From the IMG/VR virus record IMGVR_UViG_3300023223_000589, positions 1-50,978 of that record: a stretch of DNA of 50,978 nucleotides; one strand, 5' to 3'. Every line of letters begins with the position of its first letter. Position 1 is the first letter of the stretch. This stretch comes from a virus. The notes beneath the pieces were generated by a model. The model saw only the letters and a list, made by a program, of their open reading frames with translations. It had not been told where the DNA came from and searched no databases. Both the position numbers and the translations under genes were made by a program. This document shows, piece by piece, positions 1 to 50,978 of the stretch.

Positions 1-75
1 TAACGTTCTCGCAAATAATGTATCTCTGGGCTTCATGGCTGCAATTCTTCGCTTTATACACGGCATGGTATAAGC
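1..75. repeat. Left terminal inverted copy of 283-357
   Basis: Positions 1-75 are the reverse complement of 283-357, inside the 62-aa gene at 258-446. The match runs to the first base of the window and stops inward at an A-tract (GGAAAAAAGCTT on one copy, GGAAAAAACTT on the other), with one extra base at the junction. The region between the arms is single-copy. This looks like a fold-back at a DNA end or a chimeric read, not a hairpin telomere, because a spacer of about 200 bp lies between the arms. Confidence 0.85.
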
Positions 76-147
76 TTTTTTCCGTATCTCAGTATTTTTT
101 TTAGTTAAAAGTTCGAAAACGGCTTAACAGGCGCTTCTCAGATGGGG

Positions 148-243
148 TTTAGAAAATCCTAGCGATTGGCCAGGGCACTTTTAGAAATTTAAAAAAATCC
201 TAGTTTTATTTTTTGGAAAAATATTGATTTAAAAAAATCCTGG
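148..243. repeat. Three phased 16-bp repeats, possible cosB-like site
   Basis: Three copies of a motif close to TTTAAAAAAATCCTAG lie at 148-162, 188-203 and 228-243. Their starts are exactly 40 bp apart. In lambda, three terminase-binding R sequences (cosB) lie just inside the left cohesive end. These copies sit 70-170 bp inside the inferred left end of a genome with a lambda-type terminase. A role as replication iterons or operators for the following gene is also possible. The repeat is seen directly; its function is inferred. Confidence 0.6.
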
Positions 244-257
244 ATATACAATATTTT

Positions 258-446
258 ATGAATTATGACTTATGTGGAAAAAACTTATACCATGCCGTGT
301 ATAAAGCGAAGAATTGCAGCCATGAAGCCCAGAGATACATTATTTGCGAGAACGTTAAGATAGCGAAAAGGGAAATCGAATCTTATGATGTTGAAAATTT
401 TACAATTAAAGCGGTTCAAGAAGATATTTCAATAGTCGTTATCTAA
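258..446 (+). CDS. Hypothetical protein, 62 aa
   Basis: A small open frame starting at ATG 258, directly downstream of the three phased repeats. No good ribosome-binding site is seen. The protein is mixed in charge, with no membrane segment or recognisable motif. Part of the gene (283-357) is present again in inverted form at the start of the window. I do not recognise it. The tight fit with the next small gene supports coding, but confidence is moderate. Confidence 0.45.
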   Translation: MNYDLCGKNLYHAVYKAKNCSHEAQRYIICENVKIAKREIESYDVENFTIKAVQEDISIVVI

Positions 447-490
447 AAAAATGTCACACTATTCCGTATAGACCAATAGAGAGGTTTATC

Positions 491-628
491 ATGGAAAATG
501 ACAAATATGTAATTCCTGAACATTTACAAGATTTTGAGAAAATACTAGAAGAATATGAAAAAAGAAAGGAACAGCGTATTTTGTTGAATATTCTACATTG
601 GGTTTTTTCTGAAAAAAGTGAGGATTGA
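491..628 (+). CDS. Small hypothetical protein, 45 aa
   Basis: ATG at 491 is preceded by AGAGAGG at a workable distance, and the frame ends at TGA 626-628. The protein has a charged helical centre rich in Glu and Lys followed by a hydrophobic stretch (LLNILHWVF) and an acidic tail. It resembles the small accessory genes at the right end. Its stop is adjacent to the promoter/operator at 629. Confidence 0.45.
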   Translation: MENDKYVIPEHLQDFEKILEEYEKRKEQRILLNILHWVFSEKSED

Positions 629-658
629 CTAGAATATTTTATAGTTATCGCATATGAT
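629..658 (+). promoter_or_regulatory. Promoter with the recurring 16-bp operator
   Basis: CTAGAATATTTTATAG at 629-644 is identical to the copy at 43709-43724 and differs by one base from the copy at 46401-46416. A -10-like TATGAT follows at 653-658 after 18 bp, the same geometry as the other copies. It would drive the untranslated region at 660-860 and the tRNA. Confidence 0.6.
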
Positions 659-864
659 AATTATGTTCGACCCCGAATGCAAGGGAGAAGAGGGCTATTT
701 GAAAGATAATAGAAGTCTCACGAACCGCCGGGGGGAGGCAGACCCTGTTATTACTTTTTAAGATTTGAACACAGTGGGGCTTATCTACCTGGAAGGGTGA
801 TAACGGCGCATCACAAAATTTGAGGGTGTGTTACACGGGCAGTGCCCACTTTGTTCTTTTATAC
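659..864 (+). ncRNA. Probable structured untranslated RNA upstream of the tRNA
   Basis: About 200 bp between a good promoter and the tRNA without a convincing gene. The stretch around 722-746 is much more GC-rich than the surroundings. Three tandem short hairpins can be drawn: 797-801 with 810-814, 826-829 with 833-836, and 837-840 with 844-847. A 32-codon frame (663-761) exists, but it has no ribosome-binding site and runs through the GC-rich part, so I do not call it a gene. The RNA may be a tRNA leader or an independent small RNA; no known family is recognised. Confidence 0.35.
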
Positions 865-936
865 GGGCCATAGTTTAAAGGTAAAACCCCAGCTTTCTAA
901 ACTGGAGATTTCGGTATCGAATCCGATTGGCCCACC
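865..936 (+). tRNA. tRNA-Arg(UCU)-like
   Basis: The acceptor stem GGGCCA (865-870) pairs with TGGCCC (928-933). The D arm is GTTT/AAAC (873-876, 884-887) with a GG-containing loop. The anticodon arm is 889-905 with loop TTTCTAA, giving anticodon TCT at 896-898. The T arm (about 911-926) contains TCGAAT but is irregular, with a non-standard loop size, and the seventh acceptor pair is T-T. The 3' end reads ACC rather than a full encoded CCA. AGA codons, which this tRNA would read, are common in the window. It may be functional or partly decayed. Confidence 0.65.
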
Positions 937-940
937 TTTT

Positions 941-1597
941 TCAAACAAAAAATTTCAAATTCTTCTTAAAAATCTTCTGCCCTTTTTTCAAGGTTTTCCG
1001 TGTTGATGGCTCAAGCCATTGTTTCTTTTTGATAGTCACATGAGATTTCCGCAAATCCTGAATCATGGTGATTGTTCGCTTTTTACTACCCTCAAGCCTA
1101 AAAAGACCCTTAACCCGCCCTTTTTTGCCCATAAAGTTCAATTTCATTACACTTTTGTCATTTCTAATACGTGCGTTCCTGATTTGCTGTCTGACTGCCA
1201 CAATTCCCGAGGCCCTACGTGTTGCCCCTCCCAATCGATTGATTTTATTTGGACCTCTGACAACCCGCCGCCGGCTTTTGGTGACCCTGGCCTTTTGCGT
1301 TGGTATATGGCCAACTTTTAACGATGCGTTACCAAATTCCTGATCCGCCATGTATTTTTGCAAACTTCCAACCGCTGAAGAACTACTTGGGGAATTCGTG
1401 GCCTTTCTAAAAATAATACTTCTTAGTGTGAATTTATTTCTATTGATGAATTCTTTTCCTACAAATTTCTTGGCGTTCTTCTGAGCATCCCGGGCCATAT
1501 CATTAAGCGTATTACGCCTCAGTGTTGGAAACTTCTTTTCCATTTTTTGATATTGTTTGATGACTTTATTAAGCCCTTTTATTCGGATTTCGCTCAT
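941..1597 (-). CDS. Phage tail completion / minor tail protein Z-like
   Basis: A 218-aa very basic protein on the minus strand. The N-terminal part (IKGLNKVIKQYQKMEKKFP, residues 6-24, then an alanine/lysine helix), the central segment with YMADQEFG (about residue 82) and the basic C-terminal half resemble HK97 gp10-like and lambda gpZ-like tail-completion proteins, which act at the head-proximal tail tip. In relatives this gene sits between the neck protein and the tail terminator. Here that slot (9886-10243) lacks it, and the gene lies alone, inverted, before the terminase. The 3' end faces the tRNA. Family assignment is by sequence feel and composition. Confidence 0.55.
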   Translation of the reverse strand: MSEIRIKGLNKVIKQYQKMEKKFPTLRRNTLNDMARDAQKNAKKFVGKEFINRNKFTLRSIIFRKATNSPSSSSAVGSLQKYMADQEFGNASLKVGHIPTQKARVTKSRRRVVRGPNKINRLGGATRRASGIVAVRQQIRNARIRNDKSVMKLNFMGKKGRVKGLFRLEGSKKRTITMIQDLRKSHVTIKKKQWLEPSTRKTLKKGQKIFKKNLKFFV

Positions 1598-1798
1598 AAA
1601 ATCATTTTACTTGTTTTTTATTCGGAAAGTGGATAATATTTAAGGAGTAATGCAAAGCCTGATTGGCTTCAATGGGTGTATGATTTTAGGCCTTCTGGCC
1701 GATTTTCCTTAATTACCTAATGGATTACCCTTTTTAGTGGGGAAGTGTTGAAACTAACTAAAACGGGCTTTGTATTATTTTAGGAGAAGAAGGGGAAG
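1598..1798. promoter_or_regulatory. Divergent intergenic region
   Basis: This 200-bp region separates the minus-strand tail gene from the plus-strand head operon and must hold both promoters if both are transcribed locally. A weak plus-strand candidate is TTGAAA (1748-1753) and TATTAT (1773-1778) with a 19-bp spacer. A small GGCC-TTCT-GGCC hairpin lies near 1698-1709. Nothing stronger is seen. Confidence 0.3.
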
Positions 1799-2551
1799 AT
1801 GTTTGATTTAAGAATGGGCGATTGTCTGGATATTATGCCAGATATTCCCGATGGTTCGGTTGATATGATTTTGACTGACCCGCCTTATGGTACTACAGCT
1901 TGTAAATGGGATTTAATTATTCCCTTCCGGCCAATGTGGGAGCAATTGAAGCGGATTATCAAGCCAAACGGGGCCATTGCTTTATTTGGCTGTGAACCTT
2001 TCAGCAGTTTAATGCGATGCAGTAACCTAAAACAGTTTAAATATGATTGGGTTTGGCAAAAAGATAAGGCGACAAATCATCTTAATGTCAAACGGCAACC
2101 GATGAGAAGAAACGAGTTGATAAGCGTTTTCTATAAAAAACAGTGCACATATAATCCCCAATTGTCAAAAAAAGACCCTAAAAGCGTAAGGCCACCAACC
2201 ATTAAACGAAAACAGGTCGAAAATTATGGAGCTATGACCGCAGCATCTGTGAGGGATATCCCGGTGGATATGACTTATCCACATGAAACACTGCAATATA
2301 GAGGGTGTTTTGGCGACAAGGGGAAATCTATCCACCCAACCCAAAAACCCGTTGAGCTTCTTAGCTACCTAATAGCCACATACACAAAAAAGGGCGATAC
2401 TGTATTAGATTTCACAATGGGCAGCGGCAGCACTGGAATTGCCGCCCACAATCAAGGCTGTAATTTCATAGGCATAGAAAAAGACGAAAAGTATTTCAAC
2501 ATAGCCAAAAACCGTATAGAGCAACATTTGGCCCAAAAAGTTTTATTTTAA
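1799..2551 (+). CDS. DNA (adenine-N6 or cytosine-N4) methyltransferase
   Basis: 250 aa, the usual size of phage N6/N4 methyltransferases (N6_N4_Mtase family). The catalytic motif DPPY is at residues 27-30 and comes before the AdoMet-binding motif (DFTMGSGSTG, residues 204-213), which is the beta-class order. HPTQKP, typical of the family, precedes motif I. A strong purine-rich ribosome-binding site (AGGAGAAGAAGGGGAAG) supports the start at 1799. The stop overlaps the next start by one base. It probably methylates phage DNA to block host restriction, or tunes packaging. Its target sequence cannot be read from the gene. Confidence 0.88.
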   Translation: MFDLRMGDCLDIMPDIPDGSVDMILTDPPYGTTACKWDLIIPFRPMWEQLKRIIKPNGAIALFGCEPFSSLMRCSNLKQFKYDWVWQKDKATNHLNVKRQPMRRNELISVFYKKQCTYNPQLSKKDPKSVRPPTIKRKQVENYGAMTAASVRDIPVDMTYPHETLQYRGCFGDKGKSIHPTQKPVELLSYLIATYTKKGDTVLDFTMGSGSTGIAAHNQGCNFIGIEKDEKYFNIAKNRIEQHLAQKVLF

Positions 2552-3132
2552 TGGTTGATTTAGTAGGAAAAGCAGAACTTGCCAAAATGGGCAAAGTGGC
2601 TTCGGCGTTAATCTCTCGCAATATCAGAAAAGGGAGTATTTGGTATCCCGCCTACGACAAAGAAGCTAAACAAATCGATGCTGACCACCCTGTAATTCAA
2701 GAATGGTTAGATAAACGGGCTTCCATGAAAAGCCCCGACGATATGATGCTTAAAGATTATGAGCATTTGACATTAAAAGAAATTATCACGGAATACGGCT
2801 CAATTCCCCAATTTCAAGACCTTTGTAAAACCTATAAGACAATTGCCGATACTGAGCTCCGAAAGATTCAAATTGACCAAAACAGGGGCGATTTAGTCAG
2901 CCGGGAGCATGTGAGCAAAGTTTGTTTTGGATATCTCGAAACCTTAAATAAAAGACTTCTAGAAATGCCGGCTGGCAGAACCCCTAAGATTATAGCCCTG
3001 GTCGAATCTGGCGCCGTGGATGTTAAAGAACAGCTCATTGCATCATTAGTAAAAGAAATTGCCAAAATAATCAAAGGTACAAAACGTGATCTATTGGAAC
3101 GAATAAGCGATGATTTCACAGAGCAAGATTGA
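2551..3132 (+). CDS. Terminase small subunit
   Basis: 193 aa, close to lambda Nu1 in length. An N-terminal segment (about residues 4-40) looks like a DNA-binding helix-turn-helix with an I-R-K-G-x-I-W-Y-P turn. A helical middle and a C-terminal half with LVSREHV follow, the pattern seen in small terminase subunits of GpA-type phages. It overlaps the large subunit by 23 bp and starts inside the stop of the methyltransferase gene, so the genes are translationally coupled. Role: recognise the packaging site and recruit the large subunit. The assignment rests on position plus general features. Confidence 0.7.
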   Translation: MVDLVGKAELAKMGKVASALISRNIRKGSIWYPAYDKEAKQIDADHPVIQEWLDKRASMKSPDDMMLKDYEHLTLKEIITEYGSIPQFQDLCKTYKTIADTELRKIQIDQNRGDLVSREHVSKVCFGYLETLNKRLLEMPAGRTPKIIALVESGAVDVKEQLIASLVKEIAKIIKGTKRDLLERISDDFTEQD

Positions 3133-4972
3133 CAAAGAATATATTCTTGAGCAAATAGGCCTTTTGACTGATGACAAGGTTGTTTATAAGGTCAGTGAGT
3201 GGGCGGAAGCAAAACGATATCTCCCTTCAGAGCTGAGCCCCTTACATGGTTTTTGGGACAACGCCAATAATCCGGCCATGGTCGAAATAATGGACTGTAT
3301 GAGCGAAAACAGCCCTATAAGAGAATTAGCCCTTAAAAAAGGCGCTCAAGTGGGATGGACCACGGCAGTCATTGAAAACTTCCTTGGTTACATTATCGAT
3401 TACTGCCCAGGGCCTACAATGTTTGTTACCGCTACCAAAGACATGGCTGAAAAGGCTGTTGAGTTGCGTATCGATAGGATGATTCAAAACGCTGGTTTGA
3501 TGGATAAGATTTATGCCCAAAACCAACAGGCGGATAAATATAACCGTAAAACCGGAAACACCAAAAGTAAAAAAGAATTCGCCGGCGGCTTTATATTGCC
3601 GGTTGGCTCAAATAGCCCAAACTCATTGCGTATGACCTCTGTTAAGAATCTTCTAATGGATGAGATCGACGCCTTTCCCGCTTCAGCCGGTAAAGAGGGT
3701 GACCCCATCGCTTTGGCCGAAAAAAGAACTAACGCATATATGCATCAACGTAAGGTTTTATATGGAAGCACACCCCTAATAAAAGGGGTCAGTAAAATTG
3801 ATAAATTGTATAAAAGAGGGGATCAACGGCATTATCTCGTTCCATGTAAAGATTGTGGAGAGTTTCAACAACTTGTTTGGGAACAGATATCTTATGAGCG
3901 TGACGACGATGGATTTTTGATACTCGATAGCGTGTTTTATGTTTGTAAGGAATGCGGGTGCACCTGGAAAAACGCCGATAAAGAAAACTTTTTACCAAAA
4001 GGAAAATGGGTCGCAACGGCCAGAAGTGTAAACCCAAATTTTAGGAGTTATCATTTAAGCGGTCTCTATAGCCCCGTGGGCACCTATGATTGGGAAAAGG
4101 CGGTTGAAGATTGGATTGATGCGCAAACGGACGTTGAAAAGCTTAAAACCTTTGTAAATACGGTCATTGGCGAACCGTGGGAGGAAAAAGGTAAGAAGAA
4201 CGATTACAGGGTTATCAATAAAAAACGCCAAGAGTACCAAAGCGGTACGGTCCCCCCAGAGGTTATTTGTCTAACGGCGGCGGTGGACGTTCACGACAAT
4301 CTGTTTTATATAGAAATCGTTGGATGGGCTAGAAATCAGGTCACCTATTCAATCGATTGGATTAAATTAGAAGTTGACAATGAAGCCTTTTCAAGTCCTG
4401 GTTGGGATGCCCTGGATGATGTATTAAGTAAAAAATACGGAGATCTAAATATTTTAATGGCCTTCGTGGACAGTGGATACAAAACAGATAAGGTTTATGC
4501 TTTTTGCTCAAGGTTTACAACTGGAGTTTACCCGTGTAAAGGCGGTTCAAAATTCACCGGAAAGAATGCCTATAAAACAAGTGATATAGCCGGGGAGGAC
4601 AATTTAACGCTTATCGTTTTGGCCGGAGATTATTATAAAAACAAGTTGTTTAGCTGGTTGAATTTAGAGAAAAAGAAAGATGGTGAAATCCCTTATGGCT
4701 ATCCGTTTTACCCTAACGATTACACCGATGAGTTTTTTAAGGGTTACGAAAATGAAATATTAATGGAGCAAGTGGATAAACTGGGCAACATCGTCGGCCA
4801 CAGGTGGGAAAGGCGGACAACTAAGGCCTTTAATGAGCCGTGGGATGTTAGGGTATATGCCATGGCCGCTTTTGATTATCAGGTCGATCAGGTGAGGGCG
4901 GAAGAGTGCGAGGAAGACGAAGACTTTTCAATTGATGAGTTTTTTAATTACATAGAAGCGGGGAATTCTTAA
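3110..4972 (+). CDS. Terminase large subunit, lambda GpA family
   Basis: 620 aa, about the size of lambda gpA. A Walker A-like segment KGAQVGWTT lies at residues 77-85 and a Walker B LLMDEID at 181-187. A zinc-ribbon-like pair (C246xxC249 and C279xxC282), as in this family, lies between the ATPase and nuclease parts. The C-terminal nuclease begins near TAAVDVHD (389-396), with D393 a likely metal ligand. The enzyme cuts concatemers and pumps DNA into the head. It overlaps the small subunit gene. The lambda-type enzyme implies cos packaging, which is relevant to the ends of this window. Confidence 0.93.
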   Translation: MISQSKIDKEYILEQIGLLTDDKVVYKVSEWAEAKRYLPSELSPLHGFWDNANNPAMVEIMDCMSENSPIRELALKKGAQVGWTTAVIENFLGYIIDYCPGPTMFVTATKDMAEKAVELRIDRMIQNAGLMDKIYAQNQQADKYNRKTGNTKSKKEFAGGFILPVGSNSPNSLRMTSVKNLLMDEIDAFPASAGKEGDPIALAEKRTNAYMHQRKVLYGSTPLIKGVSKIDKLYKRGDQRHYLVPCKDCGEFQQLVWEQISYERDDDGFLILDSVFYVCKECGCTWKNADKENFLPKGKWVATARSVNPNFRSYHLSGLYSPVGTYDWEKAVEDWIDAQTDVEKLKTFVNTVIGEPWEEKGKKNDYRVINKKRQEYQSGTVPPEVICLTAAVDVHDNLFYIEIVGWARNQVTYSIDWIKLEVDNEAFSSPGWDALDDVLSKKYGDLNILMAFVDSGYKTDKVYAFCSRFTTGVYPCKGGSKFTGKNAYKTSDIAGEDNLTLIVLAGDYYKNKLFSWLNLEKKKDGEIPYGYPFYPNDYTDEFFKGYENEILMEQVDKLGNIVGHRWERRTTKAFNEPWDVRVYAMAAFDYQVDQVRAEECEEDEDFSIDEFFNYIEAGNS

Positions 4973-5013
4973 TTTTGTGTATAATTGCATAAAATAAGCG
5001 ATTAAAGGAAATT

Positions 5014-5253
5014 ATGGCAACGGCTGCAGAATTAAAGGTAAAGATTACAAATGTTGAAGCGGCAATTAATGCCGTTTTACTCGGTCAGGAATACACTTTT
5101 GATACGGGAATGAGTGTTCAGAAGATGAAAAGGGCCGATCTTCCTGGGCTACAATCTCTGCTTAATATGTATGAAAGTCAGTTGAGCGTTAAAGAGCTTC
5201 AGGAAAATAATTGCCAGATTACCCGGGGCATTGCAGGGAGAATAGATTGTTAA
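5014..5253 (+). CDS. gpW-like head completion protein
   Basis: 79 aa, with an N-terminal helix followed by GQEYTFDTGMSVQKM and a helix ending LLNMYESQL. This is the layout of lambda gpW (68 aa) and of the related DUF6148 small proteins, which sit between terminase and portal and join head to tail. A start at ATG 5014 after AAAGGAAATT is good. The 3' end overlaps the portal gene. The position fits exactly; the family (gpW versus DUF6148) is not certain. Confidence 0.7.
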   Translation: MATAAELKVKITNVEAAINAVLLGQEYTFDTGMSVQKMKRADLPGLQSLLNMYESQLSVKELQENNCQITRGIAGRIDC

Positions 5254-6923
5254 AAGGCATTTTATCGAAGCTTGGTTATGAAAAAAAACCTGATCCGGTG
5301 ACGGCTATAGAGGCCCCAGATGTTCACGAAGAATCAGAAAAAGGGGCTTTTCACACAGCCTTTAACGGTTCCTTTGGATCATCTCCATTTGCCCAAGGCG
5401 TTTTTGGTGGCGAAACCATATCAGGCGGCATTAGAAACAAAGTCGATTACAATCATCTGGGAAGTATTGACTATTACTCTTTAAGGGCATTAAGCAGAAA
5501 ATTATTTGTTGAAAATAAATATGCCGGAATGGCTCTAGGTCGATTGGCTACAAATGTACTAAATGAGGGGTTGAAACCAGAATCAATTCCCCCAACTTCA
5601 ATAACTGGATTTGATGACGAAGCAACGGTTAATTGGACTGAAAAGCTAGAAACTCTGTTTAAACTTTATGCAGAGGATGAAATGGTTGATTGGGAAAGAG
5701 TGCATAATTTTTCCGCCTTACAAAAAGTGGTTTATATGGAATCGCTAGTTGAAGGTGACGTTCTGATTCAATTAAAAGTCAATGAAGAAACCGGATTGCC
5801 TTCAATTAAAGTCGTGTCAGGTAGACATGTCGCAACAGGTATTAATTCCGACAAGTTAAAAGCTAAGGGTAATACAGTTGAATTCGGTGTTGAGCTTGAC
5901 AAAAAGCGCCGCCATATAGCCTACCACGTTTTAGAGCGTAATAAGTTGGGTTTTGTAGGCACCGAAGCTGTAAGAATTTTGGCAAAAGGTAGAAATACCG
6001 GACGGCCCAACACTTTTTTGGTTTATGAGAGCCCACCCCCGGCGGGTAAGGTTCGAGGCTTTCCGATTCTTACTAGAATTCTTCAGGCAACAGACCAGAT
6101 TGAAACATATGCTATTTACGAAATGGAAGCTTCTAAGCTTAATGCGAGTTTGGCTATGTGGGTTGAAAAGACCAAAGAAAGAGCTGGATCAAATCCTTTG
6201 GCCGGCGTGGGTAAAAGAAATGCAGAAGATGCCTTTGACGGCATCCCTAAAACTTCAGTTGAAGCCGGTATGCTTGTTAAAGAGGTTGCCTATGGCGAAA
6301 AACTCAACAGTTTTAAGACAGATAGGCCAAACGTAAATTTTAAAGCGTTTAAAGATACGGTATTAGAAGATATCGCCGCCGCTCTGGAAATACCCCCCGA
6401 AATTCTACAGTTGAAATTTGGAAATAACTTTAGCGCAAGTCGCCAAGCGGAGATTGAATTTAAAACATATGTCAGGAAAGCTAGGAAATATTTCTCTGAC
6501 CAGTTCAATAAAAAATTCTATAATCAATGGCTTACAGGTATGGTTTTCCGTGGTCTTATTCAGGCAAATGGATATATTGAGGCGGTTAATAGTGGGAATC
6601 TGTTTACCCGTAACGGCTGGCAGTTGTCTAAATGGATTGGTTTTGTCAAGCAAAATGTTGACATTTTCAAAGAAGCTAAGGCGTATGAGCTTTATATTGA
6701 AATGGGAATTATGACCAGAGAACAGGCGGCGGGAGAGTTGACAGAGGCGGATTATAGATCTGCAGTCAAACGTCTATTGGTAGAGAATGAAATGCTTGCC
6801 TTGGCTAAAGAACCATTGCCGGGAGATATCAACACAAGTAAATCGATTGTGGCTGATAACCAACAACAAGAAGAAGAAGATGAAGAAGAAAATAACAATA
6901 ACAACAATAAGGGGAGTAATTAG
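5247..6923 (+). CDS. Portal protein, lambda family
   Basis: The frame is open from ATG 5211, but TTG 5247 has a ribosome-binding site (CAGGGAG, 7 bp upstream) and gives an N-terminus MLKGILSKLGY typical of lambda-type portals. I therefore choose it, giving 558 aa. The long conserved region includes NHLGSIDYYSLRALSRKLF, a G-D-V-L segment, YESPPPAGKVRGFPIL (DNA-ring portal signature) and a NFSASRQAEIEFKTY segment near the end. The dodecameric portal sits at one head vertex and passes DNA. The C-terminus is a low-complexity Gln/Glu/Asn run before the stop at 6923, directly abutting the protease gene. Confidence 0.93.
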   Translation: MLKGILSKLGYEKKPDPVTAIEAPDVHEESEKGAFHTAFNGSFGSSPFAQGVFGGETISGGIRNKVDYNHLGSIDYYSLRALSRKLFVENKYAGMALGRLATNVLNEGLKPESIPPTSITGFDDEATVNWTEKLETLFKLYAEDEMVDWERVHNFSALQKVVYMESLVEGDVLIQLKVNEETGLPSIKVVSGRHVATGINSDKLKAKGNTVEFGVELDKKRRHIAYHVLERNKLGFVGTEAVRILAKGRNTGRPNTFLVYESPPPAGKVRGFPILTRILQATDQIETYAIYEMEASKLNASLAMWVEKTKERAGSNPLAGVGKRNAEDAFDGIPKTSVEAGMLVKEVAYGEKLNSFKTDRPNVNFKAFKDTVLEDIAAALEIPPEILQLKFGNNFSASRQAEIEFKTYVRKARKYFSDQFNKKFYNQWLTGMVFRGLIQANGYIEAVNSGNLFTRNGWQLSKWIGFVKQNVDIFKEAKAYELYIEMGIMTREQAAGELTEADYRSAVKRLLVENEMLALAKEPLPGDINTSKSIVADNQQQEEEDEEENNNNNNKGSN

Positions 6924-8126
6924 ATGTTTTTACTAGAAAAAAACTTTGCAAAAATGTTTGTTCCCGCTTATTGCAAGGGTGACCGGGATTATTTGGCGGC
7001 ATTACCAGAGATTGAAATATTTGAGCATCCCGACCCTTCCGATAGGGACGAAAAGCGCAATGTAAGAATAAGTAACGGCATTGCGACCATTAATATATTA
7101 GGTGTTTTAGGCGATGGAATCCCTAGTTGGATGTCTCATACCAGTTATGTAAGCATCGTCGAGGGGATTCGTATTGCCGAGGCGGACGAAAGCGTAGAGG
7201 AAATATTTTTTAACGCAGACGGACCAGGCGGCTTTGTTTCTGGTTGGATGCCGGCGGCGTTGGCCATTGCCAATACCACCAAGCCAACAACCGCAATAGT
7301 TGGAAATATGGCTGCAAGCGCAACATGGATGCTGATTGCCATGGCAGATAAGATTATTGCCAGGGATAATTTAACCTCTATCGGAAGTATTGGCGTAGCC
7401 GCTGAATATATGGACCTAACAAGAATGTTTCAGGATATGGGCATTGATATTCATACATTTACAAATGATGAATCCAAAGACAAAAGGCCTGATCTTTCCA
7501 CCGTGTCAGGGCGCCAAGTTATCCAAGATGGCATCAATGATGTGTACCATGAAATTGAAGCATTAATTGCTCAGGGTCGAGGGGTCACGATAGATTTTTT
7601 AAGGGAAAATTTCGGAGCTGGCAGAGTGATGCTTGCAAAAGATGCTCTATCGGCTAAAATGGTAGATGAAATTAAGCAAAAGGCAATGTTGTCAGACGGT
7701 CGAACATTAGAAACCGAAGATATAACACAGGAGAACGAAGAAATGGAAATCATTAAGAACATCCAAGATTTAAAAGCCGCTCACCCTTCACTTTGTGAAG
7801 AGCTTTCAAAGGCCTCGGCTTCTGATGCTTATACAAAAGGCCTTGAGGAAGGTAAGACCGCTGAAAAGAAACGTGTTAATGATTGGGCTGTCTTTGCTGA
7901 AGTTGAGACTGAGGCCGTTATCGCCGGTATTAAAGGTGATGAGGAAATTGCCGGTTCAACTACTGCTATTTATGCCGCTAAAAAAGTACAACAAGATACT
8001 CTCAAAAAAATGTCTGATGAAAATGGCCCAGATGTTGACACAGGCACAGTTAAAGACGATGAAATCCAGACGCAAAAAGATGCTGATTTTGAAGCCGCTC
8101 TTGATGCCGAACTAGCGAAGAAGTAA
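6924..8126 (+). CDS. S49/ClpP-like head maturation protease with scaffold domain (lambda gpC/Nu3 type)
   Basis: 400 aa. Residues about 45-250 form a SppA-type serine protease: GPGGFVSGW, then GNMAASATWM with the likely nucleophile S132, then LTSIGSIGVAAEYMDL. The C-terminal 127 residues are helical and charged, as expected of a scaffold. Codon 274 is an internal ATG (7743) with AGGAG nine bases upstream, so a separate scaffold is probably made from the same frame, as with lambda Nu3. The protease cuts portal, scaffold and itself during procapsid maturation. Confidence 0.9.
   Translation: MFLLEKNFAKMFVPAYCKGDRDYLAALPEIEIFEHPDPSDRDEKRNVRISNGIATINILGVLGDGIPSWMSHTSYVSIVEGIRIAEADESVEEIFFNADGPGGFVSGWMPAALAIANTTKPTTAIVGNMAASATWMLIAMADKIIARDNLTSIGSIGVAAEYMDLTRMFQDMGIDIHTFTNDESKDKRPDLSTVSGRQVIQDGINDVYHEIEALIAQGRGVTIDFLRENFGAGRVMLAKDALSAKMVDEIKQKAMLSDGRTLETEDITQENEEMEIIKNIQDLKAAHPSLCEELSKASASDAYTKGLEEGKTAEKKRVNDWAVFAEVETEAVIAGIKGDEEIAGSTTAIYAAKKVQQDTLKKMSDENGPDVDTGTVKDDEIQTQKDADFEAALDAELAKK
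7743..8126 (+). CDS. Nested scaffold protein (Nu3-like), internal start
   Basis: In-frame internal ATG at 7743 preceded by AGGAG at 7729-7733 with 9-bp spacing, giving a 127-aa protein identical to the protease C-terminus. It is rich in Ala, Glu, Lys and Asp and predicted mainly helical. In lambda the scaffold gene is nested in the protease gene in just this way. The ribosome-binding site is seen; separate expression is inferred. Confidence 0.7.
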   Translation: MEIIKNIQDLKAAHPSLCEELSKASASDAYTKGLEEGKTAEKKRVNDWAVFAEVETEAVIAGIKGDEEIAGSTTAIYAAKKVQQDTLKKMSDENGPDVDTGTVKDDEIQTQKDADFEAALDAELAKK

Positions 8127-8137
8127 GGAGCTAAGAA

Positions 8138-8548
8138 ATGGCTAATCCAAATATTTTAAATATTGATCATAGACAACTTCCAGCGGGTGATAATCGTTGG
8201 ATTGATGTTACTTTAGCGCAAGGCGAATCGGTTGTTAAAAATCAGGCCCTTGGCATTGAAACCTCTGGTCGTGAATGGGCCGCTTTGCAAAGCGCCGCTT
8301 CAGATGGTTCCCAGCTAATCCGTGGTTTTGCCGCTGAAACAGTGGACGCCACTGCCGCCCCCCTAACAATTCGTGTTTTGATTGAAGGTGATGTTGATGA
8401 TTCTCAGATCATTTTCGATGGATCAGATACTCTCACAACCGTTCCAGCACTTCCAACCGGTCAAACAGATGATTATTTTACTCAATTGCGTGACTATGGA
8501 ATGTTTGCCAAAACTCTCAAAGATCACTATATCCAAGATAATCAGTAA
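8138..8548 (+). CDS. Head decoration protein (gpD-like)
   Basis: 136 aa lying between protease and major capsid protein, the lambda D position. The middle (GESVVKNQALGIETS, then IRGFAAETVDATA, then IRVLIEGDV) is the typical pattern of the head decoration family that trimerises on the capsid surface and stabilises the filled head. A GGAG ribosome-binding site precedes the ATG. Confidence 0.85.
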   Translation: MANPNILNIDHRQLPAGDNRWIDVTLAQGESVVKNQALGIETSGREWAALQSAASDGSQLIRGFAAETVDATAAPLTIRVLIEGDVDDSQIIFDGSDTLTTVPALPTGQTDDYFTQLRDYGMFAKTLKDHYIQDNQ

Positions 8549-8570
8549 TTAAGAAGGAAAGAAGAAGAAA

Positions 8571-9626
8571 ATGACAATAAACACTATTCTTACTCGAAAA
8601 GCTGTAGAGACATACGAAGATAGGGTTGTCCCTACAAATTTCTTTACTTCTATGTATGGCCGTAAAACGCCTACAGAACAACTTATTCTTAGTTACGATA
8701 TCAAACGTAAGTTGGAACGGGTTGCGGTTGACGTGGCGCCTGGAACTGGCCCTAAAAACATCCGTAAACTAGAACCGTTTACAAACAAAGAATATCAGGC
8801 CCCGGCATATGATGAGGCTTTTGAATTCAATGCAAACGAGTTTAAAAAACGTGCGTTCGGTCAAACTTCATATACACCAATTCAAAAAGCTGCAAGGTTT
8901 ATTGAGTTTGTTAATAAGAGTTGGAATGAAAGTACTGAGATGATTGAAAGGGCTATTGAGCTTCAGTGCGTGAATGCTTTGCTTGATGGTAAATTGACCC
9001 TTTCAAATGGTGATGAGATCGATTTTAATCAAAAATCCTCACACCAAATCACCGGCACAGATTGGACCATTGTCGGAAATAATATTCTTGCAAACCTTCA
9101 GACCGGATTAGACCTTATCCGCTCTGATGGAAAAGGCACTGGCGATGTTTTTGTTGGTGGCAAGTCTATGATCGAAGGTATTTTGTCTAATACTACCATT
9201 AAAGATCGTGCCGATATTCGCCGCATTGATTCCGTCAACATTAGTAGACCAGCTTTTAACGATGCCGGCGCTGCATTTCACGGCCTTTTAACGGTGGGAT
9301 CTTATACCATTGAGCTTTGGAGTTATCCGCAGTCTTACGAGGATGCTGCAGATGCCACTCAGGATTATTTAGGCGATAAACAATCTATTCTTATGGACAG
9401 TCGTGCGAGAATGGATTTGAATTTCACTGGTATTGATCGTTTTACAAGCGGTAACGTGGAAGGAACAATGTTGGCGGGAATCCCACTGGTAGAATCAAGT
9501 ATGGTCGAGTTTTTCCCATATTCTGTAATGGATAAATACGGGTTTAACATCCAAACTGGCGTTGAGAGCCACCCTTTGGCCGTACCTGTTGCAATTGATA
9601 AAGTCGTTGTTATTACCTCTGATTAA
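8571..9626 (+). CDS. Major capsid protein (lambda gpE family)
   Basis: 351 aa, close to lambda gpE (341 aa). Features include an N-terminal region with VVPTNFF, FEFNANEFKKRAFGQ, a central DVFVGGKSMIEGIL segment and the conserved SYPQSYEDAADATQDYLGDK stretch, which belongs to the phage major capsid protein E family. It has a strong purine-rich site (AAGGAAAGAAGAAGAAA) before the ATG, as expected for the most abundant virion protein. Confidence 0.92.
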   Translation: MTINTILTRKAVETYEDRVVPTNFFTSMYGRKTPTEQLILSYDIKRKLERVAVDVAPGTGPKNIRKLEPFTNKEYQAPAYDEAFEFNANEFKKRAFGQTSYTPIQKAARFIEFVNKSWNESTEMIERAIELQCVNALLDGKLTLSNGDEIDFNQKSSHQITGTDWTIVGNNILANLQTGLDLIRSDGKGTGDVFVGGKSMIEGILSNTTIKDRADIRRIDSVNISRPAFNDAGAAFHGLLTVGSYTIELWSYPQSYEDAADATQDYLGDKQSILMDSRARMDLNFTGIDRFTSGNVEGTMLAGIPLVESSMVEFFPYSVMDKYGFNIQTGVESHPLAVPVAIDKVVVITSD

Positions 9627-9636
9627 GAAAGTAATT

Positions 9637-9885
9637 ATGAATTCAAAAACTTTTAAAATTATTAAGAATACAAAGATAACCACACGAAACGGTGTTGCCT
9701 CCATGGGTGACACCGTTAATTCTGGTGATGTTGTCAACCCCGGCTGTCTGCCAGGTATGCTAAAAAATAAAGAGATCGAAGAAGTCAAAAAAGCTGACAC
9801 AAAGATTTCTGAAAAGAAGGCTGAAACCACCACTGTCAAGAAAACCAAAAAGAAAGCTTCAAAAAAGCCTGAAGATTCTGAGTAA
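9637..9885 (+). CDS. Small head-region protein, lysine-rich tail
   Basis: 82 aa from ATG 9637; the frame is open further upstream into the capsid gene, but this ATG lies just after the capsid stop. The N-terminal half has a compact beta-like pattern (FKIIKNTKITTRNGVASMG). The C-terminal half is a basic tail of Lys, Thr and Ala. It sits in the lambda FI position, between capsid and connector genes, but I see no clear similarity to gpFI. Structural role inferred from position only. Confidence 0.6.
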   Translation: MNSKTFKIIKNTKITTRNGVASMGDTVNSGDVVNPGCLPGMLKNKEIEEVKKADTKISEKKAETTTVKKTKKKASKKPEDSE

Positions 9886-9890
9886 GTAAG

Positions 9891-10241
9891 ATGGTTGGCG
9901 AGTTGAGAGCCCAGGCGATTGTTGACCTGAAACAGACGATCCAATCAGAGTTTGGCCAAAACATAAGAATTGCTACTGATCAACAAGATTCAGAATTTCA
10001 AACTTTTATAGGCAACTCAAACGATATCTACACAGCCATTGACCCAGAAACTAACCAGATAATCACGGGTCGAAGCGTTCACGCTGTTTTTGTTTTAAAG
10101 GAAGTCCAAGACTTTTTTGATACATTACCTAAAAAGAAATGGCGGGTACAGTTTATTGATATTTCCCCGGGTGAATTTGCAGTAAAAGAAATCAGACCCG
10201 ATGCCTCTTTAGGCGTTCTTGTACTGATCATAGGTAATTAA
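9891..10241 (+). CDS. Head-tail connector / neck protein candidate
   Basis: 116 aa, directly after the head genes and one base before the next gene. An N-terminal helix (LRAQAIVDLKQTIQSEFG) is followed by beta-rich sequence with a C-terminal hydrophobic strand (GVLVLIIG). Size, fold pattern and place suit gpFII-like connector proteins that close the portal to the tail. Sequence similarity is not clear enough to name a family. Confidence 0.5.
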   Translation: MVGELRAQAIVDLKQTIQSEFGQNIRIATDQQDSEFQTFIGNSNDIYTAIDPETNQIITGRSVHAVFVLKEVQDFFDTLPKKKWRVQFIDISPGEFAVKEIRPDASLGVLVLIIGN

Positions 10242-10242
10242 T

Positions 10243-11265
10243 ATGGTAGATGATCCTATTCCCTATCTACCCAAATCAAATTTAGAAATAATACTTGATC
10301 AGATTGTTGACATTTTGCAATTTGAAGCCGCCAATCAAATTACGCAGGGGAACGAATTGGCAAAGGCTAAGGGAACTTTAACTTTAGATACTCAACCCTT
10401 AAACGGTGATGATTTCACAGTAGGAGCAAAGCCTTATACCTTAGAGGACACGTTAACAAATGTTGATGGACACATAAAAAGAGGCGTTGATTTGGCCGCT
10501 ACCCAGGCAAATATAATAGCCGCCTTTGATTTAAGTGGGGTTGCTGGCACTGATTACGCTACCCTAATGACGGCGAACACGGATGTAGATATTGAGGCAT
10601 TTAAGACTGACCAGGCTGTTTTAGCGGCTAAATTGTCAGGCGTGGACGGGAATGCCATTGCAACCACTTCAAATTTCACAGAGCCAACAAATAAATTTGA
10701 CGCTCTTACTTTGGGAACCACTCAAACCGGTTTTGAATACGATGCTTCAGAAGATGATTTTTCAGTCGTAAAGGAATTACATACAAGAATTTCAGAGCAT
10801 GATTTTAAACAGAGCGCCAACGGTTTAAATAAGACCCTTGTAAATGTGTATTTTATGACCAGTGACACAGACCCAAAAACTCAGAAGGTGGGCAAGGTTT
10901 TTAAGCCCGATTTTCATATAGATTGTTACGCCAAAAGGCCTACGGATGATAACGATGAGGGCTTAACAAAGGCAAGTTTGAAGGTTCATAGAACAATGAT
11001 GCAAGTATCAAGAATTTTATATGATCCCAGATATGAAAGATTAGGGATTTCATATAGGGATTCTAACAATGAACTGGTACAATTTATACAGAAGCGCAGC
11101 ATAACCTCACTCCAAAAGTTTCAACCAGAAGAAGCCGCTGGAGCCGTTGAAAATATTATAGCGGTTAGGGTTGTTTTGCACGTTGAGTTAGTAGAAACAT
11201 TAAGTGATATACCCGGGAACGATCTAGAATTAGTGAATTCTCTGGTTACAGCAGAAACCCAATAA
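10243..11265 (+). CDS. Tail terminator-like protein with inserted beta domain
   Basis: 340 aa. Residues 1-42 and about 165-340 look like one phage neck/tail protein (C-terminal VRVVLHVELVETL) in the Mu gp37-like tail-terminator slot before the sheath. Residues 43-163 are a separate beta-rich domain beginning GTLTLDT, with DLAATQANIIAAFDLSG and ending LTLGTTQ. The same domain occurs in the next gene product (sheath residues 111-230). The domain is a type found in many phage surface proteins. The core assignment is from position. Confidence 0.55.
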   Translation: MVDDPIPYLPKSNLEIILDQIVDILQFEAANQITQGNELAKAKGTLTLDTQPLNGDDFTVGAKPYTLEDTLTNVDGHIKRGVDLAATQANIIAAFDLSGVAGTDYATLMTANTDVDIEAFKTDQAVLAAKLSGVDGNAIATTSNFTEPTNKFDALTLGTTQTGFEYDASEDDFSVVKELHTRISEHDFKQSANGLNKTLVNVYFMTSDTDPKTQKVGKVFKPDFHIDCYAKRPTDDNDEGLTKASLKVHRTMMQVSRILYDPRYERLGISYRDSNNELVQFIQKRSITSLQKFQPEEAAGAVENIIAVRVVLHVELVETLSDIPGNDLELVNSLVTAETQ

Positions 11266-11277
11266 CGGAGGTTTAAA

Positions 11278-13140
11278 ATGGTTGGAATTAGTCAAGCTTT
11301 CCCAAACAACAGCACTGCTTCAGGAACAGGCATTAAGACAAACAATGCGCAGTTTGCACAATTGCCGTCGGTTTTACCGGTTAGAGTTGCCCTTTTGGGT
11401 CAACATGGAACAGGTGTAATTCCCGCCAATAATGGTTTTGAATACGATAAGCCTAAAGCGATAACAAGCCCCGAAGACGCCGCCGCAATTTTTGGATTTG
11501 GTAGCCCTATACATATTGCCGCAAGAGTTCTTTATAACTCAAAAAACAGCATTGCAAATATTCCGCTTGATGTTTTTGCCATTAAAGAATCTGATACGGG
11601 TAAATCTAAAGGTACTTTGACTCTAGATACTAATCCGGCTGATGCCAAAACAATGACAGTTGACGCCAAGGTTTATATTTTTAAAACAACCCCAACCGTT
11701 GACGGTGACATTCAAATAGGCGTTGACATAGCCGCAACCCAAGCAAATCTTGTAGCCGCTTTTGATTTAAGTGGTGTGGCTGGTGTGCAATATGCCCCCG
11801 CTATGTCAGCTCACCCCACGGTAGACATAGCCGCTTTTATTGGTGACGATGCAATTTTGACAGCAAAAAACAGTGGAGTGGCCGGTGATGCTATTGCCAC
11901 TACGGACACATTCACAGCCGGAGCAAATGGATTTGATGCGGTCACTTTGGGAACCACCCAAGCCGGCGCAAATACAACTTCCGCCGGTGCCGTTGCATTC
12001 GTTGGAACACAGACACAAAATGCAAGCTACACTTTGACAATCGGAAGTGAGCAAATACCTTTTACTCTTGTAAAGGATACAACCGCCACAGAAGCCGCCA
12101 CTTTAGTAAAATCTTTAATTGATGGTTTGGCAAGGCTCCCCGTAACGGCTGGAACCATTGCCGCCGATTCAATCCCTCTTACTGCCAGGTGGGCCGGTCT
12201 TACTGGTGATGAAATTGGAATTGAAATTTCTGGTCTTTCTCAAGGCATCGCCATTATACCTACGGCAATGTCAGGCGGGGCGGGTTCCCCACTTGTTACC
12301 GGGGCTCTGGATAACTTTCAAGAAAAATATACAGTAGTTGTTAATCAATTTGATGACGCCGCAAACCTTAACGCTCTCGAAGCTAAGAACGAAGTTTTTT
12401 GGACGGCGTTAGAATCACGTCCTTTTATAGCTTATTATGGCAGTAAGGAAACAAGCGCCACCGCTGTAATCATAGACACCGATGCCCGTTTAAATGAGCG
12501 TACAAACTCAAAGTTTCCAATCCCAGGAAGCCCAAGTGTGCATATTGAAATAGCTTCCAGTGCTGCCGCTGTTGTGGCCATTACGAGTAATGGTAATCCA
12601 CCGAAACCATATGTTGAAGCTATTGTTTACGGAGTGTTGCCAGGTAATGCTTCAGTAGTACAGTGGACTTATGCAGAGCGTGACCTGATCAACAAGGGCG
12701 GTTGTTCAACATCATTTTTTGATGACGGGGTTATAAGAATAGCTGATTTGCTAACTACTTTTCACCCCGCCGGCGTTGAGAATCCAGGTTATAGATACAA
12801 TGTAGATATAGCCAAGGTGCAATTAATTCAAACCGATCTTAGAAAAGGTTTTGGTGGCCCTAATTGGCAAGGTAAAATTCTCGTTCCTGATGATGCCGCT
12901 GTAACAAACCCTGAAGCAAGAAAGCCAAATTCGGCCAAGGCCTTAGTTTTTGGTTTGATTGATGCTTGGGGAGCTTTAGGGGTCATTGCAGATGTTGATT
13001 TTTCAAAAGACAATACCTTGGCTGAAATTGATCCATCAAATGCGAACCGTTTAAATGTTGTCGTTCCTGTCATCCTTAGTGGAGCGGTACGAATCAGAAG
13101 CATTGATTTAGAATTTAGTACTGAAGTAACAGGAGCTTAA
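11278..13140 (+). CDS. Tail sheath protein (Mu gpL-like)
   Basis: 620 aa, longer than Mu gpL (495 aa) because of an extra domain at residues 111-230. N-terminal LPVRVALLGQHGTG, the middle sheath domain with PLTARWAGLTGDEIGIEI, and the C-terminal part (RPFIAYYGS, then IDAWGALGVIADVD, then VVPVILSGAVRI) match contractile sheath proteins of Mu-type phages. It forms the outer contracting cylinder. An ACGGAGG ribosome-binding site precedes the ATG. Confidence 0.9.
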   Translation: MVGISQAFPNNSTASGTGIKTNNAQFAQLPSVLPVRVALLGQHGTGVIPANNGFEYDKPKAITSPEDAAAIFGFGSPIHIAARVLYNSKNSIANIPLDVFAIKESDTGKSKGTLTLDTNPADAKTMTVDAKVYIFKTTPTVDGDIQIGVDIAATQANLVAAFDLSGVAGVQYAPAMSAHPTVDIAAFIGDDAILTAKNSGVAGDAIATTDTFTAGANGFDAVTLGTTQAGANTTSAGAVAFVGTQTQNASYTLTIGSEQIPFTLVKDTTATEAATLVKSLIDGLARLPVTAGTIAADSIPLTARWAGLTGDEIGIEISGLSQGIAIIPTAMSGGAGSPLVTGALDNFQEKYTVVVNQFDDAANLNALEAKNEVFWTALESRPFIAYYGSKETSATAVIIDTDARLNERTNSKFPIPGSPSVHIEIASSAAAVVAITSNGNPPKPYVEAIVYGVLPGNASVVQWTYAERDLINKGGCSTSFFDDGVIRIADLLTTFHPAGVENPGYRYNVDIAKVQLIQTDLRKGFGGPNWQGKILVPDDAAVTNPEARKPNSAKALVFGLIDAWGALGVIADVDFSKDNTLAEIDPSNANRLNVVVPVILSGAVRIRSIDLEFSTEVTGA

Positions 13141-13142
13141 TT

Positions 13143-13523
13143 ATGGCACAGGTAGGCGGAAGCATAACAGAAATCACTCTTAACGGTCGTCCCTTTAGTG
13201 TTGACGCAGAATCCGACATTGGTAAGAAGCTACAGAAGCACGAAAACGAGCTAAAGGCCAACGGTAATGGTACAACTCGACTTATCAAAAAGAATGTACC
13301 ACAGATGATTGATGGCGTTGCCATAGCTATTGACAATTCTTTAGGGGATTTTGAGTTTTTAAAGGGTCTAAACGATGCTTTTGTTTTGTTTGATATAACT
13401 ATAGCAGAACCGGATGGAAGTTTTTGGGCTGGTCAAGCTCAGATTACAGGAGAATTTAAAACTCAGAGCCAAGAGGCAACTACGGAAGTAACCTTTATGG
13501 GCCAAAATATCAGAAGACAATAA
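13143..13523 (+). CDS. Tail tube protein (Mu gpM-like)
   Basis: 126 aa, following the sheath by two bases. It has the N-terminal GSITEITLNGRPFSVDAES and the central beta pattern with IDNSLGDFEFLKGLND that mark Mu-type tail tube proteins. It polymerises into the inner tube through which DNA passes. High abundance would be expected. Confidence 0.88.
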   Translation: MAQVGGSITEITLNGRPFSVDAESDIGKKLQKHENELKANGNGTTRLIKKNVPQMIDGVAIAIDNSLGDFEFLKGLNDAFVLFDITIAEPDGSFWAGQAQITGEFKTQSQEATTEVTFMGQNIRRQ

Positions 13524-13550
13524 TAAACATAACTTTTTAGGAGAAGTGAT

Positions 13551-13994
13551 ATGGCAGAAAATGAAGGGGCTACAGCCTCAGATAAAATAGATATGGACAT
13601 GGACACAGCCCAAGAAGAATTTGATCGTCTTTGTGTGTCTTGGAACTTGTCAACCGAATATGACGCTGTAGATGCGGAAAGCGTTAGAAGCCTTTTACAA
13701 TACATTCAAAAAGGTGTTTTAGTTGTTGCTACTGGCAAAGGTGAAAAACTTGTTTTACAACACAATCTATTTGAACCACTCACTAAAGACGGCGGTATGC
13801 AACAAATTACATACAAGTATATTATCACTGAGGATATTATGTCTTTAGATAATATAGAAGTTCAAAAAAGCTTTGCTAAAAATGTTGAACTTATTAACGC
13901 TCTATCTGGAACACAAAGAAACCTTGTGAAAAGAATGCACTTGAAAGATCTAAGTATAGGCGGGGCGGTGGGTGCGCTTTTTTTAGTATATTAG
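13551..13994 (+). CDS. Tail assembly chaperone (Mu gp41-like), unshifted form
   Basis: 147 aa between tube and tape measure, the universal place of the tail chaperone. The protein has an acidic N-terminus and a helical C-terminus. Near its end the frame contains T TTT TTA (13979-13985), a classic slippery heptamer, shortly before the TAG at 13992. Strong AGGAG at the start. It binds the tape measure during assembly and is not expected in the virion. Confidence 0.85.
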   Translation: MAENEGATASDKIDMDMDTAQEEFDRLCVSWNLSTEYDAVDAESVRSLLQYIQKGVLVVATGKGEKLVLQHNLFEPLTKDGGMQQITYKYIITEDIMSLDNIEVQKSFAKNVELINALSGTQRNLVKRMHLKDLSIGGAVGALFLVY

Positions 13995-14170
13995 CCTGTA
14001 GGGATTGGAAGAAAAATTTAGTAAGTCTGATTTCCGCCGGCTTTACAAACATAGAACAACTCGAAAAGCTTAACGTTTTTAAGTTGCAACAATGGGCGGA
14101 TTTAGTTGAACAAGCCTCAGTAAATAACAAGGTTCAACTGCAGAAGATGATGGATAAAACAGATGGCTAG
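13551..14170 (+). CDS. Tail assembly chaperone, -1 frameshifted form
   Basis: A -1 slip on T TTT TTA at 13979-13985 continues translation as SILACRDWKKNLVSLISAGF and onwards to TAG 14168-14170, giving about 206 aa. The -1 frame is open from the slip to this stop and has no start signal of its own. It overlaps the tape measure start (14163). The same arrangement is known in lambda gpG/gpGT and Mu gp41/gp41'. The slip site and open frame are seen directly; shifting efficiency is not known. Confidence 0.82.
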
Positions 14171-15788
14171 AAATCTGGCGGTTGCTACTGAGTTTCGGGG
14201 TTTTGACAAGATGTCAAAGCCTCTTAGAAATATCACTAGTAAACTAGATAAGATTGACCGCCGCCTAAGAAGAGTCCAAAAAACATCTAAAAGAACTTCA
14301 TCAAGCGTAGCCGCTTCATTTGGAAAAATGGCCGTGGGGATAGGTGGTTTTCTACTGGCATTCAGGGGTTTTAGGCTGGTCAAAGATGGCCTTTTAACCA
14401 CTACAAAAGCCGCTTCAGATTTATTCGAAGAACAGATGAAGCTTAATACGGTTTTTGAGAATGTTAAAGAGCCGGCAAATGCAATGCGGGATAATCTCGT
14501 AAGTGCGTATAATTTTTCCAAAAAAGAAGCTACTCAATTATTAGCTGCAACCGGTGATTTGTTGGTTGGTTTTGGCTTTCAAGAAGATAAGGCCTTAGAA
14601 TTATCTGGGGCGGTTCAGACATTAGCGGCTGACCTAGTGTCTTTTGGTAATATTGAAGGGGGCGTTGAACGTGCTTCTCGCTCATTGACCAAGGCCTTGT
14701 TTGGCGAGGTTGAATCTGCCAAATTATTAGGCATTGTCATAAAGCAAGATGAGGTAAATAGTATTTTGGCCGCTAAGGGACAGAAAAAATTGACCGGCCA
14801 AGCATTATTAGCGGCTCAGGCCCAGGCTAGATTTGACATAGCTTTAAGACAATCTTCTAAAGCTATTGGTGACGTAGCTAGAAACCAAGGAACTTACGCT
14901 TCAAATGTCCGGTTAATGGAATCAAGAATGTCTGATTTTTCCGCTGAAATTGGCGAAGCATTTTTGCCAGTTATGAATGTTCTTTTAGCAAGATTCATCC
15001 AAGGCGCCCAATTTATAGGTAAATTTGCCAAGGAAAATAAAAAGGCTATATCAAACGCTTTTATTACAGGCCTTCAATTTGCCATTAAAGGATTTGGCTT
15101 ATTAATCAGATTTGGCGGCGGTCTTGCTTTGACCTTTAAAGCGGTTCAATCAATATTTAGTAAATTTATATCGTTGGGTGTTGGCGGCGTTTCATTATTA
15201 CTAGAAACTTTTAGCGGTCTTGGCAACGGTGTGGCCACCGTTTTCGGATTCATCCAAAAGACAATAACCACCGTTTTAGGGGGGATACTGGGCGCCGCCT
15301 CAACGGTTGCCGGGGTGTTTGACGATGAATTGGCAGACTCTATAGATGCAGCCCAAAAGAAAATCGATTCATTTTCAGCCGATGACTTTTCAGCCGCTTT
15401 TAAAGAGATTCAAAACGGCGCCTTGTCAACATCTAAAGACTTGGATAAATTTAATAAGGCCTCAGAGGCGGTGCGTTCTGGTTATGAAAAAGATATTCAA
15501 TCTATCGAGGTCAATACAATGATGGCCCAAAATGCTGTGGATAGATTTGCCAACAACCTTGATTCTGTAAGAAATCAAACCGTTAATGATATTCAAGCAA
15601 ATAAGACCGTTATTCAACCGGACCAAACTGACCCCGTGGGAAATTCCACCCCTTCCGCCGCAATCATTGGATCAGCTCAGATACAGGGCCAAATAGATGT
15701 TAACTTTAATAACAAGCCTGATAACGTGGATGTTGTAAGGCCTTCAGGAAACCCCGATTCAGGTTTAGTTTTAGGCGGGAGCGGTTGA
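14163..15788 (+). CDS. Tail tape measure protein
   Basis: 541 aa, the longest protein of the tail core. It has a basic coiled N-terminus, hydrophobic/glycine segments (KMAVGIGGFLLAFRGF; IKGFGLLIRFGGGLAL; TVLGGILGAASTVAGVF), and a middle with EVNSILAAKGQKKLTGQALLA and RLMESRMSDFSAEIGEAFLP, typical of phage tape measures. It sets tail length, which would be short to moderate given its size (Mu has roughly 700 aa). The start overlaps the frameshifted chaperone. Confidence 0.9.
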   Translation: MARNLAVATEFRGFDKMSKPLRNITSKLDKIDRRLRRVQKTSKRTSSSVAASFGKMAVGIGGFLLAFRGFRLVKDGLLTTTKAASDLFEEQMKLNTVFENVKEPANAMRDNLVSAYNFSKKEATQLLAATGDLLVGFGFQEDKALELSGAVQTLAADLVSFGNIEGGVERASRSLTKALFGEVESAKLLGIVIKQDEVNSILAAKGQKKLTGQALLAAQAQARFDIALRQSSKAIGDVARNQGTYASNVRLMESRMSDFSAEIGEAFLPVMNVLLARFIQGAQFIGKFAKENKKAISNAFITGLQFAIKGFGLLIRFGGGLALTFKAVQSIFSKFISLGVGGVSLLLETFSGLGNGVATVFGFIQKTITTVLGGILGAASTVAGVFDDELADSIDAAQKKIDSFSADDFSAAFKEIQNGALSTSKDLDKFNKASEAVRSGYEKDIQSIEVNTMMAQNAVDRFANNLDSVRNQTVNDIQANKTVIQPDQTDPVGNSTPSAAIIGSAQIQGQIDVNFNNKPDNVDVVRPSGNPDSGLVLGGSG

Positions 15789-15789
15789 T

Positions 15790-17052
15790 ATGAGTTATGA
15801 AGACAGGATAAAAAAAGCCCTTTATACAAGCGCCACCGGTAGAGTTATAGATTTTTCAGATGGATGGGATGAGGCGGAAGAAAGCTTTGATCATAGGGCT
15901 TCTGTGTTTAGATTTCCAAAAGTTGAAGGCGCTTTTGTGTCAAGTCAGGGCACCGGGGAAAGCCGTTTTCCAATTGAGATGTTTATCCACGGTGAAGATT
16001 ACGATATTGAAGCCGCTGAAGTTATGGAGATTTTAAAGGAAACTGGTAATGGAGTCTTAGAACATCCCATATACGGGAGAAAAACAGTACAACCTACAAA
16101 TGTAAAACGAAAAGACAACCCGACAACCAACGGCGGACAGGCAATAATATCTGTTTTGTTTATAGAAAGCACACCTTTATCATTCCCAGGCACTGAAGAA
16201 GATATTAAAAAAAGGCTGGAAGAGTTACAAAATAGTTTCGATGACGTGACCCCCTCAGAATATGCCCTGCAAAGGCGTGACGATTCAGCCTTAGACTCAT
16301 CAAATATACAGGCCCGGTTTGATACGGCTTTAACATCTATCAATGATTTCATGGCCCCGGTAGCTGAGTTAAGCGATACTGTGAATGCTCAATTCAATGC
16401 CATTAGTTTAAGTATTAATAATGGGCTTACTACTTTGGTTGGCAAGCCCCTTGTTTTGGCCTCCCAATTCATAGCCTTAATAAAAACGCCTGGTAGGGTA
16501 GCCCAATCACTCGATTTAAGGATACTTGGATACACGGGATTGGCCCAAAGCTTAAGGGAACGGGCCACAATAACAAGTATCAGCAACGACTCAAGAAACA
16601 GCCTATTGGAAAATAGTTTTCTATTAGCCTCCACCGTGGCAGCGTTGGCCGAAACTTTACTATTGGAAAACTTCTTTACGAAATCAGAAGCTTTAACAGC
16701 GGCCAATTCTTTAATACTATTACACAATACGAATAGAGACTTCCTTGAAACTGAGCAAACAAAATTTGAAGGGTCACCGCTGGAACTACTTTTATATGGT
16801 GATAGTCAGAACACAAAAACGCTAAATGAAATCGTACAAATAACAGCTTCAAAACTTGCTGACCTATCTTTTAATTTAAGGCAAGAAAGAGTATTTACAA
16901 CCGCTTCAGATAGAACGATTATAGATTTAACTTTTGAGCTTTACGGCGATATCACTCTAGAAAATATTGATCTATTAATAAGTTCTAATAATTTGACAGG
17001 TAATGAAATTATTTTGATACCGAGAAATAGAGAAATTATTTACTATGTCTAA
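15790..17052 (+). CDS. DNA circularisation / baseplate protein N (Mu gp43-like)
   Basis: 420 aa. The N-terminal about 150 residues match the DNA circularisation protein N domain: RASVFRFPKVEGAFVSSQG, FPIEMFIHGEDYD, then LEHPIYGRKTVQPT and a proline-containing F-I-E-S-T-P-L motif. The C-terminal part is helical. In Mu the homologue is a tail/baseplate component near the tape measure; the historical DNA-circularisation name refers to the family. It overlaps the next gene by 8 bp. Confidence 0.85.
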   Translation: MSYEDRIKKALYTSATGRVIDFSDGWDEAEESFDHRASVFRFPKVEGAFVSSQGTGESRFPIEMFIHGEDYDIEAAEVMEILKETGNGVLEHPIYGRKTVQPTNVKRKDNPTTNGGQAIISVLFIESTPLSFPGTEEDIKKRLEELQNSFDDVTPSEYALQRRDDSALDSSNIQARFDTALTSINDFMAPVAELSDTVNAQFNAISLSINNGLTTLVGKPLVLASQFIALIKTPGRVAQSLDLRILGYTGLAQSLRERATITSISNDSRNSLLENSFLLASTVAALAETLLLENFFTKSEALTAANSLILLHNTNRDFLETEQTKFEGSPLELLLYGDSQNTKTLNEIVQITASKLADLSFNLRQERVFTTASDRTIIDLTFELYGDITLENIDLLISSNNLTGNEIILIPRNREIIYYV

Positions 17053-18304
17053 GAGAAGGGTCTACACCGTAGTACAAGGCGACACCGTAGAAGATTTGGC
17101 GGCTAGATTTTACGGCGTACCTTCACTGTATCCAAAGATAGTCGAGGCTAACCCGTTCATTGCAGGGCGTGAGGGAAGTGAAATATTTGAAAGTGAAGTT
17201 TTAACCATACCTGATATTTCAGAGACTGATGATCAAAGTGAGGATGACGGTACTGATGATGTGACTATTATAATTGATGAAGTAATATTCCCTAACTTTT
17301 CCGGCTTTAACTTAAAGCTTAGTATGGATAAAGTTGCGGATGAGTTTAATTTTTTTACTGTTTGGAATCCAGATAATCCAGAACTTAGAAAAACATTTGT
17401 ACCGTACAAATATAATAATGTTGAAGTTTTCATTGGTGGAAAATTAAAGCTAACTGGCAACTTAATAAATCTGGGGCCAGTATCAGAAACAAGTAGCAGA
17501 ACGCTTAACGTTAGCGGTTATAGTAAGTCAGGTATTTTGAATGATTGCAACGTGCCGGTTTCGGCCTATCCATTGGCCTTTAAATCTTTAACACTTATTG
17601 AGATTGCAAAGACCCTAACCCAGCCGTTTAATATAACCGTCACTGATGAAACCGCTGATAGTTTTGTTTTTGAAGAAGTTGATTTAAAGCCCACAGATCA
17701 AGTTTATAGTTTTTTGGCAAAGCTTTGTAAAAAGCGGGGCTCATTGTTGACCAGTTTGCCCAATGGAAATTTAGTTATCCAAAAATCGACCACGGAGAAA
17801 GCGACTATTTCCCTAGTTGAAGGTGCCCCCAATATTTTAGGGATGGCCGTTAATTATCAGGGGCAAAAGGGATTTACCAGTGTTTCAGGGCTATTAAAGG
17901 GAAAGGATACACCGGACCCGGCCACAGATGACAGCTTTACAGAGATAGATAATTTTATGGTAGATGTGTCAGAATCACGGCCCTTAGTTTTTGAGATTGA
18001 TGATATTGGTACGGGTACGCTTCAAGATGCCGTAAAGGCACAGTTAAGAAGGCTTTGGGCTGATCGCATTTCTTACACTGTTTCCATTGAGGGATGGCGT
18101 GATCAGAATGGCCGGTTATGGTCCGACAATACCCGTATAAACGTTGAATACCCTTCTATGATGATTTATAATATCACTGAATTTATCATTAGAGATGTGG
18201 AATTTACACAAGATGACTCAAAAAATATAGCTAAACTGACTTTGGTGCTACCTCAGTCTTATAGCAATGAACCATTAGAGGGGTTACCATGGCTGGAGCA
18301 ATAG
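17045..18304 (+). CDS. Baseplate hub protein (Mu gp44-like) with N-terminal LysM
   Basis: 419 aa. Residues about 6-55 form a LysM-type peptidoglycan-binding motif (YTVVQGDTVEDLAARFYG). The rest matches the gp44/P2 gpD hub: SRTLNVSGYSKSG, ITVTDETADSF, FLAKLCKKRGSLLTS and a C-terminal RDVEFTQDD segment. The hub anchors the spike. In many myoviruses the LysM part is a separate tail protein X; here it is fused. It overlaps both neighbours. Confidence 0.85.
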   Translation: MSKRRVYTVVQGDTVEDLAARFYGVPSLYPKIVEANPFIAGREGSEIFESEVLTIPDISETDDQSEDDGTDDVTIIIDEVIFPNFSGFNLKLSMDKVADEFNFFTVWNPDNPELRKTFVPYKYNNVEVFIGGKLKLTGNLINLGPVSETSSRTLNVSGYSKSGILNDCNVPVSAYPLAFKSLTLIEIAKTLTQPFNITVTDETADSFVFEEVDLKPTDQVYSFLAKLCKKRGSLLTSLPNGNLVIQKSTTEKATISLVEGAPNILGMAVNYQGQKGFTSVSGLLKGKDTPDPATDDSFTEIDNFMVDVSESRPLVFEIDDIGTGTLQDAVKAQLRRLWADRISYTVSIEGWRDQNGRLWSDNTRINVEYPSMMIYNITEFIIRDVEFTQDDSKNIAKLTLVLPQSYSNEPLEGLPWLEQ

Positions 18305-18831
18305 CAGAACTTGAATCAGTTGATGACGATGGAACCTTAAAGGCCCAGCTTATTAAGTCAATTTCGCACGTCCAAGAATTCACAAATTACAATAATTGGG
18401 GCATTGATTCAGTCCCAAAAATTGGAAGTAAAGTTTATTTACTGCCCTTGGGATCTCAAAATAACAAAATTGGCGTAGGTGTAAGACGGCCCGAAGCTCA
18501 AGCGGTATCAAAACCCGGGGAAACTAGGCTTTATTCTGATTTTGGATCTCAGGTTTATTTGAAGGATGATGGAACAACACAGCTTGACAACGATGGCGGC
18601 GCCAAGATCATACTACGTACAAACGGGAAAGTAGAAATTAACGGAAACTCTAAAAGTACGGTGAAATTTGAGGATTTAAAGGCGGTTTATGACGCTTTAG
18701 TTGTTCATATTGATAGCCACCTTCACCCTGATCCGGTATCGGGGTTTACTGGCGTTCCTACAGTGCCCACCCCGCCCGGGGCAAGCGATATAACCCCCTC
18801 TAAAAATGATACGGTGCTGCTCAATGGCTGA
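18289..18831 (+). CDS. Baseplate spike protein (Mu gp45 / P2 gpV-like)
   Basis: 180 aa with an N-terminal OB-like part (PKIGSKVYLLPLGS), a beta-helix stretch with GSQVYLKDDG and IILRTNGKVEING repeats, then HIDSHLHPD and a proline-rich end. This matches Mu gp45-type membrane-piercing spikes. Starts 16 bp before the hub gene ends and overlaps the next gene by the ATGGCTGA junction. Confidence 0.85.
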   Translation: MAGAIAELESVDDDGTLKAQLIKSISHVQEFTNYNNWGIDSVPKIGSKVYLLPLGSQNNKIGVGVRRPEAQAVSKPGETRLYSDFGSQVYLKDDGTTQLDNDGGAKIILRTNGKVEINGNSKSTVKFEDLKAVYDALVVHIDSHLHPDPVSGFTGVPTVPTPPGASDITPSKNDTVLLNG

Positions 18832-19276
18832 TATATTTGATGGTGATATAGGCCTTTTTAACAAGCAAACCCACGGGGAATTTTCGGTTGAGAACGGACA
18901 GCCCAAGATGGATCAAGGCCTAGAAACCGCAACTTTCATTTCTTTATATAGTGGTAAAACTAATGATTTTTGGGGGAATGAATTATCAGTTAATCCATCT
19001 TTTCACTACGGCGGCGAATATGAGTTGTTAGCTCAGCAATTAAATGCGACTCCAGAGAACGCCTTAAGGCTTATTGAGGCTATAAAAAATGACTTAAATT
19101 GGATGAAAGATGAACAGATAGCAAGTAATATAGTTGTTACGGCTGAAATAATCGGTGCAAAAACTATAAACTTTAGTATTGCCATTTTCCGGCCAAATGA
19201 AGAATCTGTTATTGTTGAGTTTGACAACAATTGGACAGGCCAATTTAGAAACCCAGCCCACGTAGGATTAGAATAA
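18824..19276 (+). CDS. Baseplate wedge protein (Mu gp46-like)
   Basis: 150 aa starting at ATG 18824, which overlaps the spike stop; the frame is open 18 bp further upstream. It has the N-terminal MADIFDGDIGL, ETATFISLYSG and a SFHYGGEYELLAQ helix, followed by LNWM and ISVSIFRP-like strands (IAIFRPNEES), typical of the gp46/GPW-like wedge family. It connects the hub to the baseplate J protein. Confidence 0.82.
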   Translation: MADIFDGDIGLFNKQTHGEFSVENGQPKMDQGLETATFISLYSGKTNDFWGNELSVNPSFHYGGEYELLAQQLNATPENALRLIEAIKNDLNWMKDEQIASNIVVTAEIIGAKTINFSIAIFRPNEESVIVEFDNNWTGQFRNPAHVGLE

Positions 19277-20388
19277 TGTCTTTAAACGAGCCAACAACAA
19301 AAGAGATATTTGAACAGATTATCAATAATATCGAAGCCACCCTAGGACAGACTATACCTATTTTGCCAAAAGCGGCTTTTCGGGTGTTGTCTTCTGCCAT
19401 TGCTGGCGTGTTTACTATCCTGTATAAGTTCGCATCTTGGCAATTTTTACAGATTTTCCCCTCTACCGCCGATGAAGAATCCCTTGAAAGATGGGGTGAA
19501 TTAGTTGGTATTATTAGAACCCCTGCAGTTCAGGCTAGGATTGAAATACTGTGTACCGGTACAGATGGAAGTGAAGTCTTAACGGGAACAAGAATTATTG
19601 ACAATATAAGCGGGGTTGTTTATTTGGTTGATTCTGATGTAACCATAGCCGGCGGAGTGGGAACTACAACAATGATAGCCACCGTAGGCGGGTCAATAGG
19701 AAACGTTTCGAACGGAACCTTATTATCATTTGTAACCCCGTTACCTGGAATTGACAATAAATGTACTGTTAACAATACGATTGATGCGGGAATTGATAAA
19801 GAAAGCGTGGATATTTACAGAGGCCGGGTGGTTGATCGGTTTAGAAAAGTTCCTCAAGGCGGCGCATTTGCTGATTATGAGGCCTGGGCGGTTGAGGTTG
19901 CAGATATCATTAACGCCTACCCTTACAGCGGTGACGTGGAAGGCACTGTTGAAGTCTTTTCAGAGAGTGGGACAGAAGTAGATGGCATACCCAACCCAAC
20001 CCAATTACAAGCCGTCTTAGACAGCATTAATTTACCAGATAGAAGGCCGGTAACAGCCGAAGTTTTCAGCCTTCCGATTATCAGGGTTGCTTTTGATGTG
20101 ACAATATTTGGATTAGATCCCGACAATGCGGAAGCTAAAGATTTGATATCGACCAGGCTAACACAATTCTTTTTGTCAAAAGAGCCGTTTATTGATGGGC
20201 TCAGTAATATAAATAATAGTGTTATATCTCAGTCAGAAATAACCGGTGTTATAAGCGCAGCCCTACAAACTACAGAGTCAGATATCGATAGCGCTGTGTT
20301 TGAGGTTGAGGGAACTGGTGACACTTTAATTAGATATAATTTGGGCCAAGGTGAAAAAGCGAAACTTGCAAACATAGTTTACGCTTAA
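19276..20388 (+). CDS. Baseplate J-like protein (Mu gp47)
   Basis: 370 aa. It has LERWGELVGIIR and the central VTIAGGVGTTTMIATVGGS, TLLSFVTPLPGIDN and RVVDRFRKVPQGGAFADYEAWA motifs of the baseplate J family, then PYSGDVEGTVEVF. The protein forms the wedge ring around the hub and triggers sheath contraction. Starts inside the gp46 stop (TAATG). Confidence 0.92.
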   Translation: MSLNEPTTKEIFEQIINNIEATLGQTIPILPKAAFRVLSSAIAGVFTILYKFASWQFLQIFPSTADEESLERWGELVGIIRTPAVQARIEILCTGTDGSEVLTGTRIIDNISGVVYLVDSDVTIAGGVGTTTMIATVGGSIGNVSNGTLLSFVTPLPGIDNKCTVNNTIDAGIDKESVDIYRGRVVDRFRKVPQGGAFADYEAWAVEVADIINAYPYSGDVEGTVEVFSESGTEVDGIPNPTQLQAVLDSINLPDRRPVTAEVFSLPIIRVAFDVTIFGLDPDNAEAKDLISTRLTQFFLSKEPFIDGLSNINNSVISQSEITGVISAALQTTESDIDSAVFEVEGTGDTLIRYNLGQGEKAKLANIVYA

Positions 20389-20403
20389 TAGGAGAAGAAT
20401 AAA

Positions 20404-22419
20404 ATGAGCGCATTAAATCCAGCACAAGCCGCCCTTAAAGTAGTTTACTGTTATGACCCGGGTACGGGTGTAGCTGAGACAAAAGGTGGTGTTGCTTGGA
20501 AGTTGGGTAATGATACCACCGGTGACGGTCGCTCTGGTGATGTTGCGGGGGCACCTTATGCGACACTTGATCAAGCGCTTCAAGAAATTAGGACTTTTGA
20601 AGGTCAGGAATTAACCACTCAAGATTGGGAAATCCGAATGGTTACCGATGATGACGAAACAAGCACTTACGGAACGGTAGATTATTCAGGTGACGCAAAC
20701 CATCCTTCAACAGATAGTTTCAATCTTATTTTTAGTGGCTGGTTAAAAGCGTGGGGTGACCCTGTTTTTGCAGATTTCAGCGGTAAGTGGGCAAGTACTT
20801 CTGAATTTTCTAGATTTGGGTTTTTTAAAAGGGCTTCAGGTACAAACGTTCACGGCCCCAAAAGAATGACTTGGAAAGGTATTAATTTTACAAATACTTC
20901 CACTAGTAGTTTTGATGTTGCGATTGTCACCTCTACAACCACCGGATCATATATTCGAATGAGGGGCTGTGAGCATAACGGGACTAGTTCAAAAGCTGGG
21001 ATGGTTTCTATAGCATCTGGCTCATTTACAGATATAAGCTATACCGGCTGTCTGTTTTTTAATCAAGAGCTTGATGTAAGGATTATGGGGAATACGGCGG
21101 CGGGTAATTATAGCATTGGTATTATAAATTGTTATTTTCACGCAACGTCTAAATCACCTTTACAATTTCAAGACGATAACGGCATCTTTAAAAAATATTT
21201 TAATACAATATCATCTTTATTTAATCTAGACGGAGCCGTTGTAGCTTATGAAAACTTTTCTCCCTTCGACGCTAAAACCAGAACTCAAAGGGATAATAAC
21301 CGTTATTGGATTCAGGGATTGGCTAATTTTGCAAAGTGGCATTCCGGCATTACTACCGCCGCCTTTGCTCCCGCAGGAAGTCAGGACGTATTTGCAAGCT
21401 CTGGTGATCCTGATTTTGTATCAGCATCAGACCCGACCTTAAACGATTCTTCGCCTATCATAGATAAAGGGGCGGTCCCTACAGACCTTAATGATTTTCA
21501 TTCAGACGACCCCACATTAAACAATTTTGATTCAGTAGATGCTTTAAATTTTCCATGGGGAGATGTTCTAGACGGTGCTATAGACGTTGCTAATTTAAAT
21601 GGCTTATTTTCACAAAGGGGCGTTGGCCCAATTCAAAACAGTCTTGGTATGGTTCAACCCATTGCGCCTATCGCAAGCCCAAAAAATATCATTGTCTTTA
21701 GCCCTGTTTATTTGGCCGCTAAGGTCACAGACGACCCTGATGCAACTGGAACATGTCAGCCAAGATTTGTCCAAGCTGATGACATTACACTTTCTACCGG
21801 TGTAACCACTAAAGACGCATGGCCTCTAAATATCACAAGTAGTGATAATAGAATTGATTTCAAAGAGGATGCGGGCGGGGAGTTGAACGCCACAATTTCC
21901 ACTGGGATAAAAAATACAGTTGATCTTTTAGCTGACATAACAACAGCTTTAGAAGCCGCCGGCGCTGGAACGTATAGCGTAATATACAACACTGGTACAA
22001 ATAAAATTGAAATATCAGTTTCAGGCGGAGCTACTACAGTTCAAATTCTTTGGAACACTGGAACCAATGCGGCCAATGCGGCTTTGAAATGGACAGGGTT
22101 TAGAGATGTTGATACCGCTGACCAGGCTAGTCACATTGCCGATGATCCAACACTACAAAATTTTTATGATTCTAATCTGGATTATGAATTTTCAACTGAT
22201 TACGACGGCGTTTCTGACCCGGGCGTTGATGGCACTTGGAACCCTTTGGGAACCGGTGACCCTTCAGATTCAGGAGTTGAAGGCACTGACGGCGTAGATG
22301 CTGAAGGTGTTGATAGATGGGTTAGAACGGATTTAAACACAGTTGCGCCAATGGCAGATAAATTTCATGCCGTTCAATTTTCAAGTGGAAATAAAAAAAG
22401 TGCACTAGTAGCCCCTTAA
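20404..22419 (+). CDS. Tail fibre/spike protein with beta-helix
   Basis: 671 aa. Residues about 20-330 have the pattern of a right-handed parallel beta-helix (TWKGINFTN, YIRMRGCEHN, ISYTGCLFFNQ, IINCYFHAT), followed by DPDFVSASDPTLNDSSPIID, a common closing motif of pectate-lyase-like helices. Residues about 455-575 carry a second domain (NRIDFKEDAG, TYSVIYNTGTNKIEIS, ILWNTGTNAANAALKWTGF) seen in several phage surface proteins. Probably a receptor-binding or glycan-degrading spike. AGGAG precedes the ATG. Confidence 0.72.
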   Translation: MSALNPAQAALKVVYCYDPGTGVAETKGGVAWKLGNDTTGDGRSGDVAGAPYATLDQALQEIRTFEGQELTTQDWEIRMVTDDDETSTYGTVDYSGDANHPSTDSFNLIFSGWLKAWGDPVFADFSGKWASTSEFSRFGFFKRASGTNVHGPKRMTWKGINFTNTSTSSFDVAIVTSTTTGSYIRMRGCEHNGTSSKAGMVSIASGSFTDISYTGCLFFNQELDVRIMGNTAAGNYSIGIINCYFHATSKSPLQFQDDNGIFKKYFNTISSLFNLDGAVVAYENFSPFDAKTRTQRDNNRYWIQGLANFAKWHSGITTAAFAPAGSQDVFASSGDPDFVSASDPTLNDSSPIIDKGAVPTDLNDFHSDDPTLNNFDSVDALNFPWGDVLDGAIDVANLNGLFSQRGVGPIQNSLGMVQPIAPIASPKNIIVFSPVYLAAKVTDDPDATGTCQPRFVQADDITLSTGVTTKDAWPLNITSSDNRIDFKEDAGGELNATISTGIKNTVDLLADITTALEAAGAGTYSVIYNTGTNKIEISVSGGATTVQILWNTGTNAANAALKWTGFRDVDTADQASHIADDPTLQNFYDSNLDYEFSTDYDGVSDPGVDGTWNPLGTGDPSDSGVEGTDGVDAEGVDRWVRTDLNTVAPMADKFHAVQFSSGNKKSALVAP

Positions 22420-22420
22420 T

Positions 22421-23617
22421 ATGGCTAATTTTTTAACTATAAGAAAGTTTTCCGATCCAGTTCCTTCAAAGTTTCATATGGAGGATACCCACTTTCACAA
22501 TAATAGAAAGTACTCTGATCCAGCCCCTTCAAAATTTCACATGGAAGACACATATTTTCATAATAGAAGAAAGTTTTCTGACCTTCCTTTAGGTGAAAGC
22601 TTTATTGTCAATCTTCCCCCGGTAGTTGATAATCCAATTCCTGATCAATCGGTTTCTGAAGGCATGGTATACGGGTTTATAATCCCTTCAAATACTTTTA
22701 GTGACCCAGACGGCGACGATTTGATTCTAACAGCCACCCTCGGCGATGATTCACCGTTGCCCCCATGGCTTTCTTTCAGCTCCATTACAGAGAGATTTAC
22801 AGGCGTTCCATCAAGTGATGATATTGGCGTGATAGACTTAAAGATAACCGCAACGGACATACTTTTTAATAGTGTTTCAGACACCTATCAATTGACAATT
22901 CTGGAAGATATTTTTGCGAAAACCAGAGATTTCAGCTCAGTATTTAGAACCCTGTTACCAAGGGGCCGAGCTTGGCACACTGATTTAAGTATTGATTTCA
23001 AGGCTGTTATCGAAGGTATTGTTAGAAGCGCTGCAACTTTGAGAAATAAATTTATTGAAGTTTATGAGGATGTTTTCCCAGATTCAACCGATTGTTTAGA
23101 GCTTTGGGAACAACAATTTTTAATAGATCCGACAGGCCTAACTGAACAGGAGCGAAGAGATAATTTAGCTACCAGGTGGTCAGCCCAAGGGGGTCAATCA
23201 CCCTCATATATTGAAAGCGTATTGTTGACATTGGGATTAACGGCCAAGGTTTATGAGAATTTTAATAGGGATGATCCTACAACTTTTTTGGTTGGTGGTG
23301 ATTCTGAAATTCTCACAAATGGAGATATAATTTTTGAGGAAAGAATATACGTAAACACTTGCGGTGATCCTGAAACGACTTGTAACGATGATAATACTGT
23401 GACCGCCGGCGAATACTCAGGATTCATAACCACAGAAAAACTATATTCGGTGAGTCCATTTAGTGAAAAGTATATTTTTTACTTTATAATCGCTGATCCC
23501 GCTGGCGTAAGCGTTCCTTTGGATGTGCCCGCCGCCTTAGAAAAACAATTCAAGACCGCTGTTTTAAGGATTAAACCAGTTCACACACGGGCCGTTTTGA
23601 ATGTAAATTATGTATAA
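22421..23617 (+). CDS. Baseplate/tail protein gp48-like with Ig-like domain and N-terminal repeats
   Basis: 398 aa. Residues 8-49 are two 21-aa repeats (RKFSDPVPSKFHMEDT type) plus a third partial copy (63-bp units at 22442-22504 and 22505-22567). Residues 68-161 are a cadherin-like Ig domain (IPDQSVSEG, FSDPDGDDLIL, PPWLSF, GVPSSDDIGVIDLKITATD). Residues 165-398 match Mu gp48 / YmfQ (DUF2313) tail proteins: LLPRGRAWHTD, LELWEQQFLIDPTGLT, RWSAQGGQSPSYIESVL. In Mu the protein lacks the first 160 residues. Role: outer baseplate, fibre attachment. Confidence 0.8.
   Translation: MANFLTIRKFSDPVPSKFHMEDTHFHNNRKYSDPAPSKFHMEDTYFHNRRKFSDLPLGESFIVNLPPVVDNPIPDQSVSEGMVYGFIIPSNTFSDPDGDDLILTATLGDDSPLPPWLSFSSITERFTGVPSSDDIGVIDLKITATDILFNSVSDTYQLTILEDIFAKTRDFSSVFRTLLPRGRAWHTDLSIDFKAVIEGIVRSAATLRNKFIEVYEDVFPDSTDCLELWEQQFLIDPTGLTEQERRDNLATRWSAQGGQSPSYIESVLLTLGLTAKVYENFNRDDPTTFLVGGDSEILTNGDIIFEERIYVNTCGDPETTCNDDNTVTAGEYSGFITTEKLYSVSPFSEKYIFYFIIADPAGVSVPLDVPAALEKQFKTAVLRIKPVHTRAVLNVNYV
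22442..22576 (+). repeat. 63-bp tandem repeat, two full units and a partial
   Basis: Two adjacent 63-bp units (22442-22504, 22505-22567) and the start of a third encode the 21-aa repeats of the gp48-like protein. The units differ at scattered third positions and a few codons, so the duplication is not recent. Histidine, proline and aromatic residues repeat at fixed places. Confidence 0.85.
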
Positions 23618-23636
23618 TATGCAAGAGGTTTAGAAA

Positions 23637-24647
23637 ATGCTTAATATAGCCAATGACATTATAAACACGAACCCGGGTAGCGGAAATACACCGTTTGGTA
23701 GCTTTAAAAATGATGCGGTTCCAGGTGACAATAGTGGTAGTCCATTGATTGAAAAGTGGCCCAATGACATTTATTATGCGCTTTTAGCCGTTTTAAACCG
23801 GGCCAGCATTACACCAAGCGGAGTAAAAGAAAATACTGTAACGAGTCAGTTTTTAAATGCTTTGCTTGACGTTATTGGCCAAGAAAATCCATCTAACTTT
23901 CTAAGACCCAGGCCTAGAGATACCGCTGATAATAGGATTTTTCTATCTAGAGGCGTTACAAGAGATCCAAATGATACCATTGGTGAGCCGGTTATTATCG
24001 CTGAAGATTCTACAGCCGCCATTACTCACACAGCCGTAACCATTAACGGTGAAAAGCGCTATGACCGTTATGTTCACGATAAAATAGGAAATGTTACAAA
24101 AATAATAGGTACTCAAGCCGTATCACCGGTAAAACCCGCCTTTGTAGAAGGTGAAAATCCCATTTGTAGCGTTCTTATTAAGACGTTTGGCGCCACTCCA
24201 GTAATAGATAACACACAAGATATCATTGAAGATGAAAGGGTTCAAAACCTACTACCTTTCTTAAATATCCCAAGCGTTTCCGGTGACATAATACTTTCTG
24301 GAAGTACCACGGATTTAGGGGCCATTGATTTTAACTTTGGAGCCCCCGGGGTTTCCTTCTCAGTCTTAAAATCATCCGCTGGGGTTTATGAATACACCTT
24401 AACCGGAGCCGGTGCGTTTACAAAAATACTTGTCTTAACATCGTTGGTAGATCATGGAAACGCCCGGGCCGCTGCTGCTAAAGGCGTTACGGATATAAAT
24501 TTAGACACGGGAAAAGGTACGACCACAGGTTTCAGGATTAGAACTTATCAATTAACTGACCAATCAGGCGGAACTCTGATAGGTGAGCCAGGAGCCAGGG
24601 ATACCCCTACAGATTTTGCCCATCAATTTATTGTGATTGGATTGTAA
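23637..24647 (+). CDS. Tail fibre-like protein
   Basis: 336 aa. The N-terminal region (EKWPNDIYYALLAVLNRASITPSG, residues about 41-64, then FLNALLDVIG) resembles N-termini of phage fibre proteins that bind the baseplate. The central part is polar and beta-rich. The C-terminus (GFRIRTYQLTDQSG) resembles fibre tip sequences. It follows the gp48-like gene, where first fibres are encoded. Host-recognition role inferred. Confidence 0.6.
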   Translation: MLNIANDIINTNPGSGNTPFGSFKNDAVPGDNSGSPLIEKWPNDIYYALLAVLNRASITPSGVKENTVTSQFLNALLDVIGQENPSNFLRPRPRDTADNRIFLSRGVTRDPNDTIGEPVIIAEDSTAAITHTAVTINGEKRYDRYVHDKIGNVTKIIGTQAVSPVKPAFVEGENPICSVLIKTFGATPVIDNTQDIIEDERVQNLLPFLNIPSVSGDIILSGSTTDLGAIDFNFGAPGVSFSVLKSSAGVYEYTLTGAGAFTKILVLTSLVDHGNARAAAAKGVTDINLDTGKGTTTGFRIRTYQLTDQSGGTLIGEPGARDTPTDFAHQFIVIGL

Positions 24648-24648
24648 T

Positions 24649-25035
24649 ATGAAACAATATTTTAGATTATCAGACAAGGATACAATTCAAACGCCAAGAG
24701 AACTTAGTAATAAAACTTTGGGACTTGATAAATCATGGGGAGAGGGTTTATATGTCCAAGTCGATTTAGAAGATGGCTTTGGCCCTAATTGTTATAAAGA
24801 CAAATTAGAGGATGGGGAAGCTGTCATTGACACAGGCAAAGTTTCGAAAATGGTAGATGAAAAAAAACAAAAAATAGGCAGGGAAAAAAAGTCTGCTTTA
24901 CGTGTTAAAAAAATGATTGCTATAAGAAATTCAATTGATGCAAATAAATCAGTTGACGAACTTACAGCAATTGAGAGAAAAGTCGCTTATGGTGTTGGTG
25001 GTGCTCCGACAGATAGTGAACTGGGAATATCTTAA
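24649..25035 (+). CDS. Possible fibre assembly or virion protein, 128 aa
   Basis: Start chosen at ATG 24649, just after the fibre stop. The N-terminus (MKQYFRLSDKD) resembles many small phage tail-region proteins, and the C-terminal half is a charged helix with RVKKMIAIRNSIDA and GVGGAPTDSEL. It lies where fibre assembly chaperones are usually found, but I see no clear family match. Confidence 0.45.
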   Translation: MKQYFRLSDKDTIQTPRELSNKTLGLDKSWGEGLYVQVDLEDGFGPNCYKDKLEDGEAVIDTGKVSKMVDEKKQKIGREKKSALRVKKMIAIRNSIDANKSVDELTAIERKVAYGVGGAPTDSELGIS

Positions 25036-25051
25036 AACAGGGTAGGGTAAA

Positions 25052-25387
25052 ATGGATATGAGTATGCAGAATTATTTTTTAGCTATGGACCTGAAGACCA
25101 CAGATTATTTTCTATTTGTAGCCGGGGCCTATTTTGTCATTAAAGAGCTTATAAAATTACTTGGAAAGAAGAATAAAGATGATTCGGCCCAGGTCATTCG
25201 TGTTACAGATGAAGCAGAATTGCAATATCGGCAAAGTATGATGGTCCAACACGATAAAATCGTACAGTGTTTACAGGGAATGACGGTTTCTCTCGCAGAA
25301 ATTTCTCTAGTTTCCAATAGCACTAATGATAAATGTGAAAATATCAAAGAAAATGTAAGCATCGTTATAGATAGAACTAAAGATTAA
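25052..25387 (+). CDS. Small membrane protein, holin/antiholin candidate
   Basis: 111 aa with one membrane segment (YFLFVAGAYFVIKELIKLLG, residues about 19-38) then a charged, coiled-coil-like tail. It sits between the fibre genes and another one-segment protein, a common lysis-cassette layout. The topology fits small holins, or a one-segment structural membrane protein. An AGGGTAGGG element precedes the start. Confidence 0.5.
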   Translation: MDMSMQNYFLAMDLKTTDYFLFVAGAYFVIKELIKLLGKKNKDDSAQVIRVTDEAELQYRQSMMVQHDKIVQCLQGMTVSLAEISLVSNSTNDKCENIKENVSIVIDRTKD

Positions 25388-25409
25388 ACATTTCTAAAGG
25401 AGAAGAAAT

Positions 25410-25757
25410 ATGAAAGATATGATTTGGGAATTCGCCCAGAGTGACCCGGGCCTAATGCTAATTGGTACGTTGATTTTATTTGTTATAAATTTCATCTATA
25501 AATCAAAACCAGGTTGGGCAAAATACGAAGGTTGGATGATTCAAGCCGCAAAACAGGCAGAGAAGTGGATACCAAACGACACGGACAACGAAATTTTGAG
25601 CAAGGCCGATAAGGCTTTAGATATTTTTATCAAATCTTATACTAAAGCCAAGGGCAAAGCCCCAGGTAAACGGCTTGTTAATGAGGTGGTACAGGGATTC
25701 TCCATCGTTCATGACAAGTTGGAGCAAAACGGAACCTTATCTAAAAAGAAAAAATAG
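25410..25757 (+). CDS. LLH-like holin candidate
   Basis: 115 aa. A hydrophobic segment (LMLIGTLILFVINFIYK, residues about 15-31) is followed by KYEGWMIQAAKQAEKWIPNDTDNEIL and a helical tail ending in KKKK. This resembles LLH-family phage holins, which have an N-terminal membrane segment and a soluble helical part. AGGAG precedes the ATG. Probably part of the lysis cassette. Confidence 0.6.
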   Translation: MKDMIWEFAQSDPGLMLIGTLILFVINFIYKSKPGWAKYEGWMIQAAKQAEKWIPNDTDNEILSKADKALDIFIKSYTKAKGKAPGKRLVNEVVQGFSIVHDKLEQNGTLSKKKK

Positions 25758-26110
25758 TGTATACATTTTTAGCAAAGCTGATTGTTGAAATTTTAAAGGC
25801 ATTTGTACCCGCTATTTTGGAAAGTTCAAAAGACCAATACACGGTTGCCGTTCCGAGAAATGAACTTAAAAAACGCCTTGACAATGCCATTCTTGAAAAG
25901 TGGGGCAAATTCATTGTTTTAATATCCTTAATTACTTTAACGGGATGTTTTGATAGGGCGGTGTATGTGCCGGATGGAACCCCCGTAAAGCTTGCTGAGA
26001 CTGTAAAGGGCGTAAAGGTATGGGTTATGACCGCTTCCGGCCCTAAAAAAGTTACTATGGATCTACCAGAGGGGCATTTCGTTCTATCTGATCCTCAACA
26101 TTCTGAATAG
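25757..26110 (+). CDS. Membrane-associated lipoprotein-like lysis-region protein
   Basis: 117 aa starting GTG 25757, overlapping the previous stop. Residues 1-50 look like a separate small phage protein (LAKLIVEILKAFVPAILESSKD). Residues 52-64 are hydrophobic and end LTGC, a lipobox with C64. After it comes VYVPDGTPVKLAETVKGVKVWV, typical of small phage lipoproteins in this region. Such lipoproteins normally start just before the hydrophobic part; no in-frame ATG, GTG or TTG exists there, so the two appear fused. Role could be spanin-like. Confidence 0.55.
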   Translation: MYTFLAKLIVEILKAFVPAILESSKDQYTVAVPRNELKKRLDNAILEKWGKFIVLISLITLTGCFDRAVYVPDGTPVKLAETVKGVKVWVMTASGPKKVTMDLPEGHFVLSDPQHSE

Positions 26111-26148
26111 GTGAATTTTTGATAATCTTCTCCTAAGAAGGAGGGGCG

Positions 26149-26205
26149 TTGATAGCTCTGGTTATTGGCGCTCTTTTTATTTATAATAAATTTAAGCAAC
26201 TGTGA
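26149..26205 (+). CDS. Possible 18-aa membrane peptide
   Basis: TTG 26149 follows a strong AAGGAGGGG (26138-26146) and opens a short frame, MIALVIGALFIYNKFKQL, ending TGA 26203-26205. It would be a single membrane segment with a basic end. The ribosome-binding site overlaps a small CTCCT/AGGAG hairpin (26129-26142) that could hide it. It could equally be a leader peptide for the downstream attenuator-like structure, or chance. Confidence 0.3.
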   Translation: MIALVIGALFIYNKFKQL

Positions 26206-26250
26206 TAATGACATTGGGTCAATCGATACATAGATTCTATCTCAGTTGCT
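26195..26250 (+). promoter_or_regulatory. Long stem in the leader of the recombination operon
   Basis: AGCAACTG (26195-26202) and GATA (26204-26207) pair with TATC (26238-26241) and CAGTTGCT (26243-26250), a 12-bp stem with one T-T mismatch around a 30-nt loop. A terminator follows ten bases later. The order stem-then-terminator suggests conditional read-through into the recombination genes. No known riboswitch is recognised. Confidence 0.5.
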
Positions 26251-26260
26251 GGAGTAGATA

Positions 26261-26296
26261 GGGTAGTCATTTCCCAAGGGTGACTACCCGCTTTTT
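26261..26296 (+). terminator. Rho-independent terminator before the recombination genes
   Basis: GGGTAGTCA (26261-26269) pairs perfectly with TGACTACCC (26281-26289), followed by GCTTTTT. It ends the putative lysis operon. The ribosome-binding site of the next gene starts at once after the T-run, so any transcript of that gene must cross this terminator. Confidence 0.85.
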
Positions 26297-26313
26297 AGGA
26301 GATGGGAATAAAA

Positions 26314-27603
26314 ATGTCAGAAAATACACAGCTTCCAGAGAAGTCAGCACTTCCACCGTTTGAATTAACGGTTCCAAAAACAAATGTTACTCAGGAGGCT
26401 ATAAATGCCCTTCAGGAGAAGTATAAAAATCTCCCTGATGTAACTGATGAAGGTGGGCTAGACAAGCTCAGAAAGGGCCGGAAAGAGGTCAAGGATGTGC
26501 GCCTTGGCGCTAAGGACTATTGTGACGAAATCAAAGCGCAAATTAAAGATATTAAAACCAGTATTGACGATGCTTACATGGAACAGGTTGATAAACCAAT
26601 CCGAGAAATTGAAAATCGTATCGATAAAAAAATCAAAGCTGAAGAAGAACGCTTAAAGAAAATAGCGGCAGAGAAAAAGCGTAAGGCTGAAGAAAAGCGT
26701 AAAAAAATTGATGAAAAAATAGCGTCAATTAAGGATATTTCATTTTATTCAATCATCAATGTTAAAGTTAAAGATTTGGAAGAACACATTAGGCGCCTGG
26801 AAGAAGAGGTTGCGGATGGTGATTTTTGGGATGATCGTTTGTCGGAATATGAATTTGCCAAAGAATTGACCATTGAAAAGCTGGAGAATCTAAAGAAAGA
26901 CGTTGTAAAACGTGATGAAGAAAATGCCAAGGCTGCAGAGCGTGAGGCTGAATTACTTGAGGAAAAGCGTGTTTTAGACATTAAGACCAAGTTGAAAGAT
27001 TTTGATCAGTACATAGTTGAAGCGGTCAGAGCTAAAACTTTAAATCAACTGCAAGATGTTTATGACAATGTTGAGAAAATGGAAATTAGCAAGGCTGTTT
27101 TTGAAGAGTTTTTTGATGAGGCAATCAACACCCGCCGTGAAACACTCGAAGAAGTGGGCCAAATACTTCAAAATATGAAGGATAAAATCAAAGCTGACAA
27201 TGAAGCCAAGGTTGAAAAGGAGAAGGCCGATAAGGAGAAGGTGGATTTAAAGAAAAAGGCTGATGATCTCAAGAAAAAAGAGGATGATTTAAAGAAAAAA
27301 GAATTGGAAATTGAGAAAAAAGAAAAAGAAGGTTTGCTTGGTACAAATGTTACCAAAAATGATATACCAAAAACAAAACCTAATGTTATTAAAAGTAAAA
27401 CCGAAGTAGTTAAGCCTCCCAAGCAAAGGACGTCAGCCCCAGCCCCCATAAAAGAAGACACGGATAAAATAAAACAAACCCCAGAACAAGAATGTTATAA
27501 ATATTTATATGATCTATTTGACGAATCAACCGCCGCTATTTTCTTTGAACAATTAACCGCTGGAAATATCCCTCATATTAAAGCTGTATGGCTAGATGAT
27601 TAG
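26314..27603 (+). CDS. DUF1351-like coiled-coil protein of the recombination operon
   Basis: 429 aa from ATG 26314. An ATG at 26302 is in frame, but AGGAG (26297-26301) abuts it, so the later start is preferred. Residues about 80-340 are almost pure charged coiled coil (KKIKAEEERLKK, KKADDLKKKEDDLKKK). A flexible Pro/Lys linker and a compact C-terminal 45-residue part follow. DUF1351-type proteins stand before RecE/RecT-like genes in many phages. Its role is probably accessory to recombination. Confidence 0.6.
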   Translation: MSENTQLPEKSALPPFELTVPKTNVTQEAINALQEKYKNLPDVTDEGGLDKLRKGRKEVKDVRLGAKDYCDEIKAQIKDIKTSIDDAYMEQVDKPIREIENRIDKKIKAEEERLKKIAAEKKRKAEEKRKKIDEKIASIKDISFYSIINVKVKDLEEHIRRLEEEVADGDFWDDRLSEYEFAKELTIEKLENLKKDVVKRDEENAKAAEREAELLEEKRVLDIKTKLKDFDQYIVEAVRAKTLNQLQDVYDNVEKMEISKAVFEEFFDEAINTRRETLEEVGQILQNMKDKIKADNEAKVEKEKADKEKVDLKKKADDLKKKEDDLKKKELEIEKKEKEGLLGTNVTKNDIPKTKPNVIKSKTEVVKPPKQRTSAPAPIKEDTDKIKQTPEQECYKYLYDLFDESTAAIFFEQLTAGNIPHIKAVWLDD

Positions 27604-28426
27604 GGAAGTATACGAATTAGCCAAAGATAAATTGATTGATGAGCCTTTTTCCGAGTACAACAAAAAGCGCTCAGAGTTTCTTTCTAGCACCGCTTTAAAG
27701 ACATTTATCACTGAATCCCCTTGTGATTATAAGTATCAACTTGACAATCCAGAGGGCGACAAGCTTGTGTATCTGCAGGGTAGGGCCTTTCATTGTTATT
27801 TTTTAGAAGGTGTGATTGCAATGGATCGGGATTTTGTTATTGGTGGCCCAAAAGATAGAAACGGTAAAGAATACGGTTTTAAATCTAAGGAATTCAAAAA
27901 AGAATCGGCCAAGGCTTTGAAAGAGACGGGAAAGCAATTAATCACTTTTGATATTTTCAATCTTGTAAAAGATATGACCAAAGCGGCTATGAAAAACCCA
28001 GACGTAGCGAAGGTTATGGAAGAGGGGGTTTGTGAGAGAACGGCCAGGGCTGAATATTGTGGTGTTCCTTCGCAAATAAGGGTAGATTGGCTGAACCCGG
28101 CGACCCTCTTAGCCGACCTTAAATCATGCGCCGATTTGAAACAATTCAAACGTGATGTTTTCTATAAATTCGGCTATCTTTATTCGTCGTCTTTTTATCA
28201 GTCTGTCTTTAAAGAATATTTAGGTGTGACTGATTATGATTTTGTACCGTTTAGCTTTATTGCAGTTGAAAAAAAGAAGCCCCATAAGTCAGCGGTTTTT
28301 GAAGTCTCCAGGGAGCGTTTAGAGGAACACCGTAAAAAAAATGAAGATGCTTTATATGAACTAAAACAATGTAAAAAAAATGATGTTTGGCCTACAGGTT
28401 TCGAGGGGTTGCAAACACTAGAATAG
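27596..28426 (+). CDS. RecE-like exonuclease (PDDEXK family)
   Basis: 276 aa. GRAFHCYFLEG (62-72), IRVDW (161-165) and LADLKS (172-177, D174 and K176) fit the active-site order of the exonuclease VIII/RecE C-terminal domain (DUF3799 type). This exonuclease chews the 5' strand of duplex ends to leave single strands for the annealing partner. It starts 8 bp before the preceding stop and is followed by the RecT-like gene. Confidence 0.8.
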   Translation: MIREVYELAKDKLIDEPFSEYNKKRSEFLSSTALKTFITESPCDYKYQLDNPEGDKLVYLQGRAFHCYFLEGVIAMDRDFVIGGPKDRNGKEYGFKSKEFKKESAKALKETGKQLITFDIFNLVKDMTKAAMKNPDVAKVMEEGVCERTARAEYCGVPSQIRVDWLNPATLLADLKSCADLKQFKRDVFYKFGYLYSSSFYQSVFKEYLGVTDYDFVPFSFIAVEKKKPHKSAVFEVSRERLEEHRKKNEDALYELKQCKKNDVWPTGFEGLQTLE

Positions 28427-28436
28427 AAAGGTCTGT

Positions 28437-29141
28437 ATGACAGAATCAAAAAACGAAGTGGCTTTATGTGGGTTAAAGCCGAATCAAATAGAAGAGATTG
28501 AAAACGTTTCTAAAAATTATCAATTATCGGCGATAAATGCGGGGTCTGCTTTTAAAAGGGCTATGTGTATCGCTCAGGGAATTTCAAAACTTGAAAAGAT
28601 TATCACAGATGAAGTTATGGAACCGATTATGTACCTTAAAGGCCATAAATTGGGCTTTAGAACAGATGAGGAATCCCGTAAAAAATCCTACAAGCTATCC
28701 GAAGTAAAAAAATGTTTTATTGAAGCCACTTTAAGAGGTTTGAGCCCGGCGGGTAACGAGTGGAATATTATTGCCGGGAATCAATACACCACCCGTGAAG
28801 GCTACACAGCTTTATTACAAAAACTACCAGGCTTCACAGATTTTATTTATGATTTGGGAGTTCCTAAGCTTGATAAAGAAGTAGGTCATCAAGTGGTTGA
28901 TTTTTGGGCTAAGTGGAGAATGAACGGCACCGAACAAGAATTAAAGGGTCGTATACCCCTAATTTCACACGGTAGCACTTCAGTCGATGCTTTGTTAGGT
29001 AAGGCGGAAAGAAAGCTTAAATATAGGGTGCATTCCACCGCTACAGGGTCACAGATACTTGAAGAGGACGAAAGAGATGGCAGTGATTTTAAACTTCAAT
29101 CCGCAGCCAAGTCAATAACAGCTCAGAACATGGAGAAATAG
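28437..29141 (+). CDS. RecT-like single-strand annealing protein
   Basis: 234 aa. The central motif ATLRGLSPAGNEWNIIAGNQ and YTTREGYTALLQK is the kind found in RecT/Erf-type phage recombinases. Placed directly after the exonuclease and before SSB, it completes a Red-like system that anneals single strands and can resolve concatemers. An AAAGG site 6 bp upstream supports ATG 28437. Confidence 0.75.
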   Translation: MTESKNEVALCGLKPNQIEEIENVSKNYQLSAINAGSAFKRAMCIAQGISKLEKIITDEVMEPIMYLKGHKLGFRTDEESRKKSYKLSEVKKCFIEATLRGLSPAGNEWNIIAGNQYTTREGYTALLQKLPGFTDFIYDLGVPKLDKEVGHQVVDFWAKWRMNGTEQELKGRIPLISHGSTSVDALLGKAERKLKYRVHSTATGSQILEEDERDGSDFKLQSAAKSITAQNMEK

Positions 29142-29145
29142 GGCC

Positions 29146-29526
29146 ATGTCTTACAATAAAACAATTTCAGAAGGCCGCATGACCCGTGATCCTGAACTTG
29201 GACACACCGCAACCAAAACCCCGTATTGCAATTATGATATCGCCATGGATGACGGCTTTGGTAAAAACAAAAAAACCACCTATATAACCGTGACTTCCTG
29301 GGGTAAACAGGCTGAATTTGTAGCCAAAAGCTTCAAAAAAGGCGATGGAATATTAGTAGAGGGCAGACTATCGCAAGACCAATGGCCAGATAAAGTAACG
29401 GGAAAGACCAGGTATAGACACAGAATCACAGCGGAAAAAGTACAGTTCCCCGTGGGTTCAAAGAAACACGACTACAGCAACGAAGAAGAAACAGGGCAAG
29501 AAGAAGCAACACCGCCGAGCTGGTAG
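29146..29526 (+). CDS. ssb: Single-stranded DNA-binding protein
   Basis: 126 aa with the OB-fold pattern of bacterial SSB: EGRMTRDPEL, YITVTSWGKQAEFVAKSFKKGDGILVEGRL, then RYRHRITAEKV. The C-terminal tail is short and acidic, but ends PPSW rather than the usual DDDIPF, so partner docking may differ. It protects single strands during recombination and replication. Confidence 0.9.
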   Translation: MSYNKTISEGRMTRDPELGHTATKTPYCNYDIAMDDGFGKNKKTTYITVTSWGKQAEFVAKSFKKGDGILVEGRLSQDQWPDKVTGKTRYRHRITAEKVQFPVGSKKHDYSNEEETGQEEATPPSW

Positions 29527-29576
29527 ATAATTGGAAAAACTCGGCGGAATACCCCTTTGAGATGAAAAAAGTTAAG

Positions 29577-29607
29577 GCCCTAGAGAAAAACTTTAGGGCT
29601 TTTTTTA
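29577..29607 (+). terminator. Rho-independent terminator after ssb
   Basis: GCCCTAGAG (29577-29585) pairs with CTTTAGGGC (29591-29599), with one G-T pair and a 5-nt loop, followed by seven or more T residues. It ends the recombination operon. Confidence 0.88.
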
Positions 29608-29612
29608 ATTTA

Positions 29613-29628
29613 CTATAAAATATTACAG
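29613..29628 (-). promoter_or_regulatory. Copy of the recurring operator (inverted)
   Basis: CTATAAAATATTACAG is the reverse complement of CTGTAATATTTTATAG, the operator consensus seen at 629, 30062, 41537, 41553, 43709 and 46401. It stands just after the ssb terminator and upstream of the gene at 29690. No good -10 is seen on the plus strand at the usual distance. Confidence 0.55.
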
Positions 29629-29689
29629 GTCCATTTACTTTGAATGGATTACGCATTAAAATAGGTTAGAGATAAAGGAGGTGGGAGAG

Positions 29690-30040
29690 ATGGCCACATT
29701 AGATTTAAAGACGACTAAAAGTAAGGTTGAATGGTGCCTTATAAACAGGAAGGGCACACGGGGCGACGATATGATTCTAGCTCTGACACTTTGGAAGAAC
29801 TTTCATAGATCGGATTTTGAGAATTTACTCAAAATAAGTTTAACCGCATTAGAAATTGATTTACCTCGATTGTTGCAAGAAAAATCGACCGGCAACATGG
29901 GGAAACTACCCTCATTTGAATCATGCCGTAGGCTCCGGCAAAAATTTAACGAAAACGGACAATATTTACCAGATGACGAAACAGTACTAAAGAGAAGGGG
30001 CAAGATATCCGAAGTTAGAGACTATGTACAAAAAGAATGA
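29690..30040 (+). CDS. Hypothetical early protein, 116 aa
   Basis: ATG 29690 lies 8 bp after a strong AAGGAGG, so I prefer it to the in-frame GTG 29681. The protein is soluble and helical with RKGTRGDDMILALTLWKNFH and DYVQKE at the end. It stands alone between two operator copies. I do not recognise a family with confidence; a role in replication or host takeover is possible but not shown. Confidence 0.6.
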   Translation: MATLDLKTTKSKVEWCLINRKGTRGDDMILALTLWKNFHRSDFENLLKISLTALEIDLPRLLQEKSTGNMGKLPSFESCRRLRQKFNENGQYLPDDETVLKRRGKISEVRDYVQKE

Positions 30041-30061
30041 TTAAAAAAATTTAAAATAGTC

Positions 30062-30090
30062 CTGTAAAATATTACAGTATCTTGTATAAT
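30062..30090 (+). promoter_or_regulatory. Promoter with recurring operator
   Basis: The near-palindrome CTGTAAAATATTACAG at 30062-30077 overlaps the -35 position, with TATAAT at 30085-30090. A leader TTATTGAAAGTGAAAGGA (30095-30112) follows, shared in part with the leaders at 43743, 46060, 46436 and 48526. It would start the small-gene operon that begins at 30117. Confidence 0.65.
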
Positions 30091-30116
30091 AGACTTATTG
30101 AAAGTGAAAGGAAAAC

Positions 30117-30296
30117 ATGAAAATCATAACATTTATAACGCCGGCACAAGAACGCCACACATGCCCCGAAGACCATTTAGATATTTTAGCTCTTGAGAAA
30201 TATAAGCAAGCTGATAATGGGACTTATGTGCCTGGTCCTGATTTAGAAAACTACGAGGCCGGAAAGTGGCCTTTGGCAATTGTTGGAGGAATATAA
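30117..30296 (+). CDS. Small hypothetical protein, 59 aa
   Basis: ATG 30117 after AAAGGAAAAC, directly downstream of the promoter. A soluble protein with ITFITPAQERHTCPEDH near the start and tryptophan-proline near the end. Its last codons contain the GGAGG that serves the next gene. No family recognised. Confidence 0.6.
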   Translation: MKIITFITPAQERHTCPEDHLDILALEKYKQADNGTYVPGPDLENYEAGKWPLAIVGGI

Positions 30297-30297
30297 A

Positions 30298-30675
30298 TTG
30301 AAATCTGAAATAGACGGAACTTGTGATAACTGTGATTCATCAACAAAGGTTAGCGAGGTACGTTTAGACACCGGAGATAATAGTAAAAAACAGGATTTAT
30401 GTGAATACTGTGTAAATATGGATGAGCCGGAATCCGTACCGTCTAGAGATTTATCAAGAATGATGAATGTTTTAGAGGCAAGGTTATCAGTGCGAAATGC
30501 CTCAAAAGAATTAATTAGTGAAAACGAGGCGTTGAAATTAAAAATAGGTTCACATATAACTTTGTTAGGTGACATAAAGTCAGAGGTAGCAGCAAACGCA
30601 AATAAAGGGCTTACTAAAAAAGATAATCAATTAAATAATGTTTATAAATTAACTGAGAAAGGTTTGAAAATATGA
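30298..30675 (+). CDS. Zinc-ribbon coiled-coil protein
   Basis: TTG 30298 lies 9 bp after GGAGG, a better start than the upstream in-frame TTG 30280. 125 aa with CDNC near the start and CEYC about 25 residues later, a likely Zn site, followed by a helical stretch (LEARLSVRNASKELISENEALKLKI). It may bind DNA or protein; function unknown. Confidence 0.6.
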   Translation: MKSEIDGTCDNCDSSTKVSEVRLDTGDNSKKQDLCEYCVNMDEPESVPSRDLSRMMNVLEARLSVRNASKELISENEALKLKIGSHITLLGDIKSEVAANANKGLTKKDNQLNNVYKLTEKGLKI

Positions 30676-30773
30676 ATAAGAATAAATATATAACTATAGC
30701 CATGGTCGCATTGTTTGTGGCCGTGTTTTTATTGATGAAAAATTGTAACACCGTTCCACCGATGGGATATTAG
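30672..30773 (+). CDS. 33-aa membrane protein
   Basis: ATG 30672 overlaps the previous stop. A single membrane segment (ITIAMVALFVAVFLLM) after a basic start, then NCNTVPPMGY. The cysteine after the segment could be a weak lipobox, as in Rz1-type lipoproteins, but the -3 to -1 residues do not fit well. Confidence 0.5.
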   Translation: MNKNKYITIAMVALFVAVFLLMKNCNTVPPMGY

Positions 30774-30774
30774 A

Positions 30775-30945
30775 ATGATAAAGATTGGACCGTTTAGGCT
30801 TGGGGAAAATTACGTTATGTGTCTTGAATGTGGCACCGGGTTACATAGAGATATGTTTAATAATGATGATGAAGAAGGTTTTGATAAGGCAAAAACTGAG
30901 TTTGTTATGGGTCATATGAAGAAGTGTGAAGGTAAGGATGAATAA
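30775..30945 (+). CDS. Small Cys-containing protein, 56 aa
   Basis: ATG 30775 lies just after the preceding stop. Contains CLEC near residue 16, then H25, and a second HxxxC (HMKKC, H47 and C51) near the end, suggesting a small zinc finger. No family named. Confidence 0.5.
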   Translation: MIKIGPFRLGENYVMCLECGTGLHRDMFNNDDEEGFDKAKTEFVMGHMKKCEGKDE

Positions 30946-31018
30946 ACCCGAATCAATGACAGAAGCTAGTTCAAAAGCAATCGCAGCATTAACCGCTTGG
31001 GAGGTGATCAATGGATAA
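30938..31018 (+). CDS. Tiny protein, 26 aa
   Basis: ATG 30938 overlaps the end of the previous gene and the frame ends at TAA 31016-31018, just past the next ATG (31011). The peptide is helical and alanine-rich. Support is only the tight overlap chain, since GGAGG for the next gene lies inside it; it may be a spacer. Confidence 0.35.
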   Translation: MNKPESMTEASSKAIAALTAWEVING

Positions 31019-31172
31019 AGAACCAGAGAATAAGCCAAAGCCAACAATTGTTAAAATAATCATCAACAACTCAAAAATGGAAATGACATTTTACAAGGAT
31101 GATTCCGAGTTAGTCGAGACTACTATTGCATGGGTGACTAAGAAATTGAGGGCGGTGGTTGATAATGGATAA
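31011..31172 (+). CDS. Small hypothetical protein, 53 aa
   Basis: ATG 31011 has GGGAGG upstream. The protein has IVKIIINNSKMEMTFYKDD and a C-terminal helix (WVTKKLRAVVDNG), an alternating strand-helix pattern of a small soluble fold. Overlaps both neighbours. Family unknown. Confidence 0.55.
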   Translation: MDKEPENKPKPTIVKIIINNSKMEMTFYKDDSELVETTIAWVTKKLRAVVDNG

Positions 31173-31326
31173 GCCGAAATTGTGTGAAATATGTAACAAA
31201 CCAGATAAGCCCCTCTATGGTTTTAAGACCGATCTCAGATTGAATAGTAAGGTCAATAAATTGATATGTTCAGGCTGTGAGGGTGGATTGTATACAACGA
31301 GACAGGATATTGATTGTGAAGCCTAA
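31165..31326 (+). CDS. Small zinc-finger protein, 53 aa
   Basis: Overlaps the previous gene by 8 bp. Cysteines CEIC at residues 7-10 and CSGC at 35-38 make a C4 zinc ribbon, with a positively charged segment between. Possibly a DNA- or RNA-binding modulator; function not known. Confidence 0.55.
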   Translation: MDKPKLCEICNKPDKPLYGFKTDLRLNSKVNKLICSGCEGGLYTTRQDIDCEA

Positions 31327-31353
31327 AAGCAAGCCGTGGTGGAGATTTTGGAG

Positions 31354-31629
31354 ATGAAACGAACCTGTAATGGATGCGTAGCCCACAGGGTTTTACTTGA
31401 TTATCCCAATAGAGATGGATGCTCACTCGGCTACCACTATTTAACAACCCCTTATAAATCAAAGGAACACAAGGGATTCACGTTCTATAGGTTCAAGCCT
31501 TTAGAGGAATGCCCCAAGCCGAAAACGTGGAAGCAATTGGGCCAATGCGAAATAAAAAAATGGACCAAGAAACGTCAAGATGAATTGGAAAACCCAAAAA
31601 CAACCAACGAAGGAGATGATTGTGAGTGA
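31354..31629 (+). CDS. Hypothetical protein, 91 aa
   Basis: ATG 31354 lies 9 bp after GGTGGAG; the frame is open to GTG 31336. Begins KRTCNGCVAHRV, has DGCSLGY and ends in a basic helix with Trp residues. The Cys spacing hints at a metal site. A 13-codon W/R-rich frame overlaps its start region (31317-31358). Confidence 0.55.
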   Translation: MKRTCNGCVAHRVLLDYPNRDGCSLGYHYLTTPYKSKEHKGFTFYRFKPLEECPKPKTWKQLGQCEIKKWTKKRQDELENPKTTNEGDDCE

Positions 31630-31828
31630 TCAACCAAACGTAGACAGCTTAATTAGTCAACTACAAACCATACAAAGCAAGGGGATGATGGCACAAACTA
31701 TCTTGCGACAACAAATACCACCAACACCACAGGTAGACCAGTGGGTACATGAAATGTTTTTTGATTGGTTGCAAGAAGAAGTGGATAGCATAGTAGAAGC
31801 CTATAACAAAACCCCAACCGAGAATTGA
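31622..31828 (+). CDS. Small acidic protein, 68 aa
   Basis: GTG 31622 after AAGGAGATGATT gives MSDQPNVDSL; an upstream in-frame ATG 31580 lacks a better site. The protein has a Gln-rich centre, then DQWVHEMFFDWLQEEVDSIVEAY, an acidic aromatic helix of the sort used for binding host proteins. Function unknown. Confidence 0.55.
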   Translation: MSDQPNVDSLISQLQTIQSKGMMAQTILRQQIPPTPQVDQWVHEMFFDWLQEEVDSIVEAYNKTPTEN

Positions 31829-31840
31829 AAGGAGATTAGT

Positions 31841-31960
31841 GTGAGTGATAATAAACCAGTGCATGATTTTTCAGATTTACCAGCGCAGCACATAGTTAAC
31901 CCCCAGCAAAGTGAGTATGACAGAAAATTAGGGATTGTTACTTCTTGGGATCGATCATGA
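31841..31960 (+). CDS. Tiny protein, 39 aa
   Basis: GTG 31841 after AAAGGAGATTA. The N-terminus MSDNKPV resembles that of the previous gene product, and the stop overlaps the next ATG as ATGA. No motif seen. Confidence 0.5.
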   Translation: MSDNKPVHDFSDLPAQHIVNPQQSEYDRKLGIVTSWDRS

Positions 31961-32328
31961 AACCCAAATCAGAAGCCGAGCTTATACGATTTGCAGCAGT
32001 TGAGATTATGGGCTATATCTGGGTTGAATCTTTGAAGATGTACATCCCTCATGAAAATTCTAGTGCGCTGATAGATTGGTCGCCACTCTCAGACCCCGGA
32101 GCCTATCAGCTTGAACTTATTGAGGCTGCATTACCTAAAGAAATTGAAGTTAGATATGAGCGTCAATATTGGGATGATTCGATAATGGTTAAGGTGACAA
32201 TATTTAAACATGATCATTCTCTTTTATCTCAGCACCATATTATGAACCCAACAACAGCCCAAATCCGCCTCTGCAAGCTAACCTGTTTTGTCGAGGGTTT
32301 TGAGAAATATTTGGAGGTGAGTAGATGA
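31957..32328 (+). CDS. Phage ABA-sandwich-like protein
   Basis: 123 aa from ATG 31957 (ATGA overlap with the previous stop). The motif WSPLSDPGAYQLELIEAAL following AVEIMGYIWVE resembles the phage ABA sandwich domain, a small fold common in phage accessory regions with unknown role. Overlaps the next gene by ATGA. Confidence 0.55.
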   Translation: MKPKSEAELIRFAAVEIMGYIWVESLKMYIPHENSSALIDWSPLSDPGAYQLELIEAALPKEIEVRYERQYWDDSIMVKVTIFKHDHSLLSQHHIMNPTTAQIRLCKLTCFVEGFEKYLEVSR

Positions 32329-32513
32329 AAATCACTTTAACAAAAGATGAATTAAAATGGTTGAGTGGCGTAGTGGGCTATGAGCGTAACAGTTTAATGG
32401 AAAACTTAGACGGTGAAGCTAGAGGTGACTATGCCAGTGATCCAGAACATGAAAAAGAAGATAAGCACAATTACACTTTAGCCGTTTCGATAAGTAGAAA
32501 GCTAGGAAAATGA
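32325..32513 (+). CDS. Small hypothetical protein, 62 aa
   Basis: ATG 32325 overlaps the previous stop (ATGA) and has GGAGG upstream. The N-terminus KITLTKDELKWLSGVV looks like a short strand-helix; the rest is acidic. Ends in ATGA with the next start. Family unknown. Confidence 0.5.
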   Translation: MKITLTKDELKWLSGVVGYERNSLMENLDGEARGDYASDPEHEKEDKHNYTLAVSISRKLGK

Positions 32514-32677
32514 CCCCGCACCAACCCCTAAAACTCTCTAAATTAACAGATCAAGAACTTGTTGAAAAATGTTATGGATATACATTGATAGATGGTGTTT
32601 TTTGGAAACTAGATTATGAGGCAAGGCCTTGGTATTCAATTGACCGTAAAGCTGTGGAGGATTCTTTAAATGAATAG
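32510..32677 (+). CDS. Small hypothetical protein, 55 aa
   Basis: ATG 32510 (ATGA overlap) with AGGA upstream. Contains YTLIDGVFWKLDYEARPWYSIDRK, aromatic-rich and likely folded. The C-terminus overlaps the start of the next gene. No family recognised. Confidence 0.5.
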   Translation: MTPHQPLKLSKLTDQELVEKCYGYTLIDGVFWKLDYEARPWYSIDRKAVEDSLNE

Positions 32678-32924
32678 CCAACCCCTAAAACCAGAACTTC
32701 TTCCCTGCCCATTCTGTGGATCTATAGAAGAGCGATTGTACCACCATAAACAATCATGTTTTCTCTATATCATCTCTGGCCCTATGGACAGATTTAGATA
32801 TTCGATTAGTGATGTCAGATTTATAAATGCATGGAATGCCCGAACCCATAACGCCAAGGTCACAATCTCAGATACAGATTTACTTGGAAATGAATGCCCG
32901 AAACCCCGAGAACGAAAAGAGTGA
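32670..32924 (+). CDS. Lar-like restriction alleviation protein
   Basis: 84 aa with the N-terminal LLPCPFCG and a later NAWNAR, the two ends of the Lar-family pattern (usually a second CxxC lies between; here only a single Cys). Rac Lar lessens type I restriction by boosting host modification. Together with two methyltransferases in the window it suggests restriction evasion. The missing second CxxC leaves some doubt. Confidence 0.6.
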   Translation: MNSQPLKPELLPCPFCGSIEERLYHHKQSCFLYIISGPMDRFRYSISDVRFINAWNARTHNAKVTISDTDLLGNECPKPRERKE

Positions 32925-33199
32925 TGATGAGCAGTGAAGACCAAGAGAAAACAGCAGTTAAAATATTCAACAAGACTATGTTGGCAAAACTACGAGAGAA
33001 TGCACATAAACCACATTGGGAAAAAGAAAGGCTAGATGATTTACTGGAATGTTTACAGGACGAAGTTGAAGAATTAACTTCAATCCTTGACGATAATCGC
33101 TACACAATGGAACAGGTGCACGATGTTATGCGTGAATGCGCTGATGTGGCAAATTTTGCAATGATGATTCATGACAACGTTAGAAAAGAGGATTACTAA
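32924..33199 (+). CDS. MazG-like nucleotide pyrophosphohydrolase candidate
   Basis: 91 aa from ATG 32924 (TGATG overlap). DEVEELTSIL and a later RECADVANFAMMI match the ExxE and EAADVAN-like metal-binding pattern of small phage MazG/NTP-PPase proteins. These hydrolyse (d)NTPs or ppGpp and can keep a starving host active. The E-A-A-D motif has Cys in place of one Ala. Short for a full MazG. Confidence 0.6.
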   Translation: MMSSEDQEKTAVKIFNKTMLAKLRENAHKPHWEKERLDDLLECLQDEVEELTSILDDNRYTMEQVHDVMRECADVANFAMMIHDNVRKEDY

Positions 33200-33468
33200 T
33201 GAATAACCCCAAACCGAGTGCGGAAGATGCGCCGATTAGTACTGAAACCATGTGTAAAAGCATACAAGCAACAATTGATAACGAAATCAATGGGAGCAAA
33301 CGTTTCCTTTTGGAAAAGGTAAAAGAACACGTACAAGCGCAACAGGAAACGATTGAGAAGGCTATTGAAATTCTACAGCCAATAAGAACGATGCGCTTTG
33401 ACCTGTTAGAAAATAGGACGAAGACTATAGTGGCTGAAGCACTAGCACAATTGGAGGAAAAGAAATGA
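33199..33468 (+). CDS. Helical hypothetical protein, 89 aa
   Basis: TAATG overlap. Mostly one long amphipathic helix (RFLLEKVKEHVQAQQETIEKAIEIL, and VAEALAQLEEKK). May form a coiled coil. ATGA overlap with the next gene. Function unknown. Confidence 0.55.
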   Translation: MNNPKPSAEDAPISTETMCKSIQATIDNEINGSKRFLLEKVKEHVQAQQETIEKAIEILQPIRTMRFDLLENRTKTIVAEALAQLEEKK

Positions 33469-33647
33469 TAAGTAGATTCATAAATAATCACATACAACCC
33501 CTATTCATCTTACACGCTATTCATGTGATTAAAGCCCAACATTGTTGGTGTAATATGAACCACCCTATGCAGGGCAGGTATAACACATGTAATCGATGCG
33601 AAACAATTTCAAAATTAGAGCATGAATTAAAGGAAAAGAAATCATGA
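33465..33647 (+). CDS. Small His/Cys-rich protein, 60 aa
   Basis: Overlaps both neighbours. HCWCNMNHP and CNRCETI give a possible zinc site; the last part is charged helix. No named family. Confidence 0.5.
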   Translation: MISRFINNHIQPLFILHAIHVIKAQHCWCNMNHPMQGRYNTCNRCETISKLEHELKEKKS

Positions 33648-34099
33648 GTAATTTAAAACATTGTCTAAACGGAAAACACCCCATACCAAAAGACGACTAT
33701 TATTGTGAACAATGCGGGGATAATTGGGAAGGTGACGAAACGGGGAAATGGGCAGAGCATTATTTTCAACATTGCCAAACTCTCGAAGTTGAAAACCAAA
33801 CCCTCACCGACAAGGTGGAGGCGCTGGAAGAAAGTTTAGTTACAAAAGAAGCGGAAATAAGGTTTTGTATAGGCACTGTGAAAAATTATGACGGTAAAAT
33901 TAAAACCCTCACCGCTGAAGTGGCCAAGTTGAAAGAAAGATTGGAAGAGCATGACAAGCAACATGGTTTTCGCTCAATGTCAGCAGCGTTAGTTGACTTC
34001 ATCGTTACGAATTTAAAATCTGATGCAGACCCAAGTTTTTTATTGAAGTTGCATAAATTCGCAACTGATGTAAAAGCCCTAAAAGAAAGCGGTAACTAG
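33644..34099 (+). CDS. Zinc-finger coiled-coil protein, 151 aa
   Basis: N-terminal C7, then YYCEQCGDNW, and H/C further on form a likely zinc finger; residues about 47-110 are coiled coil (LEVENQTLTDKVEALEESL, KLKERLEEHDKQ). A C-terminal helical part follows. It may bridge DNA and a protein partner. Function unknown. Confidence 0.55.
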   Translation: MSNLKHCLNGKHPIPKDDYYCEQCGDNWEGDETGKWAEHYFQHCQTLEVENQTLTDKVEALEESLVTKEAEIRFCIGTVKNYDGKIKTLTAEVAKLKERLEEHDKQHGFRSMSAALVDFIVTNLKSDADPSFLLKLHKFATDVKALKESGN

Positions 34100-34414
34100 A
34101 TGGAAAAGAAACATACGGCAGAGCCCTGGGACGAAGGCTGTGGAACTAAAATAGTTGGTGAATTGTCTTACAAATACCGTGAGTTATCTGAGGTCGATTG
34201 GGAACGATCCAAAGTTTGCGTCAACGCCCTAGCAGGTATCGAAGATGTGGAGGGGTTTATGGAGAAGGTAGAAACAGCCTTAACAAGAATAGGTAGAATG
34301 GCTGGAAGTACTGCCAGTGAGCTTGAGAATGATATGTCAAACGTAGCCAATGAAGCCCTTGCCCTCTTCCCGACACCCGCAGAAGAGAAAGGAAGCAACC
34401 AATCAAATAAATAA
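34100..34414 (+). CDS. HTxxPW-family accessory protein
   Basis: 104 aa. KHTAEPW at residues 4-10 and VCVNALAGIEDVE in the middle match a family of phage accessory proteins whose members begin H-T-x-x-P-W and have an A-R-x-x-A-x-V-N-A-L-A-G-like stretch. The 45247 gene encodes a relative of the same pattern. Starts right after the previous stop. Function not established. Confidence 0.55.
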   Translation: MEKKHTAEPWDEGCGTKIVGELSYKYRELSEVDWERSKVCVNALAGIEDVEGFMEKVETALTRIGRMAGSTASELENDMSNVANEALALFPTPAEEKGSNQSNK

Positions 34415-34532
34415 CAATCCAAACAATTCCCCCAATTTCCACTATAAAAAACATATTTATTTATAAGCCTAAAAAACCGTAATCATATGTATTGTATTAG
34501 TGATATAACCTTAATAAATTCGGAGGCCAAAT

Positions 34533-34733
34533 ATGTATCTTATAGACAGGAAATTGTTGAGTAAAAAATACTTAACCGTCTATAAAACTGTAATAAGATG
34601 TAACAAACAAATTCACAGGCCTAAAATATACACTTCTCTTGATATTCAAAACAACGCCGCAGAATCCCCTCAAGAAATTTCAATAAAAATACTAAAGAAT
34701 CTTGATAAGTTAAATTCTAAGGATAAAATATAG
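34533..34733 (+). CDS. Small basic protein, 66 aa
   Basis: ATG 34533 lies 7 bp after CGGAGG. Basic and Ile/Lys-rich (LLSKKYLTVYKTVIRCNK). The 118 bp upstream hold no gene and could carry a promoter, but none is convincing. Followed by a terminator. Family unknown. Confidence 0.5.
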   Translation: MYLIDRKLLSKKYLTVYKTVIRCNKQIHRPKIYTSLDIQNNAAESPQEISIKILKNLDKLNSKDKI

Positions 34734-34768
34734 TCTTCATAAAGAGTCTATCTCACTCATAAATCTTG

Positions 34769-34798
34769 CCCCTGGTTCTTTGGATCAGGGGTTTTTTT
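34769..34798 (+). terminator. Rho-independent terminator
   Basis: CCCCTG (34769-34774) pairs with CAGGGG (34786-34791), followed by seven T. It closes the small-gene operon before the next promoter. Confidence 0.88.
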
Positions 34799-34823
34799 AT
34801 TTTATATAAAAGTTGAAATGTTA

Positions 34824-34864
34824 CTTTAGGTTTGTTGACAACTACCTTTAAGTTTGTGTATTAT
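34824..34864 (+). promoter_or_regulatory. Promoter with paired 12-bp operator-like repeats
   Basis: TTGACA (34835-34840) and TATTAT (34859-34864) are separated by 18 bp, a good sigma70-type promoter. CTTTAGGTTTGT (34824-34835) and CTTTAAGTTTGT (34846-34857) are direct repeats 22 bp apart, about two helix turns, flanking the -35. They are probably operator half-sites for an unknown regulator. Confidence 0.72.
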
Positions 34865-34871
34865 TTGAAAA

Positions 34872-34990
34872 GTTAGACATATATAAAACTGCAAAATATT
34901 TTGAAAAACACCCCACCCTCAATAGAGGTTCATTTTTGCCTTTCGGCTTATATGTCTAACGCCCTTTAATGGGGGTGGGTCTATTTTTTT
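34872..34990 (+). ncRNA. Structured leader RNA with pseudoknot-like pairing
   Basis: GTTAGACATATA (34872-34883) pairs exactly with TATATGTCTAAC (34949-34960). CCCACCCTC (34912-34920), inside that loop, pairs with GGGGGTGGG (34971-34979) outside it, nine pairs with one G-T; a GCC-TTTC-GGC hairpin (34938-34947) lies between. The second stem is followed by a T-rich run (34980-34990). The pairings interlock, so they form a pseudoknot or alternative states. It sits between a strong promoter and the methylase gene, like a riboswitch or attenuator, but matches no class I know. Confidence 0.6.
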
Positions 34991-35006
34991 GAGAGAGAGG
35001 CCGATT

Positions 35007-35645
35007 ATGGCTAAAAATAAATTGAGAGTTTTAATAGGATGTGAATTTTCTGGAGTTGTCAGAAGGGCATTTAGAGCCCGGGGCCATGATGCTTGGAGTT
35101 GTGATTTATTGCCCAGTGACGACAATAGCCCCTTCCACCTCCGGGGTGACCTCCGGGGTGACCTCCGGGGTGACCTCCGGGGTGAATGGGATTTATTTAT
35201 AGCCCATCCCCCTTGTACGTTCTTATGTAGCTCTGGCCTTCATAGAAATAAAAACAATCCGGAGCGGGTAAAAGAGACAGGAAAAGCTATTGAATTCGTG
35301 AAATTGTTATTGGATTCACCTATCAAAAAAATAGCTCTTGAAAACCCAATTGGATGCATATCAACCAAAATAAGAAAGCCAGAACAAATAATTCAACCTT
35401 ATCAATATGGCCATAACGCTAGTAAATCTACCTGTTTTTGGCTTAAAAACTTACCTCTTTTGAACTATACAAAATGTGTTGAGCCGAGGGTGGTTTTTCA
35501 AAACGGTAAACCTTATATGAGGTGGGATAATCAGACCGATTCCGGCCAAAATAGGCTTCCACCCACTGAGGATCGTTGGGCTTTAAGGTCTATCACCTAT
35601 CAAGGGATTGCCGAGGCTATGGCTGAACAATGGGGAGGGGAATAA
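35007..35645 (+). CDS. C5-methyltransferase-like protein with expanded LRGD repeat
   Basis: 212 aa from ATG 35007 after AGAGAGG; the open frame extends to 34989. VLIGCEFSGVVRRAFRARGHD is a Rossmann AdoMet-binding start, and HPPC (67-70) is the catalytic-type P-C motif. Phage genes of this type are usually called DNA cytosine methyltransferases, though they are short and their activity is rarely shown. Residues 45-60 are four perfect-unit repeats, LRGD three times then LRGE, from a 12-bp tandem repeat, in place of ordinary sequence before the catalytic loop. The repeat may affect activity. Confidence 0.7.
   Translation: MAKNKLRVLIGCEFSGVVRRAFRARGHDAWSCDLLPSDDNSPFHLRGDLRGDLRGDLRGEWDLFIAHPPCTFLCSSGLHRNKNNPERVKETGKAIEFVKLLLDSPIKKIALENPIGCISTKIRKPEQIIQPYQYGHNASKSTCFWLKNLPLLNYTKCVEPRVVFQNGKPYMRWDNQTDSGQNRLPPTEDRWALRSITYQGIAEAMAEQWGGE
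35138..35185 (+). repeat. 12-bp tandem repeat, four perfect units
   Basis: Four identical copies of CCTCCGGGGTGA lie end to end within the methylase-like gene. The unit is a multiple of three, so changes in number keep the frame. Perfect identity suggests recent expansion or ongoing variation. Confidence 0.95.
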
Positions 35646-36520
35646 TGAGATCTAGAAATATAAAGCCTGGTGTAACTAAAAATGAAGATTTGGCTGATTT
35701 ACCATATGAAGCAAGATTATTATTCTGTTGGCTCCCTATGATGGCAGATTGGGAAGGCCGGCTAGAGGACAGGCCAAGGAAAATAAAAGCTGAATTACTA
35801 CCATTTGATAATGTAGATTCAGATCAGTTATTAACGGAACTACATCGGAAGGGCTTCATCATTAGATATGAAGTTGAGGGTTATGGTAAATTTATCTGGA
35901 TTCCAAATTTTAAAAAACACCAACACCCACATAAACAAGAGAGGGATAAACCGTCGGAAATACCAGAATTTAACTCAGAAAGTCATATTAACATCGATAA
36001 CGGAGTGATAACGGAAGAACTTCGGAAGTACGTCGGAAGTAAACGGGCTGATTCCCTTATACTGATTCCTGATACCGTATTCCTGAAAGATGGTGAAAAC
36101 GGCGCCGCCGGCGAATCTCTCACCGATGGTTTCACCAACACCAAACCAAAAAAACCAGAATTCGACGTTACAGCCATTCACAGGGTATTACAGTTCTTTT
36201 CAACGGAAATAAGGTTCACAGCCTCAAATTCGGCAAATCTACATTTCATTGAATTGGCCCTAAAAGCCGGAATTCCAGAGGAAAACCTAATTTTATCCAT
36301 AGAAAACTATAAAAAGCGCAAGGTTTTAGATGATGACGATCAAAAATTTTGGGTTGGGGCTAAGAAGTTTTTCGATCCAGACCATATTAATTTTTGCTTA
36401 TTAGATTCATATTTAGCCCAAAAAAAGACGGAAAAACAGGAAGAAGACGATAATCTAGACAAAATGCTAAAAGATGTCATGGAGAGAAAGAGTAAAGAAA
36501 ATGCCTCAAAACAACGATAA
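35645..36520 (+). CDS. Replication initiation-like protein (winged-helix N-terminus)
   Basis: 291 aa from ATG 35645 after GGGAGGGG (TAATG overlap). The first 110 residues, NIKPGVTKNEDLADLPYEARLL, WEGRLEDRPRKIKAELLPFD and FKKHQHPHKQE, match a family of phage replication proteins with an N-terminal winged helix (lambda O-like or replisome-organiser-like). The C-terminus is longer and helical. It probably recruits replication machinery at the origin. Start is supported by the ribosome-binding site. Confidence 0.72.
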   Translation: MRSRNIKPGVTKNEDLADLPYEARLLFCWLPMMADWEGRLEDRPRKIKAELLPFDNVDSDQLLTELHRKGFIIRYEVEGYGKFIWIPNFKKHQHPHKQERDKPSEIPEFNSESHINIDNGVITEELRKYVGSKRADSLILIPDTVFLKDGENGAAGESLTDGFTNTKPKKPEFDVTAIHRVLQFFSTEIRFTASNSANLHFIELALKAGIPEENLILSIENYKKRKVLDDDDQKFWVGAKKFFDPDHINFCLLDSYLAQKKTEKQEEDDNLDKMLKDVMERKSKENASKQR

Positions 36521-37028
36521 CGCAGAAACAAAGCTAGACCTCGTCACCTTCAAACGCTTCGTAAGCTTATTCAAAGCCCGTTATAGCGATAGAAAGATGA
36601 ATGATGATACAGCTTCCCTTTTCTTTGAAAAGTGCGGTCATATCAGCTCTGATGAGTTCCAGCATGTAACGGATCTGATGATAGGCAAGCGAGATAAGGC
36701 CTTTACCTGGTTCAACGTGATTGAGGCCCATAACTCAATATTCAACAATTCGGAAAATCTGACCATGGAAGAAATTAACGATTGGAAAAATCAGGCCATG
36801 GCGGGCGATCAAAGCGACCGGAAACTTTTAGTCCAGTTGATGAATGAAATTATTACTAAAGTGGGCGGTGGAAAAATAAACGGAGATTGGCGCCAAGACT
36901 ACGCTAAAAAATTCGTTGCCGTTGTTGGTGAGGCCGAAGCCCGTAGGCAATTACCAAGTCTAAAAGAATTTGACAAAGTGTTTGGTGATACTATTTTATC
37001 ACTACTTCCCGTAAGATCTTCTTTTTAG
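36501..37028 (+). CDS. Possible helicase loader or replication partner
   Basis: 175 aa from ATG 36501; an in-frame ATG at 36474 is an alternative start. The protein is helical, begins with an acidic linker and has FVSLFKARYSDRKM and HISSDEFQHVTDLMIG. Its position directly after the initiator-like gene, with a 20-bp overlap, is that of lambda P or DnaC-like loaders, but no Walker motif is present. Partner role inferred. Confidence 0.5.
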   Translation: MPQNNDNAETKLDLVTFKRFVSLFKARYSDRKMNDDTASLFFEKCGHISSDEFQHVTDLMIGKRDKAFTWFNVIEAHNSIFNNSENLTMEEINDWKNQAMAGDQSDRKLLVQLMNEIITKVGGGKINGDWRQDYAKKFVAVVGEAEARRQLPSLKEFDKVFGDTILSLLPVRSSF

Positions 37029-37035
37029 CCCCTAA

Positions 37036-37065
37036 TTGCATCTTATGCTTATAAAGTGTTATCAT
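37036..37065 (+). promoter_or_regulatory. Promoter for the second fibre module
   Basis: TTGCAT (37036-37041) and TATCAT (37060-37065), spacer 18 bp, in the 83-bp gap before 37112. The gap has no terminator of note. A moderate match; the operon that follows encodes structural proteins and would be expected late. Confidence 0.45.
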
Positions 37066-37111
37066 TACAATATGGAGCAAATGGAACACTTGAGGCAATT
37101 GGAACAAAATT

Positions 37112-37546
37112 ATGGCTACCACGGAAAAAGTAAAAACCGGTACTGATTTTACTGTAAAAATAGACATGACCCTTGAAGTTGAGGTTGTCACAAACCTAAC
37201 TCAAATTTTTATTGAATTTTATTACGAACTTAATGGGAAAATTACCCCGTTTTCATTCTTCGCTAAAGACTTGGCTGACCAAAGTATTATTGATAGGGCC
37301 AATGAATTAGGTGTAACCGTTCACCAAATGCTTTTTGAGGGTGAAATAATTGTGTGTGATATCCCAAAGGAAGACACCGACACCTTAAAAATTAACCAAT
37401 GTAATGAAGTTGCCGTTTTTGCCGAAGTTTCTTTTGTTGATTCTGATGATGAGGTTCAAAAATTCACTGAAAAAGATGATGAAGGGAACGAGTGCGATAA
37501 GTTTATTGTGATATTGGAAAAATCTGTTACTGAGAAATGGCTCTAA
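37112..37546 (+). CDS. Hypothetical protein preceding the fibre gene, 144 aa
   Basis: An acidic beta-rich protein (TDFTVKIDMTLEVEVV, FIEFYYELNGKITPFSFFA, VAVFAEVSFVDSDDEVQ). It ends where the fibre gene begins (TAA ATG). It could be a fibre-connector or adaptor, judging by position. Family unknown. Confidence 0.5.
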   Translation: MATTEKVKTGTDFTVKIDMTLEVEVVTNLTQIFIEFYYELNGKITPFSFFAKDLADQSIIDRANELGVTVHQMLFEGEIIVCDIPKEDTDTLKINQCNEVAVFAEVSFVDSDDEVQKFTEKDDEGNECDKFIVILEKSVTEKWL

Positions 37547-40500
37547 ATGTTTTTAGAACAACTTGGAACAGGTAGACCCCCGGTACATAATCAAACCATA
37601 GGCCTTCAAGGCGGTGCTCTTGGTGATTTTTTCCACTTGTCAGCGGCAGAGCTTTCCGATGTTCAAGATATTTCAGGTCATATTGGTGATTCAAGTATCC
37701 ATTTTACAGAAGGTAGTATTGATCATTTAAACATTCAGAACATTGGCACAAATTCACACGCTCAAATTGATACCCACATAGGCACCTCAAATATACACTT
37801 TACAGAGGTAAGTATTGACCATACCAACATCCAAGGTATAGGGGTCAACACACACATACAAATTGATAGCCATATATCAAGCACTTCAAACCCGCATACC
37901 GTCACAGCTTCACAACTGACAGATTTTTCGACAGAGTTTGATAGTAATTTCTCAGGAAAATCAACAACTGATTTATCAGAAGGCACAAATCTTTATTACA
38001 CAGAAGTCAGGGTTTCAGCTAATGTTGATGTTGCGGCAAACTCAGCCCATAGGACAAACATAGGGCTAGATCAACACACACAATATATTTTAGTTGATGG
38101 AACTAGATCTTTTTCAGGGGTTATTAGTGGCGTTACACCAACGGCACCTTCACACTTGACGACAAAAGGTTATGTTGACGGTTTGGTAAGCGGTATTGTT
38201 TGGCAAGAGCCGGTAATAGATAAAGATTTAGCGACACCCCCGGTTTCACCCACATTAGACGACAGATATATCGTTGCTTCTGTGGGTACTGGTGCCTGGA
38301 CAGGTCAAGAAGATAATATTGCTCAGTGGAACGGTTCAAGTTGGGACTTCACAACACCAACGGAGGGGTTTGCCTCTTGGGTAGAAGATGAAGATAAGGT
38401 TTATATATTTGTTACAGCTTGGCAGATTTTCGGCAGTGTTATAGATCACCAAAATTTAATTGGTGCCGGAACTAATACACACGCTCAAATCGATACACAT
38501 ATTGCAGATATGAATAATCCGCACGGTGTAACGACGACACAAATTGGCGCTATTGGTGGATCGATCACAGATAATCAAGTGGCCGTTGGGGCTTCTACCG
38601 CTAACGAGATTGAAGGCACTAGTTCTTTGATGTGGGATGGCAGTAGTAGCGTATTTACAGTTCTTGGTCATATTAAAACACCCGGTACTGTCTCTATAGG
38701 GGACAATGTGCCAACAGGTGGCGGTGCTTTCTCCACTTTAATCGGTCCAGGTGCGGGGCAGAACTCTACCGGCGATAGGCGGGTTGATATTGGGCTCCAG
38801 GCGGGGTTGGCCGGTGGTTTGGACGACGGAATCGCTATCGGTTGTGGGGCTTCATTTAGCGGCCAAGGTATCCGTGGTATATCGATAGGTTTTGAATGTG
38901 CCCCGGGTCAAGGGGCGGGGTCAATAGCTATCGGGGCACTAGTCGCTAGAACTTCGCCACAGGCTGCAAACGGAATTATTATTTCGTCTACAGGGGTAAC
39001 TGAAAACAACACAACACCCGGACACATTGTTTTTGCAAGCACTTTAGCAAGTCTTAAATACGATGGCACACTATGGACCTTCTTAGGCGGTGATGTAAAA
39101 ATAGTAAGTACTCTTCTTACAGCTACTACTAATTTTTATATTGGATCTACTGGTGTTACAAACCAAGGTAGTAATTCCATAGCACTGGGCCGGCTAAGTG
39201 GGTCTACGGACATGGCCTCAAATTCCGTGGCGATTGGAAATGAAGCGGGTCAAACATCGTTAAGCGGAAATTCTGTAGCAATCGGGAATTGCGCTAGTGA
39301 AACAAACGCTTCAAATGAAACAATTAGTATAGGCCATAATTCGGGCCAATCGGGAAAGGGGAGCGGAAGTATTAGCCTCGGGCATAACTCTGGCAAATTA
39401 AACCAGGGCTCTTTGGGCATTATTATTTCTTCTTCAGGTGTTGATGAAAACCAAACAAGTACCGGCCACATAACTATAATTTCATCCCTCGCATCAATGA
39501 AGTACAACAGTTCAACCGATGTTTTCACCTTTAGCAAAGGTATAACAACCAACGGCGTACTGGACGTAACCGATGCCACTAATAGCACAAGTTCTTCTAC
39601 TGGCTCAATACATACTGCTGGTGGTCTAGGTGTTACTAAAGACCTTTTTGTAGGGTCTATGATTGGAATCGGCGTAGTGCCTACAAGACCTTTATCCATA
39701 GAGGCTTCATCCACTCCAACGGCGAGATTTACAAATACTGCAACTTCAGGCCCGTTAGGTGGTGCCGGTATTCTTTATATAGCCGACGATGGTGCGGCTT
39801 TAGGTACAGGGGATAGGTTAGGATTTTCTGTTTTTGGGGGTTCAATAGATGCGCTTGCAACACATCATAATGCGACTGCTATTTCTAGTTTTACTACAGA
39901 GAATTGGGGCGTATCAAATGGCGGCGCTGAGATTCGATTTGAGACAACCCCAAACGGTTCCACAACAAGACAAGATAGGTTGATAATTGGTAACGATGGC
40001 GCCATCACAATAAACGGTAACACCACAATAAACGCCAATACAAGTTTACTGGGCGGTTTACAGCAATTGGTGACAATATCAGCGGCAGCGGCACATAGCG
40101 TTTTAAAGACAACAAGCCTTATAGAGCTTGACACTACGTTAAATAACATCGTAGCGACACTGCCGGCGATTGTCTCAGGGAGCGCAGACAACGGGCGGAG
40201 GTTCACATTTTTCCGCCAAACATCACCTTTGAATCAAGTAAACCTTACACCTCAAGCACCGTCTACAATTCGGGGAGAATCAACCGATATTATTTTGGGC
40301 TTAAAATCCGATTCTATTACCTTGCTTGCTGTAGCCGGTAATTGGTTTCCTATTGATAGAAATACATTTGCCATTGCCGTATTAGACCAACTGACTCCCG
40401 GTGCGGTTCAATTAATCCCAACTGTAACCCCTGCCATTGTTACGGCGTTTGATACAGATTTATTTGAAACCAATGGTATTTTAAACTCAGACCATACATC

Positions 40501-40810
40501 AAACAACATCACGGTAATTCATAATGAAAGCCTAACGCAAGGCGGAGACGGTTTTAAAATCGGTTTCAGGATCGAATGTAACTATAATAATAATCAAGAG
40601 CTATTTGCTCAAATTTATATAAACGGCTCCCCCGTTAATATCGAAGACGTAAGAACATCAAGTAACGCTTTTAACACTGTTTTAGAGGCTGAAGGGGTTG
40701 TAAGGGTCGCATCGGCGCCGGAAACAATAGAACTTAGGATACTTGGGACAGCAAACACAAACGCAACATTTGAACAGTGTACTTTAATTGTTGAAAGAGT
40801 AGGAAAATAA
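37547..40810 (+). CDS. Long tail fibre with YadA-like head repeats
   Basis: 1087 aa, the largest protein in the window. N-terminal repeats of the type IGTNSHAQIDTHI (residues about 40-110 and again near 300) resemble triple-stranded fibre motifs. Residues about 215-295 form a DUF2793-like domain (WQEPVIDKD, WTGQEDNIAQWNGSSW). Then come trimeric-adhesin-like repeats (NSVAIGNEAG, NSVAIGNCAS, GSISLGHNSG), a coiled linker, and a C-terminal jelly-roll-like part (FRIECNYNNNQELFAQIYING). No S74 chaperone is seen. A trimeric host-recognition fibre. Confidence 0.82.
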   Translation: MFLEQLGTGRPPVHNQTIGLQGGALGDFFHLSAAELSDVQDISGHIGDSSIHFTEGSIDHLNIQNIGTNSHAQIDTHIGTSNIHFTEVSIDHTNIQGIGVNTHIQIDSHISSTSNPHTVTASQLTDFSTEFDSNFSGKSTTDLSEGTNLYYTEVRVSANVDVAANSAHRTNIGLDQHTQYILVDGTRSFSGVISGVTPTAPSHLTTKGYVDGLVSGIVWQEPVIDKDLATPPVSPTLDDRYIVASVGTGAWTGQEDNIAQWNGSSWDFTTPTEGFASWVEDEDKVYIFVTAWQIFGSVIDHQNLIGAGTNTHAQIDTHIADMNNPHGVTTTQIGAIGGSITDNQVAVGASTANEIEGTSSLMWDGSSSVFTVLGHIKTPGTVSIGDNVPTGGGAFSTLIGPGAGQNSTGDRRVDIGLQAGLAGGLDDGIAIGCGASFSGQGIRGISIGFECAPGQGAGSIAIGALVARTSPQAANGIIISSTGVTENNTTPGHIVFASTLASLKYDGTLWTFLGGDVKIVSTLLTATTNFYIGSTGVTNQGSNSIALGRLSGSTDMASNSVAIGNEAGQTSLSGNSVAIGNCASETNASNETISIGHNSGQSGKGSGSISLGHNSGKLNQGSLGIIISSSGVDENQTSTGHITIISSLASMKYNSSTDVFTFSKGITTNGVLDVTDATNSTSSSTGSIHTAGGLGVTKDLFVGSMIGIGVVPTRPLSIEASSTPTARFTNTATSGPLGGAGILYIADDGAALGTGDRLGFSVFGGSIDALATHHNATAISSFTTENWGVSNGGAEIRFETTPNGSTTRQDRLIIGNDGAITINGNTTINANTSLLGGLQQLVTISAAAAHSVLKTTSLIELDTTLNNIVATLPAIVSGSADNGRRFTFFRQTSPLNQVNLTPQAPSTIRGESTDIILGLKSDSITLLAVAGNWFPIDRNTFAIAVLDQLTPGAVQLIPTVTPAIVTAFDTDLFETNGILNSDHTSNNITVIHNESLTQGGDGFKIGFRIECNYNNNQELFAQIYINGSPVNIEDVRTSSNAFNTVLEAEGVVRVASAPETIELRILGTANTNATFEQCTLIVERVGK

Positions 40811-40824
40811 AATGAGGCCTGAAT

Positions 40825-41349
40825 ATGTCTGAAACATCATATCCACTTAACGAAATTGTGAAAATAAGAGCTATTTTCCTAAAAAATAACGTTGAAATAA
40901 CCAACGCTATTGGCAAGTTGACTATTCAAAGATTGTCTGATGAAAAGTATTTTGATCCTACATTGTTACCGGCTGACCCTTGGGCGACTCCAGCATTTTC
41001 TATTAGTATGGTAGAGGTGGATGAGGTAAATTCCCCGGGCCGCTGGAAGTTTGATTTTGATACAACTGGCTTTGCAAAGGACACTTATCTATCTGTAGCC
41101 AATGACAGCGCCGGGGAGGCCGACAACGTGCCTTTAGGCGGTGAAAGTATTGTTGGTGAGGGTTTGGCGGAAGCAACGGAATTAGCCGCCGCCGGGGCTG
41201 TGGGCAAGGCTGAATATAGTTCTGTCACATCTGAAACGAAACTTTCAAATTGGCAAGATCCATCCACTATCGTCAAGACCTTTGATAATCAACTAGAAAA
41301 CGGTGACCCTTCAGGAACTGGCGAACCCTCTAAGAAACTACCTCAATAA
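40825..41349 (+). CDS. Beta-rich protein of the second fibre module, 174 aa
   Basis: ATG 40825, 14 bp after the fibre stop. The N-terminal half (EIVKIRAIFLKNNVEITNA, then VNSPGRWKFDFDTTGF) is an Ig-like or beta-sandwich layout; the C-terminal half is polar and low-complexity. Perhaps a fibre cap, chaperone or minor virion protein. Overlaps the next gene (TAATG). Confidence 0.5.
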   Translation: MSETSYPLNEIVKIRAIFLKNNVEITNAIGKLTIQRLSDEKYFDPTLLPADPWATPAFSISMVEVDEVNSPGRWKFDFDTTGFAKDTYLSVANDSAGEADNVPLGGESIVGEGLAEATELAAAGAVGKAEYSSVTSETKLSNWQDPSTIVKTFDNQLENGDPSGTGEPSKKLPQ

Positions 41350-41525
41350 TGGGAGCTTTGGCCGGATACGGTTTTTCCGTTGTACCCACAAGAAAGGTTA
41401 AGGTAATTACTGATATTACCATTCCTATAGATATTGAGGTTGTAAAACCGGATATCTTTATTGATGTTGAGGTAATAAAGCCTAATATTCTCATTGATAT
41501 TGAGGTGATTTGTAAGGATTCCTAA
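41349..41525 (+). CDS. 58-aa protein with 11-aa repeats
   Basis: Overlaps the previous stop. After an 18-residue start it consists of repeats DIEVVKPDIFI (28-38), DVEVIKPNILI (39-49) and a third partial DIEVI (50-54), alternating hydrophobic residues like beta strands. The sequence ends CKDS. Probably a repeat-built beta protein; function unknown. Confidence 0.5.
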   Translation: MGALAGYGFSVVPTRKVKVITDITIPIDIEVVKPDIFIDVEVIKPNILIDIEVICKDS

Positions 41526-41531
41526 ACTTCT

Positions 41532-41570
41532 ATTGACTGTAATATTTTCTTACTGTAATATGTTATAGTA
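41532..41570 (+). promoter_or_regulatory. Promoter with two operator copies
   Basis: TTGACT (41533-41538) and TAATAT (41556-41561), spacer 17 bp. Operator copies CTGTAATATTTTCTTA (41537-41552) and CTGTAATATGTTATAG (41553-41568) adjoin and overlap the promoter elements. Direct evidence that the operator motif is tied to promoters. Confidence 0.72.
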
Positions 41571-41591
41571 TCTAAATAGAGAGGTTGTAAA

Positions 41592-42152
41592 TTGAAGAAA
41601 AGTAAGAAGAAATTAACCGCATTAGCCGCTGTTACTAAAGCAAGCGCCGCTGTTGCCAAAGTAAAGGCGAAGAAAAATAGCGATACTTTAGAAGAACTCA
41701 CAAATTCAGACGTTTATAGAGTTCTTGGCGGATTAGCCGCTTGTCAAACATTTAAAGGTCGCCATTTTTCCTATATGTTGGCCACAAACGGGCGAAGGAT
41801 CGAAGAACACACTAAAAAAATAGAGGATTCTATTGATGTTTCTGATGGTCTTAAGGAATTCAGGGAAAAACTTACTGATTTAAACATGGAGAAAGCGGAA
41901 CATGAGCTTAAAAACGAGTTGAAGGCCGGTAGTCCTACCCCGTTCGATAAAAAAATAAAAGAATTAAAGCTTAAACATAAGGATGATATCGACAAATACG
42001 ATGAAGACAGAAAAGAGATGCTTGAAGAGAGCGTTTTTTCTACAAATAAAAAGTTTTCATTGGATAAAATCAAACTTTCCTTAGTGCCTGAAGAGATCAC
42101 CGGGGCCATGATGAATGATATTTTTGAGTGTATTGACCATGGCGAAGAATAA
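41592..42152 (+). CDS. Helical hypothetical protein, 186 aa
   Basis: TTG 41592 lies 7 bp after GAGAGG. A basic N-terminus (KKSKKKLTALAAVTKASAAVAKVKAKK) precedes TNSDVYRVLGGLAACQTFKG and a long charged helical part. The protein resembles small phage early proteins in general layout only. First gene downstream of the two-operator promoter, so perhaps an early regulator. Confidence 0.55.
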   Translation: MKKSKKKLTALAAVTKASAAVAKVKAKKNSDTLEELTNSDVYRVLGGLAACQTFKGRHFSYMLATNGRRIEEHTKKIEDSIDVSDGLKEFREKLTDLNMEKAEHELKNELKAGSPTPFDKKIKELKLKHKDDIDKYDEDRKEMLEESVFSTNKKFSLDKIKLSLVPEEITGAMMNDIFECIDHGEE

Positions 42153-42321
42153 CCCACGGATAAAAGAACTTCTGTCAGCTCAAGAAGCATCGATTTTGTT
42201 GAAAACCAGTATTGCCAATATTTATTATTGGATGGATGAAGACAAGCTTTCCACGGTTATGAGGGGCAAATTAAAGATGGTTTATCGTAAAGAGATCGTA
42301 GCGATGAAGGATAGCCGTTGA
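42139..42321 (+). CDS. Excisionase/MerR-type helix-turn-helix protein
   Basis: 60 aa from ATG 42139, overlapping the previous gene. LLSAQEASILLKTSIANIYYWMDEDKLST is a helix-turn-helix of the HTH_17/excisionase type (sequence described at residues 9-37), followed by a KMVYRKEIVAMKD wing. Such proteins either control early promoters or serve as excisionases; no integrase was found. It may be the regulator of the recurring operator, but this is untested. Confidence 0.65.
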   Translation: MAKNNPRIKELLSAQEASILLKTSIANIYYWMDEDKLSTVMRGKLKMVYRKEIVAMKDSR

Positions 42322-42479
42322 AATTTATTGATAATATATGTTTCTATACCCTTTCACCGTTGGCCGGCGTTTTATTCGTGTCTCATAGTTATCAATCAGG
42401 TGTTTTATTAATGGTTTTGATTTGGGGCATTATTTGCGCTAATACGGTCTTAACTAATTTTATCGAGAGGGTTAAATAG
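42318..42479 (+). CDS. Small membrane protein, 53 aa
   Basis: TTG 42318 overlaps the preceding stop (TTGA) with AAGG upstream. Two hydrophobic stretches (FYTLSPLAGVLFVS and GVLLMVLIWGIICANTVL) suggest two membrane segments. Function unknown. Confidence 0.5.
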   Translation: MKFIDNICFYTLSPLAGVLFVSHSYQSGVLLMVLIWGIICANTVLTNFIERVK

Positions 42480-42733
42480 TGGGTATGAATCAAGCCGACT
42501 TTAGACAGGTCAAGAGAAATATCGACGTTGTAAACGGTAAAAGAAAGCCTATTAAGAAAAAGAAACCAGGTGAAACCCTCAGTGTGGCCACATGTGATTT
42601 TTGTGAGCGTGGAATATTTACCGCTATAGTGACCAATCTTAAATTAAAGGGCCTATATCACGCAGAATGTATAAAAGAAGCTTTAAAACAAAAGGAAAAT
42701 ATTGAAAAAGGAGTTAAGGAAAATGGAAAATGA
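42479..42733 (+). CDS. Zinc-binding protein, 84 aa
   Basis: GTG 42479 lies 8 bp after GAGAGGG and is favoured over ATG 42485. Basic N-terminus, then CDFCERG and HAEC, a treble-clef-like C2HC site. Helical basic tail. May bind nucleic acid. Confidence 0.5.
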   Translation: MGMNQADFRQVKRNIDVVNGKRKPIKKKKPGETLSVATCDFCERGIFTAIVTNLKLKGLYHAECIKEALKQKENIEKGVKENGK

Positions 42734-42902
42734 AATAGAAGATAAAACTGTAGAAGCCGCCGCCGGTGTTGCGATGTTTAAAACGGGGTGTTTCTATTCC
42801 TTTATTTTTATGGTGTTATTTTTGAAAGATCCAGATTTATTAGATGGAATTATTAATGTATTGATAAGTTTTTCTAATTATTTAGATGGGATTGCGAAAT
42901 GA
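42723..42902 (+). CDS. Small membrane protein, 59 aa
   Basis: ATG 42723 lies 8 bp after AAGGAG. One hydrophobic segment (GCFYSFIFMVLFLK) and a second weaker one (LLDGIINVLISFSNYL). ATGA overlap with the next gene. Function unknown. Confidence 0.5.
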   Translation: MENEIEDKTVEAAAGVAMFKTGCFYSFIFMVLFLKDPDLLDGIINVLISFSNYLDGIAK

Positions 42903-43447
42903 ATAGTAATGCCCCAGATGGAAATTGGATACAAACATGTACCGGGAAGACAATTGATTTTGAAAACCCTAGAACCGATCAGATAAATATCATAGATATA
43001 GCCCATGGCCTATCAAATGTTTGTAGGTTTACGGGTCAGTGTATGGAATTTTACTCAGTTGCCCAACACTCATTATTTGTAATGAACCAAGTACCAGACG
43101 AATTTAAGCTACAGGCATTGTTACACGATGCAACAGAAGCCTATATGTCAGACATCCCTAGCCCCCTTAAACGGTTATGTCCAAACTACAAGCATTATGA
43201 GCTTGTTTTGTGGGCTGCAATTGCTAAGAAGTTTAAATTGTCCTGTGAGATGCATGAAAGCATTAAAGAGGCAGACAGAAGAATGCTTGCAACAGAGAGA
43301 AAATTCGTCTTTAACGATAATATGCTTTGGGGATCTGTGGACGCCGTAGAACCGTATGAATTGAATATTGAGCCTTGGGATCAAAAATATTCTGAAATGC
43401 TATTTCTTGAAGCTTTTTATGCAATCATACAAAGGCAGTTAATATAG
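42899..43447 (+). CDS. HD-domain phosphohydrolase
   Basis: 182 aa. H36 in IAHGLSNVCRFTGQ, H57 in YSVAQHS, H76-D77 in ALLHDATEAYMSDIPSPLK match phage HD hydrolases related to YfbR 5'-deoxynucleotidases. The metal-dependent enzyme probably acts on nucleotides. ATGA overlap with the preceding gene. Known family pattern; substrate inferred. Confidence 0.82.
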   Translation: MNSNAPDGNWIQTCTGKTIDFENPRTDQINIIDIAHGLSNVCRFTGQCMEFYSVAQHSLFVMNQVPDEFKLQALLHDATEAYMSDIPSPLKRLCPNYKHYELVLWAAIAKKFKLSCEMHESIKEADRRMLATERKFVFNDNMLWGSVDAVEPYELNIEPWDQKYSEMLFLEAFYAIIQRQLI

Positions 43448-43451
43448 GGGT

Positions 43452-43691
43452 ATGGAACCGGTGGCCAAAATAGAAATCATATGTCAGGGTTATATGTGCG
43501 CCACTTGTAAGCATGAGCTTGAATTGAAAAAGGAAAAGGGTATTGACCTTGTTTTTAATAAGTTGATCGAATGCCCTGCCTGTGGTGGCTTCATGAAGTT
43601 TCAAGAGGGTAAGGAGCGTATTGAGGTTGAGATTATTGACCCTTCTGACCAGTTTGGGGGATATATCTTTGATGATCGGGAACCATTTTAA
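43452..43691 (+). CDS. Zinc-ribbon protein, 79 aa
   Basis: ATG 43452. CATC (residues 16-19) and CPAC (41-44) give a C4 zinc ribbon; an acidic strand-rich end follows. Ends just before the operator-promoter. Function unknown. Confidence 0.55.
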   Translation: MEPVAKIEIICQGYMCATCKHELELKKEKGIDLVFNKLIECPACGGFMKFQEGKERIEVEIIDPSDQFGGYIFDDREPF

Positions 43692-43708
43692 AAAAAATTA
43701 GAAAAGTA

Positions 43709-43738
43709 CTAGAATATTTTATAGTTATACCGTAATAT
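43709..43738 (+). promoter_or_regulatory. Promoter with recurring operator
   Basis: CTAGAATATTTTATAG (43709-43724) is identical to the copy at 629. TAATAT follows at 43733-43738 after an 18-bp spacer. The leader TTATTGAAATTGACAAAGGA (43743-43762) is shared in form with the leaders at 30095, 46060, 46436 and 48526. Confidence 0.65.
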
Positions 43739-43771
43739 ATAATTATTGAAATTGACAAAGGAAAATAAGTT

Positions 43772-43984
43772 ATGGCAGATGAAAAATTTGAAGCAAAACC
43801 GGCGATTAGAGAGAAGTTTTTACTGGATAAGTTGAGAAGCCCAGAAGAACACTTAGTTTTAGTTGTACCAATTAATAAAAATGTTCAAATGGTCAATATG
43901 TTGCTGGCGATACACGACAACCTTTATGGTATTGAAACATTGAAGGTTGATGAGCGTGGCGCAAGGTGGTTACGTGATGAGTAA
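43772..43984 (+). CDS. Small hypothetical protein, 70 aa
   Basis: First gene after the promoter. Contains LRSPEEHLVLVVPINKNVQMVNMLLAI, a compact hydrophobic core, and ERGARWLRDE at the end. Overlaps the next start. Family unknown. Confidence 0.55.
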   Translation: MADEKFEAKPAIREKFLLDKLRSPEEHLVLVVPINKNVQMVNMLLAIHDNLYGIETLKVDERGARWLRDE

Positions 43985-44150
43985 TTCAAAAATTACAATC
44001 AATGGACGTGAATTGAACGAGGCCCAAACAAAGACTTTACAGGTCGCTTTGGCGTCGTTTTTCGTTGATTTACACGGTTTGGAAGAACCAATATCAAACG
44101 GTCATCAGTCAAGAATTAAGGAAATTAACAATATGTTTAGGACTGCATAG
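43977..44150 (+). CDS. Small hypothetical protein, 57 aa
   Basis: ATG 43977 overlaps the previous stop. KITINGRELNEAQTKTLQVALASF and RIKEINNMF are the repeated helix pattern of small soluble phage proteins. Unknown role. Confidence 0.5.
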   Translation: MSNSKITINGRELNEAQTKTLQVALASFFVDLHGLEEPISNGHQSRIKEINNMFRTA

Positions 44151-44341
44151 TGAAAAAGCGTTTCTTTTTATTAAAAGTCAGCCCGATAATTGTGGAATTT
44201 ATAGAGGTTGAGTCGTTGAATAGAAAAATAATCTACGAAAACGAATGCCGAATTCATACCGCTGAAAAAAGCTATAAATTACATACCCTTGTTTTAAATG
44301 AAGAGGGATTAAAAAGGGTTCACGTCGAAAGGTTTTGTTAG
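44150..44341 (+). CDS. Small hypothetical protein, 63 aa
   Basis: GTG 44150 follows the previous stop by overlap. Basic N-terminus and alternating strands (FFLLKVSPIIVEFIEV). No motif. Part of a coupled chain. Confidence 0.5.
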   Translation: MKKRFFLLKVSPIIVEFIEVESLNRKIIYENECRIHTAEKSYKLHTLVLNEEGLKRVHVERFC

Positions 44342-44343
44342 AA

Positions 44344-44550
44344 ATGAATGAAGAAAAAATCACAAATGAAGACATTGAACAGGCTTGCGATATTGTAAAG
44401 CCTAAAAAGAAGAAAAAAGGGGCACATTGTTTTAACTGCGATACCTTTATTAAAGGGGCAACAGGTATATGTCAATGTGGTGTATGTGCTTCGAAATATG
44501 GGGGCCTGGGAGAACAGAAGAAACGGCGTGAAGAACAGGAGTTGAGGTAA
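44344..44550 (+). CDS. Zinc-ribbon protein, 68 aa
   Basis: ATG 44344 (TTG 44335 is in frame). CFNC and CQCGVC give a four- to five-Cys metal site after a KKKKKG tract. Acidic N-terminus. Unknown role. Confidence 0.5.
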   Translation: MNEEKITNEDIEQACDIVKPKKKKKGAHCFNCDTFIKGATGICQCGVCASKYGGLGEQKKRREEQELR

Positions 44551-44963
44551 TGCAAGTAGAAATAAAATTTAAAGTAGGCGATAAGGTTTGTGCTATAGGC
44601 TCAAAGGAAAGGGGTGTTTTTGAAGTCCTTGATATCCGTGGAAGTTGGGGAACTCATGACCCCGGCATTTTCTACAATTTAAAAGAAGTTGAAAGCGGAG
44701 CGCTGGTTCTGCAAGCGGTTCCAGAAAATAGGCTTTGTTTAGCTGAAAAACCTAGTGAAGATATAGATGTTACGGGAAAGCCGATACCAAAGAATTATAT
44801 AAGAGTTTGGAACTATGATGAAACGGGCTCTTTTTTAACTTTAACAAGTGAGTTTGACATAAATAATATTTTTCCAGACTACACAGATGAGCGCTATATA
44901 TTAGCAATGGAATCACATACGGACGAAGAGTTTGCGGCCTTCCCAGAATTTACGGGGTTTTAG
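44550..44963 (+). CDS. Hypothetical protein, 137 aa
   Basis: AGGAG 8 bp before ATG 44550, which overlaps the preceding stop. The N-terminal part (FKVGDKVCAIGS) looks like an SH3-like or KOW-like beta barrel. The C-terminal part has NYDETGSFLTLT. Function unknown. Confidence 0.55.
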   Translation: MQVEIKFKVGDKVCAIGSKERGVFEVLDIRGSWGTHDPGIFYNLKEVESGALVLQAVPENRLCLAEKPSEDIDVTGKPIPKNYIRVWNYDETGSFLTLTSEFDINNIFPDYTDERYILAMESHTDEEFAAFPEFTGF

Positions 44964-45155
44964 GTGATATATTTCTGTTACGCCGTCTTTGGATGGGCGA
45001 TATACGTACCACTAGGTTGCCTTTATAAGTCCTATCAAGTGAGGAATAAAGACAGAACGGAGATGCATAAGCTGATGGATTATGGAGGTGGTGCCCTCTT
45101 TGTTTCAATCCCCACCCTAATATCAATAGCTTGGTTGCTGTGGGGTACGAGGTGA
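44964..45155 (+). CDS. Two-segment membrane protein, 63 aa (paralogue A)
   Basis: GTG 44964 right after the preceding stop. IYFCYAVFGWAIYVPLG and FVSIPTLISIAWLLWG are two membrane segments. The 45819 gene product begins IYYCYAVFAW and ends AMGWLIWGRS, so the two are paralogues. Possible inner-membrane role; unknown. Confidence 0.6.
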   Translation: MIYFCYAVFGWAIYVPLGCLYKSYQVRNKDRTEMHKLMDYGGGALFVSIPTLISIAWLLWGTR

Positions 45156-45250
45156 GCGAATGGATGGAAGGATACTTATTAGGATCAATTGTTTCTACGG
45201 TTATAACAAACGTGATTTGGATAATTTTTGTAAAGGGGCTTAAATCATGA
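45152..45250 (+). CDS. 32-aa membrane peptide
   Basis: GTG 45152 overlaps the preceding stop (GTGA) and ends with ATGA into the next gene. One membrane segment (SIVSTVITNVIWIIFV). Overlap at both ends supports translation. Confidence 0.5.
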   Translation: MSEWMEGYLLGSIVSTVITNVIWIIFVKGLKS

Positions 45251-45558
45251 GCGAACACACAGAAGGCCCTTGGGGCAACTACACACTTAAAGCCAAGAGT
45301 AACCAAGATATCATTTCAGAATTAATTAAATGTGTACAATCTGGAAGTGGGGAATTTTACTTCATCACTGAAAAGACCGATGAAGTCATGCCAACGATTT
45401 GCCATGTAGGTAACGGGCCTAAATCTAAAGCCAACGCCCGCCTAATAGCCGCCGCCCCTGAAATGTTGGCAGCTTTGAAAGGTGTGTTGCAGGGTGATGC
45501 TATAGTTTCAAGGGGTGACATTAAAAACCTAATCCAAAAAGCTGAAGGGAAAGAATAG
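45247..45558 (+). CDS. HTxxPW-family accessory protein, second copy
   Basis: 103 aa. EHTEGPW near the start and ANARLIAAAPEMLAALKG are typical of this widespread family of phage accessory proteins. Related in pattern to the 34100 product. Function not established. Confidence 0.65.
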   Translation: MSEHTEGPWGNYTLKAKSNQDIISELIKCVQSGSGEFYFITEKTDEVMPTICHVGNGPKSKANARLIAAAPEMLAALKGVLQGDAIVSRGDIKNLIQKAEGKE

Positions 45559-45819
45559 ATGAGTGAAGAAGAACGAGCAGAACACTCTAGATGGAACGAA
45601 CTTATAGCTAAGATGCCTAGGCAAATTAGGAAGATGAAAGATCACGACCCTCTTGCTAATAAAGTGATAATACTCTGCTTTAAAAACAAGATGTCTTATG
45701 AGGAAATATTGGTAAATTTAGTTATCTTCAAAGACAATCAAGCGCAAGATTTCAGAGATGCTTTGATAGAAAAAGAATCAAGGCGAGTTGTACCGCAGCT
45801 CTATATAAAGGGCCAATGA
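45559..45819 (+). CDS. Hypothetical protein, 86 aa
   Basis: Starts at the base after the preceding stop. Helical, with WNELIAKMPRQIRKMKDHDP and a HTH-like middle (ILCFKNKMSYEEILVNLVIF). It might bind DNA. Ends with ATGATG overlap with the next gene. Confidence 0.5.
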   Translation: MSEEERAEHSRWNELIAKMPRQIRKMKDHDPLANKVIILCFKNKMSYEEILVNLVIFKDNQAQDFRDALIEKESRRVVPQLYIKGQ

Positions 45820-45983
45820 TGATCTATTATTGTTACGCCGTCTTTGCTTGGATACTTTTTTTAACAGCAATTGCCGCCTTTCACAAAGGCTTTAAGGGCA
45901 ACGCTACCACTCAACTAAGTGCCGGTCTTGTTTTTATTCCTATTCTAATTGCCATGGGTTGGTTGATTTGGGGTAGGTCGTGA
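45819..45983 (+). CDS. Two-segment membrane protein, 54 aa (paralogue B)
   Basis: ATG 45819 (45816 also possible). IYYCYAVFAWILFLTAIAAF and LSAGLVFIPILIAMGWLIWG are two membrane segments. Clearly related to the 44964 product at both ends. Tandem retention with 32- and 86-aa genes between them suggests duplication. Confidence 0.55.
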   Translation: MIYYCYAVFAWILFLTAIAAFHKGFKGNATTQLSAGLVFIPILIAMGWLIWGRS

Positions 45984-46026
45984 TCGTTGTAATAAATGAC
46001 CCAAACGCCTCAAATAACAAAAAAAC

Positions 46027-46056
46027 CTAAAGATATAATAAACACCCTCCGATACT
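46027..46056 (+). promoter_or_regulatory. Weak promoter-like site with shared geometry
   Basis: CTAAAG (46027-46032) and GATACT (46051-46056) with an 18-bp spacer copy the arrangement of the operator promoters, although the 16-bp operator is poor here. The shared leader TTATTGAAACAATTAAAGGA (46060-46079) follows, supporting a start of transcription. Confidence 0.4.
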
Positions 46057-46087
46057 TAGTTATTGAAACAATTAAAGGAGAAATCAT

Positions 46088-46336
46088 ATGCTAAAACAAT
46101 ATCTATGCTTATCGTGTCAGACAGTAGGTAAGCCCCAAAAAATAACTAAAGGATCAATCATCATAGAGTTTATTTTGTGGTGTTGTTTCCTTGTACCAGG
46201 CTTTATTTATAGTATGTGGCGCATTACTAGTAAGGAGGTGGCCTGTAAGGTTTGTAACTCAACCCACATCATCCCGGCCAGTTCCCCACAAGCTGTAAAA
46301 ATGATCAAGTTGAAAGAGTTTGATAAAAAGTCTTAA
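46088..46336 (+). CDS. Zinc ribbon split by a membrane segment, 82 aa
   Basis: AAAGGAG 7 bp before ATG 46088. CLSC near the start and CKVC after a membrane segment (IIEFILWCCFLVPGFIYSMW) make a split C4 site at the membrane surface, a layout known from bacterial and phage small membrane proteins. Role unknown. Confidence 0.6.
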   Translation: MLKQYLCLSCQTVGKPQKITKGSIIIEFILWCCFLVPGFIYSMWRITSKEVACKVCNSTHIIPASSPQAVKMIKLKEFDKKS

Positions 46337-46366
46337 TAAGGTAGGTTATTTGCAGTGTTTAAAGAG

Positions 46367-46389
46367 CCCGTTTAAAAGCGGGTTTTTTT
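46367..46389 (+). terminator. Probable rho-independent terminator
   Basis: CCCG (46367-46370) pairs with CGGG (46379-46382) with extra weak TTT/AAA pairing, followed by seven T. The stem is short but the T-run is good. Confidence 0.6.
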
Positions 46390-46400
46390 ATTAAATAGTA

Positions 46401-46430
46401 CTGGAATATTTTATAGTTATTGTGTAAGAT
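46401..46430 (+). promoter_or_regulatory. Promoter with recurring operator
   Basis: CTGGAATATTTTATAG (46401-46416) and TAAGAT (46425-46430) with 18-bp spacing. Leader TATTGAAATTTGAAAGGA (46436-46453) follows, with ATG at 46464. Confidence 0.62.
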
Positions 46431-46463
46431 GGGGGTATTGAAATTTGAAAGGAAATAAAATCA

Positions 46464-46766
46464 ATGAAAAAGACGGATAGAGGATTTAGCCGAAAAGATT
46501 TTAAAGACCAATATGGGGAATGTTGCTCATTGCAAGCCTCATCGTTGGCAACGGAAAACTGTATTTGGTTTGGTGTGGATAACCCCAGGGTTACAATATT
46601 AGCTAAAGAAATGTACCCTCAAGTAGCTGATCAGGTTAGGGGTTGGGTTGACGTTCCACTCCCAAAAGGAGCTTTAGTTTTTGGACGGATGCATCTAAAT
46701 CAAGAAATGGTTAAAAGTCTTCTGCCGCATCTTATTAAATTTGCTGAAACTGGGGAGTTGGAATAG
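46464..46766 (+). CDS. Conserved phage protein, 100 aa
   Basis: GECCSLQASSLATENCIWFGVD at residues 18-39 and GRMHLNQEMVKSLLPHLIKFAETGEL at the end match a small conserved protein found in many phages. AAAGGAA precedes the ATG. The family is recognised, but its function is unknown. Confidence 0.7.
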   Translation: MKKTDRGFSRKDFKDQYGECCSLQASSLATENCIWFGVDNPRVTILAKEMYPQVADQVRGWVDVPLPKGALVFGRMHLNQEMVKSLLPHLIKFAETGELE

Positions 46767-47221
46767 TGGGATATGAAACTAAATTATTGATAGGTCGGTC
46801 GTCGGATATGACAGATAACGAGCATCAATTAGGTCAGCCCGAAATAGATTGTGATACGATTTATAAACCCTATTTAAAAGATGATAAGGGCAATTATTTG
46901 CTTACAGGTAGAAAAAGAACGTGGTTTCAAATTTATGCCACTCTTGACCTTTGTAAATGTGGCGGCGAATCAAGCGTGTCTAAAATAGAAATTGAAAACA
47001 AAGACGAATTACATTTTTGGTACTGGTACAGCGGTAGTGATGACACTTCAGAGGATTGCTACGGCACTAAACTTAAGCCGGTCCCTATAAAAGAAGTGGT
47101 AGATGCTTTAAGGGAAGATGTTAAGGAGAGTGAGTATAGGCGTTTTAAATGGGCTCTGGCCCTGCTTGAAGCTATGCAAGATGATTCGGAAGGGTTAAGC
47201 GTGTTGTTGTATGGACATTGA
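46766..47221 (+). CDS. Conserved phage protein, 151 aa
   Basis: GTG 46766, overlapping the preceding stop. YETKLLIGRS, WFQIYATLDLCKCG and HFWYWYSGSDD suggest a beta-rich fold of a type seen in other phage accessory regions. Overlaps the next gene by 11 bp. Function unknown. Confidence 0.6.
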   Translation: MGYETKLLIGRSSDMTDNEHQLGQPEIDCDTIYKPYLKDDKGNYLLTGRKRTWFQIYATLDLCKCGGESSVSKIEIENKDELHFWYWYSGSDDTSEDCYGTKLKPVPIKEVVDALREDVKESEYRRFKWALALLEAMQDDSEGLSVLLYGH

Positions 47222-48020
47222 AGCTAAAGAAAAACCAATCTTGTTTAATGGTGAAATGGTTAGGGCTATTTTGAGTGGGCAGAAGACGCAGACACGGCGG
47301 ATTATGAAGGTGCAACCTAATGAACATGACCATAAAATGTACGGTGAAATTCACGGCGCAAATTGTACATGGGCAAATGAACCTCCTGAATATTACGATA
47401 CAGGAGATAACCGATGGGCTTGTAGACTTTGTGGCGATGGAATCGATGTAATGGGAAACGGTGGGTATAAATGCCCCTACGGCCAAGTAGGTGATGAGAT
47501 TTGGGTGCGTGAAACCTATTATCAATCCGGCTACTCTTATCAAACTTACCCTGAAGACGAAGAGTATAGAGGATGGAGCGGAAGCGATTTGTTTTATAGT
47601 GCCGATGGAATCCCCCCTTGTCGTGGTGATGGCGAATGGGGAAAGCAATCTTCAAATGAAGAACGGGCAAAACGTGGGTCCAATTTCTTTCCAGACAAGG
47701 GAAGTAATTTTTGGCGCAAGAAACCTTCAATACATATGTTTAGAAAACATAGCCGTATTCAACTCAAAGTAAAACGGGTTTGGGTCGAGAGGGTGCAGGA
47801 TATTTCAGAAGATGATGCTATAGATGAGGGAATAGATATATGCCCAGGAAATGGCGGTGAAGATATGTATTTTAGAAATTATTTAGCTCTAACTAAGGCA
47901 GATGAATATTTTCTTGAAGCACCAAAGAAGTCATTTGAAAGTTTATGGAACTCAATCTACAACACTTGGGATGAAAACCCGTGGGTGTGGGCTTGTGAAT
48001 TTGTAAGGATTGTGAAGTGA
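47211..48020 (+). CDS. ASCH-domain-like phage protein
   Basis: 269 aa. KPILFNGEMVRAILSGQKTQTRR opens the typical ASCH-like phage family (often labelled morphogenetic protein), with a CRLC/C pattern (CRLCGDG, then KCPYGQVGDEIWVRE) and the C-terminal LWNSIYNTWDENPWVWACEF. ASCH domains are RNA- or nucleotide-binding folds. The role in phage is not settled. Confidence 0.75.
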   Translation: MDIEAKEKPILFNGEMVRAILSGQKTQTRRIMKVQPNEHDHKMYGEIHGANCTWANEPPEYYDTGDNRWACRLCGDGIDVMGNGGYKCPYGQVGDEIWVRETYYQSGYSYQTYPEDEEYRGWSGSDLFYSADGIPPCRGDGEWGKQSSNEERAKRGSNFFPDKGSNFWRKKPSIHMFRKHSRIQLKVKRVWVERVQDISEDDAIDEGIDICPGNGGEDMYFRNYLALTKADEYFLEAPKKSFESLWNSIYNTWDENPWVWACEFVRIVK

Positions 48021-48187
48021 AGGTACATTTTTATAAATCCCATGGCTCAAAGCCGCTTTACGTGTCACAAAAAGCACATAGGCAAACGACAATTTGCGGG
48101 TATATAAGACCCCGGGTAACGATGTATGTACTGTTCGTGACTTGTGAATTGTGTTGGCGTAAGATGGAAAAAGAAGGGATTGTTTAA
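48017..48187 (+). CDS. Small protein, 56 aa
   Basis: GTG 48017 overlaps the previous stop (GTGA). Basic N-terminus, then TCELCWRKM near the end, a CxxC pair. No second pair is present. Unknown role. Confidence 0.5.
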   Translation: MKVHFYKSHGSKPLYVSQKAHRQTTICGYIRPRVTMYVLFVTCELCWRKMEKEGIV

Positions 48188-48188
48188 G

Positions 48189-48470
48189 GTGAAATTCAAT
48201 CAAAACTCACGAAGTCAAAACAAAAAACCTCTGTCAGATAAAGGCCCCGCCAACATAGGGATCAATCAATTGAATAGTGTTTTTCACCATAATTGTAATG
48301 ATGAAATAGAAGAAGGAAATGTTGAATCTTACGGTGAGGTAGAGTTTCTTGAAAATAAAAATAAAAGGATCGACAATAGAAATACACTTACCGTTCAAAT
48401 AGTCGTTTTGATCTGTACTATTTTATATGCCTATATAGCTATTGTGAATAATGGAACAGAAAAATTATAA
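48189..48470 (+). CDS. Tail-anchored membrane protein, 93 aa
   Basis: GTG 48189 is preferred to the upstream ATG 48144, which lies inside the previous gene. A polar N-terminal part is followed by a C-terminal membrane segment (TVQIVVLICTILYAYIAIV). TAATG overlap with a 25-codon frame at 48470. Function unknown. Confidence 0.5.
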   Translation: MKFNQNSRSQNKKPLSDKGPANIGINQLNSVFHHNCNDEIEEGNVESYGEVEFLENKNKRIDNRNTLTVQIVVLICTILYAYIAIVNNGTEKL

Positions 48471-48547
48471 TGGACAACCCCGCCCCATATGATTATAATC
48501 TTAAATGTATATCTCATCTTTATACTATTGAAAAGTTAGGAAAATAA
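48470..48547 (+). CDS. Possible 25-aa peptide
   Basis: ATG 48470 overlaps the previous stop and the frame ends at TAA 48545-48547, five bases before the next ATG. The nucleotides 48526-48541 (TATTGAAAAGTTAGGA) match the conserved leader seen after the operator promoters, so this stretch may be a leader rather than a gene. Confidence 0.3.
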   Translation: MDNPAPYDYNLKCISHLYTIEKLGK

Positions 48548-48551
48548 GAAA

Positions 48552-48764
48552 ATGGAAGAAACAAGAGAGCAGCAGCTTAGAAGTATTATCCAAGACAGGA
48601 AACAATTATTTATTGATGAATTAAAAGTATTGCCCACCAAGTCGAAACGTGACCTATATTTAAATATATTGCAAAGATCGGTGGATGAATTAGTTCTTTG
48701 TAATAACCTCGGAAAGCTTGATTTAGGTGTTACTGAAACGCCGATAAAAAAGGGTGGGGGATGA
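48552..48764 (+). CDS. Small helical protein, 70 aa
   Basis: ATG 48552 after AGGAAAATAAGAAA. Helical (EETREQQLRSIIQDRKQLFIDEL). Ends in KKGGG. No family recognised. Confidence 0.5.
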   Translation: MEETREQQLRSIIQDRKQLFIDELKVLPTKSKRDLYLNILQRSVDELVLCNNLGKLDLGVTETPIKKGGG

Positions 48765-48765
48765 T

Positions 48766-49002
48766 ATGACAACGCCTAAGAACCCAAACCCGCCAAGTCA
48801 CGAAGATTTTTTAAAAGCCTCGGCATTCGTTAGAACCTTTAAAACTAAGCAAGAATGGATTGAACATCTCGAAAAGTGCCGTGAAGCCGAGCAATCGAAA
48901 TTTGAGAAGAAATTGCGAAGCGTTGACAAGGTAACGGATGTTTTATGCCTTGTTTCTTGGATTTTGCTGGCTTTATATGGTCTTTTTGTGTGGTTGTCGT
49001 GA
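48766..49002 (+). CDS. Membrane-anchored protein, 78 aa
   Basis: ATG 48766 with GGGTGGGGGA upstream; a GTG at 48754 is also in frame. Proline-rich start, a helix with WIEHLEKCREAEQ, then a membrane segment (VLCLVSWILLALYGLFVWL). GTGA overlap with the next gene. Confidence 0.5.
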   Translation: MTTPKNPNPPSHEDFLKASAFVRTFKTKQEWIEHLEKCREAEQSKFEKKLRSVDKVTDVLCLVSWILLALYGLFVWLS

Positions 49003-49469
49003 AGAAATCGGCAATATTATCACGATGCAGAAAATACAGATATTCTTTAACCAGGGCATGGGATGAATCAAAACCATATGTTGTATTCATTGGCCTAAAT
49101 CCATCCACTGCAGACGAAAACGAAGACGATCCCACAATTCGGCGCTGTATTGCATACGCTAAATCATGGGGCTATGGCGGGGTTAGAATGATGAACCTAT
49201 TTGCATTTAGGGCAACAGATCCTAAGAAGATGATGGCCGCCGATGATCCTATAGGGGTTATGAATTGCGAATATCTAAAATCTGCTGATGCCTTTGACCA
49301 TAGAAATTTGTTTGTAGCCGCATGGGGTAACCACGGCTCATTTATGAATAGGTATATTTTCGTTAAAAAAGTGTTTAGAAAACTGCATTATCTAAAAATG
49401 AATAATTCAGGTCAGCCGGCGCATCCGTTGTATTTAAAGGCCGATTTAAAGCCTGTTTTGTGGGAATAA
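48999..49469 (+). CDS. DUF1643 family protein
   Basis: 156 aa from GTG 48999. RYSLTRAWDESKPYVVFIGLNPSTADENEDDPTIRRC spans about residues 13-49 of this family, then MMNLFAFRATDPKKM and LFVAAWGNHG. The conserved acidic residues and the compact size fit DUF1643, which is frequent in phages and mobile elements but has no settled function. Confidence 0.82.
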   Translation: MKKSAILSRCRKYRYSLTRAWDESKPYVVFIGLNPSTADENEDDPTIRRCIAYAKSWGYGGVRMMNLFAFRATDPKKMMAADDPIGVMNCEYLKSADAFDHRNLFVAAWGNHGSFMNRYIFVKKVFRKLHYLKMNNSGQPAHPLYLKADLKPVLWE

Positions 49470-49478
49470 GGGGAAATA

Positions 49479-49685
49479 GTGGACCAACAAGTTAGAGAGC
49501 TACTATCTGAGGAAATAGGCCAACATATAGGGTGGTATATTCGAGAGCAAACAAAGCATTTAGTTGAGGCTATGCCTTGTAATTGCGATGAAACTCATGT
49601 TCAAGATGGTGTAATTATGTACGTTTCAAAGGGTGAACATTGTGAACGCTGCAATAAATTAGAAGAACTTGAGAAATTGGTGTAA
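49479..49685 (+). CDS. Small Cys-rich protein, 68 aa
   Basis: GTG 49479. CNC and CERC near the end, with H51, form a possible metal site; N-terminal helix ends EAMP. TAATG overlap with the next gene. Confidence 0.5.
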   Translation: MDQQVRELLSEEIGQHIGWYIREQTKHLVEAMPCNCDETHVQDGVIMYVSKGEHCERCNKLEELEKLV

Positions 49686-49900
49686 TGATGGGCAAAGAAA
49701 TAATAATCTACAAACCCGCCTCGGTTGGAGCTTCAACTGGCGAATTAATTGGAAAGTTCAACGGCTTCATAGATGCGGAAAAAGAAAAGCTTGCATACGA
49801 TAAATATCTTAAAAATGGGATGATATCACAAGAATCTTATGATTCTATGTGTGAAGAAAGAGGGTGGGGGGATAGTGAAGAACCAAAAACAGTTGATTGA
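49685..49900 (+). CDS. Small hypothetical protein, 71 aa
   Basis: ATG 49685. A soluble helical protein with FNGFIDAEKEKLAYDKYLKNG. Most of the gene (49744-49891) is repeated in inverted form at the right end of the window. Family unknown. Confidence 0.55.
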   Translation: MMGKEIIIYKPASVGASTGELIGKFNGFIDAEKEKLAYDKYLKNGMISQESYDSMCEERGWGDSEEPKTVD

Positions 49901-50210
49901 TCAAATAAGATCTACCAGGAAGTCGCAAGGGTTTACCCAATTAGATATAGCTAAAAAGGTGGGTCTGAGTAGGGCCCAGATTGCCAATTTAGAAGGAGGC
50001 CGACATAATTGCTCTTTGCCCCGCTTCTTACAGATTTGCGAAATATTAGGTATTGAATGGGCTGATTTTGATAATGCTGATAATATAAAACGCAATGCAG
50101 AAATTAAGGCCATGAGAGATTACAGGGCTGATTTTAAAAGATTTCACACAAAGATCACGAAGTTTTGTCTTGAAGCTTCGTGGGTATACGATGATCCCAA
50201 TGACAGCTAA
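49875..50210 (+). CDS. XRE-family transcription regulator
   Basis: 111 aa from GTG 49875, with GGTGGGGGG upstream. A helix-turn-helix of the Cro/C1 type covers about residues 19-45 (TQLDIAKKVGLSRAQIANLEGG), followed by the helical C-terminal half. It is the last plus-strand gene and stands next to the repeat-rich right end. It could repress early promoters or bind the recurring operator. Confidence 0.75.
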   Translation: MKNQKQLIDQIRSTRKSQGFTQLDIAKKVGLSRAQIANLEGGRHNCSLPRFLQICEILGIEWADFDNADNIKRNAEIKAMRDYRADFKRFHTKITKFCLEASWVYDDPNDS

Positions 50211-50341
50211 TAATAGCTAAATATAGTTAATGAGAAATTAGTACAGATCCAATAACAAATATACCCAAATACCAAGAGCCCCATAATAACACCCCCAAAT
50301 AGAGCTAATCCCTTATTGATATCGTAATTGAGTTGTTCCAT
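50207..50341 (-). CDS. Possible 44-aa membrane peptide, minus strand
   Basis: On the minus strand ATG at 50341-50339 opens a frame ending at TAG (50209-50207). The peptide has a soluble start (MEQLNYDINKG) and one membrane segment (LALFGGVIMGLLVFGYICYWI). No ribosome-binding site is visible, so this may be chance. It overlaps the end of the XRE gene by four bases. Confidence 0.3.
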   Translation of the reverse strand: MEQLNYDINKGLALFGGVIMGLLVFGYICYWICTNFSLTIFSYY

Positions 50342-50390
50342 GTAGGCACGTCATGGCCGTGTTGTCTGGTGTAATGTACGTATTATTATC

Positions 50391-50470
50391 ATGTCTTATA
50401 AAAGTATATATTTATTATCTTATATCTTATCTCTTATTATTTCTTATCTGATAACTATATATAGAGATTG
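50391..50470. repeat. AT-rich TCTTAT repeat tract
   Basis: Several copies of TCTTAT or close forms (TCTTATATCTTATCTCTTAT and on) between 50391 and 50470, far more AT-rich than the surroundings. It stands directly before the iteron-like repeats and would melt easily, as expected of a DNA-unwinding element. Confidence 0.55.
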
Positions 50471-50540
50471 AAGGTAGCATAAATACTATAAAAGAGCAAA
50501 TGAGATTCTTGGCTTTAGCTAGGTTTGACTGTGATTAGAA

Positions 50541-50795
50541 GAAATGAGCGCATATTGTGGTGAATGTGCATTTAACGCTTAAAAACGATGGTGTTATATA
50601 ATAAAGTGCGTTTACAGCTCAGAAATGAGGATTGTTTGACAAAATGAGCGTATATTACGTGAAATGTGCGTTTAAAGCCTAAAAACGATGGTCGCTTGAT
50701 GAGAATGTGCGATTTTAGGCTAAAAATGAGGTTTTTATGATATTTTGCAGGTTTTTTAGGATATTTTATATAAAATGTGGCTTTTTAGGGCTTAA
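50541..50795. repeat. Iteron-like direct repeats
   Basis: Degenerate direct copies of AATGTGCGTTTAAAGCNTAAAAAC: starts near 50561, 50601, 50661, 50702 and, weaker, 50772. A second motif, AAATGAGCGNATATT, occurs at 50542-50556 and 50642-50656, exactly 100 bp apart. No gene covers them. The copies suggest protein-binding iterons of a replication origin or packaging region. Confidence 0.65.
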
Positions 50796-50827
50796 AGGGG
50801 GTTGGGGCCCGTGGCGGAGTACTAAAT

Positions 50828-50978
50828 CATTGTTTTTGGGTCTTCACTATCCCCCCACCCTCTTTCTTCACACATAGAATCATAAGATTCTTGTGATATC
50901 ATCCCATTTTTAAGATATTTATCGTATGCAAGCTTTTCTTTTTCCGCATCTATGAAGCCGTTGAACTTTCCAATTAAT
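50828..50978. repeat. Right terminal inverted copy of 49744-49891
   Basis: The last about 150 bases are the reverse complement of 49744-49891, matching to the final base with one mismatch (position 49882). The match stops inward at a 9-nt shared sequence, TGTTTTTGG against CCAAAAACA. About 935 bp of single-copy sequence separate the arms. It is a fold-back of the same kind as at the left end. Confidence 0.88.

Follow-up and report, generated by a model that had tools for sequence, protein, structure and literature searches.

Does the leader that precedes a methylase-like gene and a replication gene in a tailed-phage record act as a switch and, if so, of what kind? The record comprises 50,978 bases of viral DNA, all of which were analysed (the window), and its terminase shares 34-37% identity with the best-ranked known-phage matches, which are mostly from Vibrio phages. 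A preliminary description had placed here a promoter, repeats, two interlocking stems and a T-run, and each of these elements indeed lies where it had been placed. The interpretation of the leader as a switch fared less uniformly: a strong promoter and a leader structured beyond chance bear it out, whereas the exclusivity of the stems, the terminator and the link to the methylase do not. From the sequence we tentatively favour a 5'-terminal H-type pseudoknot in the leader of the methylase-Rep operon that would act on mRNA stability or translation.

The transcription unit

The unit and its surroundings contain the following features:

34767..34799, plus strand: intrinsic terminator (terminator at 34769-34791), strong (d = +46.8), ending the upstream transcript
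34824..34835, plus strand: candidate operator copy 1, CTTTAGGTTTGT, touching the -35
34835..34864, plus strand: sigma-70-type promoter TTGACA-18-TATTAT, near-consensus (11/12)
34846..34857, plus strand: candidate operator copy 2, CTTTAAGTTTGT, within the promoter spacer
35007..35645, plus strand: DNA-methyltransferase-like gene, phrog_757 (3e-60)
35645..36520, plus strand: replication initiation protein gene, phrog_16167 (1.7e-43)

Insulated by the upstream terminator, the unit begins afresh at the leader and runs in the order terminator, promoter, leader, Shine-Dalgarno, methylase-like gene and replication-initiation gene. The promoter had been called strong, and TTGACA-18-TATTAT is one of just two sites in the window that score 11/12; transcription is predicted to start at ~34871. 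The paired 12-bp operators of the preliminary description are likewise present as putative operators, direct repeats 22 bp apart that overlap the -35 and the spacer, and at other positions in the window their motif occurs at chance frequency only. Also as described, a methylase and a replication gene lie directly downstream of the leader. The putative name methylase for 35007..35645 comes solely from PHROGs, and the protein found no match in Pfam, NCBIfam or PDB sequences.

Just 3' of the leader -10 sits TTGAAAAGTTAG, whose sole other exact copy (48528-48539) is preceded by a TATACT box; S1 and S2, the stems of the leader, were looked for downstream of that copy and are absent there.

Two crossing stems

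The transcribed leader would contain the following elements:

34872..34883, plus strand: S1 5' arm, GTTAGACATATA, at the predicted transcript 5' end
34912..34928, plus strand: S2 5' arm, continuous over 34912-34921 and reaching 34928 past one mismatch
34938..34947, plus strand: small hairpin GCC-TTTC-GGC, in the loop crossing S1
34949..34960, plus strand: S1 3' arm, TATATGTCTAAC, in exact 12-bp pairing with the 5' arm
34961..34976, plus strand: alternative local hairpin GCCCUU-UAAU-GGGGGU, weak (~-6.5 kcal/mol)
34963..34979, plus strand: S2 3' arm, continuous over 34970-34979 and starting at 34963 if extended
34980..34990, plus strand: tail, UCUAUUUUUUU, an imperfect U-tract (nT 2.76) or a U-rich ribosome landing site
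34991..35000, plus strand: Shine-Dalgarno, GAGAGAGAGG

The first stem, S1, is a perfect 12-bp helix as had been claimed, and its 5' arm opens at the predicted +1/+2. The G+C-rich second stem, S2, has the expected 9-bp core, CCCACCCTC/GGGGGTGGG (34912-34920/34971-34979, one G-U), which becomes 10 continuous base pairs once A34921-U34970 is added and, if extended to 34928/34963, pairs 16 of 17 positions with one A-A mismatch. It had further been described as ending in a T-run; the pairing is there, but TCTA separates the stem from T7 (34984-34990). The U-tract and the Shine-Dalgarno are no more than 21 nt away from S2.

The two stems cross, with the S2 5' arm inside the S1 loop and the 3' arm beyond it. 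Scored as a crossing pair over the entire window and both its strands, S1 and S2 come first with 52, the runner-up reaching 47; when the local 139 bases were dinucleotide-shuffled 3000 times, no shuffle matched them. By crude pseudoknot energy the site is again the best place in the window, and 0 of 1000 are as good.

Two smaller elements lie among the arms. A perfect 12-bp palindrome, CAAAATATTTTG, occupies 34892-34903, ~20 bases into the leader and between the S1 and S2 arms. A TTG open reading frame of 7 codons (LPFGLYV, 34936-34959), with AGAGG ahead of it in the S2 5' arm and a stop codon that falls within the S1 3' arm, is a weak possible leader peptide.

Predicted folding of the leader

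S1 had been thought to trap the 5' half of S2, so that the stems would be mutually exclusive. In fact S1 encircles this half without pairing with it. Since S1 and S2 have no nucleotide in common and are compatible as one pseudoknot, S1 alone does not exclude S2. The geometry is of the H-type, two crossing stems with loops of 28 and 20-27 nt and a junction of 2-9 nt, or 2 nt with extended S2. Loops of 28 and 20 nt are able to bridge such helices, and a 2-nt junction is typical of good H-type pseudoknots.

Stem energies are -17.5 kcal/mol for S1 and -29.9 kcal/mol for extended S2. With a rough pseudoknot penalty of 9.6 kcal/mol, a value from general knowledge, S1 plus extended S2 reaches ~-38 kcal/mol and S1 plus the 10-bp S2 ~-31 kcal/mol. 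On these crude energies both stems in the same molecule appear to be favoured over either alone, and the leader can very probably fold into an unusually long pseudoknot. Its minimum free energy is only moderately low (z -2.27) because a nested fold is unable to use both stems. At 34990, the nested folds with S1 only (-29.8 kcal/mol) and S2 only (-30.4 kcal/mol) are nearly isoenergetic, and the favoured one switches as the transcript lengthens. The Shine-Dalgarno is predicted to be somewhat more buried, by GGUCU...AGGCC, in the S1 fold than in the S2 fold; this difference, a modest one, would let S2 favour translation.

Search for relatives

The preliminary description could name no known class for the leader, and cmscan against Rfam 15 agrees, with no family at gathering score and no persuasive match when E was relaxed to 10. 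The sole Rfam match of the record is its single tRNA gene, tRNA-Arg (TCT), at 864-936. Comparison of the leader with phages and plasmids by blastn returned short AT-rich matches only (best E 0.05), which we take as chance. Scans of viral contigs for exact S1 and S2 patterns, to which diverged copies are invisible, gave no leader relative; one 17-mer match and 12 S2-pattern matches proved unrelated on inspection. A genome scan for the S2 3' arm yielded 4 matches, by count alone about the chance number for a 19-mer, and a single-sequence covariance model run over 96 sources recovered only itself. No leader homologue from which covariation could be read was found in the collections searched, and within these the leader is an orphan, one example without comparative support.

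The neighbouring proteins are unevenly represented. Relatives of the methylase were found at 80 loci (best 63% identity) and of Rep at 1 locus; the terminase has a relative on one 5.5-kb contig at 67%, and relatives of the RecT-like protein and of a 184-aa protein were sought and none found. Upstream regions were compared for 78 methylase loci, 77 from the methylase relative search and one from a further locus (L082). At most of these loci the methylase gene overlaps the gene before it or directly adjoins it, and it usually lies within an operon. A single crossing pair, of score 45, occurs upstream of the 78 genes, where about one at 40 or above is expected by chance, so that no comparable leader structure exceeds chance there. 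From this comparison it follows that the leader is part of this operon and not of the methylase family; no evidence links it to the methylase in particular.

Within the methylase gene itself, 35125-35184 is a tandem 12-bp repeat, ACCTCCGGGGTG, that encodes (LRGD)n; this region has short 86-91% matches in two phages, one of Pseudanabaena and one of Vibrio. The record also holds, at 1799-2551, a second methyltransferase that resembles adenine-specific DNA methylases (PRK13699, CcrM), below curated cut-offs.

Possible roles of the leader

In the preliminary description the GC-rich stem served as a terminator, which bears on the reading that we rank second, transcription attenuation. Here S2 with the U-tract would terminate, S1 with the hairpin 34961-34976 would form the antiterminator state, and whether the methylase-Rep operon is read would depend on folding kinetics or on a factor from phage or host. 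The leader resembles intrinsic-terminator attenuators in that a G+C-rich stem and then a T-run precede the first gene, with T7 within 4 nt of the stem; in addition, the two nested states differ little in energy around 34979-34990, and S1 is able to form before S2. Yet the standard score rates S2 poorly as an intrinsic terminator (d -25.8, nT 2.76, against +46.8 at 34769-34791): it lacks a good U-tract straight after the stem, UCUA displaces the U7, and the loop is large (34-48 nt), whereas at the phage's clear terminators T-runs directly abut short hairpins. S1 is moreover no shared-base antiterminator, since it does not compete with S2 for any base; the weak hairpin 34961-34976 is the sole element found that does. 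A scan for leader peptides gave only short open reading frames with poor starts. Altogether, we consider attenuation a possible but unlikely account of the leader. A new phage attenuator class, responsive to a phage protein or metabolite, in which the 5'-terminal stem topologically gates the distant terminator stem through the pseudoknot and not through shared bases, seems to us very unlikely.

Attenuation is followed in our ranking by a role of the DNA or no role at all. A regulator of the promoter might bind to the inverted 12-mers and to the direct repeats, with the RNA fold incidental. The spacing of the direct repeats on the promoter and the position of the inverted 12-mers, at +1 and +78 and unique within the window, suit this reading, which nevertheless leaves unexplained why S2 crosses S1, why it contains G-U pairs and why stem, U-tract and Shine-Dalgarno follow one another in this order, and we judge it improbable. 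Functionless stems that arose by coincidence would agree with the absence of phylogenetic support and are still less probable, given that no shuffle equalled the pair, that nothing in the window outscores it on either strand and that it lies at the predicted start of a transcription unit. Lowest of all we place a metabolite riboswitch, for example one sensing AdoMet, that controls the methylase. A pseudoknotted leader that precedes a methylase-like gene and matches no known class would fit, and the preQ1 and SAM-II riboswitches are H-type pseudoknots in 5' leaders near the Shine-Dalgarno. However, this leader is unmatched by such Rfam families (E up to 10), has far longer stems and lacks a conserved core; the methylase relatives are without the leader, no conserved ligand pocket is definable, and the leader is a single example. 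With no leader relatives found, a new metabolite-sensing riboswitch is unproven, and it is more likely that the leader influences how stable the mRNA is or how it is translated, or that it serves as operator for a protein.

A pseudoknot that acts on stability or translation is ranked first because the stems are compatible and S2 is weak as a terminator. We infer that the RNA is made, folds in this manner and acts as follows. After initiation at ~34871, S1 would close once 34960 has been transcribed, and S2 would then close beside it, giving, with the 2-nt junction of the extended form, a rod of ~28 base pairs. Such a rod would lock the 5' end of the transcript and leave U7 and the Shine-Dalgarno immediately downstream. 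The pseudoknot would then most likely act post-transcriptionally, guarding the 5' end against decay and setting ribosome access or standby; possibly, it serves as an operator for a phage RNA-binding protein. In this way the leader may tune expression of the operon.

Comparison with known phage leaders

The nearest functional parallel, by analogy and with no membership claimed, is gene 32 of T4 and RB69, a phage replication gene whose leader contains a 5'-terminal mRNA pseudoknot that is a translational operator (PMC535899). Each pseudoknot lies towards the 5' end of its leader and precedes the Shine-Dalgarno (PMC535899). The gene 32 pseudoknot, however, spans ~28 nt and that of the present leader ~108 nt, the gene 32 product is an Ssb protein, and the present leader has no run of UUAAA repeats between pseudoknot and start. 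By position, the nearest parallel is HK022 putL, a structured antiterminator RNA that takes up roughly the first 70 nt after a phage promoter (PMC9378689); again we claim no membership, and for neither system a sequence relation to the leader. Both HK022 putL and our leader are structured RNAs directly after a phage promoter, but put consists of two nested stem-loops and a short triplex and is without crossing 12/16-bp stems. If functional, the long 5'-terminal pseudoknot would enlarge the small set of RNA leaders known to govern replication operons in phages, and its compact size suits it to direct reporter and transcription tests.

Other features of the record

The very start of the record carries an 80-nt inverted repeat (1-80 and 278-357, 99% complementary, 197-nt spacer), possibly a contig-end assembly artefact or a genuine terminal hairpin. 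Near its end, iteron-like direct repeats at 50535-50740 (58 nt at 79%; 37-nt units) possibly mark a replication origin.
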